Source: Lentzea kentuckyensis (GTDB taxonomy: Bacteria > Actinomycetota > Actinomycetes > Mycobacteriales > Pseudonocardiaceae). From it: a DNA stretch of 64,000 nt. Under the pieces are notes generated by a model, which was given only the letters and a program-made list of their open reading frames with translations, did not search any database and was not told the DNA's origin. Positions 1 through 64,000 of this stretch are shown here, one piece after another (positions within the stretch are counted from its first letter, which is position 1; each line of letters starts with the position of its first letter). A program made the translations under genes and the position numbers. The stretch spans positions 62,001 to 126,000 of the forward strand of contig NZ_MUYM01000056.1 of NCBI RefSeq assembly GCF_002150765.1, in the 5' to 3' direction.

Positions 1-27
1 GGCGAGATCCGTCGCTTCAGTCATGCT

Positions 28-70
28 GTCAACGTACGTTGACAATCGGGATCCGTCAACCAAGGTTGAC
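28..70. promoter_or_regulatory. paired palindromic operators upstream of the PP2C-like gene
   Basis: Two related inverted repeats lie 11 bp apart. GTCAACGTACGTTGAC (28-43) is a perfect 16-bp palindrome. GTCAACCAAGGTTGAC (55-70) keeps the GTCAAC/GTTGAC arms around a different centre. The right arm of the first contains TTGACA (39-44), which could serve as a -35 box, so a bound dimeric repressor would block transcription. The start codon at 89 is 18 bp downstream. The cognate regulator is not visible in the window. Confidence 0.6.
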
Positions 71-88
71 ACGTACGGTGGAGCCGTG

Positions 89-790
89 ATGATCGAGACC
101 GCTGAGCAGGGTGCTCCCGGGCGAGTCACCGAGGATCGGATCCGCGTACTGCCGAACGCCGTGATCGTTCTCGACGGCGTCACCTCGCGAACCAGGCCGC
201 CGGACCGCAACGGCGGTTGGTACGCAACGAAACTCGCCGACGAACTGGCCAGGCTGATCAACGACACCGACCCGCTGACCGACGTCCTCGCCGAAGCCAT
301 CGCGAACCTCGTGCGAGAACACGACCTCGTGCCTGGCGACTCCCCGTCCGCCACCGCGTCGATCGTGCGCTGGACCGACGACAGGATCGACGCCCTGGTC
401 CTGTGCGACACCCCGGTTGTCGCGTTCGGACGGACGACCCACGTGCTCGAGGACACCCGGCTCGAAGATCTGCGACCGCAGCCGGATATCCTGGCGTGGA
501 AGAACAAGCCGGACGGCTGGTGGGTCGCCGAGGCGGAACCCGTTGCCGCACACCAGGCCCGGACGGCGAGCTGGCCGCGAGCGGAAATCAGGAAAGTGAT
601 CGCTCTCACCGACGGCGTCTCATGTGGAGTGTCCGACTACGGACTCTTCTCCTGGGAGGACCTGGAAGAAATGCCACTGGGCGAAGTGCTGGACCAAATC
701 CGCACTGCAGAGCGCAGTGATCCGGAACACCAGCGTTGGCCCCGCCACAAAACACACGACGACCAGGCCATCGCCCGAATCACCGGATAA
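89..790 (+). CDS. PP2C-like protein phosphatase family protein
   Basis: A 233-aa soluble protein. An N-terminal VLDGVTS segment resembles the metal-binding D-G motif of PP2C/SpoIIE-type serine/threonine phosphatases, a central segment reads VLCDTPVVAFG, and the C-terminal part has ALTDGVS and THDDQA, matching the two later aspartate motifs of the fold. The assignment rests on these motifs. Start: ATG 89 is preferred because GGTGGAG lies about 7 nt upstream; GTG 86 is equally possible. Starting further upstream would put codons across the palindromic operators. A strong hairpin follows directly. Substrate unknown. Confidence 0.7.
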   Translation: MIETAEQGAPGRVTEDRIRVLPNAVIVLDGVTSRTRPPDRNGGWYATKLADELARLINDTDPLTDVLAEAIANLVREHDLVPGDSPSATASIVRWTDDRIDALVLCDTPVVAFGRTTHVLEDTRLEDLRPQPDILAWKNKPDGWWVAEAEPVAAHQARTASWPRAEIRKVIALTDGVSCGVSDYGLFSWEDLEEMPLGEVLDQIRTAERSDPEHQRWPRHKTHDDQAIARITG

Positions 791-828
791 CGAAAGAAGC
801 CCCGCAGCACGCTGCGGGGCTTCTTTCG
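791..828. terminator. bidirectional terminator
   Basis: An 18-bp perfect stem (791-808 with 811-828) with a 2-nt spacer closes the PP2C-like gene. On the other strand it also terminates the minus-strand tRNA cluster that ends at 837. Confidence 0.85.
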
Positions 829-836
829 AAGAGGGA

Positions 837-910
837 TGGCCAGGGGCGGGGTCGAACCGCCGACCTACCGCTTTTCAGGCGGTCGCTCGTACCAACTGAG
901 CTACCTGGCC
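837..910 (-). tRNA. tRNA-Phe (GAA)
   Basis: Full cloverleaf on the minus strand: acceptor stem GGCCAGG/CCTGGCC, anticodon stem ACCGC/GCGGT around loop CTGAAAA (anticodon GAA), and a GTTCGAC T-loop. No encoded CCA. First of three tRNA genes in a row. Confidence 0.95.
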
Positions 911-924
911 ATGAAACAAGAAAG

Positions 925-998
925 CGACCCAGACGGGACTCGAACCCGCGACCTTCGCCGTGACAGGGCGACGCGCTAACCAACTGCGCCACTGGGCC
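925..998 (-). tRNA. tRNA-Asp (GTC)
   Basis: Minus-strand cloverleaf: acceptor GGCCCAG/CTGGGTC with one G-U pair, anticodon arm TCGCC-CTGTCAC-GGCGA giving anticodon GTC, T-loop TTCGAGT, discriminator G as expected for Asp. Confidence 0.95.
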
Positions 999-1037
999 TT
1001 GCTCTTGCACTTGCAGATCTTACTCTATCTTACTGCG

Positions 1038-1110
1038 TGCCCCCAACGGGATTCGAACCCGCGCGACCGCCTTGAAAGGGCGGGATCCTAGGCCGCTAGA
1101 TGATGGGGAC
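1038..1110 (-). tRNA. tRNA-Glu (TTC)
   Basis: Minus-strand cloverleaf: acceptor GTCCCCA/TGGGGGC, anticodon stem CCGCC/GGCGG around CTTTCAA (anticodon TTC), T-loop TTCGAAT. It is the promoter-proximal member of the Glu-Asp-Phe cluster. Confidence 0.95.
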
Positions 1111-1240
1111 TAGCTGGTCTCTGGAAGCATCGTAAGCATATGGCATAGGTCCACGCACCTCCAAAACGGGGGTCCCACTTGTGTGCTGACCTGCCCAAAC
1201 CACCTTCAGGGCCAGTGCTCCCCGATCAACAAATGCCTGC

Positions 1241-1879
1241 TCAGGGCCCAACAGCCCCGTCAACCGCGTTTTGTGATCCAGACAACTTCCACTCGGCAGC
1301 TGCGACGCACGGCAGCACGTGCGCCAGAACCTCACGGATGCGAGCCGGGAAATCGGCACACGCCGTGGTCGCCGAAGAGATCAGCCGGGCGCCCAGGGTG
1401 GCCCCGCACAACGTCCGCGCCACGGCCTCCGGATCGACGCCGGCCCGCAGGTCTCCGCGTTCCAGCGCCTCGGCCAGATAACCGGCGATCAACTTCTCCC
1501 ACATGGCGTGCGCGCTCGGCACGCCCGGATAACCGATCTCGCGGTCGGCGTTCAGCCGCACGCCCGCGCGCAGCACGACGTCCGCGGCCATCCGGTCGGC
1601 GGACTCGAGGAACATGCCGTGCAGGGCACTGAGCGGATCGACACCGCGCGCCCGCCACGACTCCCTCATCTGCGCCCACAGGTCGCTCTGCCGCTCGATG
1701 AGGGCACCGGCGACGGCTTCCTTGGAGGGGAAGTGGAAGTAGAACGCGCCCTTGGTCAGCCCGGCGCGCGCCAACACGGCGGTCAGCGACGCGCGCTCGT
1801 AGCCGAGCCGGTCGAACTCCTCCGCCGCGGCGTGGAGTATCGCCTCTCGCGTCGCATACGCCCGGTCCTGCTGGGGCAT
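1241..1879 (-). CDS. ScbR/ArpA-like TetR family regulator
   Basis: A 212-aa TetR regulator. The N-terminal helix-turn-helix spans about residues 8-55 (ATREAILHAAAEEFDRLGYERASLTAVLARAGLTKGAFYFHF, quoted here only in part: key residues G26, T48-K49, Y53-F54). The spacing and the FYFHFPSKE end are typical of gamma-butyrolactone receptor homologues that control secondary metabolism and morphology in actinomycetes. The C-terminal ligand domain contains a Trp (MWEK) in the usual region. No butyrolactone synthase lies nearby, so a true ligand is uncertain. A palindrome directly upstream (1889-1905) suggests autoregulation. Confidence 0.85.
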   Translation of the reverse strand: MPQQDRAYATREAILHAAAEEFDRLGYERASLTAVLARAGLTKGAFYFHFPSKEAVAGALIERQSDLWAQMRESWRARGVDPLSALHGMFLESADRMAADVVLRAGVRLNADREIGYPGVPSAHAMWEKLIAGYLAEALERGDLRAGVDPEAVARTLCGATLGARLISSATTACADFPARIREVLAHVLPCVAAAEWKLSGSQNAVDGAVGP

Positions 1880-1888
1880 GAGTAGAGG

Positions 1889-1905
1889 TTAGCCGTTGCC
1901 GCTAA
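1889..1905. promoter_or_regulatory. candidate operator of the TetR gene
   Basis: TTAGCCGTTGCCGCTAA has 5-bp inverted arms (TTAGC/GCTAA) and sits 10 bp upstream of the TetR start codon. That position suits an autoregulatory site. Spacing and sequence alone support it. Confidence 0.45.
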
Positions 1906-1929
1906 AGAGACCCGTGGGTATGTTTCGAG

Positions 1930-1988
1930 ATGCGGCCCTGTCCTGCAGACGCGCTCCGGGGGGTGCGCGTCTGGAGTCAGGGCCGCAT
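1930..1988. terminator. nested double hairpin terminator
   Basis: An outer 11-bp stem (1930-1940 with 1978-1988) encloses an inner 9-bp stem (1946-1954 with 1965-1973). It lies downstream of the minus-strand small gene 2005-2250 and isolates it from the TetR gene. Confidence 0.7.
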
Positions 1989-2004
1989 TCGCGTACGCAT
2001 CACT

Positions 2005-2250
2005 TCACCGTTGCACCGGTGGCGTACCGCCGTCCTCGCCCGGCGACAGCCCCAGCATGTCGAGCAGCATCCGGCAGTCCTCGGTGCCCAGGGCGTTCCG
2101 CGCGACCGCGAGCCTCGCCCGGTGGACCTGATCGTCGGAGATCCGTGAAGGTTCTCCGCTGCGCTGGGCCGGCACGCTCGGCCCGCCCTGTCGCGACATG
2201 CTGTCGTCCTGTGTGAACAGGAACTTCCGCACTTCCAGTGACCCGCTCAT
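2005..2250 (-). CDS. conserved hypothetical small protein
   Basis: An 81-aa protein, MSGSLEVRKFLFTQ followed by a charged linker and a helical segment with DCRMLLDMLGL. No membrane segment or known domain is recognised. It has its own terminator, a well-placed GAGGGTGCT-type ribosome site, and actinobacterial third-position GC, so it is probably real. Function unknown. Confidence 0.6.
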   Translation of the reverse strand: MSGSLEVRKFLFTQDDSMSRQGGPSVPAQRSGEPSRISDDQVHRARLAVARNALGTEDCRMLLDMLGLSPGEDGGTPPVQR

Positions 2251-2404
2251 AGCACCCTCCCCGACTTGAGGTGTGGCGCGAGGCTAAGCGACCTGGGACA
2301 ACGGCCGCAGCCCCCCGCAGAGTGATTCCACCGCCACCCAGCGTTACTTTCCGTACTGGTGCGGTCCGCGTCTCGTGGGGAACTGGCCAGGGGATGATGG
2401 ACCG

Positions 2405-2665
2405 ATGACCGACCCCACGCCGGAGCCTTCCCCCGATGCAGAGGGCCAAAACGCATCTCAGATACCGCCCGCGGTCGACCAGGAGGCGATCTTCAAAGCG
2501 CTCAGCGGCATCGACCTGAACACCATCGACGCCGACATCGAGTCCGCGTTCGGCTCCAGGATGGCCGAGCTCGACAAGATGCTCGAGGGCCTGGACGAGC
2601 TGGTCAACAAGATCGAGTCGGACATCCAGAACCTGGACCAGCCGAAACCCGACAGTCCTCAGTAG
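2405..2665 (+). CDS. hypothetical acidic coiled-coil protein
   Basis: An 86-aa acidic protein: a disordered Pro/Glu-rich N-terminus, then a helical stretch (about 30-78) with heptad-like Leu/Ile spacing (ALSGIDLNTIDADIES, then MAELDKMLEGLDELV). No recognised family. ATG 2405 was chosen over an upstream in-frame GTG because coding-like codon use begins here. It precedes the copper operon, but the CsoR-type site lies between them, so it is probably not part of that operon. Confidence 0.6.
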   Translation: MTDPTPEPSPDAEGQNASQIPPAVDQEAIFKALSGIDLNTIDADIESAFGSRMAELDKMLEGLDELVNKIESDIQNLDQPKPDSPQ

Positions 2666-2672
2666 ATCTTCC

Positions 2673-2687
2673 TACCCCAGGGGGGTA
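2673..2687. promoter_or_regulatory. CsoR-type copper operator
   Basis: TACCCCAGGGGGGTA has arms TACCCC/GGGGTA around a 3-nt centre, matching the G/C-tract inverted repeat bound by copper-sensing CsoR repressors. It lies 35 bp upstream of copZ. No csoR gene is present in the window. Confidence 0.7.
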
Positions 2688-2721
2688 TAGACTCGGAGAC
2701 CCGTAGAGAGAAAGGGCTCCG

Positions 2722-2928
2722 ATGTCCGTCACCTCCACCTACACCGTCACCGGCATGACCTGCGGTCACTGCGTCAGCTCCGTCACCGAGGAGCTGGGCG
2801 AGGTCACCGGCGTCACGGGCGTCGACGTCGTCCTGGAAACCGGCGCGGTGACCGTGACCAGCGACCGCGAACTCGACCGCGCGGAGGTCGTCGCCGCCGT
2901 CACCGAGGCCGGGTACCAGGTCGCCTGA
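2722..2928 (+). CDS. copZ: copper chaperone, heavy-metal-associated domain
   Basis: A 68-aa single HMA domain with the metal-binding GMTCGHC motif near residues 11-17 and the beta-alpha-beta-beta-alpha-beta length typical of CopZ. It binds Cu(I) in the cytoplasm and hands it to the P-type ATPase encoded immediately downstream. Stop and start overlap (TGATG), so the two genes are translationally coupled. A CsoR-type operator lies just upstream, so induction by copper is expected. Confidence 0.93.
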
Positions 2929-5111
2929 TGACCACCACCGAGCCTCGTCACGTCGAGCTCAGCATCAGCGGCATGACGTGCGCCTCCTGCGCGAATCGCA
3001 TCGAACGCAAGCTGAACAAGCTCGACGGCGTCTCCGCCACCGTGAACTACGCGACCGAGAAGGCCAGCGTCCAGTTCCCGGACAACCTGCGCGTGGACGA
3101 CCTGGTGTCGACCGTGCGCGCGGCGGGCTACGACGCGGAGGAGCCCCCGCCGGAGGCTCCCGAGGCGGACGAGGCCGGTGAGCTGCGGCTGAGGGTCACC
3201 CTCGCCGCAATGCTCGGCCTACCGGTGATCGCGTTCTCGATGGTCCCGGCGTGGCAGTTCCCCACCTGGCAGTGGGTGTCGCTGGCGCTGGCCAGCGTGG
3301 TCGTGTGGGTGTGCGGCTGGCCGTTCCACCGCGCGGCTTTCGTGAACGCACGGCACGGCGCCAGCACGATGGACACCCTCGTGTCGATGGGCGTCACGGT
3401 CTCGTACCTGTGGTCGCTCTACGCGCTGGTGTTCGGCGAGGCCGGGACGATCGGCATGCGGCACGAGTTCAGCCTGCTGCCGCGTCCCACCACCTCAGGT
3501 GACATCTACCTGGAGGTCGCGGTCGGCGTCACCGTGTTCCTGTTGCTCGGACGCTGGCTGGAGGCCCGGTCCAAGCGCAGCGCGGGTGCCGCCCTGCGGT
3601 CGCTGCTCGCGCTGGGCGCCAAGGACGTGGCGGTGCTGCGCGACGGCGTGGAGACCCGTGTACCCATCGGCCAGCTCCAGGTCGGCGAACGCTTCCTGGT
3701 CCGTCCGGGTGAGCGGATCGCCACGGACGGCCTAGTGGTCGAGGGCAGCTCGGCCGTGGACCGCTCGATGGTCACCGGGGAATCGGTGCCCGTCGAGGTC
3801 GGCGCCGGCGATCCGGTCGTCGGCGGGACGGTCAACGCGGGCGGGCGGCTGGTCGTTTCCGCGACGTCGATCGGCTCGGACACCCAGCTCGCCCGGATGG
3901 CAAAGCTGGTCGAGCAGGCCCAGGCGGGCAAGGCGGAGGTGCAACGGCTGGCGGACCGCGTGTCGGCCGTGTTCGTCCCGGTCGTCGTGCTGATCGCACT
4001 GGCGGCGTTCGGCGCGTGGCTGCTCGCCGGGCGGCCGCTGGAGTTCGCGGTGACGACGGCCGTGGCGGTGCTCGTGATCGCGTGTCCCTGCGCGCTCGGG
4101 CTGGCGACGCCGACGGCGTTGCTCGTGGGCACCGGGCGCGGCGCCCAGCTCGGGATCCTGGTGAAGGGTCCCGAGGTGCTGGAGTCGACGCGGCGGGTGG
4201 ACACCGTCGTGCTGGACAAGACCGGCACCGTCACCACCGGTCGCCTGACCCTGGTCGACGTCATTCCCGCGGACGGTGTGTCCCGGGACCAGGTGCTGCG
4301 ATTCGCGGCGGCCGTCGAGAACGCGTCCGAACATCCGATCGCGGCGGCGATCGTGCGCGAAGTCGACGAAGTGCAACCGGTTTCTGATTTCGTTTCCACG
4401 GATGGCATCGGTGTCAGCGGCGTGGTGGAAGGCCGACGCGTTGTCGTCGGACGGTTGCGCAACGTTTCGCTACCTCAGGAATTGACCGAGGCCGCAGTTG
4501 CACAGGGCGCTCGAACCGTTGTCGCGGTTTCCTTTGATGACAAGGTTGTCGGACTCGTCGTCGTGTCGGACGTCGTCAAACCCACGTCCGCACAGGCGAT
4601 TCGGTCGTTGCGCGAACTGGGGCTGCGGCCGGTGCTGCTGACCGGCGACAACGCCGCGGTCGCCGCCGAGGTCGCGGCCGAGGTGGGCATCGACGAGGTC
4701 ATCGCCGACGTCCTGCCCTCCGGCAAAGTCGAAGCGGTGCGGAATCTCCAGGCACAGGGCCGAGTTGTGGCCATGGTCGGCGACGGCGTGAACGACGCGC
4801 CGGCGCTCGCGGCCGCGGATCTGGGACTGGCCATGGGAACCGGGACGGACGTCGCGATCGAGGCGAGCGACCTGACGCTCGTGCGCGGCGACCTGCGCGT
4901 GGCGGCGGACGCGATTCGCTTGTCCCGCAAGACGTTGGGCACCATCAAGGGGAATCTTTTCTGGGCGTTCGCCTACAACGTCGCTGGACTTCCACTCGCG
5001 GCACTGGGACTGCTGAACCCCATGATCGCGGGGGCCGCAATGGCCTTCAGCAGCGTGTTCGTTGTTACCAATAGCTTGCGACTGCGGGGTTTCCGTCCAT
5101 CGGCAACTTAA
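2928..5111 (+). CDS. copA: copper-exporting P1B-type ATPase
   Basis: A 727-aa membrane ATPase that exports Cu(I). It has one N-terminal HMA domain (GMTCASC, residues 15-21), paired transmembrane helices, an actuator TGES motif, the transmembrane CPC motif (C386-P387-C388), phosphorylation site DKTGT (D430), an HP motif (SEHPIA), and a hinge GDGVNDAP motif. Length and motif order are normal for CopA. It overlaps copZ by 1 nt in a copper-inducible operon. Third-codon GC drops slightly near 4380-4560 but the frame is intact. Confidence 0.96.
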
Positions 5112-5206
5112 GAATCTTGCGCGCAACCACTCCCCACACGGCTTGTGCGCGTGCAACAATCCAAAAGCTGACACACCCCCGGTCAGCGCCTGTGGAGATC
5201 CCCTCC

Positions 5207-5239
5207 GGCCCCCGCGTTCCTCCCCCTGGCGCGGGGGCC
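5207..5239. terminator. hairpin after copA
   Basis: A 9-bp GC-rich stem (5207-5215 with 5231-5239) lies about 95 bp after copA. It is a plausible terminator. The rest of 5112-5356 holds no gene. Confidence 0.5.
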
Positions 5240-5302
5240 TCTCCATGTCCTCGGTGCGACCCGGCGGAGATCCACTCTGAGTAGACCCATTTACACCTTG
5301 GG

Positions 5303-5316
5303 GTGACTCAGGTCAC
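5303..5316. promoter_or_regulatory. Crp-like site
   Basis: GTGACTCAGGTCAC fits the GTGA-N6-TCAC half-site arrangement of Crp/Fnr-family regulators. It lies 41 bp upstream of the start at 5357. A related sequence, ATGACCCAGGTCAC, is at 17072-17085. Confidence 0.4.
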
Positions 5317-5356
5317 AGGGGTTTGGCTTCCGTGACCGAGCCGTTATCGTGTCCCG

Positions 5357-5662
5357 GTGCCCATAGGATCCCTCGGACGTTCCAAGTCCGGCCGTCACCG
5401 TCCCGCGGACGAACCGCAGCAGCAGGAGACGTTGCCCGACGAGGAGCTGACCTCTTACCTGGCTGCCCTGGCCCCGGACGCGGACAACGAGACCACCGCC
5501 TCGGGCTTCGGCAACGCGCAGGTGTACCAGCTGCGACTGCAGCTGATGGCGAACGAGCAGCTCAAGGAGCTCGCCGCCGAGCGCCAGACCTCCCCGCAGG
5601 CGCTCGCCACGGAGTGGGTCATGCAGCGACTGGAGTGGGAAGCGCGCCAGCGCGGCCACTAG
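5357..5662 (+). CDS. hypothetical protein
   Basis: A 101-aa protein starting at GTG. The disordered basic N-terminus is followed by a helical domain (about 48-100) with NAQVYQLRLQLMANEQLKELAAERQTSPQALATEWVMQRL. The pattern 'AAER..SPQALATEWV' recalls the second helix pair of ribbon-helix-helix or antitoxin-like proteins, but the match is weak. It has its own terminator and a Crp-like site upstream. Confidence 0.65.
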   Translation: MPIGSLGRSKSGRHRPADEPQQQETLPDEELTSYLAALAPDADNETTASGFGNAQVYQLRLQLMANEQLKELAAERQTSPQALATEWVMQRLEWEARQRGH

Positions 5663-5690
5663 GTCGTTCGAAAGCCCTCGAACAAACGAA

Positions 5691-5726
5691 GAATGACCCT
5701 CGGCCGAGCCCGGCCGAGGGTCATTC
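5691..5726. terminator. bidirectional terminator
   Basis: A 16-bp perfect stem (5691-5706 with 5711-5726) with an AGCC loop lies between the convergent hypothetical gene and the cold shock gene and serves both. Confidence 0.85.
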
Positions 5727-5751
5727 TCACTTACGACTCAACTGCGGCTGA

Positions 5752-5955
5752 TCAGACGGCGCGGACGTTCTGCGCCTGCGGGCCCTTGGTGCCCTGCCCG
5801 ACCTCGAACTCCACGCGCTGGTTCTCCTCCAGGGTGCGGAAACCCTGACCCTGGATCTCCGAGTAGTGGACGAAGACGTCTGCGCCGCCGTTGTCCTGGG
5901 CGATGAAGCCGAAGCCCTTCTCGGAGTTGAACCACTTGACAGTGCCCTGTGCCAT
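5752..5955 (-). CDS. cspA: cold shock protein
   Basis: A 67-aa single cold-shock domain: [18 protein letters not shown] carries RNP-1 (KGFGFI) and VFVHY is RNP-2. It is an RNA chaperone that melts structured mRNA. The length is standard for actinobacterial CspA. The ATG at 5955 was chosen because the family begins [10 protein letters not shown]; longer in-frame starts upstream would add a non-homologous leader. A long untranslated region (about 150 nt) precedes it, as is common for csp genes. Confidence 0.95.
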
Positions 5956-6278
5956 GTACCTGCCTCCATCGCAGGAAAGCTTGGGGCTGCACCGTGCAAC
6001 CCCGGCCGTCCCGGGGGCGGTCAGTTCGCTCGTGAGAGCGCGCATCACGCCCGCGTGTCGTTCCGCGAGCGTGTGAAGCACGAACACAGAAACCACGGCC
6101 TGCGCGGGTCAGCCTAACGTGTGATGCGTCATAGCACTACAGGTCATTACTGGCCAGTTGGCTGCCTCAATAGGAGGAAACCCGCTGGTCCGGGTGGGTG
6201 ATCGCGAACTGCCACGCAACGTGCCGGTACCCCTACGCGTCTCTTGAGGCATTGCACTGGGGATCTTGGGGAGAGAAC

Positions 6279-7424
6279 GTGATCCGGCCGCTGATCTTGG
6301 CTGTACTACTGGGATTGACCGCTTGCAGCGCCTCGCCCGGCGGACCGTCGGCGCCTGCCGCGCCGGTCGTTGCGAACAAGGCGAAGGCGGCGTTGACCGT
6401 CACGCCCGCGCAGGGCGAGGGGATCAGCCCGGCGGGACCGTTTCAGGTTGACGTGACTGGAGGTTCGCTGACCTCCGTCGCGCTCACGGGCGCCGACGGC
6501 AAGGTGGTCAAGGGGGAGCTGACCGCCGGCAAGTGGGTCGCCACCGAGGACCTGGGCTACGACAAGGTCTACACGTGGTCCGGTTCGGCGAAGGGCGAGG
6601 ACGGCGCGGACGTGCCGGTCTCCGGTTCGTTCCGCACGCTCAGGCCGGAGCGGCTCACCAGCGCGTCGATGAACGTCGGCGACCACCAGACCTACGGCGT
6701 CGCGATGCCGGTCAAAGTGACGTTCAGTTCGCCGGTACAGGACAAGGCTTCGGTGCAGAAAGCCATGACCGTCACGACTTCCGTGCCGACCGAAGGCGCG
6801 TGGGCGTGGCTGTCCGACACCGAGGCGCACTGGCGGCCGCGCGAGTACTGGAAGCCGAACACCGAGGTCTCCGTCAACGCCGACGTCTACGGGGTGCCGT
6901 TCGGGGGTGGCGCTTTCGGCGCCGAGGACGTGCACGTGCAGTTCAAGATCGCCGATCGCGCGCTGGTGGCGAAAGCGAACACCCAGACGCATCGGTTCGA
7001 GGTCTACCGCGATGGCGTGCTGCTGCACGACTTCCCCGCGTCGTACGGCAAGGCGGACGAAGCGATGTCGACGACGCGGTCCGGTACCCACGTGGTGATG
7101 GCCAAGGAAGCCAGGAAGCTGATGACGAGCGACTACTTCAAGTACCGGGACATCCCGGTCACGTGGGCAGTGCAGATCTCCGCGAACGGCGAGTTCGTGC
7201 ACGAGAACAACGGCACGATCTCCGCGCAGGGCAACAGGAACGTCTCGCACGGATGCGCGAACCTGTCCGGTCAGAACGCGAAGATCTTCTACGACCTGAC
7301 GATCACCGGTGACCCGGTGGAGGTCGTGGGAACCACGATCCAGCTCGGGCCGGAAGACCGCGACTACTGGGACTGGGCGTTGGACTGGGCGACCTGGACG
7401 TCGAAGTCCGCCGCCACCAACTAG
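6279..7424 (+). CDS. L,D-transpeptidase lipoprotein (Ig-like plus YkuD)
   Basis: A 381-aa secreted enzyme that makes 3-3 peptidoglycan cross-links. GTG 6279 was chosen because GGGGAGA precedes it and the protein then begins with a lipobox signal peptide (Cys16). Two Ig-like domains (about 40-240) precede the YkuD domain, whose catalytic motif SHGCANLS has H324 and C326. The architecture matches mycobacterial LdtMt2-type enzymes. It meets the next gene tail to tail, the two stop codons sharing CTAG. Confidence 0.92.
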   Translation: MIRPLILAVLLGLTACSASPGGPSAPAAPVVANKAKAALTVTPAQGEGISPAGPFQVDVTGGSLTSVALTGADGKVVKGELTAGKWVATEDLGYDKVYTWSGSAKGEDGADVPVSGSFRTLRPERLTSASMNVGDHQTYGVAMPVKVTFSSPVQDKASVQKAMTVTTSVPTEGAWAWLSDTEAHWRPREYWKPNTEVSVNADVYGVPFGGGAFGAEDVHVQFKIADRALVAKANTQTHRFEVYRDGVLLHDFPASYGKADEAMSTTRSGTHVVMAKEARKLMTSDYFKYRDIPVTWAVQISANGEFVHENNGTISAQGNRNVSHGCANLSGQNAKIFYDLTITGDPVEVVGTTIQLGPEDRDYWDWALDWATWTSKSAATN

Positions 7425-8239
7425 CTCTTCTCGGTGACCTGGGGTGGTTGCGGGATCTCGTAACCCGACGGACCGACGTTGCGTTCGAGGGCCCGCTTCC
7501 ACTCACCGCTCGAAATCATCTTCTCGATGGCCTCGTTCACGGCGTCGCGGGACTTCCCGTCGCCCTTCGGCACGCCGATCCCGTAGCGCTCCTTGGAGAA
7601 CGGCTTGCCGACCAGCTTGAGCAGCTCGGGGTTCTCCGCGGCGAACCCGGCCAGGATGACCTCGTCGGTGGTGACGGCGTCGACGTTGCCCGCCATCAGC
7701 GCGATCACGCAGTCCGAGTACTGGCCGTACTCGACGAGCTGCGCGCCCTGGGCGTAGTCGCTCTTCACCTTCTGCGCGGAGGTGGATCCCTTGACCGAGC
7801 ACAGCTTGCGGCCGTTCAGCGTCTCCGGGCCCTGGATCGACGCCTCGGTGAAGCGGACCAGCATGCCCTGGCCGGTCTCGAAGTACGGGCCGGCGAAGGC
7901 GACCTTCTCCTTGCGGGCGTCGGTGATCGAGTAGGAGGCGACGATCAGGTCGGCCTCACCGTTCTGCAGCATCGACTCGCGGGCGGCGCCGCGGGCCTCC
8001 TTGAAGGTGATGCCGCTGTCCTGGACACCCAGCTCCTTCGCCACGTATTTGGCCACGTCGACGTCGAAGCCGACGTACCGGCCGTCGAGCCGTCGCTCGC
8101 TCAGGCCCGGCTGGTCGTAGCGGATGCCGATCGTCAGCTTGCCCGTGTCAGCACGTCCGATGACTGTGCTCGTGTCACCGCTCCCACAGGCGGTGGCGAA
8201 CACCGCTACGGCGGTCAGGAGCACAGCACGACGAATCAC
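7421..8239 (-). CDS. glutamate-type ABC transporter substrate-binding lipoprotein
   Basis: A 272-aa extracellular binding protein with a lipobox (Cys18) and the SBP_bac_3 fold: LTIGIRYDQPGLSER at the N-terminus, GFDVDVAKYVAKELG, and the DLIVASYSITDARK signature. It most resembles GluB-type glutamate/glutamine binding proteins. No permease or ATPase genes lie next to it, so it is an orphan receptor or serves a transporter elsewhere. It overlaps the L,D-transpeptidase by 4 nt at the 3' end. Confidence 0.85.
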   Translation of the reverse strand: MIRRAVLLTAVAVFATACGSGDTSTVIGRADTGKLTIGIRYDQPGLSERRLDGRYVGFDVDVAKYVAKELGVQDSGITFKEARGAARESMLQNGEADLIVASYSITDARKEKVAFAGPYFETGQGMLVRFTEASIQGPETLNGRKLCSVKGSTSAQKVKSDYAQGAQLVEYGQYSDCVIALMAGNVDAVTTDEVILAGFAAENPELLKLVGKPFSKERYGIGVPKGDGKSRDAVNEAIEKMISSGEWKRALERNVGPSGYEIPQPPQVTEKS

Positions 8240-8318
8240 GACAAGCCTTCCAAGGGGGTGGTGGAGTCGTGAGCAATGCTACGGATCTGCGGCGATGATC
8301 GACTGTGATGTATGACAA

Positions 8319-9131
8319 CTACGGCAGCCTCGCCTTGCTGGGTGTCACATGGCGTCCGTGCCGCTCGATCGCGCGTTTGAGGTGGCCGGGCGGAGCGAGT
8401 CTTCTGATCTTGCCCGGCACCAAAAGCGCAGCTCGGCGCATCATTCGCAACCATCTGTCGGCGTGCGCATACGGCCTGTGACCATGCAGTTCGAGCGCCC
8501 AATCGGGTAGCACCGAATACGCCAGGTGGCCCACCAGCACCCGGTAGACCGGGAGTCCGTGGCGAACCCAACCCTGCACAGGAGGACCGTGCAGGAAGGT
8601 GTAAATCACGTCGGAGTCGGCCGTTCGGCACAGCTCGGGACGCATCCGTTCGAAGTACTCGGCCATTTCCCGGCGCGAGCCCGGGACCTCGTCCTCGTGC
8701 AGACCGACCAGCGTCGCGGCAAAACGCTGCTCCGCGTAGTAACGATCTTTCTGTCGATCGGTCAGTCCGTACCCCGCGCGGTCGAGAACGGTTTCGAAGC
8801 AGTAGACCTCCGAGCAATGCACCCACAGCAACAGCTCGGGCTCGTCGACGCGGAACGTCCGGCCGTCGACGACACCGCGCAGGCCGCGGTGGGTGGCGCG
8901 CACCCGTGCCGCGGCGGCCGCGATCTCCTCGTCGGTGCCGTAGACGCCGAGTCCGACGAAGTCCGCTGTTCGCTTCAACCGGCCGAGCGGGTCCGCCTGG
9001 AAGTTCGAGTTCTGCACCACGCCGGCAACGGCCTTGGGGTGCAACGCCTGTAGGTAGAGGCTCGCGATCCCGGCGATCCACATCGTCGGGTCGGCGTGCA
9101 TCTGCCAGCTCACGGAGTTCGGGTCGGGCAT
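8319..9131 (-). CDS. oxygenase MpaB family protein (DUF2236)
   Basis: A 270-aa protein of the DUF2236/MpaB family, related to latex-clearing proteins and fungal MpaB. Hallmarks are the N-terminal IASLYLQALHPKAVAGV segment with its conserved His-Pro, the central WVHCSEVYCFETV segment and YYAEQRFAATLVGL. The family is predicted to use haem. The start at 9131 (MPDPN) leaves 34 bp to the divergent PPOX gene; an upstream start at 9167 would overlap that gene's start region. Substrate unknown. Confidence 0.8.
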   Translation of the reverse strand: MPDPNSVSWQMHADPTMWIAGIASLYLQALHPKAVAGVVQNSNFQADPLGRLKRTADFVGLGVYGTDEEIAAAAARVRATHRGLRGVVDGRTFRVDEPELLLWVHCSEVYCFETVLDRAGYGLTDRQKDRYYAEQRFAATLVGLHEDEVPGSRREMAEYFERMRPELCRTADSDVIYTFLHGPPVQGWVRHGLPVYRVLVGHLAYSVLPDWALELHGHRPYAHADRWLRMMRRAALLVPGKIRRLAPPGHLKRAIERHGRHVTPSKARLP

Positions 9132-9165
9132 GCGGACATCGTCTCGTCTCGCGAAGATGATGGCC

Positions 9166-9576
9166 ATGGACCTGGATCAGGCACGGGAAGTGCTCCGCAG
9201 CCAGCACCGCGCGGTGTTCTGCGCGCTGAAGGCGGACGGGACGCCGGCCATGTCGCCGGTGCTCGTCGCGCTGGACGACAACGGCGATGTGCTCGTCTCC
9301 ACACGAGCGACGGCGTACAAGACCAAGCAAGTCCAACGTGATCCGAACGTCGCACTGTGTGTGCTGCCGGACAGCTTCTTCGGGCGGTGGATCCAGATCA
9401 ACGGAACGGCGACGGTCGTGCCGTTGCCCGATGCGATGGACCTGCTGGTCAAGTACTACCGGACGATCTCCGGCGAGCACTCCGACTGGAACGACTACCG
9501 GGCCGCGATGGAACGCGAGCAGCGGGTGATCCTGCGGATCTCGCTGACCGCTGCCGGACCCGACAAGACGGGCTGA
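9166..9576 (+). CDS. PPOX-class F420-dependent oxidoreductase
   Basis: A 136-aa split beta-barrel protein (pyridoxamine-5-phosphate-oxidase-like). The N-terminus (HRAVFCALKADGTPAMSPV) and the KTKQVQRDPNVAL segment are typical of actinobacterial F420- or FMN-binding members that reduce assorted substrates. Several in-frame ATGs (9157, 9160, 9166) cluster; 9166 gives the usual MDLDQA start. Divergent from the MpaB-like gene, perhaps sharing a promoter region. Confidence 0.8.
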   Translation: MDLDQAREVLRSQHRAVFCALKADGTPAMSPVLVALDDNGDVLVSTRATAYKTKQVQRDPNVALCVLPDSFFGRWIQINGTATVVPLPDAMDLLVKYYRTISGEHSDWNDYRAAMEREQRVILRISLTAAGPDKTG

Positions 9577-9652
9577 GTAACACCGTTAGCGGGCGCAACG
9601 ATTCCACGGGGACGGCGGCTACCGGGCAGGCGGAACCTGGGGAGCGGAAGCG

Positions 9653-10135
9653 ATGACTGATGTCAGACGCCGCGGCTACTTCGGGGCCGCGGTGGCGGTG
9701 ATGGGTGCCGCCCTGCTCGCGGCGCTGTTCGCCGCACCGAACAGACCGGTGGACATCCGCCTGGTCGCTCCACCGCCTCCGCCTCCTCCACCTCCGATCA
9801 TCGCGACCGCCACCACGACCGTTTCCGCCGTCGGTCCCGTGGTGGTGCTGCCGCCGCCCCCGCCGCCACCGCCTCCTCCGGCGGCCAAGCCGTTGCCCCG
9901 GCAGAAACCGCCGGCTTCGGTGGCGCCGCCACCGAAGCCGCGTCCGCCCAGCCTGTACGACCTGTTGCGCTGCGACTCGAAGTACATCGGGGACGACGAC
10001 TTCGAGCGCTGCCTGACGTGGCCGTTCGACACCGACGAGTTCTGCGACTTCCTGAAGCAGCACCACCTGCACCCGATCGACCTGCGCGGACCGGACGGGC
10101 GCGACCTGGACGACCTCGACCTGGACTGCGGCTAG
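9653..10135 (+). CDS. proline-rich membrane-anchored protein
   Basis: A 160-aa protein. One N-terminal membrane helix (about 9-28) is followed by a low-complexity linker with two polyproline runs of 9-10 residues. A small C-terminal domain (about 105-160) has three cysteines besides the final CG (CDSKY, ERCLTW, DEFCDF), ending DLDLDCG. It is probably an exported domain on a wall-spanning linker. The acidic C-terminus recalls excalibur-like Asp-rich tails but I cannot place it. It overlaps the next gene by 4 nt tail to tail. Confidence 0.65.
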   Translation: MTDVRRRGYFGAAVAVMGAALLAALFAAPNRPVDIRLVAPPPPPPPPPIIATATTTVSAVGPVVVLPPPPPPPPPPAAKPLPRQKPPASVAPPPKPRPPSLYDLLRCDSKYIGDDDFERCLTWPFDTDEFCDFLKQHHLHPIDLRGPDGRDLDDLDLDCG

Positions 10136-13100
10136 CTCTTCAGTTCTCGCAGCCGCTTCAGGTTCGCCTCGGCACGGATGCCGAGCAGCTGAGCCTCGCC
10201 GAGGTAGTGGTCGTCGATCAACGCTTCGACCTCGTCGTCGTTCATCGCCGGGACGATCCTCGCCGCCATCCGGTTCATGTTGCGGTAGCTGCCCTGCAGG
10301 AGGAACTCACCGCCGCTCGCGGCCGAGGCGATGTACTCCTGGTTGACCGCGAGCACGACCTCCTGGATCCGCTGCAGTTTCCGGACCACCGACAACATCC
10401 GGTCCAGCTCGACGGTCTCGTACTCGTGGCGGACGGTTTCGCCGTTCGCCAAGCGCACCAACGGTTCCACGTCGACGCCGTTCAGCGTCGGGTTCGAGGC
10501 GGACGCGTTCTCCAGGTAGCTCAGCGCAAAGAGTGCGTCGCGACCGGACAGCACGTCGCCGAGGTTCCACACGTCCGCGCGGTTCGCGAGCATGTCCGGA
10601 ACGCGGAACGCGCGCCCGGTCTCGGTGTACGGGTTGCCCGCCATCGACACCGCGAAGCGCTTGCCTCGCAGGTCGAACGTGCGTGCCTCGCCGTCCCAGA
10701 CGCCGTCAACGCGTCGTTGTGCGTCGCACAGCGAGATGAACTTCTGCAGCAGCTCAGGTGATGTGTGCTGGATGTCGTCGAGGTGCAGCAGAACGTTGCT
10801 GCCGAGGGCGAACGCGAAGTTGATGCGCTCGACTTCCTGGCGTGCGGTGGCATTCGGAGCCTCCTCGGGATCGAGCGAGGTGACGCCGCTGCCCAGCGCC
10901 GGGCCGTTGACCTTGACGAACACCATGCCCAGCCGGTTCGCGACGTACTCCATCAGCGTCGTCTTGCCGTAGCCGGGCGGGGAGATCAGCATCAGCAGGC
11001 CGGTGCCGTCGTTCAGCTGTTTGGCGAGGTTGTCGCCGATCAGCGGCAGGTACACCTCGTTGAGCAACCTGTTGCGGACGAACGTGTTCAGGACCGCAGG
11101 CCGGTAGTCGTCGAGCCGGAGCCGCCGGCGTTCCTCGGCGATGAGCGTGTCTCGTTTCCGCTGGTAGGCGCGGAAGGCGGGGACCTGTGTGCGCTGGAAC
11201 GCGCGCAGCCTGGTCAGGGCCTCGTCGAGGCGCAGGTCCATCGACTGGCTTTCGATCCTGGGGTGCGTGCCGAGCAGCCCGGTGACCGTCTCGGTCAGCG
11301 AGGCGCTGGAGTCGTACCGCGGCAGGTCGGTGAGCAGGACCGCGACGACCTCGGGGAACTCACGACAGTCCTCGTCGCCGAGGAACGCCCGCAGCCACGC
11401 CTCGATCAGGTCGCGGTCGCACAGGTCCTCGGTCACCACGGCTCTGAACCTGTCGATCACGGTCCGGGCGGCCTTGCTGGTGACGAATCCCCGCGGCTCG
11501 CAGGCCAGTTCCTCGAACAGGTACTCGGCGGCCAGGTCGTCGATGCCGAACTGCCTCGTGAGCTCAGGGATGCCGTGCGTGCCACCGAAGATCCTGCGGG
11601 CGCGAGCCAGCGACTCGGCTTTGCGCGCCCACGTCAACCGTTGGTCCTCCGGCTGTTCCGACCAGAAGAGCTGGGCCTGGGCACGGGCGGCCGGCGGGTA
11701 CCTCAGCAGCCCGGCGCCGGAGTGAAGTCGTTGCAGGACAGCAAGGATCTTCTCGGCGTCGTGGTCGTGGACGCCCTTCTCGTAGCCCTCGTCGTAACGC
11801 TCAGCGGCGGCGTTCACCACGTCCGTGCGGCCTTCGGCGAGCAGACACCCCGCGAGGTGCTCGGACCGGTAGACGTCCTGGGTCTCCGAGACCAGCAGCT
11901 GGTCCCAGAACGGCCTGGTCTCGGCGAACGCCGGATCGGTGACCTCGCTGCGGTAGTCCGTGCCGGTGACCGCGTAGAACAGCCGGCCGTCACGCGGGAC
12001 CAGGGTGAGGTTCATCGGCTCGGTCGTCACCGGGAAACGGTGACGACCGAGCACGATCGACGCGCCGTCGTAAAGATCGGCCCGGTCGCGCAGTGCCCGG
12101 CCTCCCTCTTGCCGGGCATCACGCAGACTCGCGTCGAGCTCGTCCGCCCGCACGTCACCGAGACTGCGGAGCTCCTCGGCGACGTTGCGGACCTTGGCGA
12201 CCATCGGGTCGCCCGCGAAGTACGTGTTGATCTCGTCGGTCGAGGTGAGCTTCCCGAGGCGACGGCGGATCGTACCGAGCACGCGTTCGGCCGACTGCAC
12301 GAGCCGGTCGGCCTTGCGCGCGCGTTCGTCCAGCAACGTCTGCTTGCGGGCGGAGAAGGCCTCGTAGACATCCGTCCGCTTGGCACCGACCTGGGCCAGG
12401 AAGTCGTCGAACTCGCCGAACCGCGACTCCAGGTTCTCCAGTTGGAGGAGGAGTCGTCCGAGCTGGTCGTCGCAGCGCTGCGGGGAGTCCGCGACCGACA
12501 GCGCACCGGTGATGGCCTGTCCGAGCAGCGCGAACTCCGCGGCGAACTCGGCCCTGCCCTCGGCGTTCGCGAGCTGGGACCGGCGACCGTCCACAGTGGC
12601 CCGTGCCCGGTTGACCGCGGCCAGCACCTCGCCGATGCTCGCCAGGATCGCCGTGCGGGTGGTGGTGTCGGCGGCGTCGAGCGTGCTGACGACCTCGGTC
12701 AGCACCTCCAGCCCGGTCTGCTGCTGCGCCAGCCGTTCGTTGAGCGGCTTGGCCTCGGCGGCGGTCTTCAGCTCCGCGGCGGCGATCTGCTCGATTTCCT
12801 CGTGGTACTGGGCGAACGCGCCCTCACCGCTGAGGAACGCGACGGCCCGGCGTGCGGACGCGCCGAGCTCCTCGACGAGTTCGGCCTCGCGCCGGTCGAT
12901 CTCCTCCAGGTCGACGTACCTGAGGTCCTTGAGCGTGATCAACCGGCCCTGCGCGGACCGCAGGTCGGCCAGCAGCCGCACCCACTCGTCGGCGCTTCGT
13001 GGCGCCGCGGATCTGGCGAGCCTGATCAGCGAGGCGAGCTTCTCCGCAGCCGCGTGGAGCTGCTGGGCCGCGTGCTCGGTGAGCGTGCGGACCGCCTCGA

Positions 13101-14544
13101 ACTCGTCCAGCACCTGTTCGGCGGTGGCGCGAACGGCCAGGACGTCCTGCTTCAACCCCAGTTCGTCGAGCCAGTGCACCCCGTCGATCACCCTGGTGCA
13201 CAACGCGATCAGGCCCTCGAACACCGGCGCGCTGGGCGTCATCTCGGCGCTCATCCTGGTGATCGACAGGCAGTCCGAGATGCCGCGGACCAGTTCGGCG
13301 TTGCCGATCCTGGCGAGCGGACCAGCCTGCTCCGGCAGCACCTCGTCCTGCACGAACGGCGTGCGCCAGACCTGCATCGGGTGCACGCGCACGGGTTCGG
13401 AACTGGTCTCGCGGAAGACCACCAGCGTGCCGTCGGCGAACAGCGAGTAGCCGTGGCAGGTGATCGGCGTCGCGACTTCCTTGCGGATCACGTTGTAGGG
13501 CAACAGCAAGCTGCGGCCATCGCGACGCGCGTGGTAGACGAACAGCACGTCCTCGCCGTTCGCCGAGCGGACGACCCGTTCGAACTCCAGGTCGCCGGTC
13601 TCGACGTCGAACGTCTTGTCCGCACCGGTGACCAGGTAGTAGCCGCCGGGGAAGATGATCCCCTGGTCCTCCGGCAGCCGCTGGCAGGCCTGGCCGATGC
13701 CGTCGAGCCTGGCCACGGTCTTGGTGCGGGTGTTGAAGACCAGGTGACGCCACGCGGTCTCGTTGTACGGGCGGATCCTGAGCAGGATGAGCGGGCCGAC
13801 GCGGGCGTAGTGCACGTCGGCGTCCGCGAGGCTCTGCAACGGCTCGTCGACGGGCTCCTCGTAGATGCCCTGGCCGACCTCGGTGTTGTTCTCGATCTTG
13901 ACGGTCAGCGTGCCGCCGACCGTCTCGACGAAGACCTCGTTCTCGATCGCGATGTGCGGGTGCCGCCCGAGCACGTGCTGCTCGCGGGTCGTCTCGACCC
14001 ACGTGACGTCGTGCGAGGGCGGGAACACGTGGTCGCGGTCGCCGCGGTTGTCGAGGTAGGTGACCGTGCCGTCGACCCCGACGTCCCAGCGCAGCACGCG
14101 GATGTCCTCGATCCGCGCGCCGGTCTGGAACACCGCGAGCAACCGTGACTCGACGATCCGCAGCTGGAGCAGACGCGTTTCGCGGTAGTAGCGGTACAGC
14201 TCGGCGAAGTCGTTGCGAAACCTCGGGTCCTGCAGGAACGAGGCCTCGACCGCGCTGAAGTCCCTGCCGTGCACCGCGAAGACGTCGCTGACCGCCGTCT
14301 CGGGTTTGAGGCCCATGAACACGTTGTAACCGAACAACATCTCGTCGCCGAGCGCGACGATGTCCCGCGGCACGCAGTTGTTCTCGGTGCGGATCCGTTC
14401 GGTGGCGAGGAGTTCGAGCGCGGTGCTGCCGAACGTCTCGACGCGCTGGGCGTTCAGCGCTTCCGTGCTCCGGGCGAGCCCGGCGGCCTGTTCGGCCAGC
14501 CGGGCCCGCAGCACCTCGTAGGTGCCCGCGTCGAGACCGCTCAT
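10132..14544 (-). CDS. giant AAA+ 'DNA repair ATPase'
   Basis: A 1470-aa cytoplasmic protein. The N-terminal half contains a beta-rich region and long helical coiled-coil stretches (about 560-860). The C-terminal AAA+ domain has Walker A PPGYGKTT near residue 1190 and Walker B LLHLDDI near 1250, with sensor-like MAGNPYTETGRAF. Databases call such proteins 'DNA repair ATPase' (DUF3686-type), but the function is not established. It overlaps the upstream flotillin gene by ATGA, so it is the third gene of a YqiJ-YqiK-ATPase operon and probably works at a membrane microdomain. Confidence 0.85.
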   Translation of the reverse strand: MSGLDAGTYEVLRARLAEQAAGLARSTEALNAQRVETFGSTALELLATERIRTENNCVPRDIVALGDEMLFGYNVFMGLKPETAVSDVFAVHGRDFSAVEASFLQDPRFRNDFAELYRYYRETRLLQLRIVESRLLAVFQTGARIEDIRVLRWDVGVDGTVTYLDNRGDRDHVFPPSHDVTWVETTREQHVLGRHPHIAIENEVFVETVGGTLTVKIENNTEVGQGIYEEPVDEPLQSLADADVHYARVGPLILLRIRPYNETAWRHLVFNTRTKTVARLDGIGQACQRLPEDQGIIFPGGYYLVTGADKTFDVETGDLEFERVVRSANGEDVLFVYHARRDGRSLLLPYNVIRKEVATPITCHGYSLFADGTLVVFRETSSEPVRVHPMQVWRTPFVQDEVLPEQAGPLARIGNAELVRGISDCLSITRMSAEMTPSAPVFEGLIALCTRVIDGVHWLDELGLKQDVLAVRATAEQVLDEFEAVRTLTEHAAQQLHAAAEKLASLIRLARSAAPRSADEWVRLLADLRSAQGRLITLKDLRYVDLEEIDRREAELVEELGASARRAVAFLSGEGAFAQYHEEIEQIAAAELKTAAEAKPLNERLAQQQTGLEVLTEVVSTLDAADTTTRTAILASIGEVLAAVNRARATVDGRRSQLANAEGRAEFAAEFALLGQAITGALSVADSPQRCDDQLGRLLLQLENLESRFGEFDDFLAQVGAKRTDVYEAFSARKQTLLDERARKADRLVQSAERVLGTIRRRLGKLTSTDEINTYFAGDPMVAKVRNVAEELRSLGDVRADELDASLRDARQEGGRALRDRADLYDGASIVLGRHRFPVTTEPMNLTLVPRDGRLFYAVTGTDYRSEVTDPAFAETRPFWDQLLVSETQDVYRSEHLAGCLLAEGRTDVVNAAAERYDEGYEKGVHDHDAEKILAVLQRLHSGAGLLRYPPAARAQAQLFWSEQPEDQRLTWARKAESLARARRIFGGTHGIPELTRQFGIDDLAAEYLFEELACEPRGFVTSKAARTVIDRFRAVVTEDLCDRDLIEAWLRAFLGDEDCREFPEVVAVLLTDLPRYDSSASLTETVTGLLGTHPRIESQSMDLRLDEALTRLRAFQRTQVPAFRAYQRKRDTLIAEERRRLRLDDYRPAVLNTFVRNRLLNEVYLPLIGDNLAKQLNDGTGLLMLISPPGYGKTTLMEYVANRLGMVFVKVNGPALGSGVTSLDPEEAPNATARQEVERINFAFALGSNVLLHLDDIQHTSPELLQKFISLCDAQRRVDGVWDGEARTFDLRGKRFAVSMAGNPYTETGRAFRVPDMLANRADVWNLGDVLSGRDALFALSYLENASASNPTLNGVDVEPLVRLANGETVRHEYETVELDRMLSVVRKLQRIQEVVLAVNQEYIASAASGGEFLLQGSYRNMNRMAARIVPAMNDDEVEALIDDHYLGEAQLLGIRAEANLKRLRELKS

Positions 14545-16466
14545 GCGTTCTGGCCGTTGTTCTTGGCCATCTGGGTCAGCGCGATCGCCGCGGCGATGTT
14601 CTGCGCGTCACCGGTCGTGAACGAGCTGAGGATCTTGGTCAGGTCCTCCGGGAAGTTCGAGGTCCCGTCCATCCACTTGGCGCCCAGCGCCTGCACCACG
14701 TCGGAGTTGCCGACGAAGCTGTCGACCTGCTTGCCCGCGGTGATGGCGCTGGCGATCTTGTCGAAGAACATCGTGTCGCCACCGACGATGTCGATGTCGG
14801 CCTTCTCCAGACCGGCCGCGAGGACCATGGCCTGGGCCTCGGCGATCTGGCGCTGCACGTCGATGCCCTTGAGCCGGATCTCCTTCTCGGCCTCGAGGCG
14901 CAGGCGGTACTCCTCGTGCTCGCGGGTGGCGGTGTCGAGCGCGGCCATGGCTTCGGCCTTGTGCGACAAGCCTTCCGCTTCGCCCTTGAGGCGTTCCTTG
15001 ATGCCCACGGCGTCCGCCAGAGCCTTCTCGCGGTCCACGACGGCCTCGGCGCGACCGACCTTCTCGATGGCCTCGGCGTCGCGTTCCTTGACCATGACGT
15101 TCGCCAGGCCGGCCGCGGCGGACTCGGCCTGGATGCCCTCGGCGAGCCGGATCTTGGCGCGGGCGTCGAGGTCCGCGGCCTGCTGACGGGACTCGGCGAG
15201 CACGACGACCTCGCGAGCCTTGTGCTGCGCGGCCTGTTCCGCGGCCTCGGCGGCCTTGATGTCCTTGACCAGCGACTGCTGCGCCTCGGCCTCGGCCATG
15301 ATCACGATCTGCTGGCGGTCGCGTTCGGCCGACTCGACCGCACGCAGGCGCTTGATGTTCTCCTCCTGCTCGGCCACGGTCTTCTCGACCGCGACCCGCT
15401 CGCGCACCAGGTCGGCGATCGCGCGGCGCTCGTGTTCGAGCTCCTTGTCCTTCTCGATCATGCGCAGCGACGTCTCGCGCTCGCGGGCGATGACCTCCAG
15501 CAAACGGTCCTTCTCGATGCGCTCGGTCTCGACGGCGATCACGCGCTCGCGGTTCTTCTCGGCGACGGCGATCTCGCGGGCCTTGTTCTCGGTCTGGATG
15601 CCGAGCTGTTCCTCGGTGCGGATGAACGCGGTGTTGGCCTTGAGCCGTTCCTCGGCCTGGACCTTCTGCGTCTCGGCCTCCTGCTGCGCGCGGGCGGTCT
15701 CGATCTCGCGCCTCTGCCGGATCTCCGCGTCCGCCTGACGGCGTTCGAGTTCCAGGATCGCCTCACGCGCGCTGACGTTCTGGCGCGTGATCTCCTTCTC
15801 CTCGTTGCGGGTGAACTCGTTGGTCTTGACGTGCTCGATCGCGGTCAGCTCGGTGATCTTGCGGATGCCCTGCGCGTCCAGGATGTTCGCCGGGTCGAGC
15901 TGCTTGAGCGGCGTCTGCTCCAGGTAGTCGATGGCCGCGTCCTCGAGGCTGTAGCCGTTGAGGTCGGTGCCGATGACCTGGACGATCCGGTCGCGGAACT
16001 CGTCGCGGTGGGTGTAGAGGTCGACGAAGTCCAGCTGCTTGCCGACGGTCTTGAGCGCCTCGGAGAACTTGGCGTTGAACAGCTCCTGCAGCGTGGCCTC
16101 GTGGCTCGCCCGCTCGGTGCCGATCGCCTGCGCGACCTTGATGACGTCCTCGACGGTCTTGTTGACCCGCACGAAGAACGTGATGCGGATGTCCGCGCGG
16201 ATGTTGTCCTTGCAGATCAGGCCCTCGTTGCCGGCCCGGCGGATCTCGATGGTCTTCACCGAGATGTCCATCGTCTCGCATCTGTGCAGGACGGGTAGGA
16301 CGACCGTGCCCGTGAAGGTCACGTCGACCTTTCTCATCTTCGAGACGATGAGCGCCTTGCCCTGCTCGCACTTCTTGAACAACCTGCTCAGCGTGATCGT
16401 TGCCAAGATCAGCACGACGACGATCACGGCGATCAGCACGAGCAACCCCGTGGAAATCGCACCCAT
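14541..16466 (-). CDS. flotillin-like SPFH protein (YqiK type)
   Basis: A 641-aa membrane scaffold protein. One N-terminal transmembrane helix (about 6-28) leads into an SPFH/band-7 domain (about 30-220), a very long Ala/Glu-rich coiled coil (about 225-530) and a C-terminal flotillin segment. Flotillins organise membrane microdomains. ATG 16466 was chosen because it begins the membrane helix and lies 2 bp from the stop of the YqiJ-like gene. Coupled to the downstream ATPase by ATGA. Confidence 0.9.
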   Translation of the reverse strand: MGAISTGLLVLIAVIVVVLILATITLSRLFKKCEQGKALIVSKMRKVDVTFTGTVVLPVLHRCETMDISVKTIEIRRAGNEGLICKDNIRADIRITFFVRVNKTVEDVIKVAQAIGTERASHEATLQELFNAKFSEALKTVGKQLDFVDLYTHRDEFRDRIVQVIGTDLNGYSLEDAAIDYLEQTPLKQLDPANILDAQGIRKITELTAIEHVKTNEFTRNEEKEITRQNVSAREAILELERRQADAEIRQRREIETARAQQEAETQKVQAEERLKANTAFIRTEEQLGIQTENKAREIAVAEKNRERVIAVETERIEKDRLLEVIARERETSLRMIEKDKELEHERRAIADLVRERVAVEKTVAEQEENIKRLRAVESAERDRQQIVIMAEAEAQQSLVKDIKAAEAAEQAAQHKAREVVVLAESRQQAADLDARAKIRLAEGIQAESAAAGLANVMVKERDAEAIEKVGRAEAVVDREKALADAVGIKERLKGEAEGLSHKAEAMAALDTATREHEEYRLRLEAEKEIRLKGIDVQRQIAEAQAMVLAAGLEKADIDIVGGDTMFFDKIASAITAGKQVDSFVGNSDVVQALGAKWMDGTSNFPEDLTKILSSFTTGDAQNIAAAIALTQMAKNNGQNA

Positions 16467-16468
16467 TG

Positions 16469-16996
16469 TCAGCCCCCTGTGGTGATGTCCACGACCCAGA
16501 AGAACTCGCCCTCGGAGTCGTAGTCGAAGATCAGCGCGGTTTGTCCCGCCTTCAGTTCGGTGCTCTGTGCCGCTCGCACCTGCACGACCGCGGTGCCGCC
16601 GTCGTCGGCGGTGACCTCGGCCTGCCCGTAGTTCTCGGTGACCCGCGCTGTCTTCACGATCGCCGTGCGGCCCACGAAATCGTTGCGGGACGCGGGTTTC
16701 TCCGGCTTGGTCCAGTTCCTGACCGGGATCAGGAAGATCTTGGTGAGCAGCGCGCCCGCGAGCAGCGCGCCGAGGAGGACGACGTACCGGAGTTTGCCCT
16801 CCGGCGTGATGACCGTGCCGACCAGCGCCGCGAACCACGTGATCAACACGAAGAGCGAGATCGAGATCGGCAGTACCGGGGCGTCGAAGTCGATGCCGAC
16901 CAACGCCACGGTGAGCCAGTACGCCAGCACCACGAGCACCAGAAAGCTGAACAGCACGGTCGGGAACGCCAGCGCGGCAGCAACGAACTCGGTCAT
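16469..16996 (-). CDS. NfeD/YqiJ-like membrane protein with OB fold
   Basis: A 175-aa protein with three membrane helices in residues 1-90 and a C-terminal beta-rich OB-fold domain (about 105-170, FVGRTAIVKTARVTENYGQAEV). E. coli YqiJ, paired with the flotillin YqiK, has this architecture. NfeD-family proteins partner with flotillins in membranes. It is the first gene of the three-gene operon. Confidence 0.8.
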   Translation of the reverse strand: MTEFVAAALAFPTVLFSFLVLVVLAYWLTVALVGIDFDAPVLPISISLFVLITWFAALVGTVITPEGKLRYVVLLGALLAGALLTKIFLIPVRNWTKPEKPASRNDFVGRTAIVKTARVTENYGQAEVTADDGGTAVVQVRAAQSTELKAGQTALIFDYDSEGEFFWVVDITTGG

Positions 16997-17103
16997 CCTC
17001 GCCCCCCTTCTTGCCCCCTCAGATGTTCTGGAGGCCCGATCCGTTGCACTGATACCGAAGTTTTCGCGGGAATGACCCAGGTCACTCGGTGGTTGACCTG
17101 ATC

Positions 17104-17901
17104 ATGGACATCGGGGTGCAGGGGTTGAACATCGGCGACACCGCCGGACCGGACGAAACGCGACGACTCGCCCAGTTGGCGGAGTCGCTCGGCTATCACT
17201 CGTGGTGGGCGTCCGATCACGTGGTGCTGCCGTCACCCAGGGTCGACCCGTCACCGTCCGAACCGGACACCGTGATCGTTGATCCGCTCACGCACCTCGG
17301 GTTCGTGGCGGCTTCGACGTCCCGGCTGGAACTCGCGACCGGCATCGTGATCCTGCCCCAGCGCAACCCGTTGGTGCTCGCGAAACAGGTGGCGTCGCTG
17401 GACCTGCTCAGCGGCGGGCGGTTCACGCTGGGCGTCGGCGCCGGTTACCTGGAGCCGGAGATGACGGCGGTGGGCGCGACGTTCGAGGACCGGGGCGCGC
17501 GGACCGACGAGTACCTGGACGCGATGGACCAGCTGTGGCATTCGCCGTCGCCGTCGTTCGAGGGCGAGTTCGTGTCGTTCTCCGGCGTCGACGCCCATCC
17601 GCGGCCGACGAACGTGCGGGTTGTGGTCGGCGGACACAGCGCCGCCGCCTTCCGGCGAGCCGTGGGGCGCGCACAAGGGTGGTTCGGCATCGGCACGCCC
17701 GACGACATCCGCGGCCATCTCGCGCGTTTTCCCGAGCGCCCTGAGGGGTTCCGGATCAGCGTGTCCGCGCAGGTTCCGCTGTCCGCCGCGGTGATCAGCG
17801 AGTACGAGGACCTCGGCGTGGACGAGCTGGTGATCTACCCGCCGATGTTCGACGGCACCGTGGACGAGGTGCTGCACCGGAACGCGGAGTTCATTGGCTA
17901 A
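17104..17901 (+). CDS. LLM-class F420-dependent oxidoreductase
   Basis: A 265-aa luciferase-like TIM-barrel enzyme. It has GYHSWWASDHVVLPS near residues 35-50, the IVILPQRNPLVLAKQVASLDLLSGGRFTLGVG segment (quoted motif core: QVASLDLLSGGR) and the C-terminal DDIRGHL region. These use F420 to oxidise or reduce varied substrates. ATG 17104 begins directly at the first beta strand; GTG 17089 is an alternative. Eleven bp separate it from the CobW-type gene, suggesting co-transcription. Confidence 0.85.
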   Translation: MDIGVQGLNIGDTAGPDETRRLAQLAESLGYHSWWASDHVVLPSPRVDPSPSEPDTVIVDPLTHLGFVAASTSRLELATGIVILPQRNPLVLAKQVASLDLLSGGRFTLGVGAGYLEPEMTAVGATFEDRGARTDEYLDAMDQLWHSPSPSFEGEFVSFSGVDAHPRPTNVRVVVGGHSAAAFRRAVGRAQGWFGIGTPDDIRGHLARFPERPEGFRISVSAQVPLSAAVISEYEDLGVDELVIYPPMFDGTVDEVLHRNAEFIG

Positions 17902-17912
17902 CCTCGGTCGTC

Positions 17913-18818
17913 GTGATCCCCGTAGTCGTGCTCGCCGGCTTTCTCGGTGCCGGCAAGACCACCCTGCTCAACCACCTGCTGCGCACGTCCGGCGGCACGC
18001 GGATCGGTGTCGTGGTGAACGACTTCGGGCAGATCAACATCGACGCGTTCGCGGTGTCGGCGCAGGTCGACTCGATGGTGTCGCTGTCGAACGGCTGCCT
18101 GTGCTGCGCGGTCGACGGGACCGAGCTGGACGGAATGCTGGCGAAACTGGCCGCGGCGGACCTGGACGTCATCGTGATCGAGGCGTCCGGTCTGGCCGAG
18201 CCGTCCGCGCTGGTCCGGATGGTGTTGCAGGCACCAGGCGTGTCGTACGGCGGGTTGATCTACGTGGTCGACGCGGTGGAGTTCGCCGCCGTGCCGCACC
18301 TGTCCCGGGATCTCGAGCTCGCCGATCTGGTGGTGCTGAACAAGGTCGACCGGGTCGCTTCGCTGCCTTCGTTCGACGTGCCGATGCTGCCGGTTTCTTT
18401 CGGGCGCGTCGATCCGGCTTTGCTGTTCGAGGTGCGGCCGCCGGACATGGGACCGCGGCAGCTGTCGTTCGACGATCTGGACGACCACTCGACGCACGCG
18501 CACGCTTCCTACGACAGCGTGACTTTCTCGTCCGTTGAGCCGTTTCACCCCAAGCTGTTCATGGACTTCCTCAAGGCGCGGCCCGAGGGTCTGTTCCGCG
18601 CCAAGGGTTTCGTGCGCTTCGAGCACGGCACGTTCATGCTGCACACCGTGGGCGGGTACGTCTCGTTCACGCGGGTCGACGACGCCCCGACGCAGCTGGT
18701 GCTGATCGGGGCGGGCATCGATCCTGACTCGTTGACCGACTGGCTGACGGCGTGTGTCGCGGACGGTCCGGTCACCGAGCAGGACATGCTCTGGGTGCTC
18801 CGGTTCGTCCGCGACTGA
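17913..18818 (+). CDS. CobW/COG0523-family G3E GTPase metallochaperone
   Basis: A 301-aa GTPase with Walker A GFLGAGKTT (residues 9-17), the family's CxCC metal-binding motif (C62, C64, C65 in NGCLCCAV), Walker B-like IEASGLAEP and the NKVD guanine-specificity motif, then a CobW C-terminal domain. Members insert Zn or Co into client proteins, often under zinc limitation. The GTG start gives MIPVVVLAGF, the usual first beta strand. Confidence 0.9.
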   Translation: MIPVVVLAGFLGAGKTTLLNHLLRTSGGTRIGVVVNDFGQINIDAFAVSAQVDSMVSLSNGCLCCAVDGTELDGMLAKLAAADLDVIVIEASGLAEPSALVRMVLQAPGVSYGGLIYVVDAVEFAAVPHLSRDLELADLVVLNKVDRVASLPSFDVPMLPVSFGRVDPALLFEVRPPDMGPRQLSFDDLDDHSTHAHASYDSVTFSSVEPFHPKLFMDFLKARPEGLFRAKGFVRFEHGTFMLHTVGGYVSFTRVDDAPTQLVLIGAGIDPDSLTDWLTACVADGPVTEQDMLWVLRFVRD

Positions 18819-19841
18819 TCACTTCTTGCAAAGCGCCGTGTCGAGCACGTCGAACATCCGCTGGAACGTCTTGGCCGGATCCTTGTCGAACGTGCCGGGC
18901 AAAGCGGTCAGCGTGATGGCCGCGCTCTTGCCGCTGTCGGTCGCGCCGCCGAGCGACGCCCAGCCGTGGATCGTGCCGCCGTGCCCCCAGTGGACGCCAC
19001 CGCAACTCAGCTTGGTGCTCTCCAGCCCGAGCCCGTAGGCACTCCGCTCGTCGACCGGAACCGTCCTGCGCATCTCGTCGAGCTGCTTCTGTTGCAGCAG
19101 ACCGCCTTGGAGCAGCGTCCTGTAGAACTTCGCGACGTCGTTCGGCGTGGAAACCATCGCCCCGGACGCCCAAGCCGCGGACGTGTCGAGCTCCGTCGCG
19201 TCGACGACCTCCGATTTCGGGTCGAGCAAGTCGCTCACCGCGAACGCACGGGCGTGCCGTCCACGAATGCTTTGTTCGCCCTGCTTGGGCCAGTAGGTGT
19301 CCTTGAGACCGGCCCGATCGATGACGCGGCGCTGCACTTCTTCCGCGACCGGACGGCCGGTGACCTTCTGGATCATCAGGCCCGCCACGACGTAGTTCGT
19401 GTTGCTGTACTCGTACTTCTCACCCGGCTGGAACCGCGGCGGCTGCTTCAGTGCCGCATCCAGCAACTCGTGCGGCTCGAAGTGCCTGTTCCGGATGTCG
19501 GCGATCTTGTTGACCCCGATGGCCAACGGGTAGTCCGGCAGGCCGCTGGTGTGCTGCAGGAGCTGGCGCACGGTGATGCGGTCGTCTTTGACGTACGAGA
19601 CGTACTTGCTGGCCGGGCCGTCCAGCTCGATCTTGCCCTCTGCGACGAGCTGCAGCGCGGTGACCGCGACGAACGACTTGGTGATGCTGCCGACGCGCAC
19701 CCGTCCGTTGACCGGCGCGTTGCCCTTGGCGTAGTTGTGGCCGTTGGCATGCGCCTCCACACCGGGCGTGCCGTCCTGGACGATCTGGTCGAGTTGCTGA
19801 GGAATGAGCAAGGTCAGAGCAGTGATCGCCGCCACGATCAT
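18819..19841 (-). CDS. serine hydrolase, beta-lactamase/D-Ala-D-Ala carboxypeptidase fold
   Basis: A 340-aa exported class-C-type penicillin-recognising enzyme: SITK (SxxK), YSN (YxN) within YEYSNTNYV, and HWGHGGTIHG (HxG). The N-terminus is a signal sequence (MIVAAITALTLLIP). ATG 19841 overlaps the upstream paralogue's stop (ATGA). The pair arose by tandem duplication and is probably one transcript. True substrate (peptidoglycan or a D-amino-acid peptide) is unknown. Confidence 0.87.
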   Translation of the reverse strand: MIVAAITALTLLIPQQLDQIVQDGTPGVEAHANGHNYAKGNAPVNGRVRVGSITKSFVAVTALQLVAEGKIELDGPASKYVSYVKDDRITVRQLLQHTSGLPDYPLAIGVNKIADIRNRHFEPHELLDAALKQPPRFQPGEKYEYSNTNYVVAGLMIQKVTGRPVAEEVQRRVIDRAGLKDTYWPKQGEQSIRGRHARAFAVSDLLDPKSEVVDATELDTSAAWASGAMVSTPNDVAKFYRTLLQGGLLQQKQLDEMRRTVPVDERSAYGLGLESTKLSCGGVHWGHGGTIHGWASLGGATDSGKSAAITLTALPGTFDKDPAKTFQRMFDVLDTALCKK

Positions 19842-20956
19842 TTGGCACCACACAGGGCAGCGTCCACAGTGGCCAGAACCGCGTTGTGCGCCTTGTCGGC
19901 CGCCTCAGGCGTGCCCTGAACCGTGCCGGGCAATGCCGTGACAGCAACGGAGAACGCCCTGCCGTCCGCGGTGACACCACCACGCGTCTCGTACCCGTGG
20001 ATGTCGCCGCCGTGGCCCCAGTACCGGCCACCGCACGTGAGCGGAGAGCTGGCGATGCCGAGCCCGTACTCGACACCGGGCCACATCTCACCCGCGGTGT
20101 CGACGGTCTTCTGCATCTCCTCGAGCTGGGCCTGAGGGAGCAGATCACCCTTGAGCAGCCCGCGGTAGAAGGTGTTGAGGTCCTTCGTCGTGGAGATGAT
20201 CTGCCCGGCGGCCCAGCCCCACGAGGGGTCGAGCTCGGTGACGTCCTCCACGCCGTTGCTGGTCCTGGCGTATCCGTGCGGGTGCTTGCCCTCGATCGTC
20301 TGATCGCCGACGCCGGGCCAGTAGGTGTCCCTGAGGTTCAGCTTCCTGATGATCCGCTGGTCGACGTTCTCGGCGATCGGGCGACCGGTGACCTTCTGCG
20401 TGAGCAGGCCGAGCAGCAGGTAGTTCGTGTTGCTGTACTTGAACTTCTCGCCCGGCTGGTTGGTCGTTTCGTGTGCGTTCGCGATGTCCAGCAACTCGCG
20501 CGGCTCGTAGTACCGGTGCCGCACCTCCTCGAACTTCTCCAGCCCCATGTACGCCGTGTAGTTCGCGAGCCCGCTGGTGTGGTTGAGCAACTGCCGGACG
20601 GTGATCCGCTCGTCCTTGATCGCGCCCGGCAGGTACTTGGTGATCGGCTGGTCCAGCTCGACCTTGCCTTCGGCGACAAGCTGCATGACCACGGTGGCGA
20701 CGAACGCCTTGGTGTTGGAACCCGCGCGGACCTGCCCGTTCTTGGGCACCGGCACACGTTTGTTCAGCTCCGCCGTGCCCGAGGTGAGGGCCGTGCTCCT
20801 GCCGTTGGCCTCGGTGACCGTAGACAGCGCGGCCGGGAACTCGTGCTCCTTGACGAGCCCGTCGAGCTGCTTCTGGATCGTGGTGGCCGGCGCGGCCATC
20901 GCCGTTCCGCTGAACAACATGGCCGCCGCCAACACACCTACCAACGTCTTCTTCAT
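19838..20956 (-). CDS. serine hydrolase, beta-lactamase/D-Ala-D-Ala carboxypeptidase fold (paralogue)
   Basis: A 372-aa exported protein with signal peptide MKKTLVGVLAAAMLFSGTAMA, SNTK (SxxK), KYSNTNY (YxN) and HWGHGGDIHG (HxG). It is clearly paralogous to the gene directly downstream and more distantly to the gene at 40122. The catalytic residues are intact. First gene of the two-gene operon. Confidence 0.88.
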   Translation of the reverse strand: MKKTLVGVLAAAMLFSGTAMAAPATTIQKQLDGLVKEHEFPAALSTVTEANGRSTALTSGTAELNKRVPVPKNGQVRAGSNTKAFVATVVMQLVAEGKVELDQPITKYLPGAIKDERITVRQLLNHTSGLANYTAYMGLEKFEEVRHRYYEPRELLDIANAHETTNQPGEKFKYSNTNYLLLGLLTQKVTGRPIAENVDQRIIRKLNLRDTYWPGVGDQTIEGKHPHGYARTSNGVEDVTELDPSWGWAAGQIISTTKDLNTFYRGLLKGDLLPQAQLEEMQKTVDTAGEMWPGVEYGLGIASSPLTCGGRYWGHGGDIHGYETRGGVTADGRAFSVAVTALPGTVQGTPEAADKAHNAVLATVDAALCGAK

Positions 20957-21055
20957 CCTGTGCCTCCCCGTTTCGTGGCTGAGGCAAGGCTTTCAATTTC
21001 GGCTGCGCGGCACAGTCACGCACGCTGCCGTTGATCAGGTGGAGCAGGCTCTACC

Positions 21056-22129
21056 TCAGTACCTGACACTGCTCTGCAGCAGCGGCGGGTAGATGCCAGA
21101 CGCTTCACCGTCGACCGTCGTACCCGCGAACTGCAACATCGCCCGCAACCCGCCGTGCAGCGGCGCGGGGTAGTTGAGGTCAGGCTCGGAGACCTCGTCC
21201 AGCGCCCTGAGCTGATCTTCGGTGAGCGTGACCTCCTGGAGGTTGCTCTCCAGGTGCTTCAGCCGCCGCGCCCCGATGATCGGCACCACCGTGCCCTCCC
21301 GCTGCCTGAGCCACGCCAACGACACCGCCGCGGTAGTCGTGCCAAGCTGCTCAGCGATCCCGTCGGCCACGTCGATGACCTTGAAGTCCTCCTCACTGGG
21401 CGGGCTGACGTACTTGGCTCGCTCCGAGTCGCTGACCTGCACGTTCCTCCGATACTTGCCACTGAGGAACCCGTTCTTGAGCGGACTCCACGGCACCAGC
21501 GCCATCCCCAGATCCCGAGCCATCGGCGCGATCTCCCCCTCCACCGTCCGCGCCAGCAGCGAGTACTCGACCTGCAAGGCGATCAACGGCGTCCAGTTCC
21601 TGAGGATCGCCATGGTCTGCGCCTTGGCGGTCACCCAAGCCGGCACGTTGGAGAACCCGATGTACCTGACCTTGCCCGATCCCACCAGATCGTCGAGCGT
21701 CCGCAGCGTCTCCTCGATCGGCGTGTGCCGATCCCAGTTGTGCATCCAGTAGAGGTCCAGGTAGTCGGTGCTCATCCGCCGGAGCGTCTCGTCGAGCTGA
21801 TCCCTGACTGCCTTCCTACCCGCGCCGCCCCCGTTCGGATCGCCGGGGTGCATGTTGAAGAAGAACTTGGACGCGAGCACCACGCGGTCGCGGTTGTTCC
21901 GGCCCTTGAAGAAGTCGCCGAGGATCTTCTCCGAGTGCCCGTTGGTGTAGAAGTTGGCGGTGTCGATGAAGTTCCCGCCGCGGTCGAGGTAGGCGGCGAG
22001 GATCTTCTCGGACTCCTCGACGCTGCACCCGGCAGCCCCGGGGTCCTCGCCGAAGGTCATGGCGCCGAGGGCGAAGGGGCTGACCCGCAGGCCCGACCGG
22101 CCGAGCGTGACGTAGTGGTCGAGAGGCAT
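21056..22129 (-). CDS. aldo/keto reductase
   Basis: A 357-aa NADPH-dependent oxidoreductase with a TIM barrel. It has GRSGLRVSPFALGAMTFG at the N-terminus, the catalytic tetrad region FIDTANFYTNGHSE (Asp, Tyr), VLASKFF (Lys) and YWMHNWD (His), and the C-terminal cofactor segment PIIGARRLKHLESNL. Start ATG 22129 has AAGGAGCC upstream. Closest in type to YajO/AKR11-13-like reductases. Confidence 0.88.
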   Translation of the reverse strand: MPLDHYVTLGRSGLRVSPFALGAMTFGEDPGAAGCSVEESEKILAAYLDRGGNFIDTANFYTNGHSEKILGDFFKGRNNRDRVVLASKFFFNMHPGDPNGGGAGRKAVRDQLDETLRRMSTDYLDLYWMHNWDRHTPIEETLRTLDDLVGSGKVRYIGFSNVPAWVTAKAQTMAILRNWTPLIALQVEYSLLARTVEGEIAPMARDLGMALVPWSPLKNGFLSGKYRRNVQVSDSERAKYVSPPSEEDFKVIDVADGIAEQLGTTTAAVSLAWLRQREGTVVPIIGARRLKHLESNLQEVTLTEDQLRALDEVSEPDLNYPAPLHGGLRAMLQFAGTTVDGEASGIYPPLLQSSVRY

Positions 22130-22332
22130 CTTCTTGGCTCCTTGGAGTCGTTCTTGGCTTGCTCCAATGGAAGCTGTCGCCTGGGGCTGGCGGTACTGAG
22201 ATCCGCTCGCGGTCTTGCCTAATCCTCCCACTGGCGGCTTGACTCGTCGTTTGGGCGCGATTGGTGCGTGAGGTGCGACATAGACAACCCGAGCGACATC
22301 CGGTGATGGCGATCGGTAGGCTGTCGCGTCGA

Positions 22333-22405
22333 GGGCTGCTAGCTCAATTGGCAGAGCAGGAGACTTTTAATCTTCGGGTTCAGGGTTCGAGTCCCTGGCG
22401 GCCCA
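22333..22405 (+). tRNA. tRNA-Lys (TTT), AICE integration target
   Basis: Cloverleaf with acceptor GGGCTGC/GCGGCCC, anticodon loop CTTTTAA (anticodon TTT) and T-loop TTCGAGT. CCA is encoded (22406-22408). Its 3' part from 22371 is repeated at 34922, so an integrative element is inserted here and rebuilds the 3' end of the tRNA. Confidence 0.95.
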
Positions 22406-22421
22406 CCAAACCCCCAGGTCA
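22371..22421 (+). repeat. att core, tRNA-proximal end
   Basis: A 51-bp identical direct repeat shared with 34922-34972. It covers the anticodon-stem 3' side, T arm, acceptor stem, CCA and the left arm of the downstream terminator. This copy completes a functional tRNA-Lys. Confidence 0.93.
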
Positions 22422-22438
22422 CAGGCCTGGGGGTTTCG
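22408..22438 (+). terminator. tRNA-Lys terminator, right arm from the element
   Basis: An 11-bp stem (22409-22418 region with 22428-22438) reading AAACCCCCAGG/CCTGGGGGTTT. The left arm is in the att core. The right arm lies beyond the core, so it belongs to the element and replaces the host arm. Confidence 0.75.
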
Positions 22439-22452
22439 CTTTGTCCGGGTCT

Positions 22453-22476
22453 CCCCACACTTAACCCACACAAAAC
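22453..22476 (+). repeat. putative integrase arm-type site, left end
   Basis: A 23-24 bp sequence beginning CCCACACTTAACCC recurs in the same orientation with one difference at 34785-34807, just inside the other end. In the excised circle the two would flank the att core, as arm-binding sites of tyrosine integrases do. Confidence 0.6.
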
Positions 22477-22482
22477 CGCTGG

Positions 22483-23664
22483 TCATTCAACTTCGTCGTC
22501 TTCCGCCTGATCATCTTTGGGCTCTCCGAGCGCCCCTTCCAGGGCGTCAGCTGCCCGCCGGTCGACCGTCTTCCGACCCATGTAGGTGTCCTGCGTCATC
22601 GACGGCCGAGCGTGGCCGAGCTGGTCCGCGACCTGCCTCGCAGAGAGCCCCGACTCATCGAGGATGGTGGCCGCCGTCTTCCGGAAGACATGCGAGGTCA
22701 CCCAGGCGAACTCGTCCCCGCCACGAGCGTTCCGGAGGTCCTTCCGGGTGTTGGACGGGTCGCGGAGGCCGCCGAGGGCATCCGGGAAGATCGGGCCGTT
22801 CGGGAAGCTGGTGGCCTTGTGCCTCCGCCGCAGCATGTCGAGCGCCCATTGCGGCAGCAGAAGCGTGCGTTCGCCGGCCTCCGTCTTGGTCGACTTCCGG
22901 ATCAGTCCGATGCCCTTGACCCGGATGACCGTGTAGTTCACGGCGACCGTGCCGGCCTCGAAGTCGACGTCCTCCCAGTAGACGGCCAACGCCTCACCGA
23001 TGCGGACGCCCGTGGCCATCATGAAGCGCGAGAGATCTGGCAGATCCCGCTTCACAGCCCTGGGGTCCGACTCCAGCATCTCCAGCCAGCGGACCCGTTC
23101 CTCCAGAGTGAGCGCCCGCGGACTCTTCTTGCGGCCGGCCTCCAGCGGCTCCACCTCCCTGACCGGGTTCGTGTCCAGCGCCTTGTCCCGGACAGCGATC
23201 CGCAGAGCCCCCGAGATCACCGAGCGAGCCGTTTTCGCCGTGTCCACGCTGACCGACCGCCACAACGCGCTCAGGAAAGCGTCGATCCGCGCCACCGACA
23301 TCTCATGAATGCGCAGCTCACCGAGGCCAGGAAGCACGTGCCGATCCATGATGCTTCGGTACGTGTCGACGCTGCTCGGCGACCTCTTCCCAGCGTCAGC
23401 GAGCGCCTGGAACTTCGTGAACCACTGGTCCAAGGCTTCCTTGAACCGGCTCTCGCGCGTCAGCGAACTGCCGGACGGTCCCTTCCTCTCGGCGAGCGCC
23501 TTCTTGAGGCTCCGCTCTGCGGCGCTCTTGGTCTTCCCCCACCGCTCGACCGGCCGCGTCTTGCCGTCGTAGTCGCGATACTTCGTGGTCGCACGCCAGC
23601 CTGAATCCGTTTCATAGCAACGAATCGCGCCGTACGTGCCGATGTCCAAAGGCGGACGTCCCAT
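22483..23664 (-). CDS. int: tyrosine site-specific integrase
   Basis: A 393-aa phage-type integrase with an N-terminal arm-binding region, a SAM-like core-binding domain (about 70-165) and a catalytic domain. The catalytic residues are visible: Arg in TGVRIGEAL (about 219), HVFRK His/Arg (about 325-328), LGHA His (about 352) and nucleophile Tyr in DTYMGR (about 363). It recombines the circular element with the tRNA-Lys site. Start overlaps the xis stop by 1 nt. Confidence 0.96.
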   Translation of the reverse strand: MGRPPLDIGTYGAIRCYETDSGWRATTKYRDYDGKTRPVERWGKTKSAAERSLKKALAERKGPSGSSLTRESRFKEALDQWFTKFQALADAGKRSPSSVDTYRSIMDRHVLPGLGELRIHEMSVARIDAFLSALWRSVSVDTAKTARSVISGALRIAVRDKALDTNPVREVEPLEAGRKKSPRALTLEERVRWLEMLESDPRAVKRDLPDLSRFMMATGVRIGEALAVYWEDVDFEAGTVAVNYTVIRVKGIGLIRKSTKTEAGERTLLLPQWALDMLRRRHKATSFPNGPIFPDALGGLRDPSNTRKDLRNARGGDEFAWVTSHVFRKTAATILDESGLSARQVADQLGHARPSMTQDTYMGRKTVDRRAADALEGALGEPKDDQAEDDEVE

Positions 23665-23858
23665 CAGGCCGCCTCCTCAAGCAGGTGCTCGAACCAGCTC
23701 CGCACCTCGGACGGCAGGTATCGCAGGTGCTTGCCAATGCGCCGAGCAGGCGGGCCGTAGTTCTTCGTTCGCCAGCCGTAGAGCGTGTGGACCGGGACGT
23801 TCAGGTAGATAGCAACGTCATTCACTGTCCACAGTGGTTCAAATTGGCGTGCTTCCAT
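23664..23858 (-). CDS. xis: excisionase, MerR/AlpA-like HTH
   Basis: A 64-aa winged-helix DNA-binding protein (LWTVNDVAIYLNVPVHTLYGWR, with the VPVHTLYGWR recognition helix). This is the standard small excisionase in AICEs, directing integrase toward excision. It lies between rep and int and is translationally coupled to int (TGATG), as in pSAM2 rep-xis-int operons. Confidence 0.9.
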   Translation of the reverse strand: MEARQFEPLWTVNDVAIYLNVPVHTLYGWRTKNYGPPARRIGKHLRYLPSEVRSWFEHLLEEAA

Positions 23859-23875
23859 GATGTTCTCCCCCTAGA

Positions 23876-25480
23876 TCAAGCAGCTTGCGGTGTTGCCGAA
23901 CTCCCCGGAGGTCCGGCGGATGCGAGCAGCGCAGCCGTGTATTCGGCCTTCCACCTGCGGCGCTCTGCGACAGCGCTCAACAGCAGGTGCGCCCGTGGCG
24001 GCACGTTCGGGTCGCCAGGCTGGACGTTGTTCCAGACGAGGCATTGTGGCTGGTCATCGGGCTTGATCCCGACGTCGGCCAGCAGTTGCCGAACGAATGC
24101 CTTCCGGTCGTGCTTGTGGTCCGCGAGCGACTTCCCAGACCACTTCCGCGACACCAGGACCCGACGCCCAGCAACGCCGAGCGTGGTCCGCTTGTGTGCC
24201 TTCCCCTTGCACTTGCCCGGCACTGTCGACAGCCGAGCCCCACGAGGCTGGACGCCGTAGAGCAGCCACAGCCCGCATTGCGGCGAGCAGGGCGTGACCG
24301 CGAGCTCAGCGCAGAGACGTTCAGCGTGGTCTTCCTGACGTGCCGTCTGCGCCTCGAAGCACTCGTTGATGCTCTTGGTGAGGTACTTCGTCAGGTAGCC
24401 GATGTGACGGCCGGCTTCCTCCGTGCCGCCTAGGATGCCCTTGGAGTGCACCTGCACCCCGAACCGCGCAACGTGTGCCGGTCGCTCAACCTCGTCAAGG
24501 GCTTCTTCCCAGGTAGGCAAGGCCCTTCGCGTGTGCGGATCCACGAAGCCCTTGGTCCGGACGTCCCACACCGGCAGGTTGTCGCCGCTGTACTTGATCT
24601 CGTCGTGCGCAGGCCACCAGACCTGGTGATACGTGGCCTCAGCGACCGCCCGCAGCTCAGCGCGGGAGATGCTGCCTCGAACCGCCGCGTGCCAGTGCGG
24701 AGCGAGCCGCCGCTGTGGTTCGACGGCGGAGAAGTACTGGACCTCCCAGCCGACGCAGCGCCGAAGGTTCTGCACGAACCGGTCCAGCAGCGCCGCGAAG
24801 TGCACGGCGTCCCGAGCCGCACGGCGGTAGTCGTACCGCGAGGGATCGACAGGCGTGCCGTCGCTACGCACCTTGCCGTAGCTGTCGAGCGTCAGCGTGA
24901 GGAACGTCGAGGGCTGGTACTTGCCGCCGAAGACCTTGCCAACGGTGCGCTTGCTGACCGGCCGTCGAGGCAGGTTCGGAGCGTCCTGACGCCGCTTGGT
25001 CGACCGCTTCCGCGCAGCCTTGAGCGGGACTTCCAGAGAGGGGAGTGAGCCGCGGACTCCGAGTTGCCGAAGTTCTGCGTCGACCTCCGCGACCTCTTCC
25101 CGCACTTCCTCCGCGCCGACCTCATCGCCCTCGTCGAGGGCCAGGCGGAAGGCCTTGACCAGGTCAGCCCGGTACTCAGTCAGCTCCCGCTGTTCGTTGC
25201 TCGGCGCGTTCGGCGTGAAGTCCGGTTCGTCGGTCAGGTGCCATCCCTCACGGCACTGCGCCATCCGCAGACGCCGGTTCTTCTCCGCGCAGGTGGGGCA
25301 GACACTCGCGACCGTCGCGCCGCACGGCACGGGCACGATGTCCACGCGTCCGGTGTCGAGGTCGATCCGTTCCTTGGCCAGCGGCCGAACGCACACGCCG
25401 TGTTCCTCGGCGACAGCGCGAGCGATATCGAGCGCGGCCGGCTGCTTCATCCGCTCCGAGCGGTTCAGATACTCGGTCAT
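23876..25480 (-). CDS. AICE replication initiator (RepSA-like)
   Basis: A 534-aa replication initiator. The central part contains FLTLTLDSYGKV and HWHAAVRG, the HUH-like and tyrosine-containing motifs of rolling-circle initiators of the RepSA family, and the N-terminus has two CxxC pairs (VPCGATVASVCPTCAEK). It nicks the element's double-strand origin after excision. Its start overlaps the tra stop by ATGA, so tra, rep, xis and int form one coupled minus-strand transcript. Confidence 0.88.
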   Translation of the reverse strand: MTEYLNRSERMKQPAALDIARAVAEEHGVCVRPLAKERIDLDTGRVDIVPVPCGATVASVCPTCAEKNRRLRMAQCREGWHLTDEPDFTPNAPSNEQRELTEYRADLVKAFRLALDEGDEVGAEEVREEVAEVDAELRQLGVRGSLPSLEVPLKAARKRSTKRRQDAPNLPRRPVSKRTVGKVFGGKYQPSTFLTLTLDSYGKVRSDGTPVDPSRYDYRRAARDAVHFAALLDRFVQNLRRCVGWEVQYFSAVEPQRRLAPHWHAAVRGSISRAELRAVAEATYHQVWWPAHDEIKYSGDNLPVWDVRTKGFVDPHTRRALPTWEEALDEVERPAHVARFGVQVHSKGILGGTEEAGRHIGYLTKYLTKSINECFEAQTARQEDHAERLCAELAVTPCSPQCGLWLLYGVQPRGARLSTVPGKCKGKAHKRTTLGVAGRRVLVSRKWSGKSLADHKHDRKAFVRQLLADVGIKPDDQPQCLVWNNVQPGDPNVPPRAHLLLSAVAERRRWKAEYTAALLASAGPPGSSATPQAA

Positions 25481-26940
25481 GCCGCAGCACTCCCCTCGGA
25501 CCGTTCGGGGAACTCGTGCACCGTGGCCGGAGCGAGGTAGACGGCCAGCTCGACCAGGTCCGCATCGGTGACGTGGAAGGCCCGAGCCCGCTCGGGTTCG
25601 CGCTGTCCGTCCTCCTTGAGCCAGGCGACACCGGGCGTGCTCTCACTGATCTCGTGAGCAGCCGCGCCGCGTTGCCGCACGCCGTCACCCAGGACCATGT
25701 CGACCTGCACCGGTTCGTCCAGGCGCAGCGCTACACGGGTCGTGAACAGGTGCCGGAAGGCGACCACTTCCTTGCGCGGGTCCTGGACCAAGCCGACAAC
25801 GGCATAGCCAGGAGCACGGCCCTGCGAAGTGATCGTCTGAACAGCGCGCGTGGCGCGTTCGCGGAGGTTCCGGTCTGGCTGGTAAGCGATCAGGTCCGCC
25901 AGCTCATCCACAATCAGGACGGTGAACGGCTCACCAGTGTTGCGAGCCCAGAGCCGCCGAATGCCCCGGTAACGAGAGGCGCGCTCCTTGACCTCTGCGG
26001 CGATTTCTTCAAGCAGCGCAACAGCTTCCGGGCCGTTGTCGAAGATGACCTTCTCGAACGCGTCCGGGCACTGGCCCAGCTCCATGCCACCCTTGGGGTC
26101 GATCCCGACGAGCTGGACCATGCCAGCTTTGATGGCCGGGGCGAGCTGCCACACGATCGACCACAGCACCGAGCCCTTGCCAGCGCCAGGCACACCGACC
26201 ACGAGCACCTGTGAGCCGAGGAGCTTCAGCCGCCAGGGCTTCCCGGTCTCGGTACGGCCGACGACCACGCGCTTAAGGTCGACCTCTCCCGCGTCAGCGA
26301 GCTGCGGCACCGCCACGGGACGCGACAGCGGGTCAGCGTGGATGAAGTCGAGCTCAAGCACGCGCGGCCTGACCACTCGCACACGGCAGGACCGAGCGTT
26401 GAAGGAGTGCGCCAGGTTGTCCCGCCGCGATTCCCACTGCTCCGGAGACTGCGCCGGGATCATCCGCACCCGCACCTTGTCCCGCCACCCCTCGGACCGA
26501 ACATGACGCAGCTTCGGGAGGTACTCCTTCCCGCGGACTTCCTTGGCCAGCTCGGCCAGGCGCATCACAGTCCGCCATTGCGGCACGTAGACCGTGAGTC
26601 GTCGCCACTCAGTCAGCAGCCGGTACCAGCCGCGCCGCAGGAACGACGCCCTGTCGAGCCCGTACCAGACGGTCAGGGCACACACGAGCGAGAGCAGCGC
26701 CAGCACCAGCGGCGACAGGCCAAACTGGCGATAGCCGACGTAGCCGCCGACGCCGGCCGTGACTGCAACCGGGTACCGAACGGTCAGCACCACGAGTTTC
26801 ACGGCCAGGCGGACCGTCAGCCACAGCAGCACGAACGGTGCGAACACGACCTTGACCCAGCCGGGAAGCCATACCCACCAAGGAAACTGAGGACGTGCGC
26901 CCTCGAACGGCGCGGGATCGATCCATCGGTTGCCGCTCAT
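25477..26940 (-). CDS. FtsK/SpoIIIE-type conjugal DNA translocase (TraB/TraSA-like)
   Basis: A 487-aa motor protein. Two membrane helix clusters (about 20-100) precede an ATPase domain with Walker A GVPGAGKGS and Walker B LIVDELAD. AICEs transfer double-stranded DNA between mycelial cells with one such hexameric pump. ATG 26940 starts MSGNRWIDPAPFEG; translation is coupled to the upstream zinc-ribbon-like gene (ATGA). Confidence 0.92.
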   Translation of the reverse strand: MSGNRWIDPAPFEGARPQFPWWVWLPGWVKVVFAPFVLLWLTVRLAVKLVVLTVRYPVAVTAGVGGYVGYRQFGLSPLVLALLSLVCALTVWYGLDRASFLRRGWYRLLTEWRRLTVYVPQWRTVMRLAELAKEVRGKEYLPKLRHVRSEGWRDKVRVRMIPAQSPEQWESRRDNLAHSFNARSCRVRVVRPRVLELDFIHADPLSRPVAVPQLADAGEVDLKRVVVGRTETGKPWRLKLLGSQVLVVGVPGAGKGSVLWSIVWQLAPAIKAGMVQLVGIDPKGGMELGQCPDAFEKVIFDNGPEAVALLEEIAAEVKERASRYRGIRRLWARNTGEPFTVLIVDELADLIAYQPDRNLRERATRAVQTITSQGRAPGYAVVGLVQDPRKEVVAFRHLFTTRVALRLDEPVQVDMVLGDGVRQRGAAAHEISESTPGVAWLKEDGQREPERARAFHVTDADLVELAVYLAPATVHEFPERSEGSAAA

Positions 26941-27221
26941 CGCGCACCGCCCGCGCACTTGATGCACTGGAAGACGCTTCCGACGCTCGGGATCCGTCCA
27001 ACAGTCTGGAACGCGCCGGTCCCCGTGGTGCACTGCGCCTTGCAGGTCAGGCACTCGAAGCCCTCAGCCTGCGCGGCCGTGAGTTCCATCGTTTCCAAGG
27101 AGCCGCCGTCGAGCATCACGACGTAGCTGGAGATGATCTGTTTGCTGGAGATCATCCGATCCCACAGCAGTTGCTTCGTGGCCCCGTCTAGCGCACGGAT
27201 GCGCTCAGGCTCTACGCTCAT
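26937..27221 (-). CDS. hypothetical AICE protein with CxxC pairs
   Basis: A 94-aa protein with CLTCKAQC and CIKC near its C-terminus, arranged like a zinc ribbon. Residues 1-55 form a helical and beta N-terminal part. It directly precedes and overlaps tra, so it probably acts in transfer or element maintenance. No named family recognised. Confidence 0.7.
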   Translation of the reverse strand: MSVEPERIRALDGATKQLLWDRMISSKQIISSYVVMLDGGSLETMELTAAQAEGFECLTCKAQCTTGTGAFQTVGRIPSVGSVFQCIKCAGGAR

Positions 27222-27377
27222 CTTTGTTCACTCCCACGTTGGGTGGACAACGCAGGAGCGGCAAGGTTGGTAGCCGGTTCCGCTCCTGCGTCTCACGTTC
27301 TCTTTGCGCCGCAACAAGACGTGCGGCATCGCCACATGACCCAACAGAGTCACGCGCTCCGTCTAAACAGGACTGAC

Positions 27378-27629
27378 CTAGCGCTTGCCGGTCGTGATCG
27401 CCTCACCCTTCTCGCGCTCACGAGTGGCCCAGTAGAGGGCTTCGTGGTGGTGAGTCCGATCAATCTCGGCGATCCGCGCGTACACAGCAGCAGAGCGCAG
27501 GTAGTAGTCCTTCAGCACCTCAGGCTTGGCCTTGGGGTTGGGCATGAGCTTGCTCAACACGTCATGCGCCTGACTCAGCGTCGTGACCTGCTCGGCCAGG
27601 CCCCACTGCACGGCATCAACCGCGGACAT
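27378..27629 (-). CDS. small conserved AICE protein (AMED_5909-like)
   Basis: An 83-aa helical protein: MSAVDAVQWGLAEQVTTLSQAHDVLSK followed by HHHEALYWATREREKGE. It resembles a short family seen in actinomycete integrative elements that databases name AMED_5909 (from memory). ATG 27629 has GGAGG at the right spacing; the TTG at 27647 lies upstream of that site. It overlaps the preceding gene by 14 nt. Function unknown. Confidence 0.7.
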   Translation of the reverse strand: MSAVDAVQWGLAEQVTTLSQAHDVLSKLMPNPKAKPEVLKDYYLRSAAVYARIAEIDRTHHHEALYWATREREKGEAITTGKR

Positions 27630-27876
27630 CCCGGTCTCCCTCCGCAAGTGCGTGACGACCTTCCTGGCTGCCGAGGTGATCAGCCAGCTTGGCCGCCTCT
27701 CGCGACAGCTCCCGACAGAACCGCATCAGCACGTCCGACCCACCAGGGAAGGGCGGAAGCTGGATCGCGATGTTGACCGGGTCGAGGAAGATCGCCAAAG
27801 CGGGTACCTCGGGCGTTACCCGGACCATTGCCGCAGCCGCGTCCTTGCCTGGCGTGCAGGTGGCGTTGAACCCCAT
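27616..27876 (-). CDS. hypothetical AICE protein
   Basis: An 86-aa protein, MGFNATCTPGKDAAAAMVRVTPEVPALAIFLDP, followed by a helical RFCRELSREAAKLADHLGS segment. No known domain. It is coupled at both ends (TGATG with the gene before, overlapping the one after), showing it belongs to the accessory operon of the element. Confidence 0.65.
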   Translation of the reverse strand: MGFNATCTPGKDAAAAMVRVTPEVPALAIFLDPVNIAIQLPPFPGGSDVLMRFCRELSREAAKLADHLGSQEGRHALAEGDRDVRG

Positions 27877-28088
27877 CACTGACCGCCCTTCGAGCGACCA
27901 GGCGCAGCGTCGAGCGCGGCCTGTCCCTCCGCGATCGCTTCAGCGAGCCGGGGTAGCGCCTCGGCGTCGACGACCAGGACCGCCGGGAAGGCGTTGCCAA
28001 GCCGGAACTCGACCCGCCCCGCGAACACCAGCGGTTCCACCCGAATCGGCAGGTTCGCCGTCAGGTGCAGGCGCATCAGGTCAGCCAC
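27876..28088 (-). CDS. hypothetical AICE protein
   Basis: A 70-aa protein with beta-rich sequence (LHLTANLPIRVEPLVFAGRVEFRLG) and a C-terminal helix (ALPRLAEAIAEGQAAL). Function unknown. Third small gene of the accessory operon, 3 bp after the Pra-like gene. Confidence 0.65.
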   Translation of the reverse strand: MADLMRLHLTANLPIRVEPLVFAGRVEFRLGNAFPAVLVVDAEALPRLAEAIAEGQAALDAAPGRSKGGQ

Positions 28089-28091
28089 GGA

Positions 28092-28547
28092 TCACGCCGC
28101 CTTAGATGCAGGCTTGGCCGCGACCGCGGACTTCATGCCAGAGGCGCGCAGGCTGTAGCCGAGCTTGGCGCGGCAACGGTGACGCTCACCGGCGTGCGTG
28201 GCGCGACAGCCCTTGTCATCGATCCACGGCGTGACCGTCAGCCCTTCGAACACCGTCGGCCGGATGTCCGTGCCGGGGATCGCCTCGGGCGGGACCGGCC
28301 GGTGAGGTGCGGAGATCTTGACCGTGACCGCCGCGTCAGTCTTGCGCTCGGCCGCCTGGTCGATCACCAGCACGGACCACACGAGGAGGCCTGACTCCTT
28401 GTCCGTCTCCTGCTCGACCGGGAGGCCCTTGGCGCGGTCCTCCGCGGACTGGAACTTCAGCACCGGCTCGACACCCATCACGAGCGCGCCCCTCGGGAAC
28501 ACGAAGTCGTGACCCGCCGGGAGCCTGCTCCCACCTGTGATCGCCAT
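28092..28547 (-). CDS. Pra-like plasmid replication, integration and excision activator
   Basis: A 151-aa protein with the layout of Pra-type proteins of Streptomyces AICEs: an FPRGALVMGVEPV start, TDKESGLLVWSVLVID, VTVKISAPHRPVPPE and FEGLTVTPW. In pSAM2, Pra switches on rep-xis-int. It is first in the minus-strand accessory operon and divergent from the XRE regulator, as expected for a repressor-controlled activator. Start ATG 28547 follows AGGAGAACGACG. Confidence 0.8.
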   Translation of the reverse strand: MAITGGSRLPAGHDFVFPRGALVMGVEPVLKFQSAEDRAKGLPVEQETDKESGLLVWSVLVIDQAAERKTDAAVTVKISAPHRPVPPEAIPGTDIRPTVFEGLTVTPWIDDKGCRATHAGERHRCRAKLGYSLRASGMKSAVAAKPASKAA

Positions 28548-28625
28548 CGTCGTTCTCCTGTCGTTCGTGCCGGTCGGGGCCGTTCCCCGACATCTCGACA
28601 CCTACGACTTTCGACGAATCCGCAG

Positions 28626-28682
28626 GACGTCAACACCACACAACAGGACAACTACAGACGTCTCTGCTAGCTTGAAGACGTC
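28626..28682. promoter_or_regulatory. three GACGTC palindromes in the pra/regulator divergent promoter region
   Basis: GACGTC occurs at 28626, 28657 and 28677, the last two inside AGACGTCTCT and AGACGTCCCT direct repeats 20 bp apart. This 159-bp region separates pra from the XRE regulator. The repeats are candidate operators for that regulator, acting as a KorSA-like lysogeny switch. Confidence 0.5.
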
Positions 28683-28706
28683 CCTAGTTGTACGGAGGGT
28701 GCGGCC

Positions 28707-29450
28707 ATGCCAAACCAACGCCTACGAGATGCGTTGCTACGCAACACTTTGGGCTTCGATGAGGTAGCCAAGGCAACCGGCGTCGATCCGAAGACGGTCG
28801 AACGCTGGATCACCCAGGACCGCACGCCGTACCCACGCCACCGGCACGCCATCGCCGCCATGGTTCGTGAGACGGAGACATATCTCTGGCCGGACGCCGT
28901 CGCGCCGGAGAAGAAGAAAGAGATCAACGAGTCCGAGGTTGTGCAGGTCTACGCGCACCGCCACGCGGTACCGCAGGACATCTGGACGCACCTGATCGAG
29001 CAGTCGAAGATCAGCATCTCGATCCTGGTCTACGCCGGCATGTTCCTGGTGGACAACCCGGCACTGCTCAAGACCCTCCGGCAGAAGGCTGGGGAGGGCG
29101 TGAAGATCCGCCTGTTGCTCGGTGATCCCACGAGCCGCGAGGTAGCGCGCCGCAGCGAGGAAGAGGGCATCGGCAAGGGCACGCTCTCGGCCAAGATCCG
29201 AAACGCCTTGGCCGTCTACAAGCCGCTGGCCGAGACGCCGGGCGCTGAGATCCGCGTGCACGGTACGACGCTTTACAACTCGATCTACCGCTTTGACGAC
29301 GAGATGCTCGTGAATACACACGTCCACGGCTTCATGGCTGCTCACGCCCCGGTCCTGCACCTGCGACGACTGTCCGGCGGCGACCTGTTCGAGACGTACG
29401 CCGAGAGCTTCCAGGGCGTGTGGGACGGCGCGAAGCCGCCGAAGTGGTAG
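28707..29450 (+). CDS. XRE-family regulator with DUF5919/PLD-like sensor domain
   Basis: A 247-aa protein. The HTH (about 3-55: LGFDEVAKATGVDPKTVERWI) is followed by a domain starting EVVQVYAHRHAVPQDIW, with ILVYAGMFLVDN, IRLLLGDP and HGTTLYNSIYRFDDEMLVNTHVHG, which resembles an HKD-poor phospholipase D-like fold (DUF5919). Such regulators are common in AICEs, where they probably repress pra. It starts the plus-strand operon with nudix (10-bp gap). Confidence 0.85.
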   Translation: MPNQRLRDALLRNTLGFDEVAKATGVDPKTVERWITQDRTPYPRHRHAIAAMVRETETYLWPDAVAPEKKKEINESEVVQVYAHRHAVPQDIWTHLIEQSKISISILVYAGMFLVDNPALLKTLRQKAGEGVKIRLLLGDPTSREVARRSEEEGIGKGTLSAKIRNALAVYKPLAETPGAEIRVHGTTLYNSIYRFDDEMLVNTHVHGFMAAHAPVLHLRRLSGGDLFETYAESFQGVWDGAKPPKW

Positions 29451-29460
29451 GCAAGTAGGC

Positions 29461-29934
29461 ATGGCGCGCACCGATCACTACAACGACCCGAACGCCCCCA
29501 AGGCAACCAACATCGTCGTGGCGGTGACCGCGTTCGTGCAGGACGAGCACGGCCGGCTGTTGATGATCCGGCGCACCGACAACGACCTGTACTCAATCCC
29601 CGGCGGGATGCAGGACGTCGGCGAGACCATCGGGCACACCGTCATCCGCGAGGTCAAGGAAGAGACCGGGATCGACGTCGAGCCAGTCGACATCATCGGC
29701 GTCTACTCCGACCCCAAGCACGTCATTGCGTACACCGACGGCGAGGTGCGGCAGCAGTTCTCCATCTGCTTCCGCGCGCGATTCATCGGCGGGGAACTGC
29801 GGACAAGCAACGAGTCGAGCGAAGTTCACTGGGTCAGCCGCGGAGACCTGGACACTCTGAACGTCCACCCGTCAATCCGTCTCCGGATCGAGCACGGGTT
29901 CGAGGCGCGCTCGACGCCCTACTTCGCCGTGTAG
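29461..29934 (+). CDS. NUDIX hydrolase
   Basis: A 157-aa NUDIX enzyme with a full Nudix box (G-x5-E-x7-REV-KEETGI, about residues 41-63). It would hydrolyse a nucleoside diphosphate derivative. NUDIX genes are recurrent in AICEs beside the KorSA-like regulator and may remove a signal nucleotide. Its 3' end overlaps the convergent HD-domain gene by 16 nt. Confidence 0.92.
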   Translation: MARTDHYNDPNAPKATNIVVAVTAFVQDEHGRLLMIRRTDNDLYSIPGGMQDVGETIGHTVIREVKEETGIDVEPVDIIGVYSDPKHVIAYTDGEVRQQFSICFRARFIGGELRTSNESSEVHWVSRGDLDTLNVHPSIRLRIEHGFEARSTPYFAV

Positions 29935-30488
29935 TCGACCCCTGCCGCACGAAGCCGCTCTTCAGTCCGCTCAACCGCAGCGACAAGTTCAGGCTCCGCC
30001 TGGCGGATAAAGAACGTAACCAGATCTTCGGGCCCGTACCGCTTCTGGATCTCTTCGATCCGATCATGCACGTTCGTCGGCTCACCGTCTGGCGTCGTTG
30101 TCATGTCCGCCCACCAGAGGGCGTCGCGTAGCGGCGTCTCCTCGTCAACCCATTCAGCAAGTTCGGCAGAGAACCCGCGGAGCTCAGCTTCTCGGTATGC
30201 ACAAGAATGATGTGCAACCAACGCGCACAACCTCGACATAAATCCGCGTTCTTGAAGGTACCGCGCACCATCGAGCGGATGAAATCGGAATACTTCCAGC
30301 GAAGGAGCGTACCCAATATCATGCAAAACAGCAGCGGAGACAAGTATTGAATTATCCTCATCCGCAAACAAAGGACAACACAACATCGCGCGACTTGCTA
30401 CGCCCCGTACATGATTCCATCGTCGAGGAAGCGAGGTGCCTAGCACATCTTCAGCCAGCCTGAAAGCGCGATCCACATCGACATGCAT
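29919..30488 (-). CDS. HD-domain phosphohydrolase
   Basis: A 189-aa HD-superfamily protein: WNHVRGVA supplies the first His, AVLHDIGY the His-Asp pair, and VAHHS and WWADM later metal ligands. These hydrolyse nucleotides or signalling phosphates. HD and NUDIX genes paired tail to tail are a repeated AICE theme. GC falls slightly toward its 5' end, marking the start of the cargo island. Confidence 0.88.
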   Translation of the reverse strand: MHVDVDRAFRLAEDVLGTSLPRRWNHVRGVASRAMLCCPLFADEDNSILVSAAVLHDIGYAPSLEVFRFHPLDGARYLQERGFMSRLCALVAHHSCAYREAELRGFSAELAEWVDEETPLRDALWWADMTTTPDGEPTNVHDRIEEIQKRYGPEDLVTFFIRQAEPELVAAVERTEERLRAAGVDYTAK

Positions 30489-30549
30489 GGAGCGACCCTA
30501 CCGCGAGCCAACCGAGTCGTATAGGCTGACGCGTCCAGGAGGTAGCCGG

Positions 30550-31569
30550 ATGTCACGCTTAAGAGCCATCGCAAACTTCCAATGTTATGAACTCTGGATT
30601 CTCCCCGAATGCGCTGGCAAGATATTTACAGGCACGCGCGGTATCTATGACGTCCGGATGCACTTCCCCGTCAACCAACACGACTTTACCGCCGTCGACG
30701 AGCCGGAAACAGTCAGAATCCCATCGATCTCAAAGGCGCCAGGTACCTTTGGCGACCGCGGCCAGGTCTTTCAGGTTCACTTACTTCAAGTAGAAGTCGA
30801 TTTCGAATCGGACATAAACGGACTCAACAAGCCACGAAACTGCGCTACCAAAGAGCAAATTCAAGCGTTCTTTGATGCAGCAGAGAGCGAATGGGCTCCG
30901 GCGTTTGAAATCGCACAAAAAGTGGCAGAGTTGTTCTTACAGTGGGTTCGAGCCACGACCGGCCAACCCTGGCTTGGCATAGCGACCGAGCCAGCTCAGC
31001 AACACGGACGAAGCCACCTTGTCGACATCGACTCTGACATCCGCCTAGGATCATGGGGCCCGAAGCAGAAATTGACCTGGAGATCCGATCTTCTCGCCGC
31101 CGACGCGCACCAGCTTGAAACTGCAGCTACCGGCGCGTTGACAGACACGCCGGCTCCGGTTGCGCTCACTCTACTTGCCGACGCGAAGGCACTGGCCGAC
31201 GATCACTCAGTACCAGACAATTCTCGCGCAGTCCTAGCCGCAGCAACCGCGTGCGAGATAAAGACCAAGCAGTCCATTCGGGATCTATCTCCAGCTTCCA
31301 ATCGAGACACCGTCGAGCTTCTACTAAGGAGGCAGTCAACCTTAGGACCACTGCTAGACGAGACCTTGAAAGCAGTGGTCGGCACGTCACTTCGAATCGA
31401 CAACAACGACCTATTTCGGCAGGTCAACGATCTGGTGACCGCGAGAAACTTGATTATTCACAGAGGCCACGCGATCGACGAACAGGAAACCGGAAAACTC
31501 CTACTAACAGCGACAAACCTTTTTCTCTGGCTCGACAACCTTCTGACCAATAACCAATCGACACCCTGA
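30550..31569 (+). CDS. cargo protein with C-terminal HEPN-like domain
   Basis: A 339-aa protein with no clear family for residues 1-190. The C-terminal helical region contains TARNLIIHRGHAI, an R-x4-H motif (R299, H304) typical of HEPN ribonucleases, followed by a final amphipathic helix (LFLWLDNLL). It could be an RNase effector of an anti-phage system, but the call rests on the motif and helical context. Ribosome site CCAGGAGG lies 8 nt before ATG 30550. Codon use is less GC-biased than the backbone. Confidence 0.65.
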   Translation: MSRLRAIANFQCYELWILPECAGKIFTGTRGIYDVRMHFPVNQHDFTAVDEPETVRIPSISKAPGTFGDRGQVFQVHLLQVEVDFESDINGLNKPRNCATKEQIQAFFDAAESEWAPAFEIAQKVAELFLQWVRATTGQPWLGIATEPAQQHGRSHLVDIDSDIRLGSWGPKQKLTWRSDLLAADAHQLETAATGALTDTPAPVALTLLADAKALADDHSVPDNSRAVLAAATACEIKTKQSIRDLSPASNRDTVELLLRRQSTLGPLLDETLKAVVGTSLRIDNNDLFRQVNDLVTARNLIIHRGHAIDEQETGKLLLTATNLFLWLDNLLTNNQSTP

Positions 31570-31598
31570 CCTGAAGCGCACGCTCGAATTAGTCACAT

Positions 31599-32090
31599 TT
31601 AAGTTGACTTGAGACAGCCCGGGCAGAGTTCATAAACGTCGACACCACACTCTTGCAGTGCCTCCTTCGACTCACTCCAGTCCGAATCGACAGCATTAAC
31701 CACTGGCGCATTGCGTGCATCCGCAATTACTGTGGCAATGAACTTCTTGTCCGAAGGGTCAAATTTTGCCAGCGCTGCGGGAACTTCTTGATAGGAGCCA
31801 TCTCCATCAGGATGGATCGACACAGTGTTGACACGTCGCCGATCGGCCTGCGCACGGTAGAGGTACATGAAAAAGTGATCGCCAACACCCGGCTGACCAC
31901 TGAAATTGCAATGCTTTTTGTACTCGTCAAATATTTGGTACAGATCATCAATTAGGATGATGCAGTTCTGCTCGGCGTGCTCCAAGAACTCGATGGTCGC
32001 TATCTCGCACTGCCCGCTGGCTTGAGGCGCCTGACCATTGGCGACTTTCAGCACGTTCGTGTCGATCGCTACGCGCAGAGGAAGGTTCAT
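31599..32090 (-). CDS. PIN-like domain protein
   Basis: A 163-aa protein. Acidic residues are spaced as in PIN-fold nucleases: AIDTNVLKV (D10), IILIDDLYQIFDEYKK, FDPSDKKFIATVIAD and NAVDSDW (D134/D136 region). It lacks an obvious antitoxin partner. Instead its start overlaps the AAA ATPase stop by ATGA, so both are made from one transcript. Likely the nuclease effector of an ATPase-controlled module. Lower GC than the host. Confidence 0.75.
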   Translation of the reverse strand: MNLPLRVAIDTNVLKVANGQAPQASGQCEIATIEFLEHAEQNCIILIDDLYQIFDEYKKHCNFSGQPGVGDHFFMYLYRAQADRRRVNTVSIHPDGDGSYQEVPAALAKFDPSDKKFIATVIADARNAPVVNAVDSDWSESKEALQECGVDVYELCPGCLKST

Positions 32091-33487
32091 GCATTCCTCT
32101 CTCTAACTGCACGCTTGCGCGCCGCCTTGTTCATTGCCGCTACTTCCCCAAACGAGTTTCCAAAAAAGTCGTCTGGCCAGTTCTTAATGTTGCCAAATTC
32201 GTCCAGGTCGAGACGCTCGATCGTCGACCCGGTCCCCGTTGCTTGGCAGAAGTAGAGTCGGCAGTCGTCTGGCTCCAGGGAGTAGTTGCGCTCCATTTCT
32301 TTCTCAGCTAGACGGCGTTGAAGCCGCAAGAGCAAGTGCTCAGAATGGCTCTCCAAGACTATTTGGAGTCGCCGAACCTTTGCAGCTTCGATGATTATGT
32401 CTGCTAGCCCAGCCTGAACTGCCGGGTGAAGGTGGATCTCCGGCTGCTCCAGCAGCACTATTGATCCCTCTGGAATGTATGCGAGAAGCACCAGAACCGG
32501 AAGCACCTGGCTAACGCCAAACCCTACATCCGTAAGAAGAACCTCAGGACTCGCCGGAGTGCGCTTGACAAGAACCTGATAGATCGTGTTTCGAGAGTCA
32601 ATAGGCTTTACATCGAAGGACGAGATAAGCCCTAGTTCTTGAAGCCATGCGGCCACGTGCTGCTCAACGGTTATCAGAGCACTCCTCCAAACCCCGTCGC
32701 GCCGACGAATGAACCCGCGGGCGTTATCCCTCTTTCCTTCAGCTTGCGAGGAGATCAACGCTTGCACAGCGAGCTCACCGCGTTTACCTACGTCCGACGG
32801 GCGACCCCCTCCCCAGGTGTAGGTGCGCTCAGGATCCTGACGAAGAGGACCAAGGTAAAAGATCTTGCCGCAGAGCTTCTCGAACTGGAGTTCAAGGTCA
32901 GAGAGGAACGCCGCGTTCTTGTAGTACGCCCGAATTTGGTCCGGAAAACTATAGAACTTTCCGGGTGGAGGCAGCGGCCAAGCCCGTCCTTGCACGCGCA
33001 GAAACTTATAGTTCTCCGCTTCAAGGGTGTAGTCACTCTTAGAGGTACGCTGAAGAGTGAAGGTCTTATCTCCGAGACCATACTCAACATAGTCGACGAT
33101 CGGCCCTCGCCGCAGTGAAGCTACACAGACTGCAAGGCTCAAGTCGCGATCTTCCGCTATTACAGGCTGGCCCTTCTTCTCTGTGCTTAGGATCCGAAAT
33201 GGCTGTTCCTCACGCCATTCGATTTCCATCCTTAGTGATCGCCGGTCGTCATGCGCGTAGATCACATCGTTGAAGGTGCCAAGATTGACCAGCGAGTTCG
33301 TACTTCCCAGGTCAAACACGCGGCCGCGGTCCGCTGAATCTGCGGTCTGCTTCAACAGGAGGAGACTCTGCAGGAAGCTAGTCTTCCCAGACGAGTTGCT
33401 GCCAAAGAAGGCAGTGATCGCACCGAAGTCAACCGTCTCCGTATCTTCCCAAGCCTTGAAATTTTCGAGCGATAGGCTGGTTATCAC
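32087..33487 (-). CDS. OLD/SMC-like AAA ATPase (DUF3696-type)
   Basis: A 466-aa ABC-type ATPase: MITSLSLENFKAWEDT, Walker A GSNSSGKTSFLQ (about 29-40), signature-like TDVGFGVSQVLPVL, Walker B SIVLLEQPEIHLHP and switch HSEHLLLRL. The C-terminal GNIKNWPDDFFGNSFGEV tail is typical of DUF3696 proteins. Related ATPases sense phage in Septu, PARIS and retron systems. It is coupled to the PIN-like gene. Low-GC cargo of the AICE. Confidence 0.88.
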   Translation of the reverse strand: MITSLSLENFKAWEDTETVDFGAITAFFGSNSSGKTSFLQSLLLLKQTADSADRGRVFDLGSTNSLVNLGTFNDVIYAHDDRRSLRMEIEWREEQPFRILSTEKKGQPVIAEDRDLSLAVCVASLRRGPIVDYVEYGLGDKTFTLQRTSKSDYTLEAENYKFLRVQGRAWPLPPPGKFYSFPDQIRAYYKNAAFLSDLELQFEKLCGKIFYLGPLRQDPERTYTWGGGRPSDVGKRGELAVQALISSQAEGKRDNARGFIRRRDGVWRSALITVEQHVAAWLQELGLISSFDVKPIDSRNTIYQVLVKRTPASPEVLLTDVGFGVSQVLPVLVLLAYIPEGSIVLLEQPEIHLHPAVQAGLADIIIEAAKVRRLQIVLESHSEHLLLRLQRRLAEKEMERNYSLEPDDCRLYFCQATGTGSTIERLDLDEFGNIKNWPDDFFGNSFGEVAAMNKAARKRAVRERNA

Positions 33488-33767
33488 CGGTCGGTCCCTT
33501 CAGCGCGGCTAAGCAGGCACGGTGCCACTACAGGCTAGCTTCCCAGTCACAGGAACCAGCGTTTGACGCGGCAGCAGAGCGGAACGTATTGATCGCGATC
33601 AGCAGCAGGTGGGGTTGCCAGGCCTTAGGTCAGTGGAGGTGAGGTGCGTGCCTTGCCGAATTCCGCTCTACAGGATCAAGCGCGCCGCCGAGCGGCGCCT
33701 ACAGGCCGAGCGCATCTCCATCCATCCCGGCACTCCCGGCATCCGCTTCGCTGCGCCGGTCGGCCGG

Positions 33768-33920
33768 GCGGCGCTACGCGCCGGACCTCGAACACCAGCT
33801 GACTGGACTGCCCAATCCGGGCTGACTCGTCCCAAGACTCCCCACGAGCGCCAGCGCAGTCACCACAGGTCGGCTGGTCACGGCGCTCGACTGCCGCGAC
33901 GGCTACGCCGCCTTGCCACC
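33768..33920. repeat. right-end repeat A, copy 1
   Basis: About 153 bp clearly homologous to 35083-35237, for example both carry GCTCGACTGCCG then ACGGCT and CGCCGCCTTGCCACC. It lies in the gene-poor 33488-34021 stretch. An open frame (about 33645-33926) contains a plausible decayed coding segment, but I do not recognise a product. Confidence 0.75.
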
Positions 33921-34021
33921 GATTGAGATGGCCGCAGTGTTGACGGCTCGACGCGGTGCACGGTCAGGTGGGACCTGATGGCGACACGTAACAGGCTTCA
34001 GAACTCGACCGACACACCGGC

Positions 34022-34630
34022 ATGCGCCGTACCGCCGTGCTAGCCGTCGTTGCCACAGCCGCCACCGCCTGCTCAGGTACACCTCCGCCGCTGACAGGGC
34101 CGCCCACCAGCTCCCAATCAGCCTCGACGACCTCAAGTGCGCCGAGTACCAGCCCGGCATCGCCGTCGAAGTCGCCCCGCGGGCTCCTCGTGAAGGCCGT
34201 CGGGCAGACGGCCGGCTTTTCCAACGAGAAGTCCGGCGCGCAGCAGGCAGACTTCACACTCGATGCGGTCGAAGTGGACCCGAAGTGCACCGGGCCGTAC
34301 GTCGAGAAGCCCGAGCATGGGCACGTCATCGTGCTGACCTTCACCGTCAAGACCACGCCGGCTTACCTCGCCGAACAGGCCTGGATGATCACTGGCCACG
34401 ACTTCGAGATCGTCGGCCCTGACGGCGTCACCGAGACGGCTCTCGTTACCGGAGCGGCGTACTCATGCCTCGCTGAGGCGGAACAGCTGACTACAGACCC
34501 GTACGCGCCCGCCTCGACCTATCGCGGGAAGCTGCCGCTCGACAGCCGCAACACGAGCGGGACCATCACCTACAGGCCGCCAGCGATCAACCTTTCGGGC
34601 GGTTGGGAGTGGCAGTTCCCAGCTCAGTAG
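34022..34630 (+). CDS. cargo lipoprotein
   Basis: A 202-aa predicted lipoprotein (lipobox ATAC, Cys17), a Ser/Thr/Pro-rich linker to about residue 52, then a beta-rich domain (about 60-200) resembling DUF4352-type extracellular immunoglobulin-like folds (HVIVLTFTVKTTPAYL). It is the last gene before the right att site. Possibly a surface-exclusion or envelope protein of the element; that is inference. Confidence 0.75.
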   Translation: MRRTAVLAVVATAATACSGTPPPLTGPPTSSQSASTTSSAPSTSPASPSKSPRGLLVKAVGQTAGFSNEKSGAQQADFTLDAVEVDPKCTGPYVEKPEHGHVIVLTFTVKTTPAYLAEQAWMITGHDFEIVGPDGVTETALVTGAAYSCLAEAEQLTTDPYAPASTYRGKLPLDSRNTSGTITYRPPAINLSGGWEWQFPAQ

Positions 34631-34784
34631 AGCCGTAGCCTTGCGCGAATTCTGATCGCCAATAAGGTCCCCGGACGAAGCTGTGGAAAGCCCTCGGTTA
34701 GAGATCGGGCTCGACGCAGCGACGCGCTTGTCCTCAGCGCAGTGACAGCACACATGGTTACAAGGCGAGAGCACAGAAGATCAA

Positions 34785-34807
34785 CCCACACTTAACCCTC
34801 ACAAAAC
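34785..34807 (+). repeat. putative integrase arm-type site, right end
   Basis: Same-orientation copy of the sequence at 22453-22476 with one central difference. It lies about 115 bp inside the right att core. A degenerate version also precedes the ruined third att site near 36469. Confidence 0.6.
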
Positions 34808-34921
34808 GATCGCAAACGTCGAGAAGCGACTGTCCACAGTGCTCAGATCAAGATCGCATCCGCGCAGGTAGCGAGCACTGTCGGAGAAGATCGGCGAACA
34901 ACGCCAAGCGAAGGCTCTTAC

Positions 34922-34972
34922 TCTTCGGGTTCAGGGTTCGAGTCCCTGGCGGCCCACCAAACCCCCAGGTCA
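34922..34972 (+). repeat. att core, distal end
   Basis: The second perfect 51-bp copy of the tRNA-Lys 3' sequence. The matching hairpin right arm follows at 34978-34989, so this copy also keeps a terminator. The anticodon-arm 5' side is absent, so no tRNA is encoded. Confidence 0.93.
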
Positions 34973-35082
34973 ACCACCTGGGGGTTTCGCATGTCAGGCG
35001 CGCTGGCACACCTTTGACACGCTTTACCCCTCTGACTCTCAAGCTGCGGCATCGGGCGGACCGTCCTCAAGGCGCCGCCACT

Positions 35083-35237
35083 GGCGGCGCTGCGCGCCGC
35101 AACTCGGGCCTTACGCCAGCCGACGAGCTCACCCATAGAGCTGAGTCGTCCTGCAGCTCCCTGCGAGCGCCAGTGGGTCACCACGGGCCGTTGGGCGCGG
35201 TGCTCGACTGCCGTGACGGCTGCGCCGCCTTGCCACC
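35083..35237. repeat. right-end repeat A, copy 2
   Basis: Homologue of 33768-33920 with many substitutions. Besides the att repeats it shows that the 35-36.6 kb segment derives from an element related to the intact one. Confidence 0.75.
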
Positions 35238-35407
35238 TCATCAGGGCCGGGACGAAGCTGCGGGAACGCTCAACGAGCACCAGACCGAGCCACCCGACGC
35301 CGCGAGCATGACAACGGCCGGCGACCCAAACGTCCGGAAATGCCAACGAGAGGACGCAAGCCTCCTGGTTGCAACCGCGGTCCGGCCACGGACTGAGAGC
35401 CCGTTGT

Positions 35408-36163
35408 CTATACCTTGCTCGCCACCACCATGTAGTTCTCGGCCTCAAGGTTGAACGTGCACATTTCCGTCTGGAGTCCGACCCGGTGCAACTCGACTTC
35501 GAGTTCCTCGTATCGATAGGGCCAGCTCGACAGCAGTTCCGAGCGGGCAAGAACCGACCCAGCCGTATCCACTTGCGCGATCGCAATCTCGATGTGGTGC
35601 TCGTCCTCCCAGTTAGGCGCAATGTCCCAGCGGTAGACCACGACGGCATCGCGACCGTTCCGGCGGACGAGTCGGTCACTGATGTCCAGCCGGGAACCTC
35701 TGGCCCTCACGAGTTCCCAAGTGCGGGAGGTGAGTACCAAGCGCCCGCCACGGCGCAGAAGCCGTGACATCGACTCCAGAGCAGCAAGTCTGCCTCGCGC
35801 GCCCTCGGCATGGTGCAGCGAGTTGCCAACGCAGAACACCATGTCGAAGGTGTCGTCATCGAAATGGTCGGGCAACTCTTGCCAGTCCGCCCGCACCGTC
35901 CGGACAGAGGCCCCGAACTCCTCAGACAACTCCGCAGTCCGACGAACCATCGCTTCGCTGGCGTCAGTTGCGACAACGTGCATGCCAAGACCGGCGAGGC
36001 CAACCGCCAACTGTCCGGTCCCGCACGAACAATCGAGGACGTGAGCGTTCGACGGCAGAAGACTGAGGACGTCATCGAACGACGCAGCGAACTCGGCCGG
36101 AGCCAGCTTTGCATCTGAGATGAGCCACTCGTACACCTCGACAAGCGCGTTGTAGCCACTCAC
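35408..36163 (-). CDS. class I SAM-dependent methyltransferase
   Basis: A 251-aa Rossmann methyltransferase. Motif I is VLDCSCGTGQLAVGLAG (residues about 48-64), acidic motif II VVATDASEAM, and motif IV FDMVFCVGNSLHH, the last resembling glycine/sarcosine N-methyltransferase-type enzymes. GTG 36163 is favoured because GGAGGT lies 8 nt upstream; a GTG at 36181 is in frame. It is the sole cargo gene of the remnant element. Substrate unknown. Confidence 0.88.
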   Translation of the reverse strand: MSGYNALVEVYEWLISDAKLAPAEFAASFDDVLSLLPSNAHVLDCSCGTGQLAVGLAGLGMHVVATDASEAMVRRTAELSEEFGASVRTVRADWQELPDHFDDDTFDMVFCVGNSLHHAEGARGRLAALESMSRLLRRGGRLVLTSRTWELVRARGSRLDISDRLVRRNGRDAVVVYRWDIAPNWEDEHHIEIAIAQVDTAGSVLARSELLSSWPYRYEELEVELHRVGLQTEMCTFNLEAENYMVVASKV

Positions 36164-36466
36164 AACTGCTACCTCCGTCACGCAGCAGACTCACGGTGGC
36201 CATCAGTACATCAGCGGAGCAAGTCGGTCACCAATGGTTTTCGCAAGGGCAACGCGTCCGCGCATGCCGCATTTCGGTCGTACGGGAACGCAGCGTTCGC
36301 CAATCGTCAGCGCGATAACCTGTTCCACTTCTGCGCTGCAGGCGACAGCGACGCCGCGTCAAGGCTGGAACGAGTACCTTGACCCAGCGCCACCGGCCGC
36401 GTTCTAGGCTCAGTGTCGGGATGATGGCAGAGGCGTGGGCAGTCAGAGGAGCAAGATCGACGGCGC

Positions 36467-36630
36467 GCTTTAGCCTCAGAAAACGACGGCAAGCGTCGAG
36501 AAGCGACTGTCCACAGTGCTCAGATCAAGACCGCATCTATGCAGGTAGTGAGCACTGTCGGGGAAGTTCCGCGTACAACACCAAGCGAAGGCCATTACTC
36601 CTCAGCTTCGGGGGCGAGTCCCTAGCGGCC
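36467..36630. repeat. degenerate copy of the right att flank
   Basis: Homologous to 34789-34958. Shared landmarks are AAGCGACTGTCCACAGTGCT, then a GCAGGTAG.GAGCACTGTCGG block and CCAAGCGAAGGC. The att core itself has decayed (CTTCGGGGGCGAGTCCCTAGCGG, abbreviated here). The 36182-36466 stretch before it holds no recognisable gene. Confidence 0.75.
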
Positions 36631-36760
36631 GACCGAGTTGGTCATTGCACGAACCGCCCCCTCGTTTTCCCGGGGTCACGGCGTTGACCCCGAGCGGAAA
36701 TCGCGTGCACGCATGGCTTTTCGGTGCGTAGGGTGCCGCGAGACCAAAGGGGGGTGCGGC

Positions 36761-37492
36761 ATGACGAAGCTGAACCAGATCATCGCGGTGGAGAAGAGTG
36801 TCAAAGGGGGCACGCTTCGGGACCTCACCGACGCGCATCACGGGTTGCAGAAGCCCGCGTTGTTGGCCGGTATCTCCCGGACGTACCAGCCCAAGGACGA
36901 GGACGGCGAGGTGTTGCCGCCGGAGTCCACTCGCGTGCAGGTCAACGCCGAGGACGTGTTGCGGAAGACCGCCGCGGTGATGACTCGGCTCTTCGACGTC
37001 ACGGCTACCAAGGACTGGGCCAACTGCGTTGCGAAGGCCGATGTCGTGGTTGACGGGCAGGCGTTGCTTCGCGACGTGCCTGTGTCGTACCTGCTCTTCC
37101 TCGAGAAGCAGCTGACCGACTTGCACACCTTCGTGAAGAAGCTGCCCTTGCTGGACGCGGCCGAGGACTGGAACTTCGACCAGTCCGCCGACTACTGGCG
37201 CACCGAGCAGGTTCGGACCATCCGCACCAAGAAGGTGCCGCGCAACCACGTCAAGGCCGAGGCCACGGAGAAGCACCCGGCGCAGGTCGAGGTGTACTAC
37301 GAGGACATTCCGGTGGGTTACTGGACCACGGTGAAGTTCTCCGGTGCCCTGCCTGCTCGGCGGGTGAACGAGCTCGTCGACCGGGTGGAGAAGCTGCAGC
37401 ACGCGGTGAAGTTCGCCCGGGAGGAAGCCAACGGCCTGGAGATCACTGACCAGCGTGTCGGTCAGACGGTCTTCGACTACCTTTTCCGGTAA
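36761..37492 (+). CDS. conserved hypothetical protein (possibly DUF7873)
   Basis: A 243-aa soluble protein, MTKLNQIIAVEKSVKG at the N-terminus, with a long charged helical region (about 45-140) and a VEVYYEDIPVGYWTTVKFSGALPARR segment near 180-205. I recall a family label DUF7873 but cannot verify it. No enzymatic motif is visible. Ribosome site AAAGGGGGG precedes ATG 36761. Hairpins follow, then the permuted tRNA-like loci only 86 bp downstream, which may be a functional link. Confidence 0.7.
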   Translation: MTKLNQIIAVEKSVKGGTLRDLTDAHHGLQKPALLAGISRTYQPKDEDGEVLPPESTRVQVNAEDVLRKTAAVMTRLFDVTATKDWANCVAKADVVVDGQALLRDVPVSYLLFLEKQLTDLHTFVKKLPLLDAAEDWNFDQSADYWRTEQVRTIRTKKVPRNHVKAEATEKHPAQVEVYYEDIPVGYWTTVKFSGALPARRVNELVDRVEKLQHAVKFAREEANGLEITDQRVGQTVFDYLFR

Positions 37493-37504
37493 CGCCAACA
37501 GACT

Positions 37505-37542
37505 CCCCCGCTGGAGCGCGGGGGTGCGCTCCCGTTGGGAGC
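37505..37542. terminator. two hairpins between the 36761 gene and the permuted tRNA loci
   Basis: A 7-bp stem (37505-37511 with 37518-37524) is followed by a 6-bp stem (37528-37533 with 37537-37542). No T-run follows. They may end the upstream gene or belong to the structured leader of the tRNA-like transcript; part of the second stem could pair instead with 37671-37676. Confidence 0.5.
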
Positions 37543-37577
37543 GTGAAAGCTGAAACTGAAACGTCAGCCTGAACCAC

Positions 37578-37653
37578 TCGGTCACAGGTGGGGGTTCGAA
37601 TCCCTCTCCCGGCACCATCACGCCGGGGTAGCCCAATTGGTAGAGGCAGCCGG
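37578..37653 (+). tRNA. circularly permuted tRNA-like locus A (3' half before 5' half)
   Basis: The order is 3' half, CCA, 4-nt linker, 5' half. 3' half: anticodon-stem side TCGGT (37578-37582), 7-nt variable region, T stem GGGGG/CCCTC around TTCGAAT, acceptor TCCCGGC (37607-37613), A73, encoded CCA (37615-37617). Linker TCAC. 5' half: acceptor GCCGGGG (37622-37628), TA, D stem GCC/GGC, anticodon-stem side GCCGG (37649-37653). All stems pair across the permutation; acceptor position 7 is G-U. After GCCGG comes GATCAAG. Joining chemistry and anticodon are undetermined. Confidence 0.6.
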
Positions 37654-37726
37654 GATCAAGCTCAGACTCTCGCTCCAGATTCAGCATTTCCGCCGAACGC
37701 CAGATCGCCCGAGAACGGACAAGACT

Positions 37727-37798
37727 CGCCGAGGTGGGGGTTCGAATCCCTCTGGCCGCTCCAACCATGCGGCCGTAGCTCAACGGAAGAGCGCGGCG
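37727..37798 (+). tRNA. circularly permuted tRNA-like locus B (3' half before 5' half)
   Basis: Same architecture as locus A. 3' half: CGCCG (37727-37731), variable AGGT, T stem GGGGG/CCCTC around TTCGAAT, acceptor TGGCCGC (37753-37759), T73, encoded CCA (37761-37763). Linker ACCAT. 5' half: acceptor GCGGCCG (37769-37775), TA, D arm GCTC-AACGGAA-GAGC, G26, anticodon-stem side CGGCG (37794-37798). The acceptor has six Watson-Crick pairs and one G-U; the anticodon stem is perfect, extendable by A-U. After CGGCG comes ACCTAAG. Confidence 0.6.
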
Positions 37799-37856
37799 AC
37801 CTAAGGACTGATCCGACTCTTAAACGTCGCTGGTGTGCGCAAATGGGCGGCAAAAC

Positions 37857-37887
37857 GGGGCCCTGGACTGGACATGTCCGGGGCCCC
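37857..37887 (+). terminator. terminator of the permuted tRNA-like transcript
   Basis: A 12-bp stem (37857-37868 with 37876-37887, one G-U) with a 7-nt loop follows locus B by about 60 nt and precedes the next gene. Confidence 0.7.
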
Positions 37888-37955
37888 ACCCGCGCGAGGT
37901 GACGAGGGAACTGCGGTTCCCGGCCCAGCCGGCAACCACGCCTACCATCGGTGCG

Positions 37956-38297
37956 ATGGGGATCAAGGTGCTGGGTTGGTTCACTCCTGTCCGGATCGCG
38001 TTGGCTGGAGCCGTGTTCGTCGGGTTGCTGTTGGTGGCCCCGATCTCGTTCCGGGCGCCGGGCGATCACGAGATGACGAACTGCGGCAGCACGCTGACGT
38101 TCGACTCGCAGGGCTACGCGAACGCGAGCGAGCGCCACTACTGGGACGACTTCGTGCACAAGTGCATGGTCGGGAGGACCACCCGTCTCGCGCAGGCGCT
38201 GGGTGTCCTCGCCGTTACGGGCCTGGTCGTGACATTCGCGTTGACCAGACGGCCGAACCGGCGGGCGACAGTGGGGACCGACGCGCAGCCCTCCTGA
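37956..38297 (+). CDS. small two-helix membrane protein
   Basis: A 113-aa protein with transmembrane helices at about 9-31 and 83-100 separated by a probably extracytoplasmic loop containing two Cys (MTNCGSTL and HKCMVG). No family recognised. ATG 37956 gives a membrane helix directly at the N-terminus; an upstream GTG-initiated extension would cross the terminator region. Confidence 0.6.
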   Translation: MGIKVLGWFTPVRIALAGAVFVGLLLVAPISFRAPGDHEMTNCGSTLTFDSQGYANASERHYWDDFVHKCMVGRTTRLAQALGVLAVTGLVVTFALTRRPNRRATVGTDAQPS

Positions 38298-38304
38298 CAG
38301 CACG

Positions 38305-38339
38305 AAGCCTCCCGTTCGGGGCCTGCGAACGGGAGGCTT
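38305..38339. terminator. bidirectional terminator
   Basis: A 14-bp perfect stem (38305-38318 with 38326-38339) separates the small membrane protein gene from the convergent MFS gene. Confidence 0.85.
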
Positions 38340-38355
38340 GCGCGGCGCGGCGAGG

Positions 38356-39798
38356 TCAGTGGGCGGGGGTCGTGGTGCTGCTCGTTCGGTTGGGCAGCAG
38401 GGCAGCGGCGACGATCGTGGCCACGGCGAGGACGGTGGCCACCACGAAGGCCAGCTTCATGCCGCTCAGCTGCGCCGCCGCGTTGGAAGCACCCTCGGCG
38501 ACCAGAGAGCCTGCGCGGGCGGACATCACGGTCACGACCAGCGCGGTGCCGAGGGCCGCTGCCACCTGTTGCAGGGTGCCGAGGATCGAGCTGCCGTGCG
38601 GGTACAGGTTGGGCGGGAGGGCGCCCATGCCCAGGGTGAAGATGGGGGTGAAGGTGGCGGCCAGGCTCACCATCAGGAGTGCGTGCAGGCCGAGGATCTG
38701 CCAGTACGGCATGGTCGTCGAGACCTGGGTGAAGCCGGCCAGGGCCAGCACGATGGCGATGGAACCGGGCAGGACCAGCGGGCGGCTGCCGAAGCGGTCG
38801 TACAGCTTGCCGACGACCGGGCCGAGCAGGCCCATGGCCAGGCCGCCGGGCATGAGGAGCAGGCCGGTTTCCAGCGGGGTCAGGCCTCGGAGGTTCTGCA
38901 GGTAGAGCGGCAGCAGGATCATCGAGCCCATCATCGCCAGGAACGCGACGCACATGAGGACCAGCGCCAGGGCGAAGGTGCGGTGGCCGAGGGTGCGCAG
39001 GTCCATCAGGGGCGCGCCGGTGCGCTGCAGCTTGAGCTGGCGGAACACGAAGATCGCGATGATCGTGGCGCCGGCGGCCACGAAGGCGATGCTCTGGCCC
39101 AGGTGGGAGCCCTTCTCGCCGAACAGGCTCAGGCCGTAGACCAGGCCGCCGAAGCCCAGGGTCGCGGCGAGAGCGCTGAACCAGTCGATGGAGCTGACCT
39201 GGGGCTCGCCGATGTTGGCCAGCTGGCGCAGGCCGAAGTAGGTCACGGCGCCGGCGATCGGCAGGACGGCGACGAACAGCAGGCGCCAGGAGCCGAGTTG
39301 CAGGATCAGGCCGGACACGGCCGGGCCCAGCGCGGGTGCCACGGAGATCGCCAGGGTCACGTTGCCCATCACGCGGCCGCGGTCCTGTTCGGGCACCACG
39401 GTCATCAGCGTCGTCATCAGCAGCGGCATCATCACGGCCGTACCCGCGGCCTGCACGATCCGGCCGAGCAGCAGCACCGTGAACGTTGGCGCGGCGGCGG
39501 AGATGGCCGTGCCCGCCATGAACACGCCCATCGCGATCGCGTAGCCCTGGCGGGTGGTGACGCGCTGCAGGAACCAGCCGGTCACCGGGATCACGGCGGC
39601 CATGGTGAGCATGAACGCGGTGGAGACCCACTGCGCGGCCTGCTCGGTGACCTGCAACGACTCCATCAGGCGCGGGATGGCGTTGATCATGAGCGTTTCG
39701 TTGAGGATCACCACGAACGTGGCCAGCACGAGCAGCCGGACCACCAGTGGTGTTCCGCTCGCTTTCTCGGTCGGCCGGTCTTGGATCGCAGCAGGCAT
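38356..39798 (-). CDS. MFS drug exporter, DHA2/EmrB-QacA family
   Basis: A 480-aa proton antiporter with about 14 transmembrane helices. It has the DHA2 start TLMINAIPRLMESL and motif C-like APALGPAVSGLILQLGSWR. It would export hydrophobic drugs. No regulator gene is adjacent. The 323 bp upstream (39799-40121) contain an inverted repeat GTGTCGAGGTGACAC (39851-39865) that could be an operator; otherwise I see nothing there. Confidence 0.92.
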   Translation of the reverse strand: MPAAIQDRPTEKASGTPLVVRLLVLATFVVILNETLMINAIPRLMESLQVTEQAAQWVSTAFMLTMAAVIPVTGWFLQRVTTRQGYAIAMGVFMAGTAISAAAPTFTVLLLGRIVQAAGTAVMMPLLMTTLMTVVPEQDRGRVMGNVTLAISVAPALGPAVSGLILQLGSWRLLFVAVLPIAGAVTYFGLRQLANIGEPQVSSIDWFSALAATLGFGGLVYGLSLFGEKGSHLGQSIAFVAAGATIIAIFVFRQLKLQRTGAPLMDLRTLGHRTFALALVLMCVAFLAMMGSMILLPLYLQNLRGLTPLETGLLLMPGGLAMGLLGPVVGKLYDRFGSRPLVLPGSIAIVLALAGFTQVSTTMPYWQILGLHALLMVSLAATFTPIFTLGMGALPPNLYPHGSSILGTLQQVAAALGTALVVTVMSARAGSLVAEGASNAAAQLSGMKLAFVVATVLAVATIVAAALLPNRTSSTTTPAH

Positions 39799-40121
39799 GT
39801 CAGGCCCTCACTAGGTTGCTGGCACAGTCGTGTCGCGGCCAAGGCCGCCGGTGTCGAGGTGACACAGGTGAGACCGGCAGGTCTGACAGAACTCATCGGT
39901 CTACCCGAGTGTTCCTCATCGCCGCGTCGCTCTCACCCGAATTTCGCCTTCGGCGGACCGGGGCCTTGCCCTTCTGCCAATGCGTCGAACGGCGAGAGCG
40001 CGGATCGACAACTCAGTCCGGGAGATTTGAGTTCACGGTTGCCATGATCCGGCAGGCCCCACCATCGAAGCTCGGGGAAGCTCCATGGTTCGCGGCGTCC
40101 CTGGCCGACAAGCTCATCGGC

Positions 40122-41240
40122 ATGAGAACCGCAGTTGTCACGATCATCGCCGCCGCCGCGGCCGCCATCAGCGCGGTACCGGCTGGTGCGGCCACCCAGG
40201 TGCCGCCGCCCAACGACACCGCGCTGCGAGCTGCGATCAGCGGGTTGCCCACCCACGAAACGACCGGGGCGCTGGTCCGGATCACCGGGTCGGCGGGTTC
40301 CTGGTCCGGGGTTTCCGGCGTGTCGGACATCCGCACGAACACGCCGGTCAAGGCGAGTGGGCGCGTCCGGATCGGCAGCGTCACCAAGGTCTTCACCGCC
40401 GTGATGGTGTTGCAGCTGGCCCAGGAGCGGCGCATCGACCTCAACGAGCCCGTGCAGCGGTACCTGCCGGGCTTGCTGCCGGCCGACTACCCGGCGGTTC
40501 CGGTGTACACGCTGCTCGATCACACGTCCGGGTTGCCGTCGGTGGACATCCCCGGCCTGAACGACCCGCGCTGGGTCCTGGAACACCGCTTCGACCACTG
40601 GAGCCCGCAGCAGGTGCTCGACACCGCCCTGCGGCATCCGATCGACTTCCAGCCCGGCACCGCCCAGAAGTACACGAACACCTCCTACGTCACGGCCGGC
40701 ATGCTCGTCGAGAAGGTGACCGGTCGTTCGTACACGCGGAACCTGCGTGAACGGATCACCGGGCCACTCGGGTTGTGCCACACCTACTACCCGGAGGACG
40801 ACCCCGGCCTGCCCAACCCGGCGGCTCGCGGGTACCTGGACGTGGACGGTGAGCTCGTCGACGCGACCGTGATGAACCAGTCGATCCCCGGTGCGGCCGG
40901 CGGGATCATCTCCACCGCTGAGGACCTGGACGGGTTCATCACCGGTCTGTTCGGCGGACGGCTGCTTGGGAACGAGATGGTGACCAGGCTCTTCACCGTT
41001 CCGAACGTGCCCACGTTCGGAGGAGGCGGCCCCGCCCTCTACAGCCAGGGTCTGATGAGGATCGTGGTGAACGGCGTCGAGGTGTGGGGGAAGACCGGCA
41101 GCCGGCACGGGTACTCAAGCGGCGTCTTCGCCACCCGTGACCTGGAGCGGAAGCTCGTGTACTCGGTCAACCCGACCACGAAGTCGCCGGACGGCCAGCC
41201 GCTGATCGTCCAGAAGATCGCCGCCGCGGCCCTGAGCTGA
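40122..41240 (+). CDS. serine hydrolase (D-alanyl-D-alanine carboxypeptidase family)
   Basis: A 372-aa exported penicillin-recognising hydrolase: signal peptide MRTAVVTIIAAAAAAISAVPAGA, SVTK (SxxK), KYTNTSY (YxN) and the KTGSRHG region in place of a clear HxG. It is a distant paralogue of the two genes at 18.8-21 kb. ATG 40122 was chosen for the signal peptide; upstream in-frame sequence is not coding-like. Confidence 0.85.
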   Translation: MRTAVVTIIAAAAAAISAVPAGAATQVPPPNDTALRAAISGLPTHETTGALVRITGSAGSWSGVSGVSDIRTNTPVKASGRVRIGSVTKVFTAVMVLQLAQERRIDLNEPVQRYLPGLLPADYPAVPVYTLLDHTSGLPSVDIPGLNDPRWVLEHRFDHWSPQQVLDTALRHPIDFQPGTAQKYTNTSYVTAGMLVEKVTGRSYTRNLRERITGPLGLCHTYYPEDDPGLPNPAARGYLDVDGELVDATVMNQSIPGAAGGIISTAEDLDGFITGLFGGRLLGNEMVTRLFTVPNVPTFGGGGPALYSQGLMRIVVNGVEVWGKTGSRHGYSSGVFATRDLERKLVYSVNPTTKSPDGQPLIVQKIAAAALS

Positions 41241-41316
41241 CTCGGACCGTGGTCCGAGTCAGCGGACCGGACCACGGGCCGATCCGGCGGGGCGTCGCCG
41301 GTGACAGCGTTCAGAC

Positions 41317-42012
41317 ATGAGATTTCCTGGGGCATGGGGTGGTGGGGCAGCGCTGGTGCTGGGGCCGGCGCTGCTCCTGGCCGGCACGTTGTTGCGGTCG
41401 CCGTTCAACTTCTTCTTCCCGGACCAGTTGCGGGCCGTGGTGGAGCATCCGGCGTTGATGACGGCGGCTTACACGTCGTTTCTGGCGGGAAACGTCGTCA
41501 TGTGGGCGGCGGTGGCTTTTCTCGCGCAACGGATCGGGGTGACGCGGCCCGCATGGGCTGCCTGGGCCGGGGCGCTGGTGATCGTCGGGCTGTTCGAGCG
41601 GACCTTTCACGCCGGGGTGGACCACGCGGCGTTCAGCGCCACCAGGCGCCTGGGGGTCGACGGGGCAACGGAGCTGGTGGCCAAGGGGTACGGCGACCTG
41701 CACCTGTTCAGCTTCCTGTCGTTCACGATCATGTTCGGGTGGTTCGTGCTGGCGTTCGCGGCCTATCGGAGTGGCGTGCTCGGGGCCGTCCGTTCGGCAG
41801 CGCTGGCTACCATGGGGCTGTTGCCGCTCGGGGTGTTGAAGGGCACCGAGGTGGTGTCGCTCGTGGGGACCGTCGGACTATGCGTCGCGTTGGTGCCGTT
41901 GGGGATTCGGGTGCTCGCCGAGCAGTCCCGGCCCACCCGGCGACAGGTGCTGATCACGGTGCCGGCGGCGGTGGGTCTAGGGGCGCTCGCGGTCCTCAGC
42001 ACCATGGGATGA
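41317..42012 (+). CDS. hypothetical multi-pass membrane protein
   Basis: A 231-aa integral membrane protein with about six hydrophobic segments (for example ALVLGPALLLAGTLL and SFLSFTIMFGWFVLAFAAY) and short charged loops. An FERTFHAGVDHAAF loop carries conserved-looking His residues. No family recognised. It overlaps the convergent DUF6328 gene by 36 bp. Confidence 0.65.
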   Translation: MRFPGAWGGGAALVLGPALLLAGTLLRSPFNFFFPDQLRAVVEHPALMTAAYTSFLAGNVVMWAAVAFLAQRIGVTRPAWAAWAGALVIVGLFERTFHAGVDHAAFSATRRLGVDGATELVAKGYGDLHLFSFLSFTIMFGWFVLAFAAYRSGVLGAVRSAALATMGLLPLGVLKGTEVVSLVGTVGLCVALVPLGIRVLAEQSRPTRRQVLITVPAAVGLGALAVLSTMG

Positions 42013-42453
42013 GATCGACGGCAGGGCGAACCAGAGTCCCGTGAAGACGACGAACGCCACCACGCCGACGATCACCGCAGGCCAGCCGCCCAGGATCACC
42101 TCGGCCAGCAGCAGGACGGTGCCGGTCATCGCCAGGGCCAGGAAGGCGAGGCCGACCAGCGCGAAGGTGTTGCCCGACCGGACCACGTCCTCGCGGCGGC
42201 CCTGGCGGAACAACATCCGGTGCCAGGCGGCGGGGGCCGTCAGGAAGGCCACGGCGACGGCGGCGCACATGACCGTGATCAGGTGGGTCGCCCGGACATA
42301 ACCGCTGGTGGAGGCGTACTTGTCGGTGAAGGCGATGGAGAGCAGGAAGCCGAACAGGATCTGCACGCCGGCCTGAGCCACGCGGAGCTCCTGCAGCAGC
42401 TCGTTCACGTTGCGGGCGAGTCTGCGTTGGCTCGACTCCTCGGCTTCGCTCAC
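41977..42453 (-). CDS. DUF6328 family membrane protein
   Basis: A 158-aa four-helix membrane protein. The N-terminal NELLQELRVAQAGVQILFGFLLSIAF and W.RMLFRQGRRE loop are the hallmarks of a family common in actinobacteria and of unknown role. The 3' end overlaps the opposite gene. Confidence 0.8.
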   Translation of the reverse strand: MSEAEESSQRRLARNVNELLQELRVAQAGVQILFGFLLSIAFTDKYASTSGYVRATHLITVMCAAVAVAFLTAPAAWHRMLFRQGRREDVVRSGNTFALVGLAFLALAMTGTVLLLAEVILGGWPAVIVGVVAFVVFTGLWFALPSISSHGAEDRERP

Positions 42454-42539
42454 GTCGCACGCATACCCCGTCAGGGCCAGTTGAAACGCCGGGTCTCAAA
42501 AATGGCGGAGTAGCCCAGGTACCACTAAGCAATAGACCC

Positions 42540-43085
42540 ATGAAGACGTTTGCAATCGCGGTCGCCACCGCGCTCGTGTTCACCGGGACCGCGCATGCCG
42601 AACCGGCAAGAGTGGCCCACACGTCTGCCAAGTTCGAGAGCTTCAGCGACACGGCCGAGGCCATCACCTACGACGCCAAGGTGCCGAACGGCGCGAAGGT
42701 GACCGTCGTCGGCGTACCGACCTTCAATGGTGGAACAACTGTTTTGCTGATGCTGAAAGGATTGCTGCCGGATCGCGCGTACGGGGCGCACGTGCACGTG
42801 AAGAAATGCGGTGCGGCGCCGGCGGACGCGGGGCCGCACTTCCAGAACGTGGTGGACCCGGTGCAGCCGTCGGTCGACCCGGCGTATGCCAACCCGGACA
42901 ACGAGATCTGGCTCGACGTGCACACCGACGCCCACGGGTTCGCCCTCACCAAGTCCACTGTGGACTGGCAGTTCACCGAACGGCACGCGCAGTCCGTGGT
43001 GCTCCACAACGAACACACGCACACCAAGCCCGGCGAGGCGGGTACGGCCGGACCCCGCCTCGCGTGTGTGAACGTGCAGTTCTAA
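42540..43085 (+). CDS. secreted Cu/Zn superoxide dismutase-like protein
   Basis: A 181-aa exported protein (signal MKTFAIAVATALVFTGTAHA). The mature part has the Cu,Zn-SOD Greek-key pattern: AHVHVKKCG with two His ligands and Cys, GPHFQN with a third His, WLDVHTDAHG and SVVLHNEHTHT, ending in RLACVNVQF with the disulphide Cys. Spacing is unusual compared with SodC, so dismutase activity is uncertain; actinobacteria have many such SOD-like proteins. Confidence 0.78.
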   Translation: MKTFAIAVATALVFTGTAHAEPARVAHTSAKFESFSDTAEAITYDAKVPNGAKVTVVGVPTFNGGTTVLLMLKGLLPDRAYGAHVHVKKCGAAPADAGPHFQNVVDPVQPSVDPAYANPDNEIWLDVHTDAHGFALTKSTVDWQFTERHAQSVVLHNEHTHTKPGEAGTAGPRLACVNVQF

Positions 43086-43753
43086 AAACGGTTGATGACA
43101 AAGAAGTCCGTGACGAACGCGACCGGGTCGCCCGCTGTGTTGCGGCCGACCCAGGTCGGGTAGATCCCGTCACCCCATCCGGTCGAGAACGCCACGACGT
43201 TCAGGCCGGACTCGAAGTCCGTGACGTTGGCGGGACCGCGGCCGCCACCGACCTTGCCGAGCGCGTCGATGAGGTCGCAGTTGCCCACCTCGTCGTCGCT
43301 GGCCAGCCGGTCGACCGCCGGAGCGGCGGCGAGGTCGAAGAACGCGCCGGTGCTCGACTTCACCTCGTAGCCGAACTCCTCGTGCATCGGCACGAGCTCG
43401 CCGGGCCGCACCGCCGGGGTCCACGAGTACGCGGGCTCGTCCCGGACCGTCACCTTGGCCGCGGCGACGCGATAGCCCTGGCGGAGATCCGGGAACCCGT
43501 CGCCGTCGACCCACGAGACGAGGGAGACCGACACCGGGTACGTGCCGGGCTCGACCACGTCCGTGAACGCCTCGGCGTCATCCGGCCACACCACGAACGG
43601 GTCTGCCGCCACGAGTCTGCCGGTCGGCAGGGCGAGCTCGCCCACCTGCTGCACAGCGACGACCTGCTGCTCACCACCGCCGGTCGGCTTGCCGACGGGC
43701 CCGTCGACGAAGAACCGCTCGAACCCGGACCTGATCAGTTGAACCGCCCCCAC
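43082..43753 (-). CDS. DUF4241 family protein
   Basis: A 223-aa protein. The C-terminal half (YSWTPAVRPGELVPMHEE to STGWGDGIYPTWVGRN...DPVAFVTDFFVI) matches DUF4241, a cytoplasmic family found also with polymorphic-toxin immunity proteins. GTG 43753 is preferred because GGAGGT precedes it at proper spacing. It overlaps the SOD-like gene by 4 nt tail to tail. Confidence 0.78.
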   Translation of the reverse strand: MGAVQLIRSGFERFFVDGPVGKPTGGGEQQVVAVQQVGELALPTGRLVAADPFVVWPDDAEAFTDVVEPGTYPVSVSLVSWVDGDGFPDLRQGYRVAAAKVTVRDEPAYSWTPAVRPGELVPMHEEFGYEVKSSTGAFFDLAAAPAVDRLASDDEVGNCDLIDALGKVGGGRGPANVTDFESGLNVVAFSTGWGDGIYPTWVGRNTAGDPVAFVTDFFVINRF

Positions 43754-43874
43754 GCTTAGGCACCTCCAAGGGCATGTTGGCAGAAGGCCCTGACACCCGA
43801 TCGGGGCACCGGGGTCTGTTCGCGCTGCGTGAAGTCCGCCCGAACGGAACCGCGCAGGTGACAGGCTGCGAGGC

Positions 43875-44378
43875 ATGGGGACGATCGAAGTGGTGCTGGG
43901 CGACATAACCGCCGAACGGGTGGAAGCGATCGTCACGGCCGCGAACGAGTCGTTGCTCGGTGGCGGCGGCGTGGACGGCGCGATCCACCGCGCGGCCGGG
44001 CCGAGGCTCGCCGAAGCCGGAGCGAAACTGGCGCCGTGCGAACCGGGGAAGGCGGTCGCGACGCCCGCGTTCGACCTCGCGCCGGTGCGGTACGTGATCC
44101 ACGCGGTGGGACCGGTCTGGGAGGGCGGTGACCAGGGCGAGGACGAGATGCTCACGAACTGCTACCTGAACTCGCTTCAACTGGCCGCGGAACTCCACGT
44201 CGAGAGCATCGCCTTTCCCGCCGTCGCGACCGGGATCTACGGCTTTCCCACCGAGCGGGCGGCACAGGTGGCGACGAAGGCAGTGCGATCGTTGCCGATC
44301 ATCGACCGGATCCGGCTGGTGGCGTTCGACGAGGAGACCTGCCGGGCGCTCACCGCCGGACTGGCTGAACCGGCGTGA
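43875..44378 (+). CDS. macrodomain protein, O-acetyl-ADP-ribose deacetylase type
   Basis: A 167-aa macrodomain: VEAIVTAANESLLGGGGVDGAIHRAAG (the substrate-binding Asn and GGGGVDGAIH loop) and FPAVATGIYGFP (phosphate loop). MacroD-type proteins remove ADP-ribose or hydrolyse O-acetyl-ADP-ribose. Stand-alone gene divergent from the DUF4241 gene. Confidence 0.9.
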   Translation: MGTIEVVLGDITAERVEAIVTAANESLLGGGGVDGAIHRAAGPRLAEAGAKLAPCEPGKAVATPAFDLAPVRYVIHAVGPVWEGGDQGEDEMLTNCYLNSLQLAAELHVESIAFPAVATGIYGFPTERAAQVATKAVRSLPIIDRIRLVAFDEETCRALTAGLAEPA

Positions 44379-44455
44379 CGAACGTCGCAGCCAGGACCTG
44401 GTAGCGGCCGCGCTCGGCGAAGATCGCGGCTGGTCAGTGCCGTAACCTGAAGGGC

Positions 44456-45580
44456 GTGTCCGTTCCCGCCACCCTCAAGATCGGCCCGTTCGCCGTCGAC
44501 CCGCCCGTCGTGCTCGCCCCCATGGCCGGCATCACCAACGTGGCGTTCCGGCAGCTGTGCCGTCGGTACGGGGCCGGGCTCTACGTGTGCGAGATGATCA
44601 CGGCGCGGGCGCTCGTCGAGCGTGACCCGATGACCATGCACATGATCACGTTCGACGAGGGTGAGAACCCGCGGTCGATGCAGCTCTACGGCGTCGACCC
44701 GAAGAACGTCGGCGAGGCCACGAAGATGATCGTGGACGAGAACCTCGCCGACCACATGGACATGAACTTCGGCTGCCCGGTGCCCAAGGTGACGCGCAAG
44801 GGTGGCGGGGCGGCGTTGCCGTACAAGCGGGAGCTGTTCCGGCAGATCGTGCGGGCCGCCGTCCGGAACGCCGGAGACATGCCGGTCACCGTGAAGTTCC
44901 GCATCGGCATCGACGACGACCACCTGACGTACCTCGACGCGGGACGTATCGCGGCAGACGAGGGCGCACAGGCCGTGGCGCTGCACGCGCGCACGGCGTC
45001 GCAGCGGTACTCCGGCAAGGCCGACTGGACTGCCATCGCCCGGCTCAAGGAGGCCGTGACGAGCATTCCGGTGCTGGGCAACGGCGACATCTTCAGTGCC
45101 CAGGACGCGCTCGACATGGTGGCTCGGACCGGTTGCGACGGCGTGGTCGTCGGACGTGGCTGTCTCGGCCGGCCTTGGTTGTTCCGCGACCTGCAGGCGG
45201 CGTTCCGCGGCGAGCCGGTTCCCCAGGGGCCGACGCTGGGCGAGGTCGCCGAGGTCCTGCGCACGCACGCTGAGCTGCTCGCGGCGCACGACGGTGAGGA
45301 CAAGGGCCTGCGCGACCTGCGCAAGCACATGGCCTGGTACTGGCACGGTTTCCCGGTGGGCGGCGACACGCGCCGGGCGTTCGCGATGGTGTCGAGCCTG
45401 CAGCAGCTGGACGACCTCATCGGCACTCTCGACAAGAGCGTTCCCTTCCCCGAGCACGCCGAGGGCCCGCGTGGCCGGCAGGGGTCGGCGGCGAAGGTAG
45501 TGCTGCCGGAGGGCTGGCTGGACGACCCCGAGGACGCGACGGTTCCGACCGGTGCGGACGTGATGCACTCCGGTGGCTGA
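44456..45580 (+). CDS. dusB: tRNA-dihydrouridine synthase
   Basis: A 374-aa FMN enzyme that reduces uridines in the tRNA D-loop. Features are VLAPMAGITNVAFR at the N-terminus, MDMNFGCPVPKVTRKGGGAAL with the catalytic Cys, VTVKFRIG, LHARTASQRYSGKADW and GNGDIF. Length and motifs match DusB of actinobacteria (Rv0823c type). It opens the block that follows Mycobacterium order and overlaps the downstream lipoprotein gene by 8 nt. Confidence 0.95.
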   Translation: MSVPATLKIGPFAVDPPVVLAPMAGITNVAFRQLCRRYGAGLYVCEMITARALVERDPMTMHMITFDEGENPRSMQLYGVDPKNVGEATKMIVDENLADHMDMNFGCPVPKVTRKGGGAALPYKRELFRQIVRAAVRNAGDMPVTVKFRIGIDDDHLTYLDAGRIAADEGAQAVALHARTASQRYSGKADWTAIARLKEAVTSIPVLGNGDIFSAQDALDMVARTGCDGVVVGRGCLGRPWLFRDLQAAFRGEPVPQGPTLGEVAEVLRTHAELLAAHDGEDKGLRDLRKHMAWYWHGFPVGGDTRRAFAMVSSLQQLDDLIGTLDKSVPFPEHAEGPRGRQGSAAKVVLPEGWLDDPEDATVPTGADVMHSGG

Positions 45581-46025
45581 ACGCGTCGCGGTCCTCCTCG
45601 CCTCGCTCACGCTCCTCGCGGGCTGCGCCGGTCCGGTGACGGGCACGGCACGACCGGTCCAGCTCAGCGACGGCGACAAAGCGAAGTTCAAGGCGTTCTA
45701 CGAGAGCCTCAACAAGGCGGGCGACGAGGGTGCCCCGCAGCAGCAGAAGCTGTTGAAGGACACCCAGCACCCGGACTTCCGGCAGAAGACCTGCGATCTT
45801 CGCGGAGCCACCATCAAGGTGGAACCGACCTGGTCGACGCTTCGGACGGACGCCGACTGGGCACCCCCCGGCGAGAAGGCTCATCCGCGCGGGGACGTCT
45901 ACGTCGTCGCGGTCACCGTCACGTTGCGGCAGGAGGACACGGTGATGGGCAGCCAGATCGGATCGCTGCACGTCGTGCTCCTCGACGACGAGGTGTACGG
46001 GTTCGCGCCCTGCCTCGGTGGCTGA
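45573..46025 (+). CDS. hypothetical lipoprotein
   Basis: A 150-aa protein with a lipobox (LLAGC, Cys18) and a compact beta-rich domain (GDVYVVAVTVTLRQEDTVMGSQIGSLHVVLLDDEVYG) carrying one Cys pair (C71 region and C-terminal PCLGG). Unknown family. GTG start overlapping dusB indicates translational coupling. Confidence 0.7.
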   Translation: MAERVAVLLASLTLLAGCAGPVTGTARPVQLSDGDKAKFKAFYESLNKAGDEGAPQQQKLLKDTQHPDFRQKTCDLRGATIKVEPTWSTLRTDADWAPPGEKAHPRGDVYVVAVTVTLRQEDTVMGSQIGSLHVVLLDDEVYGFAPCLGG

Positions 46026-46166
46026 GCGGGTTGTTGATCATTCAAGCTCACTGGATCGGAGCAGTTGACGGTCAACCGGACGGGGGAAATCACCCCTCGA
46101 CGTGTCCTTATTGCTCAAGCGTCGCCTCTGAGGGGACGACACCTGGCAGGTAAGGAGGTGACCGCG

Positions 46167-47015
46167 ATGACCGCGCTGCGACCCGAGATCGCAGAGACCC
46201 AGCAGGCCGACGCCAGCGTCGACAGGCAGGGTCCCGGGCTGGTCGGCCTGCACGAGTCCATCGCGACGTTGCTCGCCTCCCGCGGCCAGTGGCGCCAGGC
46301 CTACCAGCACCTGCGTTCCGCTCTCGACCTCGTCCACGCCGACCAGGACGAGGAACCGCACGTTCCGGAACAGCTGCGCCGCGAGGTCGACCGGCTGCGC
46401 CGGGAGCACGCCGAGGCCCGCGAGCAGAGTCTGCGCGACAGCCTCACCGACTCCTACAACCGCCGCTACCTCGACCAACGGCTGATGGACCTGCTGACCG
46501 AGCACGGCGCGTGCCGGCACGGGCTCGCCATCGCGTTGATCGACCTCGACTGGTTCAAGCAGGTCAACGACAACTTCGGCCACCTGCTGGGCGACCGCGT
46601 GCTGCAACGCGTGGTGGAGCTGCTGCAGCAAGGTCTGCCCGAAGGCGCCTTCTGCGCCCGCTACGGCGGTGAGGAGTTCGTCCTCGTGCTGCCGCGGGTG
46701 GACGCCGCGACAGCCGTGGAGATCGCCGAGGCGGCCCGCGAACGTGTCGAGCGTCACGATTGGCAGGAGATCGCGCCGGGGTTGCGCGTGACGGTCAGCG
46801 CGGGCCTCGCCTACGAGCCGCCTGCGGACGAGGCTCCGCAACGCCCGGCGGTCGGCGCCGAGCAGCAACTGCTGCGGGCCGACAGCCTCCTGTACACCGC
46901 CAAGCAGTCTGGACGGAACGCGGTGGCGTACCGTGCGGACGGACGGGTCCGCCTCGCAGGCGCGGCGTCAGGTCGCCGTGCCATCACTGAGACACGTGTT
47001 CTCGGTTACTACTGA
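46167..47015 (+). CDS. GGDEF diguanylate cyclase
   Basis: A 282-aa cytoplasmic protein. The N-terminal helical or TPR-like region (about 20-95, with WRQAYQHLRSALDLV) is followed by a GGDEF domain with intact active site GGEEF (residues 167-171) and DSLTDSYNRRYLDQ and DLDWFKQVNDNFGHLLGD motifs. It should make c-di-GMP. ATG 46167 has AAGGAGG at ideal spacing. No transmembrane or sensory domain is visible. A weak hairpin lies in the leader (46118-46140). Confidence 0.9.
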   Translation: MTALRPEIAETQQADASVDRQGPGLVGLHESIATLLASRGQWRQAYQHLRSALDLVHADQDEEPHVPEQLRREVDRLRREHAEAREQSLRDSLTDSYNRRYLDQRLMDLLTEHGACRHGLAIALIDLDWFKQVNDNFGHLLGDRVLQRVVELLQQGLPEGAFCARYGGEEFVLVLPRVDAATAVEIAEAARERVERHDWQEIAPGLRVTVSAGLAYEPPADEAPQRPAVGAEQQLLRADSLLYTAKQSGRNAVAYRADGRVRLAGAASGRRAITETRVLGYY

Positions 47016-47029
47016 GTGAGCTGGCTCAC
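47016..47029. promoter_or_regulatory. Crp-like site
   Basis: GTGAGCTGGCTCAC is a GTGA-N6-TCAC inverted repeat beginning at the base after the cyclase stop codon. It lies about 200 bp upstream of the LCP gene. The regulator is not identified. Confidence 0.35.
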
Positions 47030-47226
47030 CCGTTCAGGGCAAGCGGACTGCGCGTAATCGCGTACAGGTCAAACCCGTATCACCCGGAGTGGTCGTCAGA
47101 AGTCGGCTACATCCGTAGTATCGCGGGCGCAACTGACACGCCGGTGATGCAACCCTTGTGTCCCGGTCGTCGTCACTTCGTAATGACGAACCGCTATTTG
47201 AGCTTCTGACCCAGAAGGGAGATTGG

Positions 47227-50200
47227 GTGCCCGACGACCCCCGACGTGGCGGCCCCTCTTCCCGTGGTGATCAGGATCCCCAGGACCAGCCGACCGGCCG
47301 TAGACGTCGCTCGATGGAAGGCTCTGGGGGCCTGAGCGTCTCGGACCTCATCGAGCAGCACAGCAGGACGAACATCCCCCGACCCGTCCCGCCAGGCTCG
47401 CCCGACGTGCCCACGACTGGCAGGCGTGCCCTGCCCGATCCCCCCGCGACCGGCAGGCGCGCACTTCCCGACCCGCCGGCCCCACAGCAACCGCAGGCAC
47501 AGCCTCAGCAACCGCGGCAGCAGCCGCCCGTCGCCCACCGGCCTGGTGAGCAGACGGGTACGCGCCCGCGGCCGCCGATGGCCGACCCGCAGAACTTCAC
47601 CGGTGACCAGACGGGCAGGCGCCGCAGGCCGGACGCCCCCGTCGAACAGACCGGTACGCGGCCCAGGCCTGCCCAGAACCCGGTCCAGAACCCCGGGCAG
47701 ACCGGCGCCTACCAGGTGCCCGGCGAGCAGACCGGACCGCGCCCGCGACCGGACGCGACCGGGATGCAGCGCCGCCCGGCGCCCGCGGACCCGAACGCGA
47801 CCGGTGCCCGGCGACGTCCCGCACCCGGCGAGATGGGCCCCAACGGGACTCCTCGCCGGCCCGCGCCCGTCGACCCGCCGTCGTCCAACGGCCTGCTTCG
47901 GCCGCCGGCGCCCGAAGCGCCGCCGCGCAGGCCAGAAGCACCGTCGTCGAACGGCATCCCGCGCCCACCGGCACCCGACGGCACGGCCAACGGCATGCCA
48001 CGCCCCCCGGCGCCCGGCGATGCCACGTCGAACGGCATGCCCAGGCCAACCGGCGATCCGCGCCGGATGCCCCCTGGTGACGTACCGCCGTCGAACGGCG
48101 TCCCGCGCCGTCCCGCGCCCGAGGCGAACGGCATGCCCAGCGGCACCATCCGCCGCCCGGCACCCGACGTGAACGGCGCACCGCCGCGCAGGCTCGCTCC
48201 CGGCGACGCACCGTCGTCCAACGGCATCCCGCGCCCACCGGCACCGGACACCGCCAACGGCCTGCCGCGTCCTCCCGCACCCGGCGACATGCCGGCCAAC
48301 GGGATCGGACGCGCGCTGACACCAGGCGACGTCACCTCCAACGGCATGCCCAGGCCGCCGGCGCCCGACAAGGCCAACGGGATCGCACGGCCACCGGCAC
48401 CCGACACGACGGCCAACGGCATGCCGCGTCCCCCCGCACCCGGAGGGACGCCGGAGCCCGGCGCACCCCGCCGCCTGCTCGCGGGTGAAGCGCCATCGCC
48501 GAACACCGTCGCGCGCCCTCCCGCCCCCGGCGAGGGGCCGGACGCGGCCGGCCGTCGTCCCATGCCGTCGCGCGCGGAGTCCAGCGGACCCCGTCCGATG
48601 CCTCGTCCTGCCGCGGCAGGAGGTGGCGCGGCCATCTCCAACCGGCTCGGCGTCACGCCGGACGCACCGGCCGAGGAGCCCAAGGCCGACGCGCCCGGTC
48701 CCGAAGCCACCCAGATCGCCTCGGCGGCCGGGGTGGCCAAGGTCGAGAAGCGCGAAGACATGGACCAGATGTGCCTCACCACCGAGATGGAGGCCATCGG
48801 CGACGACGTGAAGAAGCGCCGCGAGGTGGACCACACCCTCGCGCGGTTCTCCGCGGTGCACGACGAACTGCTCGAGCAGGAGCGCCAGCGCAAGGAGCGG
48901 CGCGCCAAGCTCATGCCGTGGGTCAAGGACGAGGACGAGAACGAGGAGGCGACCCAGTTCGCCGACCCGGTCGTCCTCGGCGAGGCCGAAGAGGACGGCG
49001 AGAAGAAGCCCGTCGGCCGCACACCGCAGCAGCGCAAGTTGATGCGCGGCGCCAAGGTCACGGCGATCGCCGCCGCGGCCGCGGTGTTCGCGTCGACCGG
49101 TTTCGCCTGGGCCGCAACGCTGTGGACCGACTCCAAGTTCCAGAAGATCGAGGCGCTGGGCGGCAACTCCCAGGCCGTGCAGCAGGCGGAGAAGCAGCTC
49201 GGTGACGAGAACTTCCTGCTCGTCGGCTCGGACACGAGGGCGGGCGCGAAGGCCGGGGACAACGTCGGCACGCAGGCCCAGGAGGGCGGCGCGCGGTCGG
49301 ACGTGATCATGCTCGCGCACATCCCCGCGGACCGGAAGCGCATGGTCATCGTCTCCCTGCCGCGGGACGTGCGGGTCGACCGGCCTGCCTGCCGCAGCTG
49401 GAACCCGGACACCGGGCAGTACGCCGGGCCTCTCGCACCCGAGACGCAGGTCATGGCGAACTCCATCTACAACGATGGTGGTCCCGAGTGCGTCGCGAAC
49501 ATGATGACCCAGCTGTCCGGCCTCAAGATCAACCACTTCGTGAGCATCGACTTCGTCGGCTTCCGCGAGATGTCGACGGCGATCGGCGGCGTGCAGATCT
49601 GCTCGCCCACGGCGATCGTGGACGACGAGCTCGGCGTCATCCTCGACAAGCCGGGCAAGTACACGCTCAAGGGCGACCAGGCGCTGCAGTACGTGCGCGC
49701 ACGCAAGGTCCAGGCCAAGGGCGACGGCCGCACGGACTTCGACCGGATCAAGCGGCAGCAGGGCTTCCTGTCGGCGATGCTGCGCCAGGCGCTGTCCAAC
49801 GAGGTGTTGCTGAGCCCGTCGAAGCTCAACAACTTCATCAGCGCGCTCACGAAGTCCACGGCCGGCGACAACATCGACGTGACGTCGCTGCTGGAGCTCG
49901 CGAACTCGTTGCAGAGCCTCGACGCGGGCCGCGTCTCGTTCGTGACGATGCCGCACTGGACCGACGACAACAAGTTGAAGAACGTCCCGGACGACGACGT
50001 TCAGCGACTGAAGGACGACGACGTCAGGGCGCTGTTCCAGACGATCATCGACGGAACGCCGCTGCCGCAGGAGAAGCCGGCCGAGCAGAAGCCCGGTGAG
50101 CAGGCGAACACCCCGGTCCAGCCGGGCACGCTGGTCGACCCGAAGGACGTCAACGTCCAGGTGCTGAACGGTGACCCGACGAACGGCGGCGCGGTCGCCA

Positions 50201-50529
50201 GGACGTCGAACGAGCTGCAGCAGCACGGTTTCAAGGTCGTCCGGCGGGACAACGCGCCGAACTCGGCCAAGACCACCATCACGTACGCGAAGGGCAACGA
50301 GAACAAGGCCGCGACCCTCAAGGCCGCAGTGCCCGGTGCGGAGATGGTGGAGGGGTCGGCGGACCTGGGCGGGGCGATCGTGTTGACGATCGGCGCGAAC
50401 TTCGACGAGAAGATCCAGGCACCGAAGCCTGGTGGCACCCCGCAGGGCAACAACAACCAGAGCCAGACGCAAACAGGCACTGATCTGTCCATTGTGAACG
50501 CGGCACAGGACCCCTGCGCGGCGAAGTGA
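47227..50529 (+). CDS. LytR-CpsA-Psr (LCP) family ligase with giant proline-rich N-terminus
   Basis: A 1100-aa membrane protein. Residues about 40-500 are low complexity, with repeats such as SNGIPRPPAP and ANGMPRPPAP. A transmembrane helix lies at about 610-633, then the LCP domain (about 663-870; LLVGSDTRAG, RSDVIMLAHIP, SLPRDVRVD) and a LytR_C domain (about 975-1060, NVQVLNGD). LCP enzymes join arabinogalactan or teichoic acids to peptidoglycan. GTG 47227 was chosen because AGGGAGA precedes it and codons upstream lack GC bias; GTG 47158 is in frame. Confidence 0.92.
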   Translation: MPDDPRRGGPSSRGDQDPQDQPTGRRRRSMEGSGGLSVSDLIEQHSRTNIPRPVPPGSPDVPTTGRRALPDPPATGRRALPDPPAPQQPQAQPQQPRQQPPVAHRPGEQTGTRPRPPMADPQNFTGDQTGRRRRPDAPVEQTGTRPRPAQNPVQNPGQTGAYQVPGEQTGPRPRPDATGMQRRPAPADPNATGARRRPAPGEMGPNGTPRRPAPVDPPSSNGLLRPPAPEAPPRRPEAPSSNGIPRPPAPDGTANGMPRPPAPGDATSNGMPRPTGDPRRMPPGDVPPSNGVPRRPAPEANGMPSGTIRRPAPDVNGAPPRRLAPGDAPSSNGIPRPPAPDTANGLPRPPAPGDMPANGIGRALTPGDVTSNGMPRPPAPDKANGIARPPAPDTTANGMPRPPAPGGTPEPGAPRRLLAGEAPSPNTVARPPAPGEGPDAAGRRPMPSRAESSGPRPMPRPAAAGGGAAISNRLGVTPDAPAEEPKADAPGPEATQIASAAGVAKVEKREDMDQMCLTTEMEAIGDDVKKRREVDHTLARFSAVHDELLEQERQRKERRAKLMPWVKDEDENEEATQFADPVVLGEAEEDGEKKPVGRTPQQRKLMRGAKVTAIAAAAAVFASTGFAWAATLWTDSKFQKIEALGGNSQAVQQAEKQLGDENFLLVGSDTRAGAKAGDNVGTQAQEGGARSDVIMLAHIPADRKRMVIVSLPRDVRVDRPACRSWNPDTGQYAGPLAPETQVMANSIYNDGGPECVANMMTQLSGLKINHFVSIDFVGFREMSTAIGGVQICSPTAIVDDELGVILDKPGKYTLKGDQALQYVRARKVQAKGDGRTDFDRIKRQQGFLSAMLRQALSNEVLLSPSKLNNFISALTKSTAGDNIDVTSLLELANSLQSLDAGRVSFVTMPHWTDDNKLKNVPDDDVQRLKDDDVRALFQTIIDGTPLPQEKPAEQKPGEQANTPVQPGTLVDPKDVNVQVLNGDPTNGGAVARTSNELQQHGFKVVRRDNAPNSAKTTITYAKGNENKAATLKAAVPGAEMVEGSADLGGAIVLTIGANFDEKIQAPKPGGTPQGNNNQSQTQTGTDLSIVNAAQDPCAAK

Positions 50530-50539
50530 TTCGCCTGGG

Positions 50540-50561
50540 GTTCATCTCCGGTTCATCCTGG
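50540..50561 (+). promoter_or_regulatory. PHO box upstream of phoU
   Basis: Two adjoining 11-bp direct repeat units, GTTCATCTCCG (50540-50550) and GTTCATCCTGG (50551-50561), match the PhoP-binding consensus of actinomycetes. It lies 40 bp before the phoU start. Confidence 0.8.
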
Positions 50562-50601
50562 CATGTCGCTGCCGCGATGGTCGGGACGTAGGCTGAGCGC
50601 C

Positions 50602-51267
50602 ATGCGCGAGGCCTACCACGACCAGCTAGAAGAGCTCGCCGGCCGACTTGCCGACATGACCGGCATGGTCGCCGAGGCGATGCAGAACGCGACCACCGCC
50701 CTGCTGCAGGCCGACCTCGGCCTCGCGGAGCAGGTCATCAGCGGTGACCAGAAGGTCGACGACGTCCGCTCCAGCATCGAGGAGCAGTCGTACGCGCTGC
50801 TCGCGTTGCAGGCACCGGTCGCGACCGACCTGCGCACCGTGCTCGCGGTGATCCACGCCGCCGAGAGCGTCGAGCGGATGGGCGACCTGGCGCTGCACGT
50901 GGCCAAGGCCGCGCGGCGCCGGCACCCGGCGTCGGCGGTGCCCGAGGACGTCCAGCCGTACTTCGCCGAGATGGGCCAGATCGCGGTCAAGCTCGCCCGC
51001 GAGGCCGCGGAGATCATCCGCAACAAGGACGTCGACCGCGCGCGCAACCTCGAGGACGAGGACGACGCGATGGACGACATCCACCGCCACCTGTTCTCGG
51101 TGATCATGGACAAGGACTGGCAGCACGGCGTCGCCACCGCGGTGGACACGACGCTGCTCGGCCGCTTCTACGAACGCTACGGCGACCACGCTGTGTCGGT
51201 CGCCAAGCGCACGGTCTTCGTCGTCACCGGCCGGATGCCCGGCTACGGTGGCGACGAGAACCTCTGA
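50602..51267 (+). CDS. phoU: phosphate-signalling regulator PhoU
   Basis: A 221-aa all-helical protein with two repeats of the PhoU three-helix bundle (EQSYALLALQAPVATDLRTVLAVIHAAESVERMGDLALHVA, whose core is APVATDLR; and ERYGDHAVSVAKR). It restrains PhoR/PhoP signalling when phosphate is ample. Start ATG 50602. A PHO box just upstream suggests PhoP control. It is divergent in orientation from the pst operon 1.3 kb away. Confidence 0.95.
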   Translation: MREAYHDQLEELAGRLADMTGMVAEAMQNATTALLQADLGLAEQVISGDQKVDDVRSSIEEQSYALLALQAPVATDLRTVLAVIHAAESVERMGDLALHVAKAARRRHPASAVPEDVQPYFAEMGQIAVKLAREAAEIIRNKDVDRARNLEDEDDAMDDIHRHLFSVIMDKDWQHGVATAVDTTLLGRFYERYGDHAVSVAKRTVFVVTGRMPGYGGDENL

Positions 51268-51284
51268 GCGCGGCGCTCCGCCTT

Positions 51285-51451
51285 CTAGTGGTGTGGCTCG
51301 GAACGTTGCCGGGGGAATTCGCGGTCAGACGGGTGCATCGTGGTGCCGCCCCCGCGCCTTCATACTGGATGTATGGGGGCGCGGGGGCGGTGCCGCGAGG
51401 CGCCCTGCTGAGCGTGGATTACCTCGCCAACGTTCCGGGACGCGCCACTAG
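51285..51451. repeat. 167-bp near-palindromic element bounded by CTAG
   Basis: The whole stretch from 51285 to 51451 is one imperfect inverted repeat with arms of about 80 bp. The outer ends share CTAGTGG and CGGAACGTTG, and the inner ends share CCGCCCCCGCGCC. Its outer boundary on both sides is CTAG, and the right-hand CTAG supplies the stop codon of the gene ending at 51448. It looks like a MITE or other palindromic repeat insertion rather than a simple terminator. Confidence 0.75.
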
Positions 51452-52608
51452 CGAAACTGCCCATCGCGTTCTGCCGCGAGCTCCGGATCGGCGTAGGCCT
51501 CGGAGAACTCGGCGAGCACGGTGGGCAGTTCCTCGTCCCACGCCGCCCGTGCCTCGTCGCGCGGCAGGTCCCTGGCGTCGACGGTGAAGTACGCCCACGC
51601 GCGCACGATCTCGGGCAGCAGAGCCAGATCCGCGTCCGACACGTGCACCTTCGCGGCCACGTTGAGGATCAGCACGGCCGTGAGCGACGCCGGTCCGTAC
51701 ACCACGGGGTCGCGATTCTGTTCCACCGCCGCACCAACGACGATCTGAGCGAACGCCCGCGCGGCCTCGACGTCGGCGATTCCGTGCGGTGAAGCCAGGA
51801 ACGCCTCAACGACCTCGTCCGTCCTTTCCGGACCGATGACGGGGATCTCGTACTCGGTGGGCACCAGGACGCTCACGCGCGCATCGGCGAGCGCGATCAG
51901 CTGGACGGGGTGGCGCACGTCCTCGTCGCCCATCAGGCCCTCTTCGGCCTCCTCGTCCGGGCCGTCCTCCCAGAACTGCACGACGTCCGGCCGCACCCGG
52001 TCGTAGACGCCGGTGGCGCTCAGCGGCGTGATCTCGTCCCGGAACGCGTCCGGCGTGGAGGCGATCATGTCCTCCAGCAACGCCTTGGTGCCCTCGTCCG
52101 GCGTGGCGAACAGCTCGATGGCGGTGGCTCCGAGCACCGGCTGCCGCATGAACAGCACGGTCTCCCCGACACCGGCGCGCTCCTGGGTGAACGCGACGAC
52201 CTCCACGTCTCCCAGCAGGTTCGTGACGAGGTAGGCGTCGCGGAAGTCCGGGACAGTACCCGCGACGTACCAGGACGGCTCGGCGATGCCCTTGGCGGCA
52301 AGGGTTTCCGCGGCCTCGGCGGCACTGGCCCTGACGTCCGGGGCGCCCACGCCGGACAGCGCGCGCAACGCGGTGAGCGCCGCCGGGTCGTCCATCGCGG
52401 CGAGGGCTTCGATCAACGGCGCGTGGCCGGATCCGGCAAGCCAGAGGGTGGCGTACAGCTCGCTCGCCCAGGCGTCCGCGAGCAACCACGACTCCGAACG
52501 CAGCGCGGCCGCCGACTCGAGCAACGCCCCGTACGGGGAGTTGTTCTCGGGCCGGCGGCCGGGTGCCTTGCCTTGCTTCTTCTTGCGGGGCTTGCTTTGC
52601 GGGCTCAC
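51448..52608 (-). CDS. hypothetical protein
   Basis: A 386-aa soluble protein with a basic N-terminus (SKPRKKKQGKAPGRR) and an acidic body rich in helices. No recognised domain; segments such as FMRQPVLGATAIELFATPDEGTKALLEDM and LIALADARVSVLVPTEYE may form an alpha/beta core. GTG 52608 is chosen over TTG 52617. It starts 11 bp after the pstB stop on the same strand, so it may be co-transcribed. Its stop codon lies within a palindromic repeat, so the C-terminus may have been altered. Confidence 0.65.
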   Translation of the reverse strand: MSPQSKPRKKKQGKAPGRRPENNSPYGALLESAAALRSESWLLADAWASELYATLWLAGSGHAPLIEALAAMDDPAALTALRALSGVGAPDVRASAAEAAETLAAKGIAEPSWYVAGTVPDFRDAYLVTNLLGDVEVVAFTQERAGVGETVLFMRQPVLGATAIELFATPDEGTKALLEDMIASTPDAFRDEITPLSATGVYDRVRPDVVQFWEDGPDEEAEEGLMGDEDVRHPVQLIALADARVSVLVPTEYEIPVIGPERTDEVVEAFLASPHGIADVEAARAFAQIVVGAAVEQNRDPVVYGPASLTAVLILNVAAKVHVSDADLALLPEIVRAWAYFTVDARDLPRDEARAAWDEELPTVLAEFSEAYADPELAAERDGQFR

Positions 52609-52618
52609 CCGCAGCAAT

Positions 52619-53395
52619 TTAGCCGAACCGGCCGGAGATGTAGTCCTCGGTCGCCTTCTGGCCGGGGTTGGAGAAGATCTTCTCCGTGTCGTCCACCTCG
52701 ATCAGCTGTCCGGGCTGACCGACACCGAGCAGGTTGAAGAACGCGGTCTGGTCCGACACACGGGCGGCCTGCTGCATGTTGTGAGTCACGATGACGATCG
52801 TGAACTCCTTCTTCAGCTCCGTGATCAGGTCCTCGATCGCCAGCGTGGAGATCGGGTCCAGAGCCGAGCAGGGCTCGTCCATCAGCAGGACGTCCGGCTG
52901 CACCGCGATGGCACGCGCGATGCACAGACGCTGCTGCTGACCACCGGAGAGGCCGCCGCCTGGCTTGTCGAGGCGGTCCTTGACCTCGTTCCAGAGGTTG
53001 GCGCCGCGCAGCGAGCGCTCGGCGACCTCGTCGAGCTCCTTCTTGTTCTTCACGCCCGCGAGCTTCAGGCCGGCCACCACGTTGTCGCGAATGGACATCG
53101 TGGGGAACGGGTTCGGCCGCTGGAACACCATGCCGATGGTGCGCCGCACCTCGACCGGGTCCACAGTGGACGCGTAGATGTCCTCGCCGTCGAGCAGCAC
53201 CTTGCCCTCGACGCGCGCGCCGGGCGCGACCTCGTGCATGCGGTTGAGCGACCGCAGCACGGTCGACTTGCCGCAACCGGAGGGGCCGATGAACGCGGTC
53301 ACGTTCTTCGGCGGCACCGCGAGCGAGACGTTCTCCACGGCGTGGAACTTGCCGTAGAAGAGGTTCAGGTCCTTGATGTCGAGTCGCTTGGCCAT
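52619..53395 (-). CDS. pstB: phosphate ABC transporter ATP-binding protein
   Basis: A 258-aa ATPase: Walker [11 protein letters not shown]-loop FQRPNPFP, signature [14 protein letters not shown], Walker [14 protein letters not shown], switch His in VTHNM. Energises PstCA for phosphate import. Length is standard (PhoT/PstB). Fourth gene of pstSCAB, 7 bp after pstA. Confidence 0.97.
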
Positions 53396-53402
53396 GTCCC
53401 GC

Positions 53403-54317
53403 TCACTTCGTCTTCGGCGCCAGCGCCCGCGAGATCACGGTCGCCAGGAGGTTGAACAGGGTGATGAGCACGACGAGCGTGATCGCCGCACCCCAGATGC
53501 GCTCAAAACCGGCCTGCGTCGGGTTGTTGCGCTCGTTCACCATCATCAACGGCAGCGACGCCATCGGGCCGTCGAACAGGTTGTAGTTGATGAACGGCGC
53601 GTACGCGGCGAGCACCAGGACCGGCGCCGTCTCGCCCATGACGCGGGCGAGGGCCAGCATGATGCCGGTCAGGATGCCGGACAGCGCGGTCGGGATGACG
53701 ATCTTGGCGATCGTCTTCCACTTGGGGATGCCGAGCGCGTAGGACGCCTCGCGCAGCTCGTCCGGGACGATCTTGAGCATTTCCTCGGTCGTCCGCACGA
53801 TGACCGGCACCATCAGCAGCACCAGCGCGAGCGACACGGCGAGCGCGCTGCGGCCGAGACCGAAGTACGTGATCCAGACCGTGTAGACGAACAGCGCCGC
53901 GACGATCGACGGGACACCGGTGAGGATGTCGACCATGAACGTCGTCGCCTTCGCCAGCCGCGAGCGGCCGCCGTACTCGACGAGGTAGATGGCGACCATG
54001 ATGCCGATCGGCACCGAGATCACGGCGCAGACGAGGCCCTGGACCAGGGTGCCGTAGATCGCGTGGTACGCGCCGCCACCCTGCTGGCGGGCCAGCAGGC
54101 CCGACATCGACTTCTGCCACCAGTCACCGTCGAGGATGACCGGGAAACCGCGCTGCAGCACCGTGTAGAGCACCCACACGAGCGGGATGATCGCGATCAG
54201 GAAGGCGCCCCACACCAGGCAGGTGGCGAGGCCGTTCCTGATCCGGCGGGAGAGGCTGACCGCCTGGAACGTCGGCGGCGTCGCGAGGCGCGTGGGGTCC
54301 GCGAGATTGGTGCTCAC
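53403..54317 (-). CDS. pstA: phosphate ABC transporter permease PstA
   Basis: A 304-aa six-helix permease with the BPD_transp_1 EAA loop ([23 protein letters not shown]). GTG 54317 begins [11 protein letters not shown] and overlaps the pstC stop (GTGA). It forms the membrane channel with PstC. Confidence 0.95.
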
Positions 54318-55378
54318 TCGTACTCCTTGTGGCCGGCGACGATCGAGCGCGCCATGGCGTTCACGACGAAGGTCAGCACGAACAGCACCAGACCGGCGGC
54401 GATGTAGGCACCTGCCGAGCGCGGGTCGTTGAACTCGGGTGCGGCCAGCGCGATCTTCGAGGCGAACGTCGAACCGCCGTCGAACAGCGACCAGCCGAAC
54501 GAGCTGGTCGCGGTGCTCAGGATGACCGCGACGGCGATCGTCTCGCCGAGCGCGCGGCCGAGACCGAGCATCGAGGCGGAGACGTAACCGGCCTTGCCGA
54601 ACGGCAGCACGGTCGTGCGGACGACCTCCCACTTGGTCGCACCGAGCGCGATGGCGCCCTCGATGTGCATGGTGGGGGTGCGTTCGAAGACCTCGCGGCT
54701 GACGGCCGTGATGATCGGCAGGATCATCACGGCGACGACGATGCCCGCGGTGAAGATGGTGCCGCCGAGCTGCACGTTCACGTTGCCCTTGGCGAAGAGC
54801 GGGATCCAGCCGAGGTTCTCGATCAGCCACTCGGAGAACGGGAACAGCACCGGCCCCAGCACGAACAGGCCCCACAGACCGAAGACGATCGAGGGCACCG
54901 CGGCGAGCAGGTCGATGACGTAGGCGAACGGCCGCGCGAGGTTGCGCGGCGCGTACTGGGTGAGGAACAACGCGATGCCCAGCGCGATCGGCATCGCGAT
55001 CAACAGGGCCAGCAGCGCGACGACGACCGTGACGAGCGTCAGGTCGAGGATGCCGAACCGCAGGTTGGCCGCGTCGGTGGTGTTCCACTCGCGGCTGGTC
55101 AGGAAGTTGACGTTGTCCAGTCCGAGCGACGGGATGGCCTGCAGGATCAGGAACAGGCCGATCGCGCCGATGAGGACCACGATGAAGACACCGGACCCCG
55201 TCGCCAGGCCGCGGAAGATGCGGTCACCGGGCCGGACGTGAGGTGCCTTAGCGGTTTCTGGAGCTTCCGGTGTCGGGGGAATCGGAGCCTCCGAGGCGGT
55301 GTGAGCAGCCGCAACGCCCCGCTCCGCGCCGGGTTCACCGGAGCGGGCGGGGCGCTTGGCCACGACGGGATCGTTCAT
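54314..55378 (-). CDS. pstC: phosphate ABC transporter permease PstC
   Basis: A 354-aa permease with a long Pro/Ala-rich cytoplasmic N-terminus (about 1-60), then six helices and an EAA loop (EGAIALGATKWEVVRTTVLP). Coupled to pstA by GTGA and 33 bp after pstS. Confidence 0.95.
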   Translation of the reverse strand: MNDPVVAKRPARSGEPGAERGVAAAHTASEAPIPPTPEAPETAKAPHVRPGDRIFRGLATGSGVFIVVLIGAIGLFLILQAIPSLGLDNVNFLTSREWNTTDAANLRFGILDLTLVTVVVALLALLIAMPIALGIALFLTQYAPRNLARPFAYVIDLLAAVPSIVFGLWGLFVLGPVLFPFSEWLIENLGWIPLFAKGNVNVQLGGTIFTAGIVVAVMILPIITAVSREVFERTPTMHIEGAIALGATKWEVVRTTVLPFGKAGYVSASMLGLGRALGETIAVAVILSTATSSFGWSLFDGGSTFASKIALAAPEFNDPRSAGAYIAAGLVLFVLTFVVNAMARSIVAGHKEYE

Positions 55379-55411
55379 CGCGTCTGCGTCAGCCGAAGTT
55401 TCGCATCAACC

Positions 55412-56524
55412 TCAGGCGATCGCCTTCACAGCGGTCAGGATCTTGTCCTGGAACGCCTTGGGCAGCGGCACGTAGCCGGCCTCGGCGAGCTGGTCCTGAC
55501 CAGAGGTGGCGGCAACCGTGAGGAACGCCTTGACGGCCTTGGCGGTGTCGGCGTCGTAGCCCTTCGAGCACACGATCTCGTAGGTCGCGAGCAGCAGCGG
55601 GTACGCACCGGCGGCCTTGGTGCCGTAGATCGAGTCGAGGTCGAGGACCAGGTTGTTGCCCTCACCCTTGACCTTCGCACCGTCGATGGCCTTGCCGGCC
55701 GACTCGGCGGTCAGCTCGACGGCGCCGGCACCAGCGTCGATCTTGGCGATCGAGAGCTTGTTGTCCTGCGCGAACGACCACTCGACGTAGGTGATCGCAC
55801 CGTCGATGGAGCCGACGGCCTGCGCGACACCGGCGGACTTCTCCTTGCCCTCGCCGACGCCACCCTTGAACTGCTTGCCGTCACCCTTGGTCCAGCCACC
55901 GGCGACCTTCAGGTACTTCTGGAAGTTGTCGGTGGTGCCCGACTCGTCCGAGCGGTAGATGACCGCGATGTCCTTGTCCGGCAGGGTCGCGGAGCCGTTC
56001 AGCGCCTTGATGGCCGGGTCGTTCCACTTCTTGACCGCACCGGAGAAGATCGCGGCGGTGGTCTTGGCGTCCAGCACGAGGCTGTCCACACCGGAGACCT
56101 TGTAGCCGATGGCGACCGGGCCGAACACCAGCGGGAGGTTCCACGCCGGGTTGGTCTGGCAGCGCTTGGTGGCGGCTTCGGTCTCGGCGCCGTCCTTGAG
56201 CGCGGAGTCCGAACCACCGAAGTCGACCTGGCCGGCGTTGAAGTTCTTCACGCCCGCGCCGGAGCCGGAGGGGTTGTACGCGAGATCAACGCCGGGGCAG
56301 GCCTTCTGGTACGCCTGCACGAACGCGTCGATCGCGTTCTTCTGGGCGGAGGAGCCTTCAGCGTTCAGCTTGGTCTTGCCACCACACTCGACAGGCACAG
56401 AGGCAGCGTTCGAGGTGGTGTTGCCACCCGCGGCGCCCGTGTTGTTGTCGGAGCCACACGCACTGAGCAGAAGCGCGCCGGCCGCGACGAGGCCGAGCAC
56501 GGCGCCGTGCCGCTGGATCTTCAC
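55412..56524 (-). CDS. pstS: phosphate-binding lipoprotein PstS
   Basis: A 370-aa extracellular phosphate receptor with lipobox LLSAC (Cys23). Phosphate-binding features are AEGSSAQKNAIDAFVQAYQ, NPSGSGAGVKNF, FGGSDSALKD and YRSDESGTTDNFQKYL. First gene of the operon, with a PHO box about 100 bp upstream. Confidence 0.97.
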   Translation of the reverse strand: MKIQRHGAVLGLVAAGALLLSACGSDNNTGAAGGNTTSNAASVPVECGGKTKLNAEGSSAQKNAIDAFVQAYQKACPGVDLAYNPSGSGAGVKNFNAGQVDFGGSDSALKDGAETEAATKRCQTNPAWNLPLVFGPVAIGYKVSGVDSLVLDAKTTAAIFSGAVKKWNDPAIKALNGSATLPDKDIAVIYRSDESGTTDNFQKYLKVAGGWTKGDGKQFKGGVGEGKEKSAGVAQAVGSIDGAITYVEWSFAQDNKLSIAKIDAGAGAVELTAESAGKAIDGAKVKGEGNNLVLDLDSIYGTKAAGAYPLLLATYEIVCSKGYDADTAKAVKAFLTVAATSGQDQLAEAGYVPLPKAFQDKILTAVKAIA

Positions 56525-56621
56525 CTTGGTCCTCCACCTTGCGGAAGCGATTCAAGCGGTTCGCGACGGACGTCGCCGCTCGCTACGGAAGGTAGGTAGC
56601 CAGGGTGGACAGACCGCCTAG

Positions 56622-56643
56622 ACAGGGTGAACGGCAGGTGAAC
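56622..56643 (-). promoter_or_regulatory. PHO box upstream of pstS
   Basis: Read on the minus strand, GTTCACCTGCC and GTTCACCCTGT are two adjoining 11-bp units of the PhoP-binding consensus, located about 100 bp upstream of pstS. The pst operon should be induced by phosphate starvation. Confidence 0.85.
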
Positions 56644-56724
56644 ACCGAACGGGAAGTGACGGGTCACGCGGCCGAAAGAGTGACGGCGTGACCAGCGCGT
56701 ATGCGTTTTGTGACGGTCCGTTGA

Positions 56725-57600
56725 CTACCGGGCGTACTGGACGTCGGCGTCCCAGAGGGTGAATCCGAGCTTCGTGTACACGCGGACCGCGGCGACGTTG
56801 TCCGACTCGACGTAGAGCATGACTTCCTTGACACCCTGTTCGCGCAGGTGACGCAGGCCGGCGACGGTCAGGGCCCTGCCCAGCCCGCCGCCCTGACTGC
56901 TCGGGTCGACGCCCACGACGTACACCTCGCCCAGGTCGGGCGTGTGCACCTTCGTCCAGTGGAAGCCCGCCAGCTTCTCGTCGGCGTCGAACGCGAGCAG
57001 GAAGCCCTCAGGATCGAACCAGTCCTCGTCCTCCTTGGCCCGGACGTCCTCGATCGACATCGAGCCCTGCTCGGGGTGCCAGTCGAACGCGCGGTGGTTC
57101 ACGTAGACGACCGCGGCCTCGTCCTTGCCGGGCACGAACGGCCTGATGGTGATGCCCTCTGGCAGCTTGGCCTCTGGGAGGTCGCTCTCGACGCGCAACC
57201 GCATCCGCAGCAGTTCGCGGACCTTGCGGAAGCCGAGCTTCGCGGCGAGCTTCTCCGCGTCCGGGTGGCCGCCGTGCGCCCAGATCCGCAGGGATTCCTG
57301 CGGCAGCGCGGTGACCAGCGCCTCGCCGACGCCCTGGTGGCGGTACTTCGGGTGCACGGCGAACTCGGCGACCTGGTGGCCGCCGGAGTCGCCGATCAGA
57401 TCCACGTGCGCGTACCCGGCGAGTTCGCCGTCCAGGCGCGCGAGGAGGTGCCTGCTACCGGTGGCGCCGGGGCGCATCCGCAGTCGCACGGCCTCGCCGA
57501 CCGGGGCCACGCCGTCGGTGCTCTCCGCGGCCGCCAGCAGCTGCCCCGCCTCGGCGGCCAGGTCGGTCGTCAGATCGTCGTACCAGCTCAGTTGCGCCAC
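56725..57600 (-). CDS. mshD: mycothiol synthase
   Basis: A 291-aa tandem GNAT acetyltransferase that acetylates Cys-GlcN-Ins, the last step of mycothiol synthesis. Acetyl-CoA-binding loops are visible in both halves: HPKYRHQGVGEAL (N-terminal) and DPSSQGGGLGRAL (C-terminal), with KLGF endings. Sits between glnR and the pst genes, the same order as Rv0818-Rv0819-Rv0820. Confidence 0.95.
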   Translation of the reverse strand: MAQLSWYDDLTTDLAAEAGQLLAAAESTDGVAPVGEAVRLRMRPGATGSRHLLARLDGELAGYAHVDLIGDSGGHQVAEFAVHPKYRHQGVGEALVTALPQESLRIWAHGGHPDAEKLAAKLGFRKVRELLRMRLRVESDLPEAKLPEGITIRPFVPGKDEAAVVYVNHRAFDWHPEQGSMSIEDVRAKEDEDWFDPEGFLLAFDADEKLAGFHWTKVHTPDLGEVYVVGVDPSSQGGGLGRALTVAGLRHLREQGVKEVMLYVESDNVAAVRVYTKLGFTLWDADVQYAR

Positions 57601-57610
57601 ACAGGCGAAC

Positions 57611-58366
57611 CTACCGCGCGATCAGATGGTCATCCAGGACACGGACCGAGTCGTCCACCTCAGTGACCTCCGCCGGGCGGCGCGAGGAACCCGGACGCGG
57701 GGGGCGGACGAACTTGTAGCCGACGTTGCGCACGGTGCCGATCAACGCCTCGTGCTCGGGGCCGAGCTTGGCGCGCAGCCGTCGCACGTGGACGTCGACC
57801 GTCCGGGTGCCGCCGAAGAAGTCGTAGCCCCAGACCTCCTGCAGCAGCTGGGCGCGGGTGAACACCCGGCCGGCGTGCTGCGCGAGGTACTTGAGCAGCT
57901 CGAACTCCTTGTAGGTGAGGTCGAGCGGGCGGCCCTTGAGGCGCGCGGTGTAGGTGGCCTCGTCGATCACGAGGTCGCCGAGCTGCAGGGCACCGTCGCC
58001 ACCGGGCTGCGTGGCGCCGCGGCGCGAGCGGACCAGCCGCAGGCGGGCGTCGACCTCGGCGGGGCCGGAGTTCGGCAGCAGGATCTCGTCGACCGACCAG
58101 TCGGAGTTGACGGCGACCAGACTGCCCTCGGTGACCACGGCCACCACGGGCACGTCCACGCCGGACGAGTCGAGCAGGCGGCACAGCGAGCGGGCGCCCA
58201 CGAGATCCGTGCGGGCGTCGACCAGCACGATGTCGTGCGGGCCTGCCTCGAGCAGTGCGGAGACCTCGGGACGCAGCGGACGCACGGCGTGCGGCAGCAG
58301 AGCCAATGCGGGAAGCACAGCTTCCGGGTCAGGGTCTGTCGTCAGCAGAAGCACGTCGATGCTCAT
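57611..58366 (-). CDS. glnR: GlnR-type response regulator
   Basis: A 251-aa OmpR-family transcription factor. The receiver-like domain (about 1-115, [15 protein letters not shown] with the conserved Asp) precedes a winged helix (about 130-225: [55 protein letters not shown], abbreviated by its hallmarks TYKEFELL and [11 protein letters not shown]). GlnR orthologues regulate nitrogen and carbon genes without a cognate kinase. ATG 58366 has GGAGGG upstream. Identity is supported by neighbouring mshD. Confidence 0.92.
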
Positions 58367-58448
58367 CGCGGCGCCCTCCAAATCGGCCGTGGTCAGGTCA
58401 CCTCGACCAGACCAGCGGCGTACGGTGACCGGGCCCCGTTGCCTGCGG

Positions 58449-59264
58449 ATGACGGAGACAATACCGGTGCAACCCGAGAAAGTCCCAGGTCAAGAAGTCG
58501 TGCTCACAGTTGTTTCCACAAGCGTCACGCCTGTTACATCCATGTCACATGACGGAGTGCGCTTGCACGGCGTCCACCACAAGGGCGAAAACGACCTCGC
58601 TTTCGTTGTGGGACATGGGTTCACGAACAACGTGGCCAAGCCGTACGTCTCTCGCGTGCTGGCTCGTTTGGCCACGCACGGCGGTGTGGTCGCGTTCGAT
58701 TTCCGCGGGCACGGACGCTCTGAAGGACGCTGCACGGTCGGCGCGGACGAGATCCACGACATAGAGGCAGCCGTCCAGACGGCCCGCTCGCTGGGCTACC
58801 GCAAGATCGCCACGGTCGGGTTCTCGATGGGCGCCTCGGTGGTCCTCCGGCACGCCGCACTGGGAGAGACCAGGCCAGATGCCGTCGTCTCGGTGAGCGC
58901 GCCGGCTCGCTGGTGGTCCCGCGAGACCGCTCCCATGCGCCGGGTGCACTGGTTGCTGGAGCAGCCGCACGGGAAGCTGGCGGCACGGGCGATCGGGGTT
59001 CGCCTCGGTGACAGCTGGGTACAACCGCCGGAGAGTCCGCTGGAGGTGGTGTCGCGCATCACGCCGACCCCACTGCTGATCGTGCACGGTGACCTGGACC
59101 ACTATTTCAGCGTGGAGCACGCCATGTCCCTGCACCGCGCGTCCTTGGGACATGCCGAGCTGTGGATCGAGAACGGCATGCGGCACGCGGAATCAGCCGC
59201 GACTCCAGACCTGGTAGACCGGATGGCGGCATGGATCGCCGGTGAAGTCGAGGACGAGGCATGA
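58449..59264 (+). CDS. alpha/beta hydrolase
   Basis: A 271-aa serine hydrolase with nucleophile elbow GFSMGAS, acid in VHGDLDHYF and His in NGMRHAES. An early HGFTNN oxyanion-type loop is seen. Start uncertain: ATG 58449 (MTETIPVQ) or ATG 58540 (MSHDGVRL); codon bias is weak before 58540. ATGA overlap couples it to the DUF2993 gene. It occupies the position between glnR and the Rv0817c-like gene, divergent from glnR. Confidence 0.85.
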
Positions 59265-60076
59265 CTGCGCACACCCCTGCACGTCCGCGAAAGAAGTCGC
59301 GGCGCGGGAAGTTCCTGATCATCACGGTGCTCGTGCTGGGCGTACTGCTGGTGGCGGCGGACTTCGCGCTGGCGGCGGCCGGCGAGTACCAGATCGCCCA
59401 GCGCATGCGCGAGAAGCTACAGCTCAAAGAAGACCCGAACGTGCGCATCAACGGGTTCCCGTTCATCCTGCAGGCGTTGCGCGGTGACTACACGCACGTC
59501 CGGATCGACGCGCTGGGCGTGCCGATCAAGGACGAGCAGCAGGGCGTCGACCTGCGCGACCTCGACATCGGCGCCGACCTCCGGCACACCCGCATCGAGC
59601 TCGCGGACCTGTTGGCGGGCAACGTCTCCAAGGCGACCATCGACGAGGTCGAGGGCAGCGTCAAGATCAAGGCGCCGGACCTGAACCGGCTCGCGAACCA
59701 GGTCACGCCGTTCGACAAGCTCTCGATCGAGCCGGACAACCGCCTCGCCACGCAGACCCCGGCCGACCCGGTGGTGCCCAAGACCACCGCGGCGATCAAG
59801 CTCTCCGGCCAGACCAACGTCGCCGGCAAGGTCGTCACGCTCACCGCGTACGGCCAGATCGCCCTGGTCAGCGGCGCTATCCAGATCAACATCGACGACA
59901 TCGAGCTGGACGACGCCTCGCTCAAGCAGATCGTTCCGCAGCTGCGCCAGGCACTCGCGATCAAGATCGACCCGGGCAAGCTCCCGTTCGGCGCGACGCC
60001 CACCGCCGTTGAGGTGGAAAGCGGTGCGTTCAAGCTCACCGGCAAGATCACGGATGTACCGTTGGTCCAACGATGA
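59261..60076 (+). CDS. LmeA-like phospholipid-binding protein (DUF2993)
   Basis: A 271-aa exported or membrane-anchored protein. A basic N-terminus and membrane segment (about 18-45) precede a DUF2993 lipid-binding domain. Rv0817c/LmeA in mycobacteria controls lipomannan elongation. Features: REKLQLKEDPNVRINGFPFILQALRG near residues 48-75 and VTLTAYGQIALVSGAIQI. Overlaps the genes on both sides by 4 nt. Confidence 0.85.
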   Translation: MTAHTPARPRKKSRRGKFLIITVLVLGVLLVAADFALAAAGEYQIAQRMREKLQLKEDPNVRINGFPFILQALRGDYTHVRIDALGVPIKDEQQGVDLRDLDIGADLRHTRIELADLLAGNVSKATIDEVEGSVKIKAPDLNRLANQVTPFDKLSIEPDNRLATQTPADPVVPKTTAAIKLSGQTNVAGKVVTLTAYGQIALVSGAIQINIDDIELDDASLKQIVPQLRQALAIKIDPGKLPFGATPTAVEVESGAFKLTGKITDVPLVQR

Positions 60077-60492
60077 CTGGTGTGTGGGCGCTGCTGGGCG
60101 CGCTGGCCGTGGCCGGCGCGATCGGTTTGCTGCTCAAGGTCCGCGAGGGCCGCATCTCTCGTCGTGACACCGCTTCCAGTTCTCTCGGCGACCTGCCCGC
60201 CCCCGTGCGCGACCTGCTCGCGCCGGGGGTGACGCTGGTCCAGCTCTCCACGACGTTCTGCGCGCCGTGCCGCCACGCGAAGGTGATCCTGCGCGATCTC
60301 GCCGACGGCACCGACGGCCTCACGCACGCCGAACTCGACGTCACCGACCTCCCCGACGTCGCCACCAAGCTCGGCGTCATGCGCACCCCCACGACGTTGG
60401 CGTTGACCGCCGACGGCACCGAGGTGTTGCGAGTCGGTGGCGTGCCGAAACGCGACTCCTTGCTGGCCGCTCTGCAGCCGCATTTGCCCTAA
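60073..60492 (+). CDS. membrane-anchored thioredoxin-like protein (ThiX type)
   Basis: A 139-aa protein with one N-terminal membrane helix and a thioredoxin fold bearing CAPC (C63, C66) and the cis-Pro segment RTPTTLAL. Probably reduces disulphides for the neighbouring sulfur-transfer genes (Rv0816c position). Coupled to the LmeA-like gene (ATGA). Confidence 0.9.
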   Translation: MTGVWALLGALAVAGAIGLLLKVREGRISRRDTASSSLGDLPAPVRDLLAPGVTLVQLSTTFCAPCRHAKVILRDLADGTDGLTHAELDVTDLPDVATKLGVMRTPTTLALTADGTEVLRVGGVPKRDSLLAALQPHLP

Positions 60493-60571
60493 TCCGGTCG
60501 AGTGAACCTGCGTTGTTCCACCAGATGGACATACCTCCCGGACCGAGGGATTGAGGGCTACCCTCGCTGGC

Positions 60572-60649
60572 ATGACCTTGCTGCTCACGAAGCGACGCGC
60601 GGTTGACCTGTGCCGCGTGCGCAGCAGCCTGTGTCGCACGACGAGCTGA
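60572..60649 (+). CDS. Cys-containing leader peptide upstream of sulfur genes
   Basis: A 25-codon ORF, MTLLLTKRRAVDLCRVRSSL then CRTTS, with RAVDLCRV, the hallmark of putative leader peptides placed before sulfur-metabolism operons in actinobacteria. Cysteine supply could control translation or attenuation of the downstream genes. An ATG with proper coding and a nearby hairpin-prone GAGGGCTACCCTC upstream support it. It ends 71 nt before DUF4395. Confidence 0.75.
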   Translation: MTLLLTKRRAVDLCRVRSSLCRTTS

Positions 60650-60720
60650 TTGGGCTGCTTGACGCCCACAGCTACCTCTGACGGACTGATTTCTCCTCGT
60701 CCGATTGCCCGGAGGTCGTC

Positions 60721-61164
60721 GTGCCCAAGGACTCCCCAGTAGACCCGCGCGGACCGCGCTTCTCCGCCTGGATGACCACCGTCGTCCTGGCCGTCGTGTT
60801 GCTCACCGGCTGGTGGCGCCTGCTCGCCGCCCAGACGGTGCTCTTCGCGATGTGCGCGTTCATCTCGCTGAAGCTCAACCCGTGGGGTCACGTCTACCGC
60901 TACGCGATCCAGCCGAGGATCACCCCGACCACCGAACGCGAGGAGGCGGCCCCACTGCGCTTCGCCCAGGGCGTCGGCTTCGTCTTCGCACTGATCGGCA
61001 CCCTCGGTTACGCCACGGGCCTGACCACGCTCGGCATGGTCGCGACCGGCTTCGCACTGGTCGCAGCGCTGCTCAACGCCGCGCTCGGCCTGTGCCTCGG
61101 GTGCGAGATGTACCTGCTGCTGCGCAGGCACGCACCCGCCCTCGCACGTCCGCAATCGCAATAA
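60721..61164 (+). CDS. DUF4395 family membrane protein
   Basis: A 147-aa membrane protein with about four helices and the CEMYLLLRR C-terminal segment. DUF4395 proteins lie beside sulfurtransferases and thioredoxins. GTG start; N-terminus VDPRGPRFSAWMTTVVLAV. It may mediate sulfane-sulfur traffic, which is inference. Confidence 0.88.
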   Translation: MPKDSPVDPRGPRFSAWMTTVVLAVVLLTGWWRLLAAQTVLFAMCAFISLKLNPWGHVYRYAIQPRITPTTEREEAAPLRFAQGVGFVFALIGTLGYATGLTTLGMVATGFALVAALLNAALGLCLGCEMYLLLRRHAPALARPQSQ

Positions 61165-61193
61165 GCCCAGTACAAATACAGGAGCAACTTCCC

Positions 61194-62039
61194 ATGAGCC
61201 GTGAGAACGTGCTGGTCTCGGCCGCCTGGTCCGAGGAGAACCTCCAGACGCCCGGCGTCGTCTTCGCGGAGGTCGACGAGGACACCACCGCGTACGACGG
61301 CGGTCACATCCCCGGCGCCGTCAAAATCGACTGGAAGAACGAGCTGCAGGACCCGGTCCGCCGCGACTTCGTCGACCGCGAGGGCTTCGAGAAGCTGCTC
61401 TCCGCCAAGGGCATCTCCAACGACGACCAGGTGATCCTCTACGGCGGCAACAACAACTGGTTCGCCGCCTACGCCTACTGGTACTTCAAGCTCTACGGCC
61501 ACACCAACGTGAAGCTCCTCGACGGCGGCCGCAAGAAGTGGGAACTCGACGGCCGCCCCCTGGACAAGGACGAGGTCACCCGCGAGGCAACCTCCTACAA
61601 GGCCCAGGAGCAGGACCTCTCGATCCGCGCCTTCCGCGACGAGGTCGTGGACGCCATCGGCAACAAGAACCTGGTCGACGTCCGCTCCCCCGACGAGTTC
61701 TCCGGCAAGCTCCTCGCCCCGGCCCACCTCCCGCAGGAGCAGGCCCAGCGCGGCGGCCACATCCCGTCGGCCGTGAACGTGCCCTGGTCGAAGGCCGCCA
61801 ACGAGGACGGCACCTTCAAGTCCGACGAAGAACTGAAGGCGATCTACGCCGAAGCAGGCTTCGACGGCTCCCGCAAGACCATCGCGTACTGCCGAATCGG
61901 CGAGCGCTCCTCGCACACCTGGTTCGCCCTGCGCGAGCTGCTCGGCCACGAAGACGTCAAGAACTACGACGGTTCTTGGACGGAGTACGGCTCGCTCGTC
62001 GGCGTGCCGATCGAACTCGGTTCCGGCAAGGAGGCCTGA
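61194..62039 (+). CDS. thiosulfate sulfurtransferase (CysA-type rhodanese)
   Basis: A 281-aa tandem rhodanese. Inactive N-terminal domain and active C-terminal domain with catalytic Cys233 in YCRIGERSS. It transfers sulfur from thiosulfate. ATG 61194 follows AGGAGCAAC. Orthologue of CysA2 (Rv0815c); DUF1416 follows as SseC2 does in mycobacteria. Confidence 0.95.
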   Translation: MSRENVLVSAAWSEENLQTPGVVFAEVDEDTTAYDGGHIPGAVKIDWKNELQDPVRRDFVDREGFEKLLSAKGISNDDQVILYGGNNNWFAAYAYWYFKLYGHTNVKLLDGGRKKWELDGRPLDKDEVTREATSYKAQEQDLSIRAFRDEVVDAIGNKNLVDVRSPDEFSGKLLAPAHLPQEQAQRGGHIPSAVNVPWSKAANEDGTFKSDEELKAIYAEAGFDGSRKTIAYCRIGERSSHTWFALRELLGHEDVKNYDGSWTEYGSLVGVPIELGSGKEA

Positions 62040-62044
62040 TCAAC

Positions 62045-62344
62045 ATGACCAACGGCTGCGGCGCGCCCGCCCAGGGCGGCACCATCGAGTCCGACACGAC
62101 AGAAACGGTCCTGGAGGGCAAGGTCCTCTCGGACGGCGCCCCGGTCGGCGGCGCCTTCGTGCGCCTGCTCGACTCGACCGGCGAGTTCACCGCAGAGGTG
62201 GTCTCCTCCCCGGAGGGCGACTTCCGCTTCTTCGCGGCCCCCGGCACCTGGACCGTCCGCGCACTGCACCGCACCGGCAACGGCCAGGCCGACGTCTCGG
62301 CGTCCGGCCCAGGCGTGCACGCGGTGGAAATCGCGGTCGCCTGA
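62045..62344 (+). CDS. DUF1416 family protein (SseC-like)
   Basis: A 99-aa beta-sandwich protein, MTNGCGAPAQGG, VLEGKVLSDGAPVGGAFVRLLDS, TWTVRALHR. Usual companion of CysA-type sulfurtransferase. The N-terminal Cys may accept sulfur (inference). Starts 5 nt after the sulfurtransferase stop. Confidence 0.92.
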   Translation: MTNGCGAPAQGGTIESDTTETVLEGKVLSDGAPVGGAFVRLLDSTGEFTAEVVSSPEGDFRFFAAPGTWTVRALHRTGNGQADVSASGPGVHAVEIAVA

Positions 62345-62415
62345 TGTCACGCGGGGGCCCCGCGTGCCCTTGAGGGAAACGCGGGGTCCCCGCGTGCCGT
62401 TCACGAACGAGTGAT

Positions 62416-62449
62416 GAACGTCCCGGTGGCGTGGCCCACCGGGACGTTC
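62416..62449. terminator. terminator of the sulfur operon
   Basis: A 14-bp stem (62416-62429 with 62436-62449). Before it (62352-62398) are two further GC-rich palindromic units, CGCGGGGGCCCCGCG and CGCGGGGTCCCCGCG. Confidence 0.8.
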
Positions 62450-62481
62450 CGCGTCTGAGCAGCCGAGATATCCTCTACGCC

Positions 62482-62580
62482 GTGGAACACATCTTCACCG
62501 GACTCCTGGTCCTAGTGACAATCGCGGTCCTGTGGTTCGCGGCCTACGTCGTCTACCGCCTCTACTCCGACCAGCGATGA
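62482..62580 (+). CDS. single-pass membrane microprotein
   Basis: A 32-aa protein, one transmembrane helix (FTGLLVLVTIAVLWFAAYVVY) with a short N-terminal and a basic C-terminal tail (RLYSDQR). GTG start. Its TGA overlaps the ATG of the nitrobindin-like gene (ATGA), indicating that it is translated and coupled. Too short for most gene finders. Confidence 0.7.
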   Translation: MEHIFTGLLVLVTIAVLWFAAYVVYRLYSDQR

Positions 62581-63209
62581 CGACCACCCCCACCCCAGGC
62601 AGCGGCGACGAGGCCATCCGCCTGGCCGAAGAACGAGCCGCCTCGACGCGCGAGCGCAACCTCCCGCAGTTCTCCGACATGCCCATCCCGGGCGACACGG
62701 CGAACCTGCGCGAAGGCGCCGACCTCAACGACGCCCTCCTGGGAGTCCTCCCCCTGGTAGGGGTCTGGCGAGGCGAAGGCGAAATCGTCTACCCGACGAT
62801 CGACGGCCCGTTCCGCTTCGGCCAGCAGATCACCTTCGCCCACGACGGCCGCCCGTTCCTCATCTACGAGGCGAGGTCCTGGCTCCTCAACGAGGCCGGC
62901 GAAGTGATCCGCCCCGCGGCAAGAGAACAAGGCTTCTGGCGTCCGCAGCAAGACGACACCATCGAGCTGCTGCTGACGCACAACACCGGCATCGTCGAGC
63001 TGTACTACGGCAAGGTGCGCACGCAGACGTCGTGGGAGTTCGAGTCGGACGCGATCATCCGCTCCGCCACGGCCAAGGACGTCCAGGCCTCTCAACGTCT
63101 GTACGGCATCGTCAACAACGGCGACCTCGCCTACGTCGAGGAGCGCGCAATGGTCGGCCAGCCGCTGCAGCCGCACGCGTCCGCACACCTCAAGCGCATC
63201 GTCGGCTAG
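62577..63209 (+). CDS. nitrobindin-like FABP-family protein
   Basis: A 210-aa protein with a flexible N-terminus and a 10-stranded beta-barrel domain (about 55-210) typical of nitrobindin/DUF1794/THAP4-like haem proteins: LPLVGVWRGEGEIVYPTIDGPFRFGQQ and a C-terminal HASAHLKRI His. Orthologue of Rv0813c. Probably binds haem and handles NO or peroxynitrite. ATG 62577 overlaps the microprotein stop. Confidence 0.9.
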   Translation: MTTTPTPGSGDEAIRLAEERAASTRERNLPQFSDMPIPGDTANLREGADLNDALLGVLPLVGVWRGEGEIVYPTIDGPFRFGQQITFAHDGRPFLIYEARSWLLNEAGEVIRPAAREQGFWRPQQDDTIELLLTHNTGIVELYYGKVRTQTSWEFESDAIIRSATAKDVQASQRLYGIVNNGDLAYVEERAMVGQPLQPHASAHLKRIVG

Positions 63210-63261
63210 CTCGTTCGCAGCCGATCGTTCGCACCCGATTGCTCAACAGCCTTCGATCCAA

Positions 63262-63303
63262 GGATTGTTGAACAATCCGGCGTGTCGGATTGTTCAACAA
63301 TCC
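63262..63303. promoter_or_regulatory. double palindromic operator upstream of pxpB
   Basis: GGATTGTTGAACAATCC (63262-63278) and GGATTGTTCAACAATCC (63287-63303) are nearly identical 17-bp palindromes 25 bp apart. The TTGTT/AACAA arms resemble GntR-family sites. A degenerate third unit lies near 63237. It probably represses the pxp operon starting at 63328. No regulator gene is in the window. Confidence 0.7.
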
Positions 63304-63327
63304 CACGATTCCCCGTAGCATGTGCTC

Positions 63328-63915
63328 ATGCTGCTACGGCGCTGCGGAACCGATGCGCTCCTGGTCGAGGTCGACTCGCTGACCGAGGTCGCGGCCGTCC
63401 GCGCAGCCCTCCAGGGCATCCACGGCATCGAGGAACTGGTGCCGGCCGCGCGAACGGTGCTGGTCAAGGGCGCGCTCCCGCAGGTCAGGGATGCCCTCAA
63501 GGACATCGACCTCACCAAGGCGCCGGCAACTCACCCACGCGAGATCACCGTCCCCGTCGTCTACGACGGCCCGGACCTCGACCTGGTCGCCGAGGCAGCC
63601 GGAACTACGCCTGACGGGGTCGTGAAGCTTCACACCGAGGCCACCTACGAGGTGGCGTTCTGCGGCTTCGCTCCTGGATTCGCCTACCTGACCGGCCTGC
63701 CCGCGAGCCTCCAGCAGCCGCGCCTCGACTCCCCGCGCACGAAGGTCCCGCGGGGCTCGGTCGGCATCGCGGGTGAGTTCACCGCCGCCTATCCCAGGCC
63801 CACACCAGGCGGCTGGCGGCTGATCGGCCGCACCGAGATCACCCTGTTCGACCCGAAGGCCGACGTCCCGGCGCTGCTGCAGCCCGGCGACCTGGTCAGG
63901 TTCGTGATCGCATGA
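63328..63915 (+). CDS. pxpB: 5-oxoprolinase subunit B
   Basis: A 195-aa KipI/PxpB protein: CGFAPGFAYLTGLP, PRTKVPRGSVGIAGEFTAAYPRPTPGGWRLIGRT. It is one subunit of the ATP-dependent enzyme that opens 5-oxoproline to glutamate (with PxpA and PxpC). ATG 63328 was chosen (MLLRRCG) over GTG 63322. The stop overlaps the pxpC start by ATGA. Confidence 0.93.
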   Translation: MLLRRCGTDALLVEVDSLTEVAAVRAALQGIHGIEELVPAARTVLVKGALPQVRDALKDIDLTKAPATHPREITVPVVYDGPDLDLVAEAAGTTPDGVVKLHTEATYEVAFCGFAPGFAYLTGLPASLQQPRLDSPRTKVPRGSVGIAGEFTAAYPRPTPGGWRLIGRTEITLFDPKADVPALLQPGDLVRFVIA

Positions 63916-64000
63916 CCAGAACCGTCACGATCCTCCGCACCGGTCCGCAGGCCCTGGTCCAGGACCTCGGCCGGCCGGGCAACGCGCACCTCGGCGTCCC
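63912..64000 (+). CDS. pxpC: 5-oxoprolinase subunit C (partial, runs off window)
   Basis: The first 29 codons of a biotin-dependent carboxyltransferase/KipA-like protein (MTRTVTILRTGPQALVQDLG then RPGNAHLGV). Identity rests on this N-terminus and coupling to pxpB. Confidence 0.85.
   Translation, partial: MTRTVTILRTGPQALVQDLGRPGNAHLGV

What the first reader, a model, noticed from the sequence alone, without database searches (positions are those of the whole stretch)
37538..37833. Two adjacent tRNA genes appear to be circularly permuted (3' half upstream of 5' half)
Seen directly: in both loci a T arm, acceptor 3' strand and encoded CCA are followed after 4-5 nt by the acceptor 5' strand, D arm and anticodon-stem 5' side of the same tRNA. 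Acceptor pairing is 7 of 7 in each (GCCGGGG with TCCCGGC; GCGGCCG with TGGCCGC, each with one G-U). Anticodon stems GCCGG/TCGGT and CGGCG/CGCCG also pair. The halves do not pair across loci, so this is not a normal array with introns. Outer flanks are complementary too: 37538-37543 GGAGCG with 37671-37676 CGCTCC for A; CCAG/CTGG, GAG/CTC and CGGA/TCCG (37700-37719 with 37812-37833) for B, as an extended anticodon helix would need. Established: permuted tRNA genes of this design are known from red algae and some archaea. I am not aware of confirmed bacterial ones. If the loop is simply the nucleotides following the 5' stem, both give stop-type anticodons (TCA, CTA), but position 33 would not be U, so decoding is open.
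Basis: partly seen in the sequence, partly recalled or inferred. Interest (0 to 1): 0.92.

Follow-up and report, generated by a model that had tools for sequence, protein, structure and literature searches.

The report
Two-headed tRNA-mimic RNA with partner protein
What looked like two inside-out tRNA genes is a conserved noncoding RNA of about 390 bases that carries two tRNA-shaped heads and is encoded beside one protein of unknown function in many soil bacteria and phages; it probably works like the known tRNA-mimicking Y RNAs, but with a different protein.

Summary
At 37590-37647 and 37736-37792 a T arm, acceptor 3' strand with CCA, short linker, acceptor 5' strand and D arm follow in circularly permuted tRNA order. 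Both modules lie in one conserved RNA (about 37505-37887) directly behind a DUF7873 gene (36761-37492). Homologous RNAs accompany DUF7873 in other actinobacteria and in phages. Acceptor, T-arm and most basal-stem pairs covary. Among 60 related genomes a full-length match to a model of its second half occurs in exactly the 16 with DUF7873, and in none of the other 44.

The reading as permuted tRNA genes is not supported. Anticodon triplet and U33 are not conserved. No tRNA-splicing endonuclease match was found. In 21 of 80 bacterial loci a short hairpin insert replaces head A.

The closest known RNA is YrlA, the bacterial Y RNA bound by Ro60, with the same permuted design. Here there are two heads, Rfam scores lie far below the YrlA threshold, no Ro60 match was found in the genome, and the linked protein is DUF7873. 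I read it as a Ro60-independent Y-RNA-like RNP; its biochemical role is inferred.

The parts
36761..37492 (+). DUF7873 gene (243 aa), putative protein partner
   Evidence: Pfam PF25283 at 399.7 bits, cut-off 27; RNA nearby in most DUF7873 loci; apart from other frames over the same gene, no neighbouring ORF of 110 aa or more recurs in more than 13 of 80 bacterial loci
37505..37545 (+). 5' hairpins of the RNA (37505-37524 and 37525-37545)
   Evidence: sequence; a hairpin of varying sequence can be read at this place in other rows of the alignment (by eye); the true 5' end is unknown
37549..37685 (+). Domain A: basal stem (GCUGA/UCAGC and inner helices) topped by permuted tRNA-like head A
   Evidence: A3: 44 sequences, 92.4% of cells paired, 17 of 30 pairs with changes on both sides
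37590..37647 (+). Head A: T arm 37590-37606, acceptor 3' strand 37607-37613, A73+CCA+TCAC 37614-37621, acceptor 5' strand 37622-37628, D arm 37631-37647
37688..37853 (+). Domain B: long basal stem with conserved internal loop (GAUC / CUUAAACG) topped by permuted tRNA-like head B
   Evidence: A4: 44 sequences, 92.0% of cells paired, 42 of 46 pairs with changes on both sides; covariance model R1 151.7 bits, a training row
37736..37792 (+). Head B: T arm 37736-37752, acceptor 3' strand 37753-37759, U73+CCA+ACCAT 37760-37768, acceptor 5' strand 37769-37775, D arm 37778-37792
37857..37887 (+). 3' terminator-like hairpin (12 bp) without a U tract
   Evidence: sequence; a perfect hairpin of 8 bp or more lies behind domain B in 24 of 47 loci examined, not counting the window, whose stem has one G-U; the intrinsic-terminator scan found none because there is no T run

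Best explanation
The locus encodes a two-headed tRNA-mimic noncoding RNA of about 390 nt and its partner protein DUF7873. Each half of the RNA is a long hairpin whose conserved internal loops form a docking platform and whose tip is a tRNA elbow plus acceptor stem built in circularly permuted order, as in Y RNA. Shown here by comparison: the two-domain fold, the tRNA-like heads, the linkage to DUF7873, and the absence of a conserved anticodon. Inferred: DUF7873 binds the conserved internal loops of the basal stems to form an RNP, and the heads recruit proteins that recognise the tRNA elbow and acceptor (for example PNPase, RNase P or tRNA-modifying enzymes). The RNP would thus steer an RNA-processing or RNA-decay enzyme, as YrlA does for Ro60 and PNPase. 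Also inferred: the conserved C74-Y75 behind the acceptor 3' strand suggests that RNase P can nick the linker, leaving a free acceptor end.
For: Covariation: double changes in 12 of 13 helices, all measures above 500 shuffles and far above slid controls. Acceptor covariation on an anchoring that does not use pairing. Elbow: pair G53-C61 in 44 of 44 rows of both domains, D-loop GG in 44 of 44 A rows and nearly all B rows. Genome-level linkage: full-length R1 matches at E <= 4e-13 in 16 of 16 DUF7873 genomes and 0 of 44 others. R1 finds a full-length match in 64 of 69 DUF7873 loci given to it, 56 of 61 without training rows and a duplicate of one. YrlA is the best Rfam family at both modules (26.2 and 22.4 bits). 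In the same genus, R1's head region also hits short permuted modules within about 1 kb of Ro60/TROVE matches, and no tRNA was found in the four such stretches fetched, as expected of canonical Y RNAs. C74 is kept in 30 of 34 different A stems and 45 of 47 different B stems. Head A can be swapped for a hairpin, as expected of a scaffold.
Against: No expression or binding data. The DUF7873 model (pLDDT 93.3, pTM 0.67) has no convincing fold match: best PDB row E 0.054; one BFVD row at E 4.7e-4 but TM-scores near 0.2. So an RNA-binding role is not shown by structure. The Rfam YrlA gathering score is missed by more than 40 bits. Single-sequence folding does not find the two-domain fold. The basal stem of domain A is less well supported than the rest: helices 1 and 2 have double changes in 5 of 14 pairs and 83-85% of cells paired, and one pair fails in 21 of 44 rows; helix 3 of B has no double change. 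T54, T55, C56 and A58 are unchanged too, but the search pattern that picked the rows required them. Rows for searches came from loci already found to have two modules with at least six acceptor pairs, so their acceptor percentages lean high. 5 of 69 loci lack a full-length R1 match: L150 (contig end), L166, and the Vibrio, Klebsiella and Pseudanabaena phages L171, L172 and L173.
Confidence: 0.72

Rival explanations
1. Genuine circularly permuted tRNA genes: the heads are excised, joined at the anticodon side and opened at the linker to give decoding tRNAs.
For: Permuted order, encoded CCA in the window, paired acceptor stems and an extended anticodon-side helix; RtcB ligase present.
Against: Triplet and U33 not conserved; head A replaced by a short hairpin insert in 21 of 80 bacterial loci; no tRNA_int_endo match in the genome; CCA encoded in only 19 of 34 A and 17 of 47 B stem types; basal stems continue with conserved internal loops.
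Confidence: 0.05
2. A cis-acting 3' UTR element of the DUF7873 mRNA: the tRNA-like heads are processing signals (RNase P and others) or autoregulatory sites, with no separate RNP.
For: The first hairpin begins 12 nt after the stop codon, and no sigma-70-like promoter was found in 37480-37950 (other promoter types are not covered); hairpins flank the RNA; conserved C74-Y75.
Against: In L124 the full-length R1 match lies on the opposite strand downstream and in L119 upstream of the DUF7873 match; the basal stems are too elaborate for a simple processing signal.
Confidence: 0.15
3. A tRNA decoy that soaks up tRNA-targeting nucleases or modifying enzymes, used by phages as counter-defence and kept by bacteria.
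For: Present in many phages; 26 of 80 viral loci hold 3 or more tRNA genes in the stretch kept (40 hold none; up to 31); heads copy the elbow and acceptor.
Against: The anticodon loop, which anticodon nucleases need, is not preserved; many bacteria keep the system outside tRNA arrays; a decoy alone would not need a linked protein.
Confidence: 0.1
4. Remnants of a rearranged tandem tRNA array.
For: Tandem tRNA junctions give weak partial R1 matches too, for example window 884-952.
Against: Halves pair within modules and not across and covary across genera and phages; pseudogenes would not.
Confidence: 0.01

Closest known systems
YrlA / bacterial Y RNA (Rfam RF02553; PDB 6CU1), partner of Ro60/Rsr and PNPase
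   Same: Basal stem topped by a circularly permuted T arm - acceptor - D arm that mimics tRNA (permutation: PMC11472068 passages; Ro60/PNPase design: PMC8394870 passages). Best Rfam family at both modules.
   Different: Two heads in one RNA of about 390 nt instead of one in 90-150 nt (length of YrlA from PMC8394870 passages); scores 26 and 22 bits against a threshold of 69; linked to DUF7873 and not to Ro60; no TROVE match in the own genome; NC(C/U) kept behind the acceptor strand, which the three Ro60-linked hairpins whose alignment I saw do not show.
Circularly permuted tRNA genes of red/green algae and Thermofilum
   Same: 3' half before 5' half with an intervening sequence (PMC3978253 passages).
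   Different: Those restore a decoding tRNA by splicing; here no conserved anticodon and no splicing endonuclease match.
Two-piece (permuted) tmRNA
   Same: Permuted gene whose transcript is processed into two pieces (PMC10085705 passages); that the tRNA-like domain is opened at an intervening segment is recalled.
   Different: No tmRNA match at the curated threshold in the window; no tag frame looked for; two heads.
GOLLD and other large RNAs of phages and bacteria
   Same: Large structured noncoding RNAs (PMC12286853, search listing and start of abstract only); that GOLLD lies near tRNA genes is recalled.
   Different: No Rfam match to them at the curated threshold in the window, nor in the relaxed list for this stretch; different architecture, with a linked protein gene.

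Membership tests
YrlA / bacterial Y RNA | Circularly permuted tRNA-like module on a basal stem | tested here: met
YrlA / bacterial Y RNA | Score at or above the Rfam RF02553 gathering threshold (69 bits) | tested here: not met
   26.2 and 22.4 bits; no YrlA match at gathering in 16 relatives' loci either
YrlA / bacterial Y RNA | Encoded near a Ro60/TROVE gene | tested here: not met
   0 TROVE matches in the own genome (rated 92% complete); none in 10 window neighbours scanned; 12 of 16 DUF7873 genomes have a TROVE match elsewhere, mostly to a part of the profile
YrlA / bacterial Y RNA | Binds Ro60 and PNPase | not testable with these tools
   -
Circularly permuted tRNA genes | 3' half upstream of 5' half, acceptor strands paired | tested here: met
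Circularly permuted tRNA genes | Conserved anticodon with U33 | tested here: not met
   23 triplets in 44 A, 19 in 42 B; U33 in 7/44 and 11/42 (fixed-distance reading; 2 of 44 B rows not matched)
Circularly permuted tRNA genes | tRNA-splicing endonuclease in the genome | tested here: not met
   0 matches to PF01974 (genome rated 92% complete)
Circularly permuted tRNA genes | Bulge-helix-bulge at the junction | tested here: inconclusive
   The internal loop below the head of domain B looks asymmetric in the alignment, about 5 against 10-12 nt; no dedicated BHB search was run
tmRNA | Match to a tmRNA covariance model at its curated threshold | tested here: not met
   none in the window at gathering; none listed at E <= 10 in 37480-37920, where two overlapping lower-scoring matches of the same clan were left out of the table
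DUF7873 (PF25283) | Pfam gathering score | tested here: met
   399.7 bits, cut-off 27

The most novel reading that the evidence does not exclude
A new class of RNA machine: a Ro60-independent, two-headed tRNA-mimic RNP whose heads are nicked by RNase P at the conserved N-C74-Y75 junction and matured to free acceptor ends that can be charged or bound by EF-Tu. It would be a double, permuted, protein-bound counterpart of two-piece tmRNA, shared by bacteria and phages.
Probability: 0.12. Interest if true: 0.95.

Novelty: new variant of a known kind. Interest (0 to 1): 0.8.

Why it matters
tRNA mimicry by circular permutation has, as far as I know, been described for one bacterial RNA design of this kind, Y RNA with Ro60. 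A second design with two heads and its own protein, spread over actinobacteria and diverse phages, would show that permuted tRNA mimics are a general tool. It gives DUF7873 a testable partner and offers a comparison for what Y RNAs do. It also warns that permuted tRNA halves in bacterial genomes need not be tRNA genes. I found no description of this RNA or of DUF7873 in the held library (searches); subscription papers and preprints are not held.

Tried and rejected
1. Natural group I intron in permuted intron-exon order: considered from the conserved flanks; no intron family in the relaxed Rfam list, and the flanks form covarying basal stems.

2. Pseudoknot GGAGCG/CGCUCC: partly supported, left open.

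4. A BFVD match in Vibrio phage Vp_R1 was followed: a 173-aa protein (taken to be the match by its length) lies close to tRNA genes, but only weak R1 matches (best E 0.042, 13.5 bits) lie near it.

5. Neighbour genes as a clue to function: apart from other frames over DUF7873 itself, none recurs in more than 13 of 80 bacterial loci.

6. The second test (labelled B) used a D-arm pattern that also matches A, so it was dropped; replace it.

7. Module counts by simple pattern within 900 nt downstream: two or more in 101 of 173 loci, one in 59, none in 13; R1 later found a full-length match in most of the rest that I gave it.

Full report
Observation. Two modules run T arm, acceptor 3' strand, N73-CCA, 4-5 nt, acceptor 5' strand, D arm. 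Acceptor strands pair 7 of 7 within each module and 4 of 7 across. ARAGORN and Rfam at curated thresholds see nothing there. At a relaxed threshold the best Rfam family for both modules is YrlA, the bacterial Y RNA (26.2 and 22.4 bits, E 0.0016 and 0.02 for that search, gathering score 69). Shuffled sequence gave 12 and 7 matches to my permuted-module pattern in about 132 kb, so a single match means little. The case rests on conservation.

Conservation. blastn finds the intergenic region in four plasmid-collection records (three Streptomyces, Nonomuraea) and partly in five phage records. One of the five, Bacillus phage P59, is an ordinary tRNA junction (tRNA-Thr | tRNA-Leu). In the six other records opened (L002-L007) the region lies behind a protein of about 243 aa. 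That protein is Pfam DUF7873 (E 2e-99 or better for three of them; 399.7 bits in the window's genome). A pattern scan of 900 nt downstream found two or more permuted modules in 58 of 80 bacterial and 34 of 80 viral loci, one in 22 and 33, none in 0 and 13. The closest relatives of the window's protein are from Lentzea (98% identity), so the window is probably from that genus.

Covariation. Anchoring modules on the T loop and on the D-arm motif, not on pairing, gave 99 of 173 loci with an A module and 34 different acceptor stems. Of these 29 pair in all seven positions; the mean is 6.71, against 4.25 (maximum 4.79 in 1000) when strands are dealt out among loci. On alignments of 44 loci chosen from those with two modules, domain A has 92.4% of cells paired (shuffled 83.4, slid at most 44.9), with double changes in 17 of 30 pairs. 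Domain B has 92.0% (shuffled 70.2, slid at most 48.2), with double changes in 42 of 46 pairs and in 433 cells against 112 expected. All seven acceptor pairs show double changes in both domains. Twelve of 13 helices have at least one pair with double changes. The weakest parts are the basal stem of A (helices 1 and 2: 5 of 14 pairs, 83-85% of cells paired) and the two-pair helix 3 of B (none). These rows were picked with at least six acceptor pairs, so for the acceptors one search is the fair test. The tRNA elbow is complete: pair G53-C61 in 44 of 44 rows of each domain, the D-loop GG in 44 of 44 A rows and nearly all B rows. T54, T55, C56 and A58 are also unchanged, but the pattern that picked the rows required them.

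Architecture. The window RNA has two 5' hairpins (37505-37545), domain A (37549-37685), domain B (37688-37853) and a strong 3' hairpin without a U tract (37857-37887). Each domain is a long basal stem with conserved internal loops. In B these are GAUC on one side and CUUAAACG on the other; in A it is the strand ACUCUCGCUCCAG. Minimum-energy folding of the single sequence gives another fold, helped by the near-identical T arms; the model is comparative. In 21 of 80 bacterial loci the head of A is replaced by a short insert (51-68 nt between the core motifs, no T-loop motif) whose main element is a hairpin (weak in L078), while the flanking core and head B, pairing 7 of 7, remain. In three relatives (L103, L116, L196, of 47 examined) a normal-order tRNA-like element sits directly behind B; a hairpin follows it in L103 and L196 and, by eye, in L116.

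Linkage. A covariance model of domain B (R1) finds a full-length match (E <= 2e-7) in 64 of 69 DUF7873 loci given to it (69 of 173 held, chosen to include the hard cases). Without the 7 training rows and L002, which is the same sequence as training row L032, this is 56 of 61. The five others are L150 (contig ends), L166, L171, L172 and L173, which have partial or no matches. In L119 the RNA lies upstream and in L124 on the opposite strand, so the link is not merely a 3' UTR. Over 60 related genomes DUF7873 is present in 16 and a full-length R1 match (E <= 4e-13) in the same 16; none of the other 44 has one. Eleven of those 44 do have weak partial matches (E 5e-7 to 8e-4): in six the match lies 0.4-0.95 kb from a TROVE match, two fall on tandem tRNA genes (L193, L194), and three were not looked at. 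In the window's genus 15 of 24 genomes carry the pair. In an actinobacterial sample that includes the own genome DUF7873 occurs in 6 of 296 genomes. Apart from other frames over DUF7873 itself no neighbouring ORF recurs in more than 13 of 80 bacterial loci.

Relation to Y RNAs. No Ro60/TROVE match was found in the own genome; 12 of the 16 DUF7873 genomes have one elsewhere, mostly to a part of the profile. Partial R1 matches to the head (positions 46-106) near TROVE matches are T arm - acceptor hairpin - D arm modules. In the four such stretches fetched (L190, L191, L195, L197) ARAGORN finds no tRNA and Rfam nothing at threshold. I take them to be canonical Y RNAs; that identification is inference. 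They suggest that the same head is used by two RNP systems in one genus. That YrlA superposes on tRNA as a circular permutation comes from PMC11472068 (passages). That it binds Rsr/Ro60 by its stem and PNPase by its tRNA-like domain comes from PMC8394870 (passages).

Not a tRNA. Counting from the D stem, the triplet at 34-36 takes 23 forms in 44 A rows and 19 in 42 B rows, and U33 occurs in 7 of 44 and 11 of 42 (two B rows not matched). Among the 101 of 173 loci with two modules, CCA is encoded in 19 of 34 A stem types and 17 of 47 B stem types, whereas C74 is kept in 30 of 34 and 45 of 47, and C74-Y75 in 28 of 34 and 44 of 47. Bacterial RNase P is known to recognise the 3' NCC next to its cleavage site (recalled). 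A nick at the 5' side of each acceptor, as in two-piece tmRNA, is therefore a specific prediction. The genome has RtcB but no tRNA_int_endo match.

Partner. AlphaFold gives DUF7873 a confident model (pLDDT 93.3, pTM 0.67) of long helices and a beta sheet. It has no convincing match in PDB or BFVD, where one row reaches E 4.7e-4 with TM-scores near 0.2. That it binds the RNA is inferred from linkage.

Distribution. 26 of 80 viral loci hold three or more ordinary tRNA genes in the stretch kept, 40 hold none; no bacterial locus holds three. In several phages the pair sits inside large tRNA arrays. A role in handling tRNA or RNA during translation fits, but so would a decoy.

Verdict. A conserved two-headed, permuted tRNA-mimic RNA linked to DUF7873, best read as a Ro60-independent relative in design of the Y RNAs. 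The structure and the linkage are shown; binding, processing and function are inferred.

Noticed in passing
L192:2281-2433 (own genome, contig C217): Two tandem tRNA genes that ARAGORN reads with four-letter anticodons (ctgg, ctta), i.e. enlarged anticodon loops.
   Followed up: no
L103:5030-5101, L116:5034-5105, L196:1385-1457: A normal-order tRNA-like element (ARAGORN anticodons taa, atg and a two-letter one) abuts domain B, as if a third head had been added; a hairpin follows (in L116 by eye).
   Followed up: partly
L190, L191, L195, L197: Permuted tRNA-like hairpins within about 1 kb of Ro60/TROVE matches that Rfam's YrlA model misses at its threshold; the curated family may under-report actinobacterial Y RNAs.
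   Followed up: partly
L134, L135 downstream of DUF7873: About 400 bases between the DUF7873 match and the RNA encode what looks by eye like an HNH-type endonuclease, perhaps an insertion (no family search run).
   Followed up: no
L198:42670-43306: Vibrio phage Vp_R1 has a 173-aa protein, probably the weak structural match to the DUF7873 model, beside tRNA genes.
   Followed up: partly
L018:628-1002; L115:1384-1912; L174:1072-1600; L125:2476-2873: A tmRNA gene lies within a few kb of the DUF7873 gene in one bacterium and three viral records (L125 by ARAGORN).
   Followed up: no
window 884-952: The junction of two ordinary tandem tRNA genes gives a weak partial match to the permuted model, a source of false positives for such searches.
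   Followed up: yes
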